A DNA stretch of 35,749 nt, taken from the NCBI GenBank assembly GCA_009839485.1, contig VXPQ01000064.1, positions 1 through 35,749 of the forward strand, given 5' to 3'. Under the pieces are notes generated by a model. It did not search any database and was not told where the DNA came from. It worked only from the letters and a program-made list of their open reading frames with translations. The DNA comes from Bacteroidetes bacterium SB0662_bin_6 (GTDB lineage: Bacteria > Bacteroidota > Rhodothermia > Rhodothermales > VXPQ01). Made by a program: the position numbers and the translations under genes. This document shows positions 1 through 35,749 of the stretch, one piece after another (position 1 is the stretch's first letter; each line of letters begins with the position of its first letter).

Positions 1-319
1 GACCGTTCGAGGGCCGCGCGCGGCTGGGGCCGTTCGTGCGCGGGTTGATGCGCAGTCCGGCGATCCGCAGTTCCGGCGCCGAGACTTCGGCGATCGACGG
101 CAGGCTGGGCCGCATCGTGAGCAGCATCACCGACTCGTCGGGACTCAGGCTGACCCCCGGGGTCGCCGGGGCATCGACGAGCGCGGCGAGTTCGGCGGCC
201 GGGGTCCGGTATCCGTCCGCACCTTCCTGCGCGGCGACATCCGTGGTGGCCGCGGCGAGGAGGAACACGAAGGAGAGGGAGAATCGAAGGATTCGGGGGC
301 TGCTGTAATCGTGTGGCAT
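1..319 (-). CDS. S9-family (prolyl oligopeptidase-like) peptidase, N-terminal fragment
   Basis: Only the first ~106 codons are in the window; the gene runs off the left edge, so no stop codon and no catalytic domain are visible. The ATG at 319-317 is followed by a short charged start (MPHDYSSPRILRF), a hydrophobic stretch (SLSFVFLLAAAT) and an AAQ-like cleavage region, which together look like a signal peptide and suggest export to the periplasm. The mature part carries ALVDAPATPGVSLSPDE, then RPSLPSIAE and GLRINPRTNGPSR. This is the characteristic N-terminus of large (~800 aa) secreted S9 peptidases of Bacteroidota and relatives, whose Ser-Asp-His triad would lie near the missing C-terminus. 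The substrate cannot be judged. No Shine-Dalgarno is obvious. The family call rests on remembered sequence similarity of the N-terminus only. Confidence 0.72.
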   Translation of the reverse strand, partial: MPHDYSSPRILRFSLSFVFLLAAATTDVAAQEGADGYRTPAAELAALVDAPATPGVSLSPDESVMLLTMRPSLPSIAEVSAPELRIAGLRINPRTNGPSRARPSNG

Positions 320-569
320 TTTACGGGCTCCAGTTGATGACCGACGTTGTGGCAACCGGGATCGGGGCAACCGTGGCATAGTCCGAACCGCGGAGCGCAT
401 CATAAGCTACCCACCGACCGGGACTTCTGCTGCAGAAGTACACGTTCCTTCGATATAGGATACTCTGATTAAGTCCGGTTCCACATCACCCCATGTCTTG
501 ATTCGAGATACCCCGTCGTCTACATTGGCCCAATCTCGTTTCGGAAGGCGGGAATAGCAAGGAAGCCCC

Positions 570-1505
570 ATGGCAAATCGCATCATAACCCTCATCGCCA
601 GCGCCACGGAAATCGTGTGCGCCCTGGGCTTCGAGGATCAGCTCGTGGGCCGGTCCCACGAATGCGATTATCCGCGCTCCACCGCCTCGCTCCCGGTCTG
701 TTCGAGCTCGAAAATCGAGGTAAAAGCCAACAGCAAGTCCATCGACGATCAGGTACGGGCGATCGTGGCCGACGGCCTGTCCGTGTACCGTGTGGACGCC
801 GAACTCCTCGACCGCCTCGCACCGACCGTCATCATTACGCAGACCCAGTGCGAAGTCTGCGCCGTGAGCCTGAAGGATGTGGAAAAGGCGGTGTGCGAAC
901 TCGTGGGCTCGCAGCCCCGGATCGTATCCCTCGAACCCATGTCCCTGAGCGATGTGTGGAAGGACATACGGATCGTCGCGTCGGACCTCGGCGATCCGGC
1001 GCGGGGAGACGATCTCGTGGCGCGCCTCACGGACCGGCTTGAAGCGCTTCGCGCGGAAACGGCCTCGGCCGAAAGCCGCCCTTCCATCGCATGCATCGAA
1101 TGGATCGACCCCCTGATGAGCGCGGGCAACTGGGTGCCGGAACTGGTCGAATGCGCGGGCGGCGAAAACCTCTTTGGCGAGCCCGGCAAACATTCCGGAT
1201 ATTTCAATATCGAACAACTTGCCGAAGCCGATCCGGACGTGATCGCCATCATGCCGTGCGGCTTCGGTATCGAGCGGTCCTTCCGGGAAATGGCGCCGCT
1301 GGCGGCGCACCCGGTATGGCGGGAACTGTCCGCTGTCAAACAGGGGCGCGTGGTCATGACGGACGGGAATCACTTCTTCAATCGCCCCGGACCCCGCATG
1401 GTGGAATCGGCCGAGATTCTGGCGGAGTTCCTGCATCCGGGGCGTTTCGACTTCGGACACCGCGGAAGCGGGTGGAGATACTGGAATGGCCAGGAACACC
1501 ACTGA
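570..1505 (+). CDS. BtuF-like cobalamin-binding protein (periplasmic-binding-protein fold)
   Basis: 311 aa, class III periplasmic-binding-protein fold as in BtuF and iron-siderophore binding proteins. The N-terminus goes straight into IITLIASATEIVCALGFED followed by VGRSHECDYP, and then TQTQCEVCAVS. These are hallmarks of the subfamily annotated as cobalamin-binding protein. The C-terminal half contains a GGENLFGEPGKHSGY segment and the NHFFNRPGPRM ligand-pocket region. There is no signal peptide, unlike E. coli BtuF, so either the protein is cytosolic or it uses an unrecognised export route. That is common in this subfamily and its meaning is unclear. No BtuC/BtuD permease or ATPase gene is adjacent. 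The window does contain a cobalamin-dependent metH (11124-14816), a plausible consumer of B12. The stop overlaps the next ORF by 20 bp. An iron-chelate or other corrinoid ligand is the alternative. Confidence 0.8.
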   Translation: MANRIITLIASATEIVCALGFEDQLVGRSHECDYPRSTASLPVCSSSKIEVKANSKSIDDQVRAIVADGLSVYRVDAELLDRLAPTVIITQTQCEVCAVSLKDVEKAVCELVGSQPRIVSLEPMSLSDVWKDIRIVASDLGDPARGDDLVARLTDRLEALRAETASAESRPSIACIEWIDPLMSAGNWVPELVECAGGENLFGEPGKHSGYFNIEQLAEADPDVIAIMPCGFGIERSFREMAPLAAHPVWRELSAVKQGRVVMTDGNHFFNRPGPRMVESAEILAEFLHPGRFDFGHRGSGWRYWNGQEHH

Positions 1506-1689
1506 CGAAGAAGCGCAGGTGGGGCTTTGCCTTCATTGCCGGCACGCCCGCATCGTCATTTCCCGGGCGGAAAGCCGGTTCTACCTGTGCAAACGCTCCC
1601 GGACCGATCCGACGTACCCGAAATATCCGCGCCTTCCGGTGTTGCGGTGTGGCGGGTATGAGCGGGAAGGGGATTCGGCGGGGTCTTGA
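1486..1689 (+). CDS. Small Cys-rich (possible zinc-ribbon) protein, uncharacterised
   Basis: 67 aa, starting inside the 3' end of the BtuF-like gene (20-bp overlap, different frame), so probably translationally coupled to it. It has a CxxC pair near the N-terminus (CLHC, residues 15-18), a third Cys (FYLCKRS) and a fourth near the C-terminus (VLRCGGYE). The spacing is consistent with one bound metal ion. The order CLHCRHAR, SRFYLCKRS, YPKYPRLPV, RCGGY resembles a small family of hypothetical proteins found in many phyla, so I regard it as a real gene despite its size. No function is known to me. A metal-binding or protein-interaction role is inference from the cysteines only. Confidence 0.62.
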   Translation: MARNTTDEEAQVGLCLHCRHARIVISRAESRFYLCKRSRTDPTYPKYPRLPVLRCGGYEREGDSAGS

Positions 1690-1808
1690 AGGCGTATTCT
1701 CCGAAGGTATCCGCCACGCAAGATGCTTGACACCAGAGGAAATTGACCGCCGCGCGTAAGGATAGCCCTCCCTGGACAACGCCTCCTATACCCTCATCAG
1801 AGACTACC

Positions 1809-2258
1809 CTACTCCCCTTCTTTACACCAACTGCAACCTGTCAGGTGCGCACCCATCGCGCACAAAAGCAGCGGCAGCGCAGCGTCGATGATGATCCATG
1901 TGAGGGAAACGGCCTGCGGGCCTATGGCCGTGAATTCGGGACTGTGGAGGTTGAACCAGTTCCAGAAGAACATAATCCCGATGAAGAAGGCGCCGAAATA
2001 CAGCACGTTCGCGCAAAGGTATTCGCGGGTAACCGGCCCGCTTCCCCCTTCGCTGCACACGCGTTTCATGCGGAGGTGGCCAAACAACATGGTCAGCAGG
2101 AGGGCCACTGCCATGCATGGATTCAGGATATTCCAGAACGGGCTGTACGGATCCGCTTCGGTGGAAGCGTAATACAGCGGCTCCACGACGGTATGCACGC
2201 CAACCGCGATGCCCACCAGAAGGAGATATACGCCCACGATGCGTTTGAGGGTGCTCAT
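1809..2258 (-). CDS. Small four-helix integral membrane protein, unknown function
   Basis: 149 aa with four strongly hydrophobic segments: about residues 5-22 (VGVYLLLVGIAVGV), 45-62 (ILNPCMAVALLLTMLF), 85-102 (VLYFGAFFIGIMFFW) and 117-137 (AVSLTWIIIDAALPLLLCAM). A short basic loop (GHLRMKRVCSEGG) lies between helices 2 and 3. It ends in a Cys-containing tail (TGCSWCKEGE). I do not recognise a named family. It lies downstream of the outer-membrane protein gene on the same strand, 85 bp apart, and may be cotranscribed with it. Location in the inner membrane is inferred from hydrophobicity. Confidence 0.6.
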   Translation of the reverse strand: MSTLKRIVGVYLLLVGIAVGVHTVVEPLYYASTEADPYSPFWNILNPCMAVALLLTMLFGHLRMKRVCSEGGSGPVTREYLCANVLYFGAFFIGIMFFWNWFNLHSPEFTAIGPQAVSLTWIIIDAALPLLLCAMGAHLTGCSWCKEGE

Positions 2259-2343
2259 GATTCCATCCGTTTATAATGATTCCGGGGTATAGAGGAATAT
2301 AGGGGAATTATAAACAATGCTTGACAAAACAGGATTCCCAAAA

Positions 2344-3219
2344 TCAAAGTAGGTATTTCATCGTGAGCGTCAGGCCAACCGCTGACAAGTCGTTCGTGGT
2401 GGTCCGGTAACGCACGTCGAACCCTCGCCCGACGTTCGATTCGTGGCTGCGTAGCTGTGTAAAGGATGCGCCATCTTCGAACTTCGATAACTTCGACCAA
2501 CGCACCTTCAGTCCTATCGACACCTGTTCGTTTAGCGCATGATCGTAACCAGCAATAAGCTGATAGCCGACCAACGTGTCTTGAAGTCTGTGGTTGGAGA
2601 TTGATGTCGTGCCCGCAATACGTGCCTTCATAATTGGGTCGTCGAACGTGGCAATTTGTGCGGGATCGTCGTTTCGTTTCCAGCGTGAGTGCCGGTCCAG
2701 CCCGACAGCCACGATACCGACTCCGCCTCCGGCGTAAAACGAACCTCTGTGAAAAAACGCATTAGCGCCAAGTCGAAACGTCTGTACGTCGCCAATGCCG
2801 CCCTCAGCCACTTCCAATTCGTTGTTTTCCTTTTCCCGTGTGGTAACGTCTCCGATCACCATAGGCACGGACCCGCCGTAGTTCACCGTGCGGAAGGAAG
2901 TCTCGCCTTCGATGCGAACATGCCTAAAGGTATGCCCTACTGTCAGGCCACCCATGGCACCGCTGGCACCGTCAATATCGTTGTACCATGCGCCGGGCGG
3001 TGGGGCATTGACACATTGGCCCTCACCCACTTCAACCTGTTCAGGGTTGTTTATGAGGTCGCATTGCGTGCTCCAATCGTTATCGGATTCGTCTATGCGC
3101 ATTCCCGGTGCTATGGCCGGGCCTATTTCCATACCGAAATACCACCCTTCCTGCGCGATAAGCGTGGTGGGCGACACCAGACAAACAAGTGCTGCAATTA
3201 CAATGTGGCGTACGTTCAT
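2344..3219 (-). CDS. Outer-membrane beta-barrel-like protein
   Basis: 291 aa. The N-terminus MNVRHIVIAALVCLVSPTTL followed by IAQEGWYFG is a clear signal peptide with likely cleavage near residue 22. The mature chain alternates short polar and aromatic strands with Gly-rich turns (GGLTVGHTFRHVRIEGE, GSFYAGGGVGIVAVGL, LVGYQLIAGYDHAL, SIGLKVRWSKL) and ends in LTLTMKYLL, with a hydrophobic C-terminal strand typical of small OmpA/opacity-type barrels. These features support an 8- to 10-strand outer-membrane barrel. A Cys pair (QCDLINNPEQVEVGEGQC) could form a disulfide in an extracellular loop. Base composition is lower in GC than its neighbours, suggesting a different history or fast evolution. 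Function is unknown; a porin or adhesin-like role is inference. Confidence 0.65.
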   Translation of the reverse strand: MNVRHIVIAALVCLVSPTTLIAQEGWYFGMEIGPAIAPGMRIDESDNDWSTQCDLINNPEQVEVGEGQCVNAPPPGAWYNDIDGASGAMGGLTVGHTFRHVRIEGETSFRTVNYGGSVPMVIGDVTTREKENNELEVAEGGIGDVQTFRLGANAFFHRGSFYAGGGVGIVAVGLDRHSRWKRNDDPAQIATFDDPIMKARIAGTTSISNHRLQDTLVGYQLIAGYDHALNEQVSIGLKVRWSKLSKFEDGASFTQLRSHESNVGRGFDVRYRTTTNDLSAVGLTLTMKYLL

Positions 3220-3531
3220 TATCAGCGGGGTTTTGTTGGAAAAGGGCTGCCAAGATACAGGGCAAGTGGCTACGGTTCAACAACCTGGTTGCATGTTGAT
3301 GGCGCGTTCGGGCTATGGGCGAGACGCTCTACGTTGAGGCGATCCGGCCGACGCATCCCGGCAATCCGAAATCGGGCGATTCCTATCTGCCGCACCAGCG
3401 TGACAAAACGGCATAGCCTTGGCGATTTGAAAAGCCGACCGTTTTTCACCTCAGTTATTTAATGACAAATCCTTGTCGTTTCACTGCCAACTTGCTGTCG
3501 TTTTACCCCGGAACCGCAACGCGGAACCGTA
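3220..3531. other. 312-bp intergenic stretch between the outer-membrane protein gene and hflX
   Basis: No reading frame here looks coding. It must contain the leftward promoter of the outer-membrane protein gene and the 3' untranslated end of hflX. A hairpin with 7-bp outer arms at 3405-3445 is listed separately. I see no tRNA or recognisable RNA motif. Confidence 0.5.
3405..3445 (-). terminator. Possible terminator hairpin after hflX
   Basis: AAAACGG at 3405-3411 pairs with CCGTTTT at 3439-3445, with an inner TTGGC/GCCGA helix that has one mismatch. A 7-nt bulge sits on one side. Read leftward it ends in CCGTTTT, about 90 bp past the hflX stop. The bulge and short T tract make it weak. Confidence 0.3.
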
Positions 3532-4872
3532 TCACTCCTGGGCGCAGATCCGCAACCCGTCGAACCGTTTCAGGACCGGACGAATATCCCGCTCGAACTG
3601 CCGGGGACACCGGAAACGCAGCCGGGCGACAGGGATCGGATCCCCGGACGCTTCCTCTTCTGCGGGCTCCCCGTTTCGGGCGTACAGATACTCTTCGGCC
3701 ACCACCTCCGCTTCCCGGTGAATACGCGCGATCATTTGCCACTCGGCAAGGGGAACGTACGCGGTCCGCTCCACGAAATCGCGCTCGATCACGGCCAGCA
3801 GGCGCTCCTTCAGATCACCGAGGCCGATCCCGCGCAGCGCCGACACGAAAGCCGCCTCGGGAAAACGGGACCGGAGCGCGCCGAGGAGCTCCGGCTCTTC
3901 CAGCCGGTCCACCTTGTTGAATACGGGCAGGAGCGGCTTGTCCGCCACGCCCAGTTCGCCCAGCGTGGCGCGCACCACGTCGATATGATCCTCGTACCGG
4001 GGATGCGTCATGTCGATCACATGCAGCAGCACGTCGCTCTCGCGAACCTCGTCGAGGGTGCTCTTGAAACTCTCGATCAGGTTGTGGGGCAGTTTGCGGA
4101 TGAATCCGACCGTGTCGGAAAGCAGCACCTGCCCGTTGGCGCCCAGTTGAACATTTCGCGTGGTGGCGTCGAGCGTGGCGAAGAGACGGTCCTCGGCGAA
4201 CACCTCGGCGTCGGCCAGCACATTCATCAGCGTGGACTTGCCTGCATTCGTGTACCCGACCAGCGCCACGCGGGTAAACCCTTTGCGTCCCTTGCGCTGG
4301 ATGGTGCGCTGCCGGTCGATCTTCTCCAGCCGCTCCTTGAGAACGGCCATACGGTTCCCGATGAGCCGGCGGTCGGTTTCGATCTGCGTTTCCCCCGGCC
4401 CTTTCGTGCCGATGCCGCCCTTCTGGCGGGAAAGGTGGGTCCAGTGCCGTGTAAGGCGCGTTCTGAGATAATCGAGCTGCGCCAGTTCGACCTGCGTCTG
4501 CGCGGCCGCCGAGCGGGCCCTCGTAGCGAAAATATCCAGAATCAGCGCCGAGCGGTCGACCAGCTTGCAGTCGAGCGCCTTTTCCAGGTTGCGAACCTGC
4601 ACCGGGGACAAATCGTCGTCGAAAATGACGAGATCGCTGCCCCGGGCCCCGATCAGACTCTTCAATTCAGTGACCTTGCCCTTCCCGATGTACGTCGTCG
4701 GATTCACCCTGGAGAGGGACTGCGTCATCCGATCGGTAACCACGGCGCCGGCTGTGGAAGCCAGTTCGGCCAGTTCGTCGAGCGAGTCGTTGACGTCCCA
4801 TCGAGAGGAGTCGGGCGTCACAACGCCCACAAGCACCGCCGTTTCGGTTTCGGGAAGTTTGTGTTCGTGCAA
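3532..4872 (-). CDS. hflX: Ribosome-associated GTPase HflX
   Basis: 446 aa. The N-terminal HflX domain (about 1-185) has the AVLVGVVTP strand, YIGKGKVTEL and the glycine-rich helix region GGIGTKGPGETQIETDRR (152-169). A coiled linker leads to the TRAFAC GTPase domain. G1 is GYTNAGKST (206-214), G3 DTVGF (253-257), G4 NKVD (319-322) and G5 SAL (344-346), all intact. A C-terminal extension of about 80 residues follows, including RLRFRCPRQFERDIRP. Known HflX proteins bind the 50S subunit, split stalled 70S ribosomes under stress and hydrolyse GTP. The length fits the family (about 370-450). The ATG at 4872 gives a normal N-terminus. It is divergent from the DUF3500 gene across 268 bp. Confidence 0.95.
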   Translation of the reverse strand: MHEHKLPETETAVLVGVVTPDSSRWDVNDSLDELAELASTAGAVVTDRMTQSLSRVNPTTYIGKGKVTELKSLIGARGSDLVIFDDDLSPVQVRNLEKALDCKLVDRSALILDIFATRARSAAAQTQVELAQLDYLRTRLTRHWTHLSRQKGGIGTKGPGETQIETDRRLIGNRMAVLKERLEKIDRQRTIQRKGRKGFTRVALVGYTNAGKSTLMNVLADAEVFAEDRLFATLDATTRNVQLGANGQVLLSDTVGFIRKLPHNLIESFKSTLDEVRESDVLLHVIDMTHPRYEDHIDVVRATLGELGVADKPLLPVFNKVDRLEEPELLGALRSRFPEAAFVSALRGIGLGDLKERLLAVIERDFVERTAYVPLAEWQMIARIHREAEVVAEEYLYARNGEPAEEEASGDPIPVARLRFRCPRQFERDIRPVLKRFDGLRICAQE

Positions 4873-5140
4873 AGAGAAGGGAGGGCTTGGAATGTTTCAG
4901 CGAGTGGGCGCATTCCCCGAATACACGCAAAAAACGGAACTTTAACGATATACGCAGGACAGAGGTGCGGGTTGCGGGCTTCTCCGAATCGCTTCGGCGG
5001 GCGGGGGCATGCTGCGGCCCGAAGCTACACCGCAGGAACAGGCGGATAGATGGGACCTTCAAAAACACACCCCGGGCGGAATGAAACGCCTCTTGCCGGG
5101 GTATAACGATTGACATCATCTCAAAAGACCACCTCCTTTC

Positions 5141-6226
5141 ATGCTCCGTAACCCGTCACGCATGCTCGTCCTTGCATTTCTTGTACTGGCCGTCTCGGTC
5201 GCGGCGTACAGTGAAACGGCAGGGAACTCCGGAAACCATCCCGATCCGAACAAAGAGGCGCCGCAGCCCCCAGGCGCCGTTTCGAACCACGCCAAGACGG
5301 CGGAAGTGGTTGCTGCGGTCGAAGCGCTGTACGCTACGCTCGACGAGGACCTGCTGGAGCAAGTGAAGTACGATCTGGACGACGAAAAACGCCGGAACTG
5401 GTCGAATCTGCCCGCGAACATTACCGACTTCGAGCGAAACGGCATCCGCATGGGCGACCTGAACGAAGAGCAACGGGCCTCGGTGTTTGCCGTGCTGGAG
5501 ACGTCCCTGAGCACGGAAGGCTTCGAAAAAGTGCGCCGGATCGTGCGGGCGGACGAAATCCTGGCGCAATCGTCCCCCCGTGCAGCCCGGTTCGGCTGGA
5601 CGGAAGACAATTACTGGTTCGCCGTGTTCGGCGCACCCTCCGTCACGGAAGCGTGGTCATGGCAATTCGGAGGGCATCACCTTGCCGTGAACGTGACGAT
5701 CGACGAAGGGCGGATGTTCTTGAGCCCCACGTTTCTTGGCGTGGAGCCGGCCACGTTCGAGGACGGCGGCGAAACCTTCGCGCCCCTGCAAGCGGAACTC
5801 GAGGGAGGACTGGCCTTGGTGCAGGCGCTGGACGAGACACAGCAAGCCGCCGCCATAGTAACCGATCGCCCGAGAGAGGTGTATGCCGGGGCGGGTCGGG
5901 ACGGGGTTGTCCCGCCCACGGAAGGCGCCCTTGCGGGAGAGTGGTCGTCAGTGCAGCAGGATATGCTCGTAGAACTGATCGACCTGTGGGTCGGCATGCT
6001 GCCTGAAACCGAAGCCGAAGCGCGCCATGCGGAGATCGCTCCCGACCTGCACGAAACCCGGTTCGCCTGGCATGGCCCGGTCGACGGCAGCGGCAGCGTG
6101 TATTACCGCATTCAGGGACCGCGTCTCCTGATCGAATTCTCCACGCAGGGCAATATCGGAGACGACGCCGGACATAATCATTCCGTGTACCGGGACCCGA
6201 CCAGGGAATACGGGGGCACGCTATGA
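5141..6226 (+). CDS. Secreted DUF3500 protein
   Basis: 361 aa. MLRNPSRMLVLAFLVLAVSV followed by AAYSETAG is a signal peptide, so the mature protein is periplasmic or extracellular. DUF3500 hallmarks are present: a WSNLP region after a DDEKRRNW segment, FGGHHLAVNVTI in the middle (about 186-197), a GLALVQALDETQQ helix, and HNHSVYRDPTREYG at the C-terminus. The conserved HH and HxHS histidines suggest a metal or catalytic site, but no activity is established to my knowledge. The 3' end overlaps the convergent BatA-like gene by 6 bp, so the two transcripts must collide or share a boundary. The 12 nt just before the ATG include CACCTCCTTTC, which is not a ribosome-binding site but its complement (see findings). 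Confidence 0.82.
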   Translation: MLRNPSRMLVLAFLVLAVSVAAYSETAGNSGNHPDPNKEAPQPPGAVSNHAKTAEVVAAVEALYATLDEDLLEQVKYDLDDEKRRNWSNLPANITDFERNGIRMGDLNEEQRASVFAVLETSLSTEGFEKVRRIVRADEILAQSSPRAARFGWTEDNYWFAVFGAPSVTEAWSWQFGGHHLAVNVTIDEGRMFLSPTFLGVEPATFEDGGETFAPLQAELEGGLALVQALDETQQAAAIVTDRPREVYAGAGRDGVVPPTEGALAGEWSSVQQDMLVELIDLWVGMLPETEAEARHAEIAPDLHETRFAWHGPVDGSGSVYYRIQGPRLLIEFSTQGNIGDDAGHNHSVYRDPTREYGGTL

Positions 6227-8380
6227 CCCGGATCCGGCGAACACGGAGGTTCCTTCTTTCGCCGCAGGGCGCCATCCCTTCGCGACCGCCATCTCCGCCG
6301 CCAGGAACAGCAGCGCCAAGAGCAGAAACGCCTTCCACAGTTCCCGGCCCGTACGCTGCTCCGCCACCGCCTGGACCACATCCCCGGCAGAGCGCCCTCC
6401 GGCAGCTACGACTTCGACCGGCGCGGCGACAACCTCGGTCAGGCGCCGCCGCGCCTCCCTGGGTTCCAGCACGAGCATATCCGACTCCCGCGCGTCCACA
6501 TTGACCGCGATGCGCCGCACGATTTCGTCGCCGGCGTATACGTCGTAGACGCCGGTACGCTCGACAGCCTCTTCGTCAAGCGTCAGCAACGCAGCGTCGA
6601 ACAGGTCGCGCTGCTCAGGCACATATTCCGTGCCGTCGGGCCCCGTCAAACGCAACAACGCCTCTCCGGGGGAACGGGCAATGCGGAGTTCGGCAGGGCG
6701 GGCCGCCGGAAACTGCTCGCCGGAAATGGATTCGTAGGCCGACAGATAGTACAGGGAGCGGTACATGAGCGGGATGAACAGGCCGCGGACGGGCAGTTCG
6801 CTCCAGCGTGCGTCGGGCGCAACGGCAAGCAGCAGGACCACGCCCCGTTCATGGCGGATTTCCTGCAGAAACGGATCGCCGTTGGACAGGCGAATGATGG
6901 ACTGCTCCCCCGTGCCTTCCGGCTCGTAACGCGCGGCGAACCATATCTCCGGACGCTCCACATCCGGGGCATCGCCTTCCGGTTCGGTCTGAAAAACGCC
7001 CTCGAAAAGCGGGTGCTCCAGTTCGACGCGGTCGAACGAGGCAATGCGGGTTTGCGACCCGAGCGATCCGTTGAAACCGGATATTCGCCCTCCCCCGACC
7101 GCCTGCAGCAAAGCATTGTACTCCTGCCCCTCTTCCTGCCCCGCAGAGGATGGGGTGAGCAGCAATCCGCCCCCGCCCGCGACGTACCGCGCGAGCACTT
7201 CCGTTTCTCCGCTGGACAGCGTCTGCGCACCCGCAACCACCACCGCATCGTACGCTTCCGGCCCCGTCGCCGCCAGACTCGTTTCCGGAATAACGGTCAC
7301 GTCGAAGGCAATCCGCCCCCTTGCCAGTTCCGGCGACAGGGCCAGTTCCAGAAAACCGGTGTTCTCGCCTTCCCCCCGCACGATCAGAATGCGCCGCCGC
7401 TCGGGCACATGCAGCGTGAAATAGCGCTGGTCATCGAAGGGATACACATCCTCTTCGATCTGCACTGCGCCGGAGAGCCACCCGCTGCCGGGGGGCGTAA
7501 TCGTGAAGGACACCTCCGTGGGCTCGCGCGGCAGAATATCCGCCGTGGCCTGGGCCAGGCGGCGGCCTTCCAGAAAAACGCTGGCCACATACCCCTCGAC
7601 GGGTTCGTCCGCATAATTCACCAGCGTGGCCGATAAACGCACCGGCTGACCGGCTTCGACAATGCGGCTGTCGATGCGCACATCGACCACGGCCACGTTG
7701 GCCTGCGCGCTGCCTCCGACCGGCAGCAAATACGCCCGGATCTCCTCCCCTTGCGCCGCCCGCACGGTGTCCGCCAGCGCCAGGGCCTGTATATCGCTCA
7801 CGATGTACACTTCCCGGTTCGGATAAGCGGCTTCCTCCAGCGCCTCCGCAGCGGAAGCGACGGCCTCGGTCAGCGACACTCCGGCGGCAGAGGCCCGGAT
7901 ATCCTCGACCACATCGATGGCGAAAGCGGGCGAAAGCGGCCCCCGGGGCACATCGCCTCCGGCCGTGGTCCGCAGAAAAATCTCGTCGCGTTCCTCGAAC
8001 TCCCGGATCAGGCCGGTGGCAATGTCCTTGGTCTGGCGAAGGTATTCCCCCTCCGCATCCCGCAGCGTCATGGAGAGCGAATTGTCGAGGACCAGCGCCG
8101 CGGAAGACCGGGCCGCACCGCCGACCGCACCGGCCACCTGGCCCGTAAGGGAGGGACGGGCAAAGGCGGCCACCAGACAGACGATGGCGAGGAGGCGGAG
8201 CGCAAGCAGCAGCCACTGCCGCAGCCGGACCCGCTGCATCGTGGTTTTCTGCAATTCCCGGACGAACGTGAGCGAACTGAAATCCACCTTCCGCGGACGG
8301 CGAAAATGGAACAGATGCACGATCACCGGGATCGCCGCTGCGCCCAGCGCAAAAAGCATGAACGGATTGAGAAACTCCAT
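6221..8380 (-). CDS. BatA-type membrane protein with von Willebrand A domain
   Basis: 719 aa. The start MEFLNPFMLFALGAAAIPVI followed by VHLFHFRRPRKVDFSS is the BatA N-terminal domain, with hydrophobic segments at about 5-24 and 55-75 joined by the basic RPRKVDFSSLTFVRELQ cytoplasmic part. A vWA domain follows with a complete MIDAS DNSLS (D99, S101, S103). The middle is a beta-rich periplasmic region, then a glutamine-amidotransferase-like segment (YDAVVVAGAQTLSS, VAGGGGLLLTP). A last helix (WKAFLLLALLFLAAEMAVAKG) lies near the C-terminus. Bat proteins in Bacteroidota usually occur with a MoxR ATPase and DUF58 partner and are linked to envelope stress tolerance. None of these partners is adjacent here. 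The gene starts 8 bp after the hipA stop, so transcription from the hip promoter is likely. Confidence 0.85.
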   Translation of the reverse strand: MEFLNPFMLFALGAAAIPVIVHLFHFRRPRKVDFSSLTFVRELQKTTMQRVRLRQWLLLALRLLAIVCLVAAFARPSLTGQVAGAVGGAARSSAALVLDNSLSMTLRDAEGEYLRQTKDIATGLIREFEERDEIFLRTTAGGDVPRGPLSPAFAIDVVEDIRASAAGVSLTEAVASAAEALEEAAYPNREVYIVSDIQALALADTVRAAQGEEIRAYLLPVGGSAQANVAVVDVRIDSRIVEAGQPVRLSATLVNYADEPVEGYVASVFLEGRRLAQATADILPREPTEVSFTITPPGSGWLSGAVQIEEDVYPFDDQRYFTLHVPERRRILIVRGEGENTGFLELALSPELARGRIAFDVTVIPETSLAATGPEAYDAVVVAGAQTLSSGETEVLARYVAGGGGLLLTPSSAGQEEGQEYNALLQAVGGGRISGFNGSLGSQTRIASFDRVELEHPLFEGVFQTEPEGDAPDVERPEIWFAARYEPEGTGEQSIIRLSNGDPFLQEIRHERGVVLLLAVAPDARWSELPVRGLFIPLMYRSLYYLSAYESISGEQFPAARPAELRIARSPGEALLRLTGPDGTEYVPEQRDLFDAALLTLDEEAVERTGVYDVYAGDEIVRRIAVNVDARESDMLVLEPREARRRLTEVVAAPVEVVAAGGRSAGDVVQAVAEQRTGRELWKAFLLLALLFLAAEMAVAKGWRPAAKEGTSVFAGSGS

Positions 8381-8388
8381 GAGCCCGA

Positions 8389-9693
8389 TTACAGGATAGC
8401 CGCTTCCTCAATACGCTTTTGGATCGCGTCTCGTTGCAGGGCTTCGACACGCGCTTCTTCCGCGTAGTCCGGCCAGTGCGAAACGACCTCGTGAACCTCG
8501 GCGCAAATAGCTTCCGCACGCCCCCGTTTCATAGAGGCGGCCCGGGCGCATGCGCGAAAATCTTCCATAGTGAAGGCTTCCTGTTTTCCGTTCAGCGTCA
8601 TCTGGTGGATAGATGTCCACTTGCCCTCCGGATTGCAGGCATAGGTCAGGTCGAATGCGGGCGCCAGCGCCCATGCTCCGGCCCTGTCCATGAGAAAAGC
8701 GATGTTTTTAACGTGATCGTCCTGGTTGCGGGCAAAGACATTGAAAGCCATGCGACGGAACTGTTCCTCTATCGCGCTCATCGAAAGCCCCAGTTCCCAA
8801 ATAACCATAAGCGCCTGTTCATAAGAATAGGCGCCTGCCTCGTTGAAATCGAAGTGCGCCATCGCCCCCAACGACTGCATATGCAGCTTTGCCCCATCGG
8901 GCAACCGATCGAAGCGCCGGGTCATGAAATGCCGCCTCCCGCCTTCTTCGAACAAGCGGCAATCGGCCATTTCGATATCGGCGTCCCGCGCCATAAGGTA
9001 ATAGGCATATTCGATGGCGCCGTATCCTTCGGGGGCCGCCCACGTTCCGTCGTGTTCCCCGCCCACGCCGTCGAACTTGATCAACCAGTGTTCGAACCCG
9101 GCGCCAACGTCTGCCTGCCCCGAGCGAACCTCTTTTGTTTGAGGGTTCCAGGCGATCACCGCCTTTGCGCGGGCGCCTCCTGCGGATGTGCCCACCCGCA
9201 GGATTTCCTGAAGCGGCGCTGCGTCGTCTTGCGCGTCATAGGACAAACGCAATGCTTCGCGTTGTTGCAGGATTTCGGAAGCCAACGCCACCAGCCGATC
9301 TACCTGAAGACGCTGTCCTTGATTCGATCGAGGTCCTGTTGCGGGCACGAATTCCAGGGCGCCCATCCCGCGAGACCCTGTGTAACACAGCCGCTCGACG
9401 GCATTGAGCGAATCCGGCGGTCTCCCCTGTCCCGCCAGCCAGGCATTGATCACAGCATGCCCGAAACGGTCCGGCAGAGAATCCGCCAACATGCCGGGAA
9501 GGCCGTAAAACGATTCGCGGCGCAGCAGAGGAAACCCGTATACCCTTTCGGACAGGGGCATGGTAAGAGGCGCCAGCTGTATGCCGCTTTCCAGAAATGT
9601 CGGGGCAAACTCAAAATCGGCGACCTCTTTACCGTCCTCAAGGGTAACAGCGCCGACCGTGCTTCCCCAAAGTCTGACTTCGGCGTGCGTCAT
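8389..9693 (-). CDS. hipA: HipA-family serine/threonine kinase toxin
   Basis: 434 aa. The N-terminal HipA subdomain contains SFYGLPGMLADSLPDRFG (61-78). The kinase core has the Gly/Ser loop GTSAGGARAKAV (168-179), whose Ser170 matches the autophosphorylated serine of E. coli HipA. Further landmarks are WLIKFDG (Lys206), the catalytic loop RNQDDHVKN (322-330; D326, N330) and the metal-binding FDLTYA (D348). All key residues are intact, so it is probably an active kinase. E. coli HipA phosphorylates glutamyl-tRNA synthetase and causes growth arrest; other HipA relatives hit other targets, so the target here is open. The start overlaps the hipB stop by 4 bp (ATGA), indicating coupled translation. 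Typical HipA length is about 400-440. Confidence 0.93.
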   Translation of the reverse strand: MTHAEVRLWGSTVGAVTLEDGKEVADFEFAPTFLESGIQLAPLTMPLSERVYGFPLLRRESFYGLPGMLADSLPDRFGHAVINAWLAGQGRPPDSLNAVERLCYTGSRGMGALEFVPATGPRSNQGQRLQVDRLVALASEILQQREALRLSYDAQDDAAPLQEILRVGTSAGGARAKAVIAWNPQTKEVRSGQADVGAGFEHWLIKFDGVGGEHDGTWAAPEGYGAIEYAYYLMARDADIEMADCRLFEEGGRRHFMTRRFDRLPDGAKLHMQSLGAMAHFDFNEAGAYSYEQALMVIWELGLSMSAIEEQFRRMAFNVFARNQDDHVKNIAFLMDRAGAWALAPAFDLTYACNPEGKWTSIHQMTLNGKQEAFTMEDFRACARAASMKRGRAEAICAEVHEVVSHWPDYAEEARVEALQRDAIQKRIEEAAIL

Positions 9694-10046
9694 GTTTCAT
9701 CTCCCCATCGCCACGCTGAGGGTTGTTCTCTCACGGTCCCTGTTTTGGGAGACCGCGCCCGTTGACGCTGCTTACCTTGCATGTTCAGGATGTCCATAGG
9801 CCGTGGACCGGGTTTCGGTACCAGCACATCGAGATTCGGAACGAGATGCAATGCCCTGAGCACACGGATAATACTGGTGAATTGCACCGGTTCGCCCGCT
9901 TCGATGCGCTCCAGCGTACGTTTGGATATTCCCGCTTCGAAAGCAAGATCGGCCTGGGTAACACCCATATCGAGACGCTGGCGGGCAATACGCTTGCCGA
10001 GTTCGGCAAGCAGGTATTCGTCGGTATTCAGATTTTGAAAAGACAT
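9690..10046 (-). CDS. hipB: HipB-type antitoxin, XRE-family DNA-binding protein
   Basis: 118 aa. A helix-turn-helix spans about 12-70: LGKRIARQRLDMGVTQADLA followed by FEAGISKRTLERIEAGE, then LHLVPNLDVLVP. The C-terminal tail (GKQRQRARSPKTG) is long, basic and probably disordered. As in E. coli, it should bind HipA and repress its own promoter. It is first in the leftward run hipB-hipA-BatA. The start ATG at 10046 has no Shine-Dalgarno. The upstream DNA (10047-10206) is very AT-rich and contains palindromic repeats that are good operator candidates. Confidence 0.92.
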   Translation of the reverse strand: MSFQNLNTDEYLLAELGKRIARQRLDMGVTQADLAFEAGISKRTLERIEAGEPVQFTSIIRVLRALHLVPNLDVLVPKPGPRPMDILNMQGKQRQRARSPKTGTVREQPSAWRWGDET

Positions 10047-10060
10047 AATTCGCTTTATTT

Positions 10061-10115
10061 GGCGATTAGATGTATATAAAGTACTATTATTCGTCTTTAA
10101 ATACGAATAATATAT
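10061..10115. repeat. Copy 1 of ~55-bp direct repeat in the hip promoter region
   Basis: Begins GGCGATTAGATGT and ends ACGAATAATATAT. It aligns without gaps to 10141-10195, exactly 80 bp away, with about 38 of 55 positions identical. Conservation is concentrated at the two ends: GGCGATT at the left, TCGTCTT and ACGAATAATATAT at the right. This copy contains the perfect palindrome listed at 10085-10112. Confidence 0.8.
10085..10112. promoter_or_regulatory. Putative HipB operator: palindrome with 10-bp arms
   Basis: TATTATTCGT (10085-10094) and ACGAATAATA (10103-10112) are exact reverse complements separated by 8 bp. The site sits about 40-65 bp upstream of the hipB start codon, where a self-repressing HipB would bind. 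The second repeat copy keeps the right arm (ACGAATAATA at 10183-10192) but has a decayed left arm. Assignment to HipB is inference from position. Confidence 0.6.
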
Positions 10116-10140
10116 ACTATTGTTTCAAGTCGAAATAAAT

Positions 10141-10195
10141 GGCGATTTAATGTCAGTAAATCCTTTTATATCGTCTTGTATGACGAATAATATAT
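10141..10195. repeat. Copy 2 of ~55-bp direct repeat in the hip promoter region
   Basis: Begins GGCGATTTAATGT and ends ACGAATAATATAT; it is the 80-bp-shifted partner of 10061-10115. The inner inverted repeat is reduced to TCGTC/GACGA with a 6-bp spacer. It lies closer to metF (start 10309) than copy 1 does. Confidence 0.8.
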
Positions 10196-10308
10196 CATAA
10201 CCCCTTTTGCAAGCCAACCCGCCCGATGGTTTCTCATACCGGGAACACGATAGCCGTCCGACGTTAGAGTATCTCCTGCAAACCGGACGCGGCGTGTCGC
10301 CCCGCACA

Positions 10309-11127
10309 ATGACCTTCTCCCTGGAATTCTTTCCGCCGCGTACAGCGCTTGCCGAGGAACGGCTCGAAGCCAATCTTCCCACGCTGCTTGCGCTGGAGCC
10401 GCGCTTCATAAGCGTGTCCTGCGGAGCGGCGGGGTCGTCGCAGGAGGGCACGTTCGAACTGGTGCAGGCATTGCGCACCAACCACCGCGTGACGTGCTGC
10501 CCCCACATGTCAAGTGTCGGCCGCACCCGCACCCGGATCGCCCGCGTGGTGCGTGCGTATGCCGAGCTTGGCGTCCGGCGCTGCATTGCCCTGCGAGGCG
10601 ACAAGCCGGACGGCTATGTGCCGAGTGAAGCCCACTACACCTCGTCCTGGGAGTTGATCGCGGGACTCAGGGATGTCGTCCCGGAGTTTGAAATAGGCGT
10701 CGGGTGCTATCCGGAAGGGCATCCCGAAGACCGTAGTCCCGACGACCGGTTCACGATCCTGGAACGCAAGGTGGAGGCCGGCGCCCATTTCGCGATTTCG
10801 CAGCTTTTCTTCGAGACGGACGCCTTCCTGACGTTTCGGGACGGGTGCGCCCGGCGTGGGATCGCAGCGCCCGTCTGGCCGGGTATCATGCCAATCCATA
10901 ACCCGACCCGGGTATTCGGGTTTGCCGACAAATGCGGAGCGGTGGTGCCGGATGCGCTGCGCGCCCGATTCGAGGGAAAAAGCGACGAAGAAACGTTTGA
11001 ACTCGCCCGGGATGTCGTCTGCAAACAGGCCTTGCGGCTAAAAGCGGAAGGGGTGGAGCACATGCACCTGTATACGCTGAACCGGCACCGGCTGGCGGCA
11101 GAAATTGTCCGGGCGCTGAAAACATGA
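10309..11127 (+). CDS. metF: 5,10-methylenetetrahydrofolate reductase
   Basis: 272 aa from the ATG at 10309. It converts 5,10-methylene-THF to 5-methyl-THF with FAD and NAD(P)H, supplying the methyl group to MetH. Diagnostic motifs: [11 protein letters not shown] at the very start (active-site Glu), [12 protein letters not shown], the FAD-binding [34 protein letters not shown] and WPGIMPIHN. The frame is open upstream to a TTG at 10207 and a GTG at 10294, but the extra residues do not resemble MetF and the ATG gives an EFFPP placement normal for many MetF proteins. No Shine-Dalgarno supports any of the starts. The last codons overlap metH by 4 bp (ATGA), so the two are one operon. The promoter must lie in or near the hip repeat region. 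Confidence 0.93.
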
Positions 11128-14100
11128 ACAGCAGAACGAAGCGCCTCGACTGGCTGCACCAGACAATGAGCAGGCGCATTGTCCTGCTGGATGGGGCATA
11201 CGGCACGATGGCGCAGTCCCTTGGACTGGACGAAGACGCCTTTCGCGGACAGCGATTCAGGGACTCCGAACGGGATCTCAGGGGCAACATCGATGTCCTG
11301 TGCCTGACACAGCCGCATGCAATCGTCGGGATCCACGAGCAATATCTGGCCGCCGGGGCAGACATCCTGACCACGAACAGTTTCACGGCGAACGGGCCGT
11401 CCCAGGCCGACTACGGCCTGGAACATCTCGTGTTCGAAATGAACCGGAGCGCGGCGGCGCTTGCACGCGAGGCAGCCGACCGGTGGACCCGCCGAACGGG
11501 TGAATTCAGGCTGGTGGCGGGCAGCGTGGGCCCCACCAACCGCACGCTGTCCATGTCGCCCAAGGTCGAAGACCCCGGCTACCGGGCAACGACGTTCGAA
11601 GAACTGAGCAGCACGTACTACGAGGCGGCAAACGGCCTGTACCAGGGCGGCGCCGATCTGGTGCTGCTGGAAACGATTTTCGATACGCTGAACGCGAAAG
11701 CGGCTCTGTACGCGATCGGCCGGCTCGAGCGGGATACGGGCGCAACGATTCCGGTAATCGTATCGGGCACCGTCACCGACCGGTCGGGACGCACGCTGTC
11801 AGGGCAAACGCTGGAGGCGTTTTTCATTTCCATTCGGCATGCCCGCCCACTGGCAGTGGGCCTCAACTGTGCGTTCGGGGCCTGCGATCTCGACCGGCAC
11901 ATCCGGGATTTATCCCATATCGCCGACACGCCGATCAGCCTGCACCCCAACGCCGGCTTGCCGAACGAGTTCGGCGCATACGACGAGACCCCCGAAACCA
12001 CGGCAGCCATTCTGAAAGGGATCGCCGAAGACCGCGTGGTGAACATACTCGGCGGCTGCTGCGGCATGACCCCGGCGCATATCGAAGCGATTCGGGATGC
12101 GGTTGCCTCGGCAGCGCCGCGCAAGACGCCGGAGGCGAAGCGGCGCATGCGGTTATCGGGCCTCGAACCACTTACCAGGACGGAGACCACCGGCCTGCTG
12201 CACATCGGCGAGCGCACCAACGTGGCCGGTTCAAGGGTTTTCCTGCGATGCATCCGGAACGAAGATTTCCCCGGCGCGCTGAAAATCGCCGCCGAACAGG
12301 TGACAGGCGGCGCCAACATCATCGATGTCAACATGGACGAGGGCATGCTCGACAGTAAGGCGGTCATGCAACGGTTCCTGAACCTGTTGGCCTCCGAACC
12401 CGGGATCAGCCGCGTACCGGTCATGGTGGATTCCTCGCGTTTCGAGGTGCTCAAAGCCGGTCTTGAATGCCTGCAAGGGAAAGGCGTCGCCAACTCGATC
12501 AGCCTCAAGGAAGGCGAGGACGTTTTCCTGCATCAGGCCCGGACGATCCGCGATCTGGGGCATGCGCTGGTGGTCATGGCGTTTGACGAAGAAGGACAGG
12601 CGACGACCATCGAGCGCCGGGTGGAAATATGCGCGCGCAGTTACGCACTGCTTGTGGAGCAGCTCGGCTTCGCACCCGAAGACATTGTTTTCGATCCCAA
12701 TATTCTGGCCATAGCCACCGGGATCGAAGAGCACAACGAATACGCCCGCTCCTTCATCGATTCCATCCCGCGCATCAAGGCCGCCTGCCCGGGCGCACTG
12801 GTGAGCGGCGGCGTAAGCAACGTGTCCTTCGCCTTTCGGGGCAATGGCCCGGTGCGCCGCGCCATGCACGCCGTCTTCCTGTATCACGCGACCCGCGCCG
12901 GACTGGATATGGCGATCCTGAACGCAGGCTCCCTGATCGCATACGACGACATCCCGGACGCGCTGCGCGAGGCCGTCGAGGATGCCATCCTGAACCGGCG
13001 GTCCGACGCTACCGAACGATTGCTGGAGATAGCGCAAGACGTGGGCAACACGCCCGAAACGAGCCACGCCGTGGTGGATGCCTGGCGCGAGTTGCCTGTC
13101 GAAGCCCGGCTGGAGCATGCGCTGGTGCATGGCCTCGATGAACATATTCTGAGCGACGTCGAGGAAGCAAGGCTGGCGGCGGAGCGCCCGCTGCATGTGA
13201 TCGAAGGACCCCTGATGAACGGCATGAACCGGGTGGGGGACCTGTTCGGCGCCGGAAAGATGTTTCTCCCGCAGGTCGTCAAATCGGCGCGGGTGATGAA
13301 GCAGGCCGTGGAATATCTCGTGCCGTTCATGCGGGGAGACGAAACCGCTTCGCTCGCGCGCGGACGTGGCAAGGTGGTGATGGCCACGGTCAAGGGCGAT
13401 GTGCACGATATCGGCAAAAACATCGTCAGCGTGGTGCTGCAGTGCAATGGGTTCACGGTCGAGGACCTTGGCGTCATGACGCCTTGCCAGCGCATCCTCG
13501 ACACGGCCCGCGAAAAACATGCGGACATGATCGGCCTGTCCGGGCTGATTACGCCGTCGCTCGACGAAATGGTGCATGTCGCCGGGGAAATGCAGAAGCA
13601 GGGGTTCGGTATGCCGCTGCTGATCGGCGGCGCAACCACCTCGCCGATTCATACATCGGTCAAGATCGATCCGGCGTATGCCGGACCCGTCGTGTACGTG
13701 AAGGATGCTTCCCGCGCCGTGGGGGTGATGAAGGAACTGGTCGGGGACCGGCGCAGCGACTATGTCAGATCGGTGGATCTCGAGCATGTCGCCCGGCGAA
13801 AACGACATGCCGGGCCAAAGCGCCGGCTGCCGAGCCTGACCCTCGATGCTGCCCGGGCAAACCGGTTCGATGGAGACTGGGATGCCTACCCCCCGCCAAG
13901 GCCGGGCCGACCCGGTGTGCATACCATCGACCCGCAACCGCTTGAAGAACTCGTCGAGTATATCGACTGGCGGCCGTTTTTCTCGGCCTGGGAAATGCAG
14001 GGGCTGTTCCCCGCCATCCTCGAGGATCCGGTAAAAGGCGAGGCTGCGCGCGAACTCTATGACGCCGGGCGCACCATGCTGGATCGCATCGTGAAAGAGG

Positions 14101-14816
14101 AGTGGCTCCTCACACGCGGCGTGTGCGGCCTCTTTCCGGCGGCAGCGACGGAGGACGACGATATCATTGTTTTTACCGACGAGTCACGGCGCACCGAACG
14201 GATGCGCCTCTCGACGCTCCGCCAGCAGCGGGCATTGCCCGAAGGCAGACCGCATCGCGCCTTGTCGGACTTTGTCGCGCCTGTCGGGCAGAGCGTGGAC
14301 GACTGGATCGGGGCATTCGCCGTCACCGCAGGATTGGGGGCATCGGAACGGACCGCCGCCTTCAAGCAGGCAGGCGACGATTACAGCGCCATCATGCTGC
14401 AGGCGCTGGCGGATCGGCTGGCCGAAGCCTTCGCCGAGTACCTGCACCTTCGGGTGCGCCGCGAATTATGGGGTTATGCGGCCGGGGAATCGCTGGACAA
14501 TGCCGATCTGATTGCAGAATCGTACCGGGGCATTCGCCCCGCTCCGGGCTACCCGGCCTGCCCGGAACACAGCGAAAAACAGAAACTCTGGGAGTTGCTG
14601 GACATCCGGGAACGCATCGGTGTGGAACTCACCGAATCCTGGGCGATGCTGCCCGGCGCTTCCGTCAGCGGGTGGTACTTTTCGCACCCGAAGGCGCGCT
14701 ACTTCGACGTGGGGTTGATCGGCAAAGATCAGGTCGAGGACTATGCCCGGCGGAAGGGGCTGCCGGTTGCAGAGGCCGAACGGCTGCTCCGGCCCAACCT
14801 CGGGTACGAGGTCTGA
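11124..14816 (+). CDS. metH: Cobalamin-dependent methionine synthase
   Basis: 1230 aa, full length, methylating homocysteine with 5-methyl-THF through a cobalamin carrier. There are four modules. The homocysteine domain (about 1-330) has zinc ligands C249 ([11 protein letters not shown]) and C312/C313 (GGCCGMTP). The pterin domain (about 345-620) has [11 protein letters not shown] and [13 protein letters not shown]. The cobalamin cap and binding domain (about 650-890) has DVHDIGKN (759-766), where H761 is the predicted cobalt ligand. The C-terminal reactivation domain (about 900-1230) has [12 protein letters not shown] (from residue 1138), which binds S-adenosylmethionine. All key residues are present. 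The reactivation domain implies a reductase partner elsewhere. No B12 or SAM riboswitch was seen upstream of metF. Confidence 0.97.
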
Positions 14817-14886
14817 GGAACTCCTGGCTCCTTAGCCAACGGGTGCAGGTCGACTTTCGGAAGTAACGCGAATTTTTTTCGTCGAT

Positions 14887-16200
14887 TCACTTGACCAGCA
14901 TCATAACTTGGCCCATGATCCTGCCCTGCGCCTGCAACCGGTAGACGTATGCGCCGCTGGGCAGATCGCCCGCATCGAAGCGCGTTGTATGATGGCCTGC
15001 AGGCTTCGATTCGTCGACAAGCACCGCCACTTCGTGACCGAGCAGGTCGTAGACCGCAAGGCGCACGTTGCCGGCCCACGGCAACGCATACCGTATGGTC
15101 GTCTCCGGATTGAACGGGTTCGGATAGTTCTGTCCGAGGGAGACCTCTTCGGGTATCTCCGAATTTTCGGTGGACACCGAACTGTAATGGACCACGGGGA
15201 GATTGGTCCGGGTAGCACTGGTAACCCGTTCTCCAGACACCGAGCGTATGAAGAAGATGTGCTTCTCGCCCGATGTTAGCGCGTGAATGTCAATGTCTAT
15301 GCTCGTGGCATTCCTGTCGATGCGCGTCCACGGGATAACCACATCGCCGAGATCAAAAGCGCTGCTCGTATACCATCCCTCCTGAACCTTGTACTCCAAC
15401 GAGTCTACCTTGTCCGGATGAGGAGGCGCACTCCACTGCACATTAACAACATCACCCTGCACACGGGTATCGAAATTGTTAGGATAATTATATGTCAGAA
15501 AATCCGAGGTGGGAGTAACGGGATTAGTGGGAGCAGTCGGAGTAGCGGTTGAAGGCGGGATAGGCCCATTGATCCGGATTCTCATGAAGTTGAGCCCGAT
15601 CTCCCAGCCTCGGCCTCTCTCCTTGTACAAACTGTTCTCAATGCTCCACCCCGATGTCCCGCCAGTGTCTTCATTGCCCGAGGCTGTATAATGGATTGTA
15701 TCAAAGCTATCGTTGTCAACATCCACCACTACCAGATAGGTTGTTTCCGCATCGAGATCGATTCCGCTGGTTGTGAATCTATTGGCACCCACTACCAGCG
15801 TTTCCGGTAACGACAGGGAGCCCACAGGTATGCTGGGTCTGCCGCCCTGGCCGCTGGTCCAGATGCCAACACTGTACGTTGGGTTTGAGAATGCTTTGGA
15901 AAAATAAATGTCGACACTCCCCAGCGTATAGCCATCGCTGTCGCTGCCTGTCGTAAATGCCTGGGCATGATCGTAATAAAAAGGAATACCGCTGTCGCCG
16001 GCAGGCTGTCCGGCATTGCTCACGAACATCTGGGCCTGTGCAAGGCCGCCCGGGCCTGACGCAGAACACAGGGGCAAGGCGGCGAGCGTGAGCAGCCCTG
16101 TCATAGCGCGGAAGCTCCCGGCGGCTGTGGAGGGGATAAGGAATTTTCTGATTATTAGTTTCTTTCTTGTGATGATTACGAATTTTTTAACAGAAATCAT
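14887..16200 (-). CDS. Secreted protein with type IX secretion C-terminal sorting domain
   Basis: 437 aa from the ATG at 16200; a second ATG at 16104 would give 405 aa. A hydrophobic segment TGLLTLAALPLCSASG and an AQA cleavage region form the signal peptide; the extra upstream residues are Lys/Ile-rich and AT-rich, so the shorter start is a real alternative. About residues 55-210 form a beta-rich domain resembling choice-of-anchor R modules (AQAFTTGSDSDGYTLGSVDI, TTYLVVVDVDN). A Pro/Thr linker (PPSTATPTAPTNPVTPTS) leads to a fibronectin-III-like region. The last ~85 residues are a type A sorting domain: NYPNPFNPETTIRYALP, VYDLLGHEVAVLVDES, LPSGAYVYRLQA. Known cargo of this kind is exported by the type IX system and attached to or released from the surface. 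The binding target is unknown. Confidence 0.85.
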   Translation of the reverse strand: MISVKKFVIITRKKLIIRKFLIPSTAAGSFRAMTGLLTLAALPLCSASGPGGLAQAQMFVSNAGQPAGDSGIPFYYDHAQAFTTGSDSDGYTLGSVDIYFSKAFSNPTYSVGIWTSGQGGRPSIPVGSLSLPETLVVGANRFTTSGIDLDAETTYLVVVDVDNDSFDTIHYTASGNEDTGGTSGWSIENSLYKERGRGWEIGLNFMRIRINGPIPPSTATPTAPTNPVTPTSDFLTYNYPNNFDTRVQGDVVNVQWSAPPHPDKVDSLEYKVQEGWYTSSAFDLGDVVIPWTRIDRNATSIDIDIHALTSGEKHIFFIRSVSGERVTSATRTNLPVVHYSSVSTENSEIPEEVSLGQNYPNPFNPETTIRYALPWAGNVRLAVYDLLGHEVAVLVDESKPAGHHTTRFDAGDLPSGAYVYRLQAQGRIMGQVMMLVK

Positions 16201-16476
16201 GTACTTCCGAGATGATTAAGAGAAACCACGGCAAAATTTTTCGCGCCCAACATACCAAAGAATTGAGATCATGTTCTACTGCGTCAAGACTTTTAACGCC
16301 ATTTTATTTTAGGAACGCCTTCACGTATTTATCTTCGCGCCGGCCTGCATCCTATCTGCACCGTATGCGTTGAATCAGGTTTGTCGTTTTCCCTGTTCAC
16401 CGCTTCGGAATTCCTTGCGGCGCGTGCAACGGCTCGCTTGACGCCTTGCGCATGCACGCGGCCCGCATCTGCACGC

Positions 16477-19365
16477 ATGGCGACTACCCGGAACCCGATC
16501 CCTGCGAAGGCGCAACCCGGCGCGCTCCGCGGTGCTGCATCCCGCTCGGTGCGCTCTTCCCGGCGGCCCATCGTCATTCGCGGCGCCCGGCAACACAATC
16601 TGAAGGGGATCGACCTGGAGTTGCCGCGCAACAGGATCATCGTCTTCACCGGGCCGTCCGGCTCGGGGAAATCCTCGCTTGCTTTCGACACGATCTACGC
16701 AGAGGGACAGCGGCGCTACGTCGAAAGCCTGAGCGCCTACGCCCGGCAGTTCCTCGAACGCATGGACAAGCCGGATGTCGATCTGATCACCGGGCTGGCG
16801 CCGGCCATCGCCATCGAGCAGAAAACGACGTCGAAAAATCCTCGCTCGACGATCGCTACGCAAACGGAAATCTACGATCATCTCCGGCTCCTTTTTGCAC
16901 GCATCGGCCGCACGATCTCGCCTGTGAGCGGCGAAGAAGTCACCCGGGACGCTCCCCGGTCCGTGGCCGAGCGGGTGCACGCCATCGCAGAAGACCGAAC
17001 GCGATTCTACGTGTGCTTTCCCATCCCCGATCACAAAAAGACCTCTCTCGAAAAGGAACTGGGCACGCTGCGGCAGCGGGGATTTTTCCGGTTGCTGCTT
17101 CTCCCTTCCGGGAAAGGAAAAAGCACCGGCAACGAGGAACGCATTCTCGACCTGAACGAGGAAACCCCCGAAAAAGCCGCCAAATATCCCCGCAAGCGCC
17201 TGCTCGTGCTGGTAGATCGTCTGGCCGTCCGTCATGGAGACGAGGACAACCTTTCGCGCATCTCGGATTCGGCGGAGCAGGCGTTCCGGGAGAGCGCGGG
17301 CCGCTGCATCGTGCATATGCACGGGGGCGAGACACTGCACTTCAGCGAATTCTTCGAACGCGACGGGATGCGCTTCGAAGAACCGTCGCCGCTCCTGTTC
17401 TCGTTCAACAGCCCGTTGGGCGCGTGCCCCGCCTGTCAGGGGTTCGGCCGAATCACGGGCCTGGACGAAGACCTCATCATTCCTGATCGCAACCTTTCGA
17501 TCCGGCAGGGCGCCATCGCCCCGTTCCGCACGGAACGCTGGAGCCGGTATTTCCGGGATCTTGTCCGGGTCGCCGCGGAACGCCGCATCGATATCGATAC
17601 GCCCTGGCGCGAACTGCCGGAGGAGGTGCGCGACCTCGCCTGGAACGGGGCAGATAACTACATCGGCATCCGGGGCTTCTTCGAATTTCTGGAGCGGAAG
17701 AAGTACAAGATGCATTACCGGATATTCCACGCCCGGTTCAGGGGCTACATGCCGTGCCCGGAATGCGATAGTTACCGCGTGCGCCGGGAGGCGCAGTACG
17801 TGAAAGTCGGGGAACTGCATATCGGCGAAATATGCGAACTGACGACGAAGGACGCCCGCGACTTCTTCAGGGATCTGACGCTCTCCGATCACGAAGAAAA
17901 GATCGCCGGCCGCGTGCTGGAAGAGATTCGCAAGCGGCTGACGTACCTCGTCGAGGTGGGGCTCGACTATCTGTCGCTGGACCGCCTCTCGCAGACGCTT
18001 TCAGGCGGCGAAAGCCAGCGCATTCATCTTTCGACCTCGCTCGGATCGTCGCTGGTCGGATCGCTCTATGTACTCGACGAGCCCTCCATCGGACTGCACC
18101 CCCGGGATAACGACCGGCTGATACGCATCCTCGAAAACCTGCGCGACATCGGGAATACCGTGCTGGTCGTGGAGCATGAAGCGGCCATGATGAAACGGGC
18201 GGATCAGATTGTCGACCTTGGCCCCGGCGCCGGCCGGCTCGGCGGGGAAGTAATCTTCCAGGGAAGCTACGATGAACTGCTGCGCGACCCGCGCTCGTTG
18301 ACCGGAGCCTATCTGGGCGGACGGGAACAGATTCCCGTACCCGCCACGCGCAGGCCGGTCTACGACGAAAACGCCCTGTACGTGGAACATGCCCGGCAGC
18401 ACAACCTGAAGCGTCTGGACGTGCAGTTTCCTCTGGATATGATCACCTGCGTGACCGGAGTAAGCGGGTCCGGCAAATCGACGCTGGTGCACCAGACGCT
18501 GTACAACGGCCTGATGCGCCTCAAAGGCTACCGGGTCGAGGGCGGCGTGGGCGCCCATGACATCATCCGCGGTCACCAGCTCGTCGACCGCATCGAAATG
18601 GTCGATCAGAGCCCTATCGGGAAGTCCCCCCGCTCCAATCCGGCCACTTACACGAAAGTGTTCGATCATGTGCGGGAAATCCTGGCCGGCACGCACCAGG
18701 CACGCATGCAGGGATTGCGGCCCGGCTATTTTTCGTTCAACGTGCCCGGCGGTCGGTGCGAAACCTGCCAGGGCGAGGGCATCGTGAAGGTCGAAATGCA
18801 ATTCCTTGCGGACCTGTATCTCGAATGCCAGGCGTGCCGCGGAAGCCGGTACAAAAAGGAAACCCTCGAAATCCGGTACCGGGGCAAACATGTGGCCGAT
18901 ATCCTCCGGATGACCATCGACGAGGCAAGCGACTTCTTTGCGGATCATGCTCCTATTATGGGCAAGCTGCGGGTGCTGCAGAATATCGGCCTTGGATACC
19001 TGACGCTGGGACAGCCTTCCAACACCCTGTCAGGAGGCGAATCGCAGCGGCTGAAACTGGCCTCCTTCCTCGGAAAGCCCTCCCGGGACCGCGTGCTGTA
19101 CATGCTGGACGAACCTACCACGGGCCTGCATTTCGACGACATTCGAAAACTTGTGGCGGCATTGAACGCGCTCGTCGAAGAAGGCCATTCCGTCATTCTC
19201 ATCGAACACAATATGGATGTGATAAAGTGCGCGGATCGGGTAATCGATCTCGGCCCGGAAGGCGGGAGACGCGGCGGATTCGTGGTAGCGGAAGGAACGC
19301 CCGAAGAAATTGCCGCCATACCGGACAGCCACACTGGAAAATTTTTGAAAGAGATGCTACCGTAG
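16477..19365 (+). CDS. uvrA: UvrABC excision nuclease subunit A
   Basis: 962 aa from the ATG at 16477; the frame is open back to 16381, but the added residues have no UvrA character. It is the damage-recognition ATPase of nucleotide excision repair. It shows two ABC modules. The first has Walker A GPSGSGKSS (59-67), the QRRYVESLSAYARQFLERMD segment and signature LSGGESQRI. The second has Walker A GVSGSGKST, signature LSGGESQRL and YMLDEPTTGLHFDD. Zinc-binding cysteines are present (CPACQGFG...CPECDSYR; GGRCETCQGEG...CQACRGSRY). The region before the second CxxC is short (FFEFLERKKYKMHYRIFHARFRGYMPC), as in Bacteroidota UvrA and unlike E. coli. No LexA-like box was recognised in the 276 bp upstream. 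Confidence 0.96.
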   Translation: MATTRNPIPAKAQPGALRGAASRSVRSSRRPIVIRGARQHNLKGIDLELPRNRIIVFTGPSGSGKSSLAFDTIYAEGQRRYVESLSAYARQFLERMDKPDVDLITGLAPAIAIEQKTTSKNPRSTIATQTEIYDHLRLLFARIGRTISPVSGEEVTRDAPRSVAERVHAIAEDRTRFYVCFPIPDHKKTSLEKELGTLRQRGFFRLLLLPSGKGKSTGNEERILDLNEETPEKAAKYPRKRLLVLVDRLAVRHGDEDNLSRISDSAEQAFRESAGRCIVHMHGGETLHFSEFFERDGMRFEEPSPLLFSFNSPLGACPACQGFGRITGLDEDLIIPDRNLSIRQGAIAPFRTERWSRYFRDLVRVAAERRIDIDTPWRELPEEVRDLAWNGADNYIGIRGFFEFLERKKYKMHYRIFHARFRGYMPCPECDSYRVRREAQYVKVGELHIGEICELTTKDARDFFRDLTLSDHEEKIAGRVLEEIRKRLTYLVEVGLDYLSLDRLSQTLSGGESQRIHLSTSLGSSLVGSLYVLDEPSIGLHPRDNDRLIRILENLRDIGNTVLVVEHEAAMMKRADQIVDLGPGAGRLGGEVIFQGSYDELLRDPRSLTGAYLGGREQIPVPATRRPVYDENALYVEHARQHNLKRLDVQFPLDMITCVTGVSGSGKSTLVHQTLYNGLMRLKGYRVEGGVGAHDIIRGHQLVDRIEMVDQSPIGKSPRSNPATYTKVFDHVREILAGTHQARMQGLRPGYFSFNVPGGRCETCQGEGIVKVEMQFLADLYLECQACRGSRYKKETLEIRYRGKHVADILRMTIDEASDFFADHAPIMGKLRVLQNIGLGYLTLGQPSNTLSGGESQRLKLASFLGKPSRDRVLYMLDEPTTGLHFDDIRKLVAALNALVEEGHSVILIEHNMDVIKCADRVIDLGPEGGRRGGFVVAEGTPEEIAAIPDSHTGKFLKEMLP

Positions 19366-19462
19366 CGCGTTACTTTTCGGGGTTTTCCTGCGGCTTATCT
19401 ATGTCAGCGGAAAATTTCGGGGATCAACGCCTTCTCCAGACCATCTCCGCTACACAGGCTCC

Positions 19463-20737
19463 ATGCAGTACGAAACGTATACGATACACCGGGAACGTAT
19501 CCGGGTAGGGCCGCCGGCCCTGCGCCGGGTGGCGCTCTTTACGGGCGCGTACAACCACATTGCCGACGGCGTATCGCTCACGTTGAACCGGCTGGTGTCC
19601 TACCTCGAAGCACACGATACGGAGGTGCTGATCTTTGCGCCGACCATCGCCGACCCGCCCGTGGATCATGCCGGCATTCTGGCCCCTGTTCCCTCGGTGC
19701 CGGTGCCGCAACGAGCCGAATACCGTCTTTCGCTGGGACTCACATCGAACGCCCGCTCCCTGCTTCGGACATTCCGGCCCCATCTGTTCCACATCGCCAC
19801 ACCCGACCTGCTGGGGTATCAGGCCCTGCGCTTCGCCGGAAGAGAAGGCATTCCTGCGGTCGCCTCCTACCATACGCACTTCTCTTCGTATCTCAAGTAC
19901 TACGGTTTCGGTCGGCTGGAGGACCCGTCATGGAAATACCTCCAGCACTTTTACGATCAGTGCCGGCATGTGTACGTACCCTCGCAGTCCATGGCCGAGG
20001 AACTGGACTCCCGGGGTATCAACAAGGGAATACGCCTCTGGATGCGCGGCGTCGACACGCATCGCTTCAATCCGGCGCACTACGACACGGAATGGCGCCG
20101 CTCGATCGGCGTGAAAGACGACGAGGTGCTTGTCAGCTTCATCGGGCGAGTCGTCCGGGAGAAGGGCGTGCACATCTTTATGGACGTCGTGCAAAACCTG
20201 CAGCAGCGCGGCATAAAGCACCGGAGCATGATCGTGGGAGACGGGCCCGTGCTGGACGAACTCCGCAGCCGGTTCCCTCATACCATCTTTACCGGGCGGC
20301 TTGAAAACGAGCAACTCGCCCGGGCATACGCCTCCTCGGAGGTTTTTCTCTTCCCCAGCGATACGGAAACTTTCGGCAACGTTACGCTCGAAGCCATGGC
20401 TTCCGGACTGCCGACGGTGTGCGCCGACGCCACGGGAAGCCGCACCCTTGTGGAACATGGCAAAACCGGCCTGCTGGCCGCTCCCGGCGACACCCGCGCC
20501 TTTGTGCAGGCCGTGCAGCATCTGGTCCGGCATGAGCCCGAACGCCGCCGCATGGGCGCCGCGGCCTGGGACTGCGCACGCCAATATGACTGGAATACGG
20601 TCATGGCCCGCATGGTGCGCTATTACGATGAAATTCTGTATCCGCAGACGCCGTGGATCGGCGACGGCTATGCGGGCGACGGCTATGCCGGCAACGGACT
20701 CGAGGCGCCCACCACCCAGGCCATTCGGGTGCCCTGA
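19463..20737 (+). CDS. GT4-family glycosyltransferase (MgtA/SqdX-like)
   Basis: 424 aa, GT-B fold. The N-terminal acceptor domain begins RRVALFTGAYNHIADGVSLT, then LFHIATPDLLGYQAL, SYHTHFSSYLKYYGF and YVPSQSMAEELDSRGI. This pattern is typical of the GDP-mannose alpha-mannosyltransferase / sulfoquinovosyl-diacylglycerol synthase branch. The C-terminal nucleotide-sugar domain has SFIGRVVREKGVHIF and SDTETFGNVTLEAMASGLP with the EX7E pair. The likely role is adding a hexose to a membrane lipid or envelope glycan on the cytoplasmic face; donor and acceptor cannot be decided. The C-terminus carries a short tandem repeat (GDGYAGDGYAGNG). It is followed after 21 bp by a second GT4 gene. Confidence 0.85.
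   Translation: MQYETYTIHRERIRVGPPALRRVALFTGAYNHIADGVSLTLNRLVSYLEAHDTEVLIFAPTIADPPVDHAGILAPVPSVPVPQRAEYRLSLGLTSNARSLLRTFRPHLFHIATPDLLGYQALRFAGREGIPAVASYHTHFSSYLKYYGFGRLEDPSWKYLQHFYDQCRHVYVPSQSMAEELDSRGINKGIRLWMRGVDTHRFNPAHYDTEWRRSIGVKDDEVLVSFIGRVVREKGVHIFMDVVQNLQQRGIKHRSMIVGDGPVLDELRSRFPHTIFTGRLENEQLARAYASSEVFLFPSDTETFGNVTLEAMASGLPTVCADATGSRTLVEHGKTGLLAAPGDTRAFVQAVQHLVRHEPERRRMGAAAWDCARQYDWNTVMARMVRYYDEILYPQTPWIGDGYAGDGYAGNGLEAPTTQAIRVP
20660..20697 (+). repeat. 15-bp tandem repeat, about 2.5 copies, inside the glycosyltransferase C-terminus
   Basis: GGCGACGGCTATGCG at 20660-20674 is followed by GGCGACGGCTATGCC at 20675-20689 and a partial GGCAACGG. It encodes GDGYA-GDGYA-GNG, keeps frame, and lies beyond the GT-B fold. 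It may vary in copy number between strains. Confidence 0.75.
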
Positions 20738-20758
20738 GGCTGTATTCCGTAGCCGCCT

Positions 20759-21922
20759 GTGCGCATCCTGTACATTTCCCATTCCTTTCCTCCGAGGAAC
20801 CGCCCGCTCGCGAACATCGGCGGCATGCAACGCGTCGCGACGGATCTGTACAACGCATTGCTCGAATGCAATGCACGGGTCGAGCCTGTCATCCTGCGTA
20901 CTTCCTGGCGCTGGACGCACGTCCGGACGGGTCTGTTTCTCGGATCGAGCCTGTTCAGAATCGCGGCAGCGGCGAAGCGGGGGAAAATGGACGCCGTGCT
21001 CTTTTCCTCGATGGTGACGGCATCGCTCACCCCTCTGTTACAAAGAACGCTTCGCAAGCACGGCGTGGCCTCGGGAGCTATCGTGCATGGCCGGGACGCC
21101 ACCCTGCTCTCGCCCCCGTACCAGTTTCTGGTGCCGCGCATATTCGCTGCCCTTGACGCCGTATTCCCGGTCAGCCGCGCCACCGGAGCAGCCTGCCTCG
21201 AACGCGGGCTGGCGCAAGAAAAACTCCATGTCGTGCGGAACGGCGTGTCGCCGGACCGCTTCGCAGCGGATTGGTCCCGGGCTACTGCGCGCACTATGCT
21301 GTTCGAGCGGTTTGGACCACCGGAAGGCGCTGCCGGGAACAACTCCGAACGCGTCCTGCTCCTGTGCAGTGCGGGCCGTCAGGTAAAACGGAAAGGGTTC
21401 GCATGGTTCGTTGAACAGGTTCTGCCCCGGCTCCCTGAAGATGTGCATTACTGGCTGGCCGGGGAAGGTCCGGAAGCCGAACGCATTCTGCGCACCGCCG
21501 AACGGTCCGGGGTGGCCCATCGCGTGCGACTCCTCGGGCGCCTGTCCCACGAGGAGTTGGAAGGCATGTATCGCGCTGCCGATCTGTTCATCATGCCGAA
21601 TGTACCCGTTCCCGGAGACATGGAAGGGTTCGGCGTAGTGATGCTGGAGGCGGGGTTGTGCGGGCTGCCTACCGTCGCCGCCGACATTGAAGGCATTGCC
21701 GATGTCATTGAAGACGGAAAAAACGGACGGCTTGTCCGCTCCGGGGATGCCGAGGGCTTTTCCGAGGCCATTCTGGCGTATCGCCGTGAACCGGAAATGC
21801 TTGAAAAGGCCGGCCGGCGTACGGTAAGCCATGTGCTGGAACACTTCGGATGGAATGCAGCGGCGGAAAAGTACCTGCGCGTCCTGGAGGCCTGCTCCAT
21901 CCGGCGGCGCGCTCCCGCATGA
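20759..21922 (+). CDS. GT4-family glycosyltransferase
   Basis: 387 aa from a GTG at 20759; the first residues RILYISHSFPPRN followed by IGGMQRVATDLYNAL are the expected GT4 start, so GTG is the natural choice. Later motifs: AIVHGRDATLLSPPY, VFPVSRATGAACLERG, VVRNGVSPDRF, LLLCSAGRQVKRKGF, HYWLAGEGPEAERI, LLGRLSHEELEGMYRAADLF and PGDMEGFGVVMLEAGLCGLP with the EX7E pair. This is a complete retaining glycosyltransferase of the GT-B fold. The sugar donor and acceptor are unknown. It lies 21 bp after another GT4 gene on the same strand, so they probably act on the same glycan or glycolipid. It converges on the MMPL gene with a 14-bp gap. Confidence 0.85.
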   Translation: MRILYISHSFPPRNRPLANIGGMQRVATDLYNALLECNARVEPVILRTSWRWTHVRTGLFLGSSLFRIAAAAKRGKMDAVLFSSMVTASLTPLLQRTLRKHGVASGAIVHGRDATLLSPPYQFLVPRIFAALDAVFPVSRATGAACLERGLAQEKLHVVRNGVSPDRFAADWSRATARTMLFERFGPPEGAAGNNSERVLLLCSAGRQVKRKGFAWFVEQVLPRLPEDVHYWLAGEGPEAERILRTAERSGVAHRVRLLGRLSHEELEGMYRAADLFIMPNVPVPGDMEGFGVVMLEAGLCGLPTVAADIEGIADVIEDGKNGRLVRSGDAEGFSEAILAYRREPEMLEKAGRRTVSHVLEHFGWNAAAEKYLRVLEACSIRRRAPA

Positions 21923-21936
21923 AAGCGGCGGCGCAG

Positions 21937-24462
21937 CTACGACGCACCCGTATCGACCACAGCGGGAGTACGGCGGTCTTCCAGCCATTGCAATGCCGCA
22001 GGCAGAAAGAGAATCGCTGCAAGCAGCGTTGCCCCGATGCCCACCACGGCCAACTCGCCGATCGAGCGCAAACCCGGGTGAAAACTCAGCAGCAATCCTG
22101 AAAAACCGATCATGGTCGTGAAGGACCCCATGGCGATATGCTCGCCCGTATAACGGAGCACGCGCCGGATGGAACCGGGTCCTTCCTCCCGGTAGCGATG
22201 GACCAGATGCACGCCCGCATCGTTGCCGATACCCAGAATGGCGGGAAGTACGATCATGTTATAGAAATTGAGCTGGAGGCCGATGATTTCTATGACAAGA
22301 ATCATCCATAACACCCCCACCACGAGCGGCGCCGTAGCCAGCGCGACCCACCGCGCTGCACGGAAGTTGATCCACATGAGCAGGATCACCATAATCAGGG
22401 CGCCTGCCATCATCCAGGGCGCATCGCTGCGCATCAGCCGCAGCATATCCGCGGCGACAATGGATGGAGAACCCGCGTAGTATGTGCTCCCGTCTTCCGT
22501 AACGATCTTTCCCACATCGTCGGCAAATTTCATTGAGGCCCGTCCGTCGGAAAGTCCCACCGAAGGGTATATCACGACAAATCCCCCCAATTCGCCGGTT
22601 TTGGACACGAACCGGTTGCGAATACTCTCGGGAAGTTGCTCGATCGCAAGCGGCTGGACCGTCCCCGCTGCACGCTCGACGCGCGCAAGCCCTTCGTCCG
22701 TGTCAGCCTGCAGGAACGGGTCGGCAAGCAGCGCACGGATTTGGGCAATGCGAGCCAGCTTGTGCTGCTGTTCCTCATCGGCCATGGGAAACCTTTCCTG
22801 AAGCGTTTCCGCCCGATCGATTGTGGGCGACAGCGTATCCGACCGCGCATGCCGTTCGATAGCCTCCTCGACGGCGGGCGCTTCGGACGGATCGTCCACA
22901 AGTACATAAGCCGGGTTGCGGCCTCTTGATGGATATACTTCGCCGATGAGATTTCTTTTGGCGTCGTAGGCTTCATACACGGGATCGAGCGCGCCGAAAT
23001 CGTACTGAAAACCCACCCTCGGAAGAAACGCGAGCGCGGCGATAACCAGCCCTATGCTTCCCAGCACCAGCCCCCGGGAACCGGGAATTCTCCCGTATCC
23101 CTGCACGGGCGCCTGCACCCCGGCGCCCGCCTCGAAATTGAGCAGGCGATAGCGCTCGAAAAGGACCAGCAGCGCCGGCATTACGACCGTCATGGCCCCC
23201 ACGGCAAAAAGAATGCCCGTACCCGCAATGAAACCGAATTCGCTGAACCCGCGGAAATCCGCGCCGGTCAACACATACAGCGCGGCGGCCGTGGTAAAAG
23301 CACCCACTGCGATAGCCTTTCCCGTACTGGTGAACGTGCTTTCCGCCGCATCGGCTACCGTACGGCCCAGGCTGCGCTCTTCCGTATAGCGGGCATAAAA
23401 ATGTATGCCGTAGTCGATCCCGAGACCGAACAGCACAAGCCCAAGCGTCGACGTCATCATATTGAGCATCCCGAAGGCAAACCAGGCCACGCCCAGTGTC
23501 CAGGAAAGGCTCATAAGGAGGGGTATCCCGATCAGGCAGGCAAGCGCCGGAATGCGCACCAACTGCGCAACCAGTACACGCCGGGAAAATCGATGACCTG
23601 CGCGGGCCGTATATCCCTTGTAGAAAAAATACCCCACCACCAGCAGCAAGACGGCCGTCACGCCCGCTGCAAAGGAATTGAGCACATCGTCGGAAATCGC
23701 CCGCACTTCCACGAGTTGGCGCAGAAGCCGTCCTGCCGGCACTACCTGCATTTCCGGATGATAGGCGGTCGGGGTCAATTCCGCAATCAGCGTATCCAGG
23801 TCGTCATACAGCGTCTCGATGAATCCTATGTCGGTCTGCGATCCGCTCGGATAGAACCGGAGCGCCATGATCGTACTGTCCTCGTTGACCGGATAGCGCT
23901 TTCCGACAATATGATCGTACACTTCCTCGAGGTCCCGCTCCGGATCGTATGCCGCCTCGTCCTCGGATTCGTCCTCTTCGTCGTCCAGATCGAAGAAAAA
24001 CGGATTGGCCTCCAGTCTCGCATCGCGAATTTCGTCGCGGAGGTACGATTCCAGACTGTCCAGTTCCGCATACGTCGCGAAATACAGGGCGTTTTGCTCC
24101 AGAAACGCCGTGTCCTTCTCGAAATCGACCCGATGCAGATACGGTTCGGCCTGCGGCCCCGGCGCAAGGGCCAGCGCACGCGGGATCAACTGCTCGGCGA
24201 ACGCCTTGTTGGCCTCAAACGACGGGCTCACGATCGCCACGTCCACGGTTGCCTCGCTTCCCACGGTTTCGCGCAGCGCTTCCAGCGCCTGCACACTCGG
24301 ATAATCACGCGGAACAAGGTTGGAAAAATCCGTGTCGATGCGAAGTTGCCGGGCGAACCAGAAGCCCGCTACGGAAACGACCAGAGCAAGAAGCACCACC
24401 GCCCAGGCCTGCCGAACCACCAACCGGATGAAAACGCGCAACGCGTGGGGGAAACGACTCAT
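21937..24462 (-). CDS. MMPL/RND-superfamily membrane transporter (HpnN-like)
   Basis: 841 aa with the RND plan: one N-terminal helix (about 18-36), a large periplasmic domain, a block of helices with FGLGIDYGIHFYARYTEE, another helix and periplasmic domain, and a final block with ILGIGNDAGVHLVHRYREE. The paired G-x-D-x-G-x-H motifs are those of MMPL/HpnN transporters, which use the proton gradient to move lipids such as hopanoids or glycolipids out of the inner membrane. The first periplasmic domain has an acidic run (FFFDLDDEEDESEDEAAYD, about 155-173). Substrate is not decidable; it sits among glycosyltransferases. Its start overlaps the DUF3047 stop by 4 bp, so the two are cotranslated. 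Confidence 0.85.
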   Translation of the reverse strand: MSRFPHALRVFIRLVVRQAWAVVLLALVVSVAGFWFARQLRIDTDFSNLVPRDYPSVQALEALRETVGSEATVDVAIVSPSFEANKAFAEQLIPRALALAPGPQAEPYLHRVDFEKDTAFLEQNALYFATYAELDSLESYLRDEIRDARLEANPFFFDLDDEEDESEDEAAYDPERDLEEVYDHIVGKRYPVNEDSTIMALRFYPSGSQTDIGFIETLYDDLDTLIAELTPTAYHPEMQVVPAGRLLRQLVEVRAISDDVLNSFAAGVTAVLLLVVGYFFYKGYTARAGHRFSRRVLVAQLVRIPALACLIGIPLLMSLSWTLGVAWFAFGMLNMMTSTLGLVLFGLGIDYGIHFYARYTEERSLGRTVADAAESTFTSTGKAIAVGAFTTAAALYVLTGADFRGFSEFGFIAGTGILFAVGAMTVVMPALLVLFERYRLLNFEAGAGVQAPVQGYGRIPGSRGLVLGSIGLVIAALAFLPRVGFQYDFGALDPVYEAYDAKRNLIGEVYPSRGRNPAYVLVDDPSEAPAVEEAIERHARSDTLSPTIDRAETLQERFPMADEEQQHKLARIAQIRALLADPFLQADTDEGLARVERAAGTVQPLAIEQLPESIRNRFVSKTGELGGFVVIYPSVGLSDGRASMKFADDVGKIVTEDGSTYYAGSPSIVAADMLRLMRSDAPWMMAGALIMVILLMWINFRAARWVALATAPLVVGVLWMILVIEIIGLQLNFYNMIVLPAILGIGNDAGVHLVHRYREEGPGSIRRVLRYTGEHIAMGSFTTMIGFSGLLLSFHPGLRSIGELAVVGIGATLLAAILFLPAALQWLEDRRTPAVVDTGAS

Positions 24463-25163
24463 GGGAGGTTCGTGAGCATAATGTTGTCGAAATCAACCTC
24501 CGCCACGGAGTCCGTATTGTCCGAATCGCTCCATAGCGTGATCGCCGTCGGGGCGTTCGGCGGTGCTGTGCCGAATATATTCCGGTAATCCTTCACCACA
24601 TTGCGCGTGACCTGCACCCATTCGCCCGTTTCCTCAAGCCCGCTGGAAACCACGATGATCTTCACGTTGCCCGTCGAAACCATAGTTTCCCGGGGCAACC
24701 CGGTGCTGTACACGTACTTTATGCTGAGCGGACGCCCGAGCCAGTCGGTTTTCGAAAACGATACATAGACGGCTGCGCCGGAGTCGTTGACCCGATCCTC
24801 GCGGGCGCCCTCGGGCAAACGGTGGGCGCGCCACGCCCATCGCAGGTACGGCAACTCCGGCAGTTCCCAGTGGAAGGCCTCGGCCGGCAACGAGACGCGC
24901 CGTGCCGTACCCGCCGTATAGGCGCGGAGAAAACGATTGCCGTCTTCCCGCATCACAGAGAACCTTCCCGCGTCGTTCATAAACCGGTCCGGCGCTTCAA
25001 AGCGGCGTTTCGAGCGGGAAAAGAAGCGCCATGCGGCAGGCACGCCGCCCTCAACCCCCGCTTCGAAGTTCTCCAGTATGACGGTCGTGTCGGGGGGCGC
25101 TGTGCATGACGACGGCTCCCCAAAGACCAGCAACAGACCAACTATGGGAAAAAGCGTACTCAT
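24459..25163 (-). CDS. DUF3047 protein, exported
   Basis: 234 aa. The N-terminus MSTLFPIVGLLLVFGEPSSC is a short signal peptide with a Cys at residue 20 that could be a lipid-attachment site, though the residue before it in the lipobox is not canonical. The rest matches DUF3047: VILENFEAG, GVPAAWRFFSRSKRRF, LPYLRWAWRAHRLPEGARED (a very typical segment), DSGAAVYVSFSKTDWLG, IKYVYSTGLP, and the C-terminal WSDSDNTDSVAEVDFDNIML. No activity is known for the family. The 4-bp overlap with the MMPL transporter suggests a periplasmic partner of that pump, which is inference. Confidence 0.8.
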   Translation of the reverse strand: MSTLFPIVGLLLVFGEPSSCTAPPDTTVILENFEAGVEGGVPAAWRFFSRSKRRFEAPDRFMNDAGRFSVMREDGNRFLRAYTAGTARRVSLPAEAFHWELPELPYLRWAWRAHRLPEGAREDRVNDSGAAVYVSFSKTDWLGRPLSIKYVYSTGLPRETMVSTGNVKIIVVSSGLEETGEWVQVTRNVVKDYRNIFGTAPPNAPTAITLWSDSDNTDSVAEVDFDNIMLTNLP

Positions 25164-25297
25164 ACCTGTCGCAGCATGTTATACTGTAGGATGCCCGCCC
25201 CGAATATCCGGCCGTCCCTCCTGTGCTTTACGGCAATATCCGGGGAAAGGATACCTGTAGGGATAACGCGGGGGATTGCGAAATGTCTTAATTAGGC

Positions 25298-25326
25298 AAA
25301 AAGTGTTCCTGAATAGAACGCTTTTT
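25298..25326 (-). terminator. Intrinsic terminator after the flippase-like gene
   Basis: AAAAAGTGTTC (25298-25308) and GAACGCTTTTT (25316-25326) pair at 10 of 11 positions around a 7-nt loop. Read leftward it forms a GC-containing stem followed by TTTTT, 17 bp past the stop of the 25343-26362 gene. It would also stop rightward transcription, because both strands end in T runs. Confidence 0.6.
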
Positions 25327-25342
25327 ACATATTAATGATTTT

Positions 25343-26362
25343 TTATGACAGATCGGTCCCGGAGCGATCTGTTTCGATCTCGTCTTTCCCTGACCAATCC
25401 GAGAGAATGGCAGCATCCGGTGAGGGCGCCGAGGGCATCCCATGGCGGCGCTCCCACCAGACGCTCGACACAAAGAAACACAGGCTGAGAAGGCGATCCA
25501 CGGCGCTGCGGACCAGCAACATGCCGACCACCTCCGCCACCGGCGCGTCGAGGAACGGGGTAATGCTTGCCCCCGCGCTCACAAATACAAGATCGCTCGA
25601 GGGCACGAACGGGATTCTGTTGATTACGACAAAGACCACGAGCAGGATAGCCCATGTTTCGAACGGAACGTCAGGAAGAACCACCCACCAGGCCGCTACC
25701 TGCAGCACGTACCCCACCAGAAAACGGGACACATGCGCAGCGGTCAGAATGGCCAGCGTACGGCGGGAAAGCGAAAAAATCTCGTGCCGAAAGCGGTATA
25801 CGAGCACGCCGATGAACACAGCGACCAGGGCGCCAAGGCCGACATACAGCGGACCGGGTATTTCGACGACTTCGCCGAGGGCAAGATGACCGGAAAGGAG
25901 TACACTTCCTATAAGAAGCGACGCGGAAAGCAAAGAGGAGACCGAGGAAACGATCAGGTTATCCTTGATGACGCCCATTACAGCCTTGCGCGCACGCTGC
26001 ACACGGTCCTTCGCCCACATGAACAGGTACACTTCGCCGGAGTAGCCGAGTACATCCATGTTCAGCACCCGTTTGCGAATCATCACAGCGATGCATTGCC
26101 AGGAAGGCATCGACCAGATCCGCCCGTAAATCATGGCCTCCGTAACCGGAAGCAGAAAATACATGGCAAGCAGCAATACATAGAATGTCGGCTCGGACGG
26201 AAGCGCATGAAGCAGACGATCCCACCCGATTTTCCAGATCTGGTAAATCAGCACGCCGACAATCGCCACGAGGAAAACGCCTCGCAGAACACGTACCAGC
26301 CGTTTGCCGGCGTCTGTGGCGGCAAACGCCCGCCAGCGTTCCGAAATGGGAGGAAGTTTCAT
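25343..26362 (-). CDS. Polytopic inner-membrane protein, flippase-like (possible LPG-synthase-TM relative)
   Basis: 339 aa with about seven or eight hydrophobic segments, for example LRGVFLVAIVGVLIYQIW, TFYVLLLAMYFLLPVTEAMI, LLSASLLIGSVLLSGHL, YVGLGALVAVFIGVLVYRF, WAILLVVFVVINRIPFVP and VVGMLLVRSAVDRLLSLCFF. A conserved-looking loop (RKRVLNMDVLGYSGEVYLFM) sits in the middle. The overall size and helix layout recall the lysylphosphatidylglycerol-synthase TM / UPF0104 flippase-like family, but no single motif fixes this. The C-terminal ~35 residues are polar. It begins 2 bp after the stop of a glycosyltransferase, so the two are one operon and may act together on a lipid-linked sugar. Confidence 0.6.
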   Translation of the reverse strand: MKLPPISERWRAFAATDAGKRLVRVLRGVFLVAIVGVLIYQIWKIGWDRLLHALPSEPTFYVLLLAMYFLLPVTEAMIYGRIWSMPSWQCIAVMIRKRVLNMDVLGYSGEVYLFMWAKDRVQRARKAVMGVIKDNLIVSSVSSLLSASLLIGSVLLSGHLALGEVVEIPGPLYVGLGALVAVFIGVLVYRFRHEIFSLSRRTLAILTAAHVSRFLVGYVLQVAAWWVVLPDVPFETWAILLVVFVVINRIPFVPSSDLVFVSAGASITPFLDAPVAEVVGMLLVRSAVDRLLSLCFFVSSVWWERRHGMPSAPSPDAAILSDWSGKDEIETDRSGTDLS

Positions 26363-26364
26363 GG

Positions 26365-27717
26365 CTACCGGCCCGCGAGGGCATCAAGCGTGCGAACAAA
26401 TTCGCGCGTGGTCGCTCGCGCATCGTGCCGCATGATTTCTCTCGGTTGCGGATCGAACGGGATGGGCAGCCGCTGCCCGAGTTCACGAGCATGGATGCAA
26501 TCCGTCAAAAGACGCGCTACCGCTGCCTTATCCTGAAGCTGTATCCCGGTCCCGGTGCGCCGGAGCATTTCCCCCACTTCCGGATTCGGGGAGAGCGAGA
26601 GAATGGGGCGCCCCACCGCAAGATACTCGAAGATTTTTGCGGGAATGATATGGCGTCGGCGCATATCGGTGCTTACAAGCAAAAGATCGAACCGGCGAAG
26701 CGTGGAAAGCGCCCGTTCGAGTGGAACGGCATCCTCGCATACAAACCGCCCTTCCAGCCCGTGAGCACGGGCCCGCGCAGCGTCGGTCTCCGAGAGCGGC
26801 CCGAAAGAATGTACGCAAACACGCTCGGCGAGAGAGACTTGCTGCTTCTGAAGTTCGGCCAGCGCATCCATGATGGGCGCAGCGGGCGACATGGCGCGAA
26901 AACGTCCGAAAAAGCCGATGCGCAACATGGACGAGTAGGCCGGAAGAACATCTTGCCGATGGATATCGCCCTCTATAGCAATGGGATCGTCGAAAACATC
27001 CGGATCGAAACTGTTTCCAATGACGACCATCGCAGGATCAAGGCGGGCATAGCATTCCTGGTATGCATCGGCTACCTGCCGCGTTTGAAACATGAGTACA
27101 TCCGCCCCTGCTACCACCCGGCGTTCCGCATTTCTGTCAATGCGTTTGACCCAGGCCCATTTTTCCCTGGTGCGCACCTCGGACAGCGTCCAGGGATCGC
27201 GAAAATCCGCGATGTACGGGACGCCGAGCCGCCTGCTCAACCACTGCCCTGCCACCAGGCCGGACCAGGGATCGCCGGTGGCCCAGACGACCTGCGGATC
27301 GACTTCGGCCGCTTGCCGCAGCATCTTCCCGAATTTTGCGGCAAAAAGAGGAAGCCAGGTATCTACGGGAAACTGCCGGTCCAGTGCGGCAATCCATGAA
27401 GCCGGCGCTCTCTGGCGGGATCTGCCCCCTTTTCCCGACGGCGCTCCCAACTGGCTCTCGGACCGGAACGTACGGTCTATGGGCGATGCAATGCTCAGCA
27501 CGCGAACGTCCTTTAGAAGATGCGCCTCTTTGCCGGTGAGTTTCGCCCCTGGAGATGCAATAGTCAGAATCGTCGGCTCCCAGCCGAATTCACGCAGATG
27601 AATGGCAAACCGGAACGGGCGCATGGACCCTACACGGCGGCGGGGCAGGAAGTAAGGCGCCAGTAGAAGAACTCTTTGGGGAGATGAAGGCACAGATCGT
27701 CGGCGATCAGGGAGCAT
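26365..27717 (-). CDS. Glycosyltransferase (GT4-type, DFRDPW subgroup)
   Basis: 450 aa, GT-B fold. The N-terminal half has RVLLLAPYFLPRRRVGSMRP, then VVWATGDPWSGLVAGQWLSR and YIADFRDPWTLSEV, a segment common to exopolysaccharide and O-antigen glycosyltransferases of Bacteroidota. The C-terminal half has RIGFFGRFRAMSP, LVSTDMRRRHIIPAKIFEYL and AVGRPILSLSPNPE. The K-x-x-E-Y-x-A-x-G nucleotide-sugar site is intact. Role: transfer of a sugar onto an envelope glycan; donor unknown. The ATG at 27717 gives a 14-residue polar lead before the first strand. It is first in a leftward pair with the flippase-like gene. Confidence 0.82.
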   Translation of the reverse strand: MLPDRRRSVPSSPQRVLLLAPYFLPRRRVGSMRPFRFAIHLREFGWEPTILTIASPGAKLTGKEAHLLKDVRVLSIASPIDRTFRSESQLGAPSGKGGRSRQRAPASWIAALDRQFPVDTWLPLFAAKFGKMLRQAAEVDPQVVWATGDPWSGLVAGQWLSRRLGVPYIADFRDPWTLSEVRTREKWAWVKRIDRNAERRVVAGADVLMFQTRQVADAYQECYARLDPAMVVIGNSFDPDVFDDPIAIEGDIHRQDVLPAYSSMLRIGFFGRFRAMSPAAPIMDALAELQKQQVSLAERVCVHSFGPLSETDAARARAHGLEGRFVCEDAVPLERALSTLRRFDLLLVSTDMRRRHIIPAKIFEYLAVGRPILSLSPNPEVGEMLRRTGTGIQLQDKAAVARLLTDCIHARELGQRLPIPFDPQPREIMRHDARATTREFVRTLDALAGR

Positions 27718-27895
27718 GCCAGGCTAAAAGCCCGTACAAAGCGCGTCGAAAAATAAGGATTTTTTGAGGAAGTTTCGTATTGCGGGAGTATCTGCAGGAA
27801 AGGGTCGGCTTTCGATTCTCGCCGGAGGTTCGTTTATTACAGATATCTATGCAATAAACGCGTTCGACAAACGCCCGCCATACACGGCCTGACGA

Positions 27896-28372
27896 ATGAA
27901 TACATACGAGAAGATAAACATAGGCGATTCCTTTTCAACCACGCGCTTTCTATCCAAGGAAGATGTGCAGACGTTCGCGGACCTGACCGGGGACGACAAT
28001 CCGATCCATGTAGACCCCGAATACGCCGCCACGACGCAATTCGAGCGGCCGATCGTACACGGTATCCTGCTGCTGGGCATCATCTCCAAAGTGCTTGGGC
28101 GGGATTTCCCGGGCCACGGTTGCATTGCCGCCTCCATTTCCTGCCGCTTTCTGCGCCCCGTGCCCGTAGGATCTGAAATCACGGTCGAGATCAAGATCAG
28201 CGAAAAGATCGAAAAGCGGAAACATGTCAGAAGCCGGGTATACGTCTACTATGAAGGGCGTCTGGCCGTGGGGGGTGAGGCTACCATTGTTCCTCCCTCT
28301 GAGGACAACGCAAGGGAAAATGGTGCAGCCTCCGACGTGGACCAGGAAGAAATGGCGCACGCGGAAAATTAG
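27896..28372 (+). CDS. MaoC-family (R)-specific enoyl-CoA hydratase-like protein
   Basis: 158 aa, single hot-dog fold. The catalytic signature TGDDNPIHVDPEYAATTQF carries D33 and H38 with the same spacing as the Asp/His pair of PhaJ-type hydratases. It is followed by RPIVHGILLLGIISKVLGRDF and the beta region AASISCRFLRPVPVGSEITV. The expected activity is hydration of trans-2-enoyl-CoA to (R)-3-hydroxyacyl-CoA; a dehydratase acting on another thioester is possible. The C-terminus is extended and acidic (PPSEDNAREN). The ATG at 27896 fits the family start with no Shine-Dalgarno. It is convergent with recF; a 28-bp palindrome holding a parS sequence lies between them. Confidence 0.88.
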   Translation: MNTYEKINIGDSFSTTRFLSKEDVQTFADLTGDDNPIHVDPEYAATTQFERPIVHGILLLGIISKVLGRDFPGHGCIAASISCRFLRPVPVGSEITVEIKISEKIEKRKHVRSRVYVYYEGRLAVGGEATIVPPSEDNARENGAASDVDQEEMAHAEN

Positions 28373-28434
28373 GTATAAGTACCTGATAATAAAGGATTTA
28401 TGTAAAAATTCGATACGGATTAAACATGTGAATG

Positions 28435-28462
28435 CTCCAATGTTTCACGTGAAACATTGGAG
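28435..28462. promoter_or_regulatory. parS: parS centromere-like site inside a 28-bp perfect palindrome
   Basis: TGTTTCACGTGAAACA at 28441-28456 is the parS sequence recognised by chromosomal ParB (Spo0J) across bacterial phyla. Symmetry continues outward with CTCCAA on the left and TTGGAG on the right, giving 28 perfectly palindromic bases. It lies in the 122-bp gap between the 3' ends of the MaoC and recF genes. ParB loads here and spreads, helping origin segregation and SMC loading; parA and parB are not in the window. Confidence 0.92.
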
Positions 28463-28494
28463 GCGCATATCTTTCGACGGTTCGACGGCGGCGA

Positions 28495-29658
28495 CTACGC
28501 GCCTGATTCAGCAGAGGCCAGCGGGCGAACCTGACCGTCCTCAACGAAAAGGGCCCGGTGTTGCCCCTCGTCGAAAGGAACAAGCCCATCGAAAGGTCGC
28601 CGATCCGTAGCGGAAATGATCGTTTGTCCGATACGGTCGGATTGAAGCAGATCGAGAAAGGCTTTCGACCGGGAAGCATCGAGGTGTTCAAATACGTCGT
28701 CGAGGAGCAGGATAGGGCGCTCCCCGGTGCGCTCCTGCAAAAAAGCGTACATGGCCAGTTTCAGGGCCATGCCGAACGTGCGGTGCTGCCCTTGCGAAGC
28801 GTACCGGCGGACCAGCATATCATCCAGACGAAACGCCAGATCGTCGAGATGCGGCCCGGCGAGCGTGGTTCCCCGGCGGCATTCGTCCTCGAAGACAGCG
28901 GCCAGTTTGTCCCGGTAGGCTGCCTGGATTGTTTCAAGAGGCGCCGCCGCGGAAAGACGCAGATTGGCATGGTACTCCATGGTCGGCTTTTCCGCCACGG
29001 ACTCGATGGCCTCGTAGGCCTGATGCAGATAGTCTGCAAACGCATCCGTAAAGCCCTGCCGGGCCTGCACAATCCGGCTTCCGAATGTTACCAGTTGTTC
29101 GTCCCAGGAAGAAAGTATGGCCGGCGTATTATCCATGGACCCGCCTTCTTTCATGCCGGCGAGGTAGCGGTTGCGCTGCTTCAGCACCCGCCGAAACCTG
29201 AGCAGGCCGTCGAGATACAACGGGGTAGCCTGACAAAGAAGATTATCCACGAAACGGCGGCGGTTATCAGGCCCCCCGGAGGTCAGGGCATAATCCTGCG
29301 GAGCGCACGCGACCACCGGCAATTGCCCTACCATGGAGGACACCCGTTCCTGTGCAACCCCGTTCATGAACATCCGCTTCCCCTCTCCCGGTACATACGC
29401 CATGCGGACACGCCGTTCCCGGCCGCCATCGCTCACGAACAAGCCTTCCACTTCGGTATGTTTCGCGCCGCGCCGTACAATATACCGGTCGCCCGATGTG
29501 ACGAAGCCCTTTGACAGGCAGGCATAATGAATTGCATCCAGCACATTCGTCTTCCCCGCCCCATTGGGGCCATACAGGAGATTCACCGATGGGGCAAACG
29601 TACATTCGGTACGCTCGTGCACGCGGAAATCCGTAAGGCGAATCGACTTGAGATACAT
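28495..29658 (-). CDS. recF: RecF recombination/gap-repair ATPase
   Basis: 387 aa from the ATG at 29658. The frame is open far upstream (to 30501), but that part is antisense to murQ and has no RecF character; YLKSIRLTDFRVHE is the classical RecF start. Walker A is GPNGAGKT (30-37). An ABC-type signature region SQGQHRTFGMALKLA (about 288-302) and Walker B ILLLDDVFEHLD (about 316-327) follow. Also seen are VACAPQDYALTSGGPDNRR and the LAGPHLDDLAF segment. RecF loads RecA on gapped DNA with RecO and RecR. In many genomes recF lies close to dnaA/dnaN and the origin. Here neither is visible, but two parS sites lie nearby. It is divergent from murQ across 129 bp. Confidence 0.95.
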   Translation of the reverse strand: MYLKSIRLTDFRVHERTECTFAPSVNLLYGPNGAGKTNVLDAIHYACLSKGFVTSGDRYIVRRGAKHTEVEGLFVSDGGRERRVRMAYVPGEGKRMFMNGVAQERVSSMVGQLPVVACAPQDYALTSGGPDNRRRFVDNLLCQATPLYLDGLLRFRRVLKQRNRYLAGMKEGGSMDNTPAILSSWDEQLVTFGSRIVQARQGFTDAFADYLHQAYEAIESVAEKPTMEYHANLRLSAAAPLETIQAAYRDKLAAVFEDECRRGTTLAGPHLDDLAFRLDDMLVRRYASQGQHRTFGMALKLAMYAFLQERTGERPILLLDDVFEHLDASRSKAFLDLLQSDRIGQTIISATDRRPFDGLVPFDEGQHRALFVEDGQVRPLASAESGA

Positions 29659-29787
29659 GGCCTGCTCATAACATCGCAGCATATGTACGTCGGCTGCGAC
29701 GATTTCGTTCGGGGGCGCCGCACTCGACGGATCTGCGCCCCAAAGAGGGGCCTCGGTCACCAACTTCTGTAATTCCAACCGGATCGT

Positions 29788-30717
29788 ATGCCACAAACCG
29801 AACCGCCTCCCCTTTTCTCGGAACTCGAGCACTTGGCCACGGAGCAGCGCAATCCCAAGTCCCGGAACATCGATCTGGCATCCGTGCCCGAAATCCTGGA
29901 GATCATCCATACAGAGGATCGCAAGGTCCCCGAAGCCGTGTGCACGGAAATTCCGTACATCGCAGAGGCCGTCGAGCTGATTGTGGATGCCTTCAAGCAG
30001 GGCGGACGGCTGTTTTATGCAGGTGCAGGAACGAGCGGGCGCCTTGGGATCGTGGATGCTTCGGAATGTCCGCCTACTTTCGGGAGCGATCCCGAGATGG
30101 TGCAGGGCATCATTGCGGGGGGGCCTGCGGCGGTTTTTCGTTCGCAGGAAGGCGCCGAGGACCTCGAGTCCAACGGCGTGGACGCATTGATCGAAGCCGG
30201 CGTGCATCCGCCCGATGTCGTATGCGGAATCGCGGCGAGCCGGCGAACCCCTTTTGTGGTGGGCGCGATCCGGCATGCCCGCTCCATCGGCTGTAAAACA
30301 ATCTACGTTACCTGCAATCCGCGCCAGCACTTCAATCTGGAGGTGGATGTGGCTATCTGCCCGGTGGTCGGCCCCGAAGTAATCATGGGTTCGACGCGCA
30401 TGAAATCCGGAACGGCGCAGAAACTGGTGCTCAATATGCTCACGACCGCCTCGATGATTCGCCTCGGCAAAGTATACGAGAATATGATGGTGGATCTGCA
30501 AATGACCAACGCGAAGCTGGTCGAGCGATCCAAACGCACCGTAATGACGGTGACAAGTGTGTCTTATGCCGAAGCCGCGGAATTACTGGATCGCGCCGGG
30601 GGGCATGTAAAGACGGCGCTGGTCATGCACCTTGCCGGGGTGGATGCGGAGGAGGCGGCCGGTCGGCTTGAGAAAGCAGGGGGATTTGTGCGGGCCGCGA
30701 TTGGAGAATTGGGATGA
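29788..30717 (+). CDS. murQ: N-acetylmuramic acid 6-phosphate etherase
   Basis: 309 aa, normal family length. It cleaves the lactyl ether of MurNAc-6-phosphate to GlcNAc-6-phosphate and lactate during peptidoglycan recycling in the cytoplasm. The SIS domain has the phosphosugar loop GAGTSGRLG (79-87). Other landmarks are the catalytic Glu in ASECPPTFG (E93), SQEGAEDLE, VCGIAASRRTPFVVGAIRHA and the signature GPEVIMGSTRMKSGTAQKLV. A C-terminal helical domain follows. The start ELEHLATEQRNPKSRNID is typical. No MurNAc kinase or transporter gene is adjacent. The stop codon is followed with no gap by a parS sequence. Confidence 0.95.
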   Translation: MPQTEPPPLFSELEHLATEQRNPKSRNIDLASVPEILEIIHTEDRKVPEAVCTEIPYIAEAVELIVDAFKQGGRLFYAGAGTSGRLGIVDASECPPTFGSDPEMVQGIIAGGPAAVFRSQEGAEDLESNGVDALIEAGVHPPDVVCGIAASRRTPFVVGAIRHARSIGCKTIYVTCNPRQHFNLEVDVAICPVVGPEVIMGSTRMKSGTAQKLVLNMLTTASMIRLGKVYENMMVDLQMTNAKLVERSKRTVMTVTSVSYAEAAELLDRAGGHVKTALVMHLAGVDAEEAAGRLEKAGGFVRAAIGELG

Positions 30718-30733
30718 TGTTTCACGTGAAACA
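30718..30733. promoter_or_regulatory. parS: Second parS centromere-like site
   Basis: TGTTTCACGTGAAACA, an exact 16-bp palindrome identical to the core at 28441-28456. It begins at the base after the murQ stop codon. The symmetry stops at 16 bp here. Spacing between the two cores is about 2.28 kb. Confidence 0.92.
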
Positions 30734-30749
30734 ATGGAAATTATTTTTT

Positions 30750-30776
30750 ATAAGTTACTGTTTTTAAAAAACTTAT
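30750..30776. terminator. AT-rich inverted repeat between convergent murQ and the XRE gene
   Basis: ATAAGTT (30750-30756) and AACTTAT (30770-30776) are exact reverse complements around a 13-nt centre of T and A runs. It is placed where a bidirectional terminator would be useful, but the stem has only one G-C pair per arm, so it would be weak. Confidence 0.3.
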
Positions 30777-30832
30777 GACTAATATACGGAATAATGAGTT
30801 ATGGGCTTGACATTCCGCTGTCAAATGCCGCG

Positions 30833-31093
30833 TCAACTTCCTGCGGCCTCACGAGTTCGTCCCCGTCGCCCGGACGCGGCAACGAACTGAAACACTTCTT
30901 CGAGCGGCTTACCGAACACATGGGCGATCCGGAACGCGACCTCAAGCGACGGCGAGTACTTGCCACCCTCGATCGCATTGACCGTCTGCCTGGTGACACC
31001 GACCTGGTCGGCGAGTTGCTGCTGCGTCATCTCGCCGTGGTGGAACCGCAGGGTCCGGATCTGATTACGGATGCTCGTCCCCGACTGAGCCAC
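30833..31093 (-). CDS. XRE-family transcriptional regulator, short
   Basis: 86 aa from a GTG at 31093. The frame is open further upstream, but that part overlaps the membrane-protein gene in another frame. The chain IRNQIRTLRFHHGEMTQQQL followed by ADQVGVTRQTVNAIEGGKYS and PSLEVAFRIAHVFGKPLEEV is a compact helix-turn-helix of the kind often paired with small membrane proteins. A basic tail (SGRRGRTREAAGS) follows. The start lies 2 bp after the stop of the 31096-31515 gene, so both are read from one transcript. Likely an autoregulator; the effector is unknown. Confidence 0.85.
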   Translation of the reverse strand: MAQSGTSIRNQIRTLRFHHGEMTQQQLADQVGVTRQTVNAIEGGKYSPSLEVAFRIAHVFGKPLEEVFQFVAASGRRGRTREAAGS

Positions 31094-31095
31094 GT

Positions 31096-31515
31096 TCAGA
31101 TCCCCCGGCGGTAATAGACGATTTGCAACACGTCCTTCGCCACCTCTGAACCGAACAGCGAGATGAGGAGCAGGTGCGCCACCCAGACGCCGCCGACCGA
31201 CAGGATCAGCGCCATGATCGCGCCAATGACTCCGATGCCCAGAATCCACGACGACCCGCTCTCTGCACGCCAGCCGATGAGCCGATCGCGCTCGTCGGCC
31301 TCGTCTGACCGGCTGGTGATCGCCGCGACGACATGTCCTGCGATATTGACGGCCACGATGAGGACGATCGCCACGGCGAAGATCGGCACGAAGGGCGGCA
31401 AGGCACTGACACCGTTCGACAGCATGAGGCCGGCGACAACCAGGTAGCCGCCTAAGCCGACGACGAGACTGGCGAGTTGAATCCAGACGCTTTTCTCCTC
31501 GAAGGACGTATCCAT
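31096..31515 (-). CDS. Small four-helix membrane protein (DUF2178-like), partner of XRE regulator
   Basis: 139 aa from the ATG at 31515, chosen because GGGAG lies five bases upstream (31521-31525), a good Shine-Dalgarno; a TTG at 31527 would add four residues. After MDTSFEEKSVWIQLASL come four hydrophobic segments (VVGLGGYLVVAGLML, FVPIFAVAIVLIVAVNIAGH, WILGIGVIGAIMALILSVGG, VAHLLLISLFGSEVAKDVL). The cytoplasmic DEADERDRLIGWRAE motif between helices 2 and 3 is typical of DUF2178-like proteins found beside XRE regulators. The role is unknown. Family name is given with caution. Confidence 0.75.
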   Translation of the reverse strand: MDTSFEEKSVWIQLASLVVGLGGYLVVAGLMLSNGVSALPPFVPIFAVAIVLIVAVNIAGHVVAAITSRSDEADERDRLIGWRAESGSSWILGIGVIGAIMALILSVGGVWVAHLLLISLFGSEVAKDVLQIVYYRRGI

Positions 31516-31725
31516 GGAGTCTCCCAATTCGATGTAATGACTAATATAGCTGACACAGTGTAAAAAATACTATACATATCCTGATTTGTCAAGCAGTATC
31601 GGAATAATAATTTACAGGCTTGCGCGATGGATTAAAGACCGAAACTCCTCTCCCTTGATCCTGTGACCGCTGCCCCGCAAGCTGCCTTACAGAATCAACT
31701 CACCCCTGGCATCTGCCCGTCCGGA

Positions 31726-32523
31726 CTAATTTGCGACCGAAGCGGTCTCCATCTCTTCGAGGGACGGGAGCAGCGAGTGCTTCACCCATCCGAACTCGGG
31801 GTTTATCTCAAGCGCCCGCTCGAGGGCCGTCCGGGCCTCCTCCAGATTGCCCCGGTCCATAAAGACAATCCCGAGCCGCGCATACGTATCCTCGTGACCC
31901 CATGACGGCAACACAGGGTCTTCCACCACTTCTTCCTCGAAGAGGCGAGCCGCTCTGTACAGCCCCTCGAGTGCGCGGTCCTTGTTCCCTCCCACAATGC
32001 GCGGGAGATTATAGGCAGTGATAGCCCTCAATAACACAACCCTCGGATTATCGGGTGCGAGTTCCCGGGCCCTGGACATAGCCCTGTTGAACTTGCGTCC
32101 CAGGGTTACGGCTTGCAAGGGGCGCACCGTCATCTTCTGGCCGTATGCGGCGGAAAGCATTAACCAGCCTTCGGCAAAAGTTTCGTCCCGATCGGTCGCG
32201 GCCTCAAGATGGTCGATGGCGTAGTTGACGTATTCCAGGATTTCGCGATTGCGGTTCGAGCCATCCAGTGCATGCAGAATGTTGGCCAATTCGCTTGCCG
32301 CCGACGCAGCATAGTAATGGGCGAATATGGCCAGACTGTCGTCATCGATGGCCTGCTCGAAAAGCGCACGGACCTTCAGGAGTTTGTCCTGATCGTCATG
32401 ATTGGCTCCATCTGCCAGCATCTCCTTGCCTTCGAGCAATAACTGCCTGGTTGACTGTGCCTGAACGGGTACGCACCATGCAACAAGCGCCGCAAATACA
32501 ATAATGGTGATCGAATTTCGCAT
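31726..32523 (-). CDS. Exported TPR-repeat protein
   Basis: 265 aa. MRNSITIIVFAALVAWCVPV followed by QAQS is a signal peptide with likely cleavage after AQA, so the protein is periplasmic. The mature part is all-helical, with tetratricopeptide-like segments: AIFAHYYAASAASELANIL, ETFAEGWLMLSAAYGQKM, HEDTYARLGIVFMDRGNLEE followed by ARTALERALEINPEFGW. Only the last two look like canonical TPR units. TPR domains hold protein partners; no partner is evident. It is the first gene of a leftward series with the membrane/XRE pair, but ~210 bp separate them. Function unknown. Confidence 0.72.
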   Translation of the reverse strand: MRNSITIIVFAALVAWCVPVQAQSTRQLLLEGKEMLADGANHDDQDKLLKVRALFEQAIDDDSLAIFAHYYAASAASELANILHALDGSNRNREILEYVNYAIDHLEAATDRDETFAEGWLMLSAAYGQKMTVRPLQAVTLGRKFNRAMSRARELAPDNPRVVLLRAITAYNLPRIVGGNKDRALEGLYRAARLFEEEVVEDPVLPSWGHEDTYARLGIVFMDRGNLEEARTALERALEINPEFGWVKHSLLPSLEEMETASVAN

Positions 32524-32586
32524 GCTCTTTTTGCGCCATGAAAAGGTGATACGGCTTAATATGGGAATTATATAGTTCCCTAACCA

Positions 32587-32751
32587 ATGCCTAAAAAGCC
32601 AAAAATCCCGAAGACCGTCAAGGAAGCGGAACGTACGATTTCGGCGAATCCGCGATATGGCGGGCTAACCATTGCCGAGGCAACACGCCGAATCCTATTG
32701 GGTAAAAAGGTGGAATATCCCCCCGAACCCCAGAATCGGAGATACACTTAA
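32587..32751 (+). CDS. Small basic ORF upstream of the sterol methyltransferase homologue
   Basis: 54 aa, ATG at 32587, TAA at 32749-32751, ending 25 bp before the methyltransferase start on the same strand. It reads MPKKPKIPKTVKEAERTISA then NPRYGGLTIAEATRRILLGK and a Pro/Arg-rich tail. A Lys-rich start and a helical middle make it look protein-like, but I know no homologue, and an open frame of this length can arise by chance. No clear Shine-Dalgarno. If real it could be cotranscribed with the methyltransferase. Confidence 0.35.
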   Translation: MPKKPKIPKTVKEAERTISANPRYGGLTIAEATRRILLGKKVEYPPEPQNRRYT

Positions 32752-32776
32752 GGTTATAATTTCCGGAGAACCCGCT

Positions 32777-33829
32777 ATGAGGCCCGCCAGACAACTCCGC
32801 GAACTATCCAATGCGCTGAAGGCCGCTTTCGACGGGTCGATCGTCGCCCGCCGCGTGCAGGACTTCGAAGGATGGACCGACAGGGCATCCCAAGAGGATT
32901 CCGAAGCGGGCTACGACCACACGCGGACCGTCAAGGAGTACTACGACCTTTGTAGCGAGTTCATGGTCCTGGGTTGGGGAGAATCCCTGCACTTCGCGCC
33001 GCTGTTGCCTGACGAGAGCCTGGAGGACTCCAAGATCCGGCACCAGCGACTCATGATCTCCAAGCTCCAACTGCGCCCGGGCATGACGGTAGTTGACATC
33101 GGCTGCGGGATCGGCGGTCCGATGCGCCGCGTCGCCCGCGAGGCCGGCGTCAGGGTTGTCGGGATCAACAGCAGTGAAGTCCAGTGCAACAACGCCAACC
33201 GGCTGAACGCCGCTGCGGGGCTTGATGACATGACCGACTGCCTGGTGTCCAGCTTCATGGACATGAACACTATCGCGGACAAGACCTTCGACCGTGGCTA
33301 CGCGATCGAATCGACCTGCCATGCGGCCGACAAGGTCGGCGCGTTCGCCGAAATCTACCGGGTCCTGAAACCCGGAGCTCTCCTCTGGGGCCAGGAAATG
33401 TGCATGACCGACATGTTCGATCCCGGTGACGATCGGCATCACGCCATCAAGCGGGAGCTCATGCACGGCATCGCGCTCAAGGAAATCGCGACGTTTGGGG
33501 AGGTGAATAGGGCGCTCGAAACCGTGGGATTCGAAGTCATGGAGGGTGCGGACCTCGCCGGCGACCAGCACGGTCCGGTCACGCCGTGGTATCAACCTAT
33601 GGAGACCCGGCGCGGACTGCTCGGCAACACTTTCCGCCGGATTCCGATAGGCCGCAAGGCGGTGAGGTGGGGATCCAGGATGGCGGAATTTCTCGGTGTG
33701 TTCCCGAAGGGCTCGGCGGAGGTCGTTGGACTATTGGATCGGACCGCAAACGCCTATGTTGCCGGGGGCAGCGCCGGGATCTTCACGCCGCTCTACTGTT
33801 TCGTGGCGCGCCGGCCTCTTTCGGGTTAG
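32777..33829 (+). CDS. Sterol 24-C-methyltransferase-like protein (ERG6/SMT1 type)
   Basis: 350 aa from the ATG at 32777, chosen because GGAG lies eight bases upstream and the upstream residues are unlike the family. SMTs add a methyl from S-adenosylmethionine to C-24 of a sterol side chain. Order of motifs as in plant and fungal SMT: YDHTRTVKEYYDL, region I LGWGESLHFA (65-74), SAM motif VVDIGCGIGGP (105-115), VVGINSSEVQCNNA, region III YAIESTCHA (175-183), EIYRVLKPGALLWGQEMCMTD and WYQP (271-274). The last 70 residues (FRRIPIGRKAVRW, FPKGSAEVVGLLDRTANAYV, AGGSAGIFTPLYCFVARRP) match the C-terminal sterol-methyltransferase domain, which generic methyltransferases lack. Two aromatic residues of yeast region I (YEYGWG) are replaced (MVLGWG), so the substrate may differ. 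Tocopherol- or mycolate-type methyltransferases fit less well. Confidence 0.85.
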   Translation: MRPARQLRELSNALKAAFDGSIVARRVQDFEGWTDRASQEDSEAGYDHTRTVKEYYDLCSEFMVLGWGESLHFAPLLPDESLEDSKIRHQRLMISKLQLRPGMTVVDIGCGIGGPMRRVAREAGVRVVGINSSEVQCNNANRLNAAAGLDDMTDCLVSSFMDMNTIADKTFDRGYAIESTCHAADKVGAFAEIYRVLKPGALLWGQEMCMTDMFDPGDDRHHAIKRELMHGIALKEIATFGEVNRALETVGFEVMEGADLAGDQHGPVTPWYQPMETRRGLLGNTFRRIPIGRKAVRWGSRMAEFLGVFPKGSAEVVGLLDRTANAYVAGGSAGIFTPLYCFVARRPLSG

Positions 33830-33872
33830 CAGCGGCCCCGAGACGCCTGGAGGCTTTCGGCTCGAACGGCCG

Positions 33873-35749
33873 TCAAACGGAACCTTCGGCGGCCAGTTCT
33901 CGCCGGGCCGACGTGAGGCGCAGATGGATCGAGGAAAGCGCGGGCACCAGAAACATGATGAGCACCGTGGTGAAGAGGATGCCGCAGCCGATCGAGGCGG
34001 AGAAGGGAACAAAGAACTGCGCCTGAATCGCGTCCTCGAGAATCAGGGGGGTGAAGCCCAGGAAGGTCGTCAGCGAAGTCAGCATGATCGGGCGAAAACG
34101 TCCCTTCGCGCCCTCGATGATCGCGGTTCGCACCGGGATTCCGTCCCGAAGCTTCTGGTCGGTGAAATCGATCATCACCAGGGAGTCGTTGACGACCACG
34201 CCGGCGAGCCCGAAGATCCCGACGAAGGACTCCGCGCTGACGGCAACCCCCAGCATCCAGTGACCCAGGATCACGCCGATGAACCCGAACGGGATGATGG
34301 CCATGACGATGAACGGCTTGGTATAGGAGCGCAGGGGAATGGCCAGCAGCGCGAAGATCAGGAGCAGCGCGATCACGAATCCGCGATAGAGACCCCCCAG
34401 CGAGTCGAGTTGCTGCTGCTGTTCCCCTCCGAAGGTGTACATCAGTTCCGGGTTCTCGGCGATGAGCCCCGCCAGGATGGTGTTCTCCAGAATGTCATTG
34501 GCGGTCGCGGCGGAAACTACACTCGGATCGACATCAGCGGTAACCGTGACAATGCGCCGGCCGTCCTGGCGCCGGATGGACGGCGGCGACATCCCCGAAC
34601 TCAGCGCGGCCACCCGGCTGACCGGCACGTCGGCGCCGGTTGGTGTGCGGAACCGGTAACTCTCGACGTCGGTAATTGCGTTCCGCTGCTCCTCGGGTAG
34701 CCGCACGTAAACCCGCACCTCGTCACGTCCCCGCTGCACCCGCACGGCCTCGACGCCAAAGAAGGCCGCTCGCGTCTGCCAGGCAAGATCATCAAGCGTG
34801 AGGCCGAGGGTGCGCGCTTCGGGAAGCAGTCCCACCTGAACTTCCGGGATACCGGGGGTGTGGTCCGAGCGTATGTCGAAGACGCCTCCGACTCCGCCGA
34901 GGTCGGCGACGGTGGAATCTGCGATCGCGATCAGGCGTTCCGGGTCTGGATGGGAGAGCGCAGCCTCGACCGGGTTGCCCAGGGTGTAGATCTCGCTGAT
35001 GAAGGTGACCGCGCGCGCCTGCGGCAGGTCCCCCACCTCCTCGCGCCACGCCTGCACGACGTCTCCCGAAGTGATGCGCCGCTCCTGCGCGCTCAGGAGC
35101 TTGAACTCGATGGTGGCGACATTGGCTTCCGGGTTCAGGGTGGGCGAGGGGTTGAGACCTCCGGTTTCGAGCCGCGACCGCTGACCGACGACGACCGTAA
35201 CGCCGGACAACAACGGAGGCGCGTCGGCGGGCCGGCTTTCGGAAAGCCGCTCCACGGCCCGGCGACCGGCCGCTTCCAGATGTTGCGCCACTGCGTACGT
35301 CTGCGGCGCGGTCGTTCCGTCCGGCATCTCGAGGGTGGCGATCGCGAAGTCGCCTTCGACCTTGGTTGCGAAGGTGGTCGGAACGATGCCGGCCGGAAGC
35401 AGGGAAACGCTCAGGACGAGCAGCGCCACGGCCCCCGAAACCGTCACCCCGGGGCAGTCCGTCGCGAACTGGATTCCGCGATCCAGCGGCCCCTGGACAA
35501 AGCGGTGCAACCCGGAATCGACCCGAGTCTGGATCCGGGCGACGAATCGTTCAATGCCCGTACCGGGCGCCCAATCCGGGCCGTGCAGATGATGGGATAG
35601 ATGGTTGGGCAGCACGAGCAGCGATTCGACCAGCGAAAAGAGCAGCGTGGCGATGGCGACGATCGGCAGCGCCTTCCACACCTCTCCGAACCCCGCGGGT
35701 ATGAAGAGCAGCGGAAGGAACGCCACGATCGTCGTCAGCACCGCGAAGA
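33873..35749 (-). CDS. AcrB-type RND efflux pump, C-terminal part (cut by window edge)
   Basis: About 625 residues visible; the start is beyond the right edge. The visible chain begins at FAVLTTIVAFLPLLFIPAG, which in AcrB-type pumps lies after the first ~400 residues. It continues through the helices ALPIVAIATLLFSLVESLL, the second periplasmic porter/docking region (from about FATKVEGDFAIATLEMPDG to YTFGGEQQQQL), and the last helix block with IPLRSYTKPFIVMAIIPFGF, GLAGVVVNDSLVMIDFTDQ and RPIMLTSLTTFLGFTPLILE. Pumps of this class exchange protons for drugs, lipids or metals with an adaptor and TolC-like channel. No heavy-metal signature is visible, favouring HAE1-type. It converges on the sterol methyltransferase homologue with a 43-bp gap. 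Confidence 0.9.
   Translation of the reverse strand, partial: FAVLTTIVAFLPLLFIPAGFGEVWKALPIVAIATLLFSLVESLLVLPNHLSHHLHGPDWAPGTGIERFVARIQTRVDSGLHRFVQGPLDRGIQFATDCPGVTVSGAVALLVLSVSLLPAGIVPTTFATKVEGDFAIATLEMPDGTTAPQTYAVAQHLEAAGRRAVERLSESRPADAPPLLSGVTVVVGQRSRLETGGLNPSPTLNPEANVATIEFKLLSAQERRITSGDVVQAWREEVGDLPQARAVTFISEIYTLGNPVEAALSHPDPERLIAIADSTVADLGGVGGVFDIRSDHTPGIPEVQVGLLPEARTLGLTLDDLAWQTRAAFFGVEAVRVQRGRDEVRVYVRLPEEQRNAITDVESYRFRTPTGADVPVSRVAALSSGMSPPSIRRQDGRRIVTVTADVDPSVVSAATANDILENTILAGLIAENPELMYTFGGEQQQQLDSLGGLYRGFVIALLLIFALLAIPLRSYTKPFIVMAIIPFGFIGVILGHWMLGVAVSAESFVGIFGLAGVVVNDSLVMIDFTDQKLRDGIPVRTAIIEGAKGRFRPIMLTSLTTFLGFTPLILEDAIQAQFFVPFSASIGCGILFTTVLIMFLVPALSSIHLRLTSARRELAAEGSV

Follow-up and report, generated by a model that had tools for sequence, protein, structure and literature searches.

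A horizontally acquired sister of the sterol 24-C-methyltransferases, altered in Region I and paired with an RND pump, as a candidate tailoring enzyme for imported sponge sterols

We describe here a bacterial member of the sterol methyltransferase (SMT) family, encoded near the end of a 35,749-nucleotide stretch of DNA (the window), which forms contig C64 of a 2.92 Mb genome that is 96% complete and 0.1% contaminated. The protein belongs to a subfamily, here called SMT-star, that is a sister clade of the canonical sterol 24-C-methyltransferases (24-SMTs) and lacks the C-24 signature of Region I. Its gene lies beside that of an RND pump. We consider it probable that SMT-star is a SAM-dependent C-methyltransferase which tailors sterols imported from a sponge, acting not on the delta-24 side chain but at another position or on another substrate, and that the two genes form a mobile cassette.

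The SMT-star gene occupies positions 32777 to 33829 of the forward strand and encodes 350 amino acids from an ATG at 32777, the start shared by its aligned relatives, with a Shine-Dalgarno sequence (GGAGA, 32765 to 32769, forward strand) seven bases upstream. The protein contains the motifs GWGESLHF, YAIESTCHA, WYQP and IFTPLYCFVARRP; reading frame, coordinates and motifs are all as given in a preliminary description of this DNA. That description had also recognised a full-length SMT family member in a bacterium and, indeed, the protein matches the Pfam domain Sterol_MT_C (PF08498) over its full length with a score of 54.8 bits (cut-off 21.7), in addition to generic methyltransferase domains. 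It is collinear over nearly its whole length with Arabidopsis SMT1 (39% identity over 339 amino acids) and yeast Erg6 (34% over 331), both reference sequences having been entered by hand. An AF2 model (pTM 0.80, weak at residues 67-72 and 260-291) matches the class I SAM fold, and the motif VVDIGCGIGGP indicates that SAM should be bound in the usual manner. Kinship with small-molecule methyltransferases of the tocopherol or phosphoethanolamine types, the alternative raised at that stage, or of the sarcosine type was not seen; no NCBIfam family matched above its curated cut-off and all matches fell far under it, for example 65 of 550 bits for the sarcosine/dimethylglycine methyltransferase.

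Where Erg6 has Y81-E82-Y83-G-W-G in Region I, the window protein has M63-V64-L65-G-W-G, and two types of Region I were found among its relatives, the canonical Y/F-E-F/Y-G-W-G and the SMT-star M-V-x-G-W-G. All 82 SMT-star sequences share the replacements Y81 to M, F89 to L, Y66 to H and W225 to M, and most of them have E82 to V (89%), D177 to S (98%) and Y223 to Q (98%), whereas E82 and D177 are invariant in 12 canonical SMTs. Retained in SMT-star are W85 and the conserved polar residues H90, D125, D189, E195 and D276, the latter five at 98-100%. The 82 sequences have a median mutual identity of 70%. In an unrooted IQ-TREE tree of 45 sequences, two of them eukaryotic and entered by hand, from whose set three long-branched Dadabacteria sequences labelled canonical, probably not SMTs, had been removed, SMT-star was split from the canonical bacterial and eukaryotic SMTs with 100/100 support and by a branch of ~1.3 changes per column. 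The window protein, which the preliminary description had labelled a sterol 24-C-methyltransferase, therefore falls outside the 24-SMT clade and is not an ordinary 24-SMT. The same description had noticed the change of Y81 to M and of Y83 to L, which our residue comparison bears out, and had read it as a hint of a changed substrate, which is likely. The change of E82 to V, which it did not mention, weighs more, and Y81 to M proves to be fixed subfamily-wide.

C-24 methylation has been tied to the Region I aromatics, Y81EYGWG86, and to an essential Region I glutamate (PMC6997595, PMC10968281). Since both are lost in SMT-star, the C-24 label is, from the sequence, doubtful, although not disproved. 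As the side chains lost are those that stabilise the cation, we would expect methylation of another sterol carbon or a change of chemistry, for instance to the methylation of a 3-oxo sterol through its enolate. The retained W85, H90, D125 and E195 and the C-terminal domain count against such an altered position, as does the finding of Brown et al. that eight of ten sponge-symbiont SMTs tested were ordinary 24-SMTs (PMC10070321); two symbiont SMTs did not methylate desmosterol. Together with D189, the retained features would suit a true 24-SMT that works on imported delta-24 sterols and in which the changes in Region I shift just product or substrate preference. Sponge-symbiont SMTs, and an SMT from a Chlamydiae MAG devoid of other sterol genes, indeed methylated desmosterol in vitro (PMC10070321). 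However, we think a true 24-SMT unlikely, as Y81 and E82 are lost subfamily-wide while the Region I aromatics and glutamate are described as required, and as several genomes carry SMT-star and a canonical SMT within about 8 kb of each other, suggesting different jobs.

One scan of 84,980 species genomes returned 438 relatives, of which the best 80 were retained. All of these 80 come from MAGs, mostly with sponge-project codes, and by label they fall into eight phyla: Chloroflexota (31), Acidobacteriota (12), Gemmatimonadota (12), Nitrospirota (6), Dadabacteria (placed under Thermodesulfobacteriota), Actinomycetota and Pseudomonadota (five each) and Nitrospinota (2), with the phylum missing for 2; some of these labels are wrong. 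For example, loci L022, L027 and L034 lie on contigs ~94% identical over 17 kb, in genomes with RpoB 98-99% identical, under the labels Gammaproteobacteria and Gemmatimonadetes, so that at least one public label must be incorrect. Sixteen of the best 80 relatives carry jk18x codes, which denote MAGs from Ircinia sponges (PMC9531527). Judged by name, the codes RHO, COS, IRC, APA and SB066x appear to match the sponge species of a further study (PMC8163846) and an I. ramosa project, and the relatives of its gene suggest that the window's genome is likewise of sponge origin. Within its own phylum (394 genomes), any SMT was found in only 2 of 170 genera; four genomes carry SMT-star (over 600 bits) and five carry the canonical type (252-316 bits). 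A canonical SMT homologue at 14851-15708 of contig C121 in genome G056 has three in-frame stops and is probably a pseudogene. If the substrate is a sterol, most carriers would need it from outside, because the long SQE-OSC fusion was present in only 7 of the 41 SMT-star-bearing genomes tested, with one further partial match. Bacterial SMTs at large are less rare than first implied: functional enzymes from sponge symbionts were shown in 2023 (PMC10070321), and in Ircinia symbiont MAGs SMTs are enriched and steroid-synthesis clusters have been transferred horizontally (PMC9531527).

We then called and clustered the ORFs around the best 80 of the 438 loci, counting on the 53 loci flanked by 6 kb or more on each side. 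Four neighbours recur: a GPP34-cytochrome P450 fusion of about 675 amino acids (43 of 53 loci), a KshA_C Rieske oxygenase (41), an amine-oxidase-type FAD oxidoreductase (29) and an AcrB-type RND or MMPL pump (44), some of the pumps having Patched/sterol-sensing matches. At least one of the fusion, Rieske and FAD enzymes is present at 49 of the 53 loci and all three at 27, whereas chance would place a one-copy gene in such a stretch in well under 1% of genomes. At some Nitrospira loci, SMT-star is accompanied by an SQE-OSC fusion, CYP51, ERG24-like genes and a canonical SMT. The fusion of GPP34 (Golgi phosphoprotein 3) with a P450 is itself found at L073 (9079-11103, reverse strand) and at about 60 other loci in several phyla.

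A special case of sterol tailoring by SMT-star would be an analogue of the nematode 4-SMT, methylating the enolate of a 3-oxo sterol in ring A as part of a Rieske and P450 route like that of DAF-36, DAF-9 and STRM-1. The nematode enzyme, too, lacks the Region I aromatics and acts on 3-oxo sterols (PMC6997595), and a KshA_C-type Rieske enzyme and a P450 adjoin SMT-star. However, the nematode 4-SMT shares just 21% identity with Erg6 and is likened to SMT-star by description, and a 3-hydroxysteroid dehydrogenase does not recur in the SMT-star cluster, the HSD family going with OSC clusters instead; this special case therefore seems improbable to us. Rather doubtful is a substrate that is a non-sterol polycyclic or terpenoid lipid, or a natural product. 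The solved folds closest to the SMT-star model are the natural-product methyltransferases TleD, RebM, AtmM and MitM, and the P450 and FAD enzymes belong to broad families and could act on other terpenoids, but Sterol_MT_C is intact, in Nitrospira-type genomes SMT-star adjoins SQE-OSC, CYP51 and ERG24-like genes, and hopanoids are unlikely in a genome without a squalene cyclase.

The favoured reading, tailoring of imported sterols, agrees with the gene content of the window's own genome. Neither a squalene or oxidosqualene cyclase (SQHop_cyclase_C) nor a squalene epoxidase was found in this 96%-complete genome. The preliminary description had left two options, that the host makes sterols or that it modifies imported ones; as far as the completeness of the genome allows, the first is rejected and the second is favoured because both genes are missing. 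A hopanoid as endogenous substrate was likewise rejected, the genome having no squalene cyclase. Two congeners (G001 and G002, loci L090 and L091) carry a cluster of SQE-OSC, CYP51, ERG24 and canonical SMT and other congeners do not, and by this gene content sterol synthesis is predicted to be accessory within one genus. The Rieske, FAD oxidoreductase and GPP34-P450 genes are present in the window's genome as one run on contig C32, with the fusion at about 52.1-54.1 kb; that they lie on another contig than SMT-star speaks against the favoured reading.

The host phylum is probably Bacteroidota, and the class might be Rhodothermia. The host RpoB matches PDB entries 9n9p and 8dkc best, at about 1290-1330 bits with all others at 972 or less, and 8dkc is an RNA polymerase from the Bacteroidota species Porphyromonas gingivalis; moreover, the protein at 14887-16200 of the window carries a Por_Secre_tail type IX secretion signal. 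The best SMT matches had suggested an acidobacterium as host, which was dropped since RpoB is just 52-53% identical to those genomes, no nearer than to other phyla. Elsewhere in the window, an HpnN-like MMPL transporter (21937-25163, reverse strand) adjoins a DUF3047 protein, although squalene cyclase is missing from the genome. As a member of the MMPL pumps of SMT-star clusters it was rejected, for a direct search matched congener G001 only (86%), and it belongs to the host background. A HipA-type kinase gene (HipA_C, Couple_hipA) with a small upstream gene (8389-10046, reverse strand) is likely a HipBA toxin-antitoxin pair. Methylenetetrahydrofolate reductase followed by B12-dependent methionine synthase (10207-14816, forward strand) lies ~18 kb from SMT-star, and the nearness of this methyl-supply pair is probably a coincidence.

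Host synteny in the window extends to about 32550-32584 and then ends. The last host gene before the break encodes a TPR protein (31726-32523, reverse strand; 88-94% identical in congeners G003-G005), and the junction of about 180 bases that follows (32585-32764) is not convincingly matched by any congener or donor-like locus; it holds a 54-codon ORF (32587-32751, forward strand) for which no relatives were found in 12 genomes searched by DNA. Similarity to Acidobacteriota cassettes starts at the Shine-Dalgarno sequence, and from there to the contig end (32765-35749) the DNA is ~87-92% identical to Acidobacteriota loci. This segment consists of SMT-star and, convergent to it, an AcrB-type RND pump gene (33873-35749, reverse strand) truncated by the contig end, with about 624 amino acids present. 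The SMT-star protein is 84-88% identical to its nearest five Acidobacteriota homologues, and the pump is 88-94% identical to Acidobacteriota pumps adjoining SMT-star, against 67% to the own pump of congener G004, although RpoB of the host and of these Acidobacteriota is only 52-53% identical. SMT-star proteins of the same-order genomes G019, G029 and G050 are just 64-65% identical to that of the window, and a single clade of all four was rejected (p-AU 3e-91).

A native RND pump is present in congeners G001-G004. In G003 and G004 (single-contig) a close pump homologue lies beside the Rieske gene, the order in G004 being pump, Rieske, FAD enzyme and GPP34-P450, and contig C32 aligns collinearly with G004 (87-92% nucleotide identity) but lacks the pump stretch, some 3.4 kb long, from between the Rieske gene and a pyrB gene identified by eye. 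The closest homologue of the congener pump in the window's genome is the partial pump at 33873-35749 (67%), and the only other one found is 49% identical. The simplest account appears to be that the cassette was gained from an Acidobacteriota-like donor and that the resident pump was lost. Because the foreign pump replaced one adjoining the Rieske gene, the pump is tied to the Rieske-P450 module. A 4.25-kb SMT-star-RND block elsewhere is 92-93% identical between unrelated flanks in genomes labelled Gammaproteobacteria and Gemmatimonadota; cross-phylum transfer was dropped for this pair, with RpoB 98-99% identical in the set and 72% to others, and the block was probably transferred between lineages of one phylum. 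No phage-carried SMT was found in IMG/VR, and PHROGs gave just a weak generic methyltransferase match. The main technical rival is a chimeric contig, in which DNA from an Acidobacteriota genome in the same sample makes up the final 3 kb after a join near 32.6 kb. It would fit the stop of host synteny at 32584, the cassette reaching the contig end and the junction unmatched on either side, but is very unlikely given that the native pump is cleanly missing from C32 of an otherwise collinear genome, as replacement predicts, that no Acidobacteriota locus compared exceeds about 92% identity to the cassette, and that other lineages carry the block between unrelated flanks.

Taken as a route, the tailoring that we favour would begin with exogenous sterols taken up from the sponge host. 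SMT-star would methylate a different carbon or substrate from the delta-24 side chain targeted by ordinary 24-SMTs, a KshA/DAF-36-type Rieske oxygenase, the FAD oxidoreductase and the GPP34-P450 fusion would act with it, and the RND or MMPL pump would move substrate or product, the order of the steps being presumed. By analogy with UfaD, which acts after UfaM (PMC7380195), the FAD enzyme may desaturate beside the new methyl group. SMT-star and RND would have arrived here as a mobile two-gene cassette, the foreign pump substituting for the native one. More tentatively, SMT-star might have a new regiochemistry, at ring-A C-4 as in nematodes or at C-26 as in aplysterol, which would be a first among bacterial SMTs, and might belong with the Rieske, FAD, P450 and pump genes to a shared, horizontally spread symbiont pathway to a methylated steroid product. 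To our knowledge, the C-26 methylating enzyme of aplysterol-type sterols is still missing.

The occurrence of SMT-star relatives beside steroid-oxidising enzymes in many phyla suggests that sponge-dwelling bacteria alter the sterols of their animal host. Methylated sterols serve as molecular fossils for eukaryotes and sponges, and unusual sterols of sponges could have a hidden origin in SMT-star, which surveys would mis-annotate as SMT1 or ERG6. The conserved module is, in addition, a testable proposal for how unrelated bacteria in one animal share the handling of host sterols. No earlier description of a GPP34-P450 fusion, a C-26 SMT or a module of this type was found in the open-access literature, and on that literature the SMT-star subfamily, its module and the cassette transfer appear to be undescribed.

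Among known systems, Erg6, plant SMT1 and the bacterial and symbiont 24-SMTs (PMC10070321) share with SMT-star the class I SAM fold, the GWG.SxHF frame, H90, D125, D189, E195 and Sterol_MT_C. SMT-star differs from them in being at most 44% identical, in the replacement of Y81, E82, F89, Y66, D177, Y223 and W225, and in occurring mostly in genomes without sterol synthesis. UfaM and UfaD of furan fatty acid synthesis (PMC7380195) likewise pair a SAM methyltransferase with an FAD-binding desaturase that acts on the methylated lipid, but their substrate is a fatty acyl chain and they serve here as a parallel only. The nematode STRM-1 (PMC6997595) has, as compared by description, a Region I without the 24-SMT aromatics, and works in a sterol importer with a Rieske sterol enzyme and a P450; it is far more distant from Erg6 (21%), and the parallel of importer, Rieske enzyme, P450 and remodelled SMT is suggestive. 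The steroid clusters of Ircinia symbionts (ERG24-CYP51-ERG7, often with SMT1; PMC9531527) resemble the SMT-star module in their spread over sponge symbionts of many phyla, in horizontal transfer and in an SMT often placed at the edge. Those clusters, however, belong to de novo sterol makers, whereas the SMT-star module has no cyclase, is linked to such clusters in only some genomes (for example Nitrospira), and is partnered instead by the GPP34-P450 fusion, a KshA-type Rieske oxygenase, an FAD oxidoreductase and RND or MMPL pumps.
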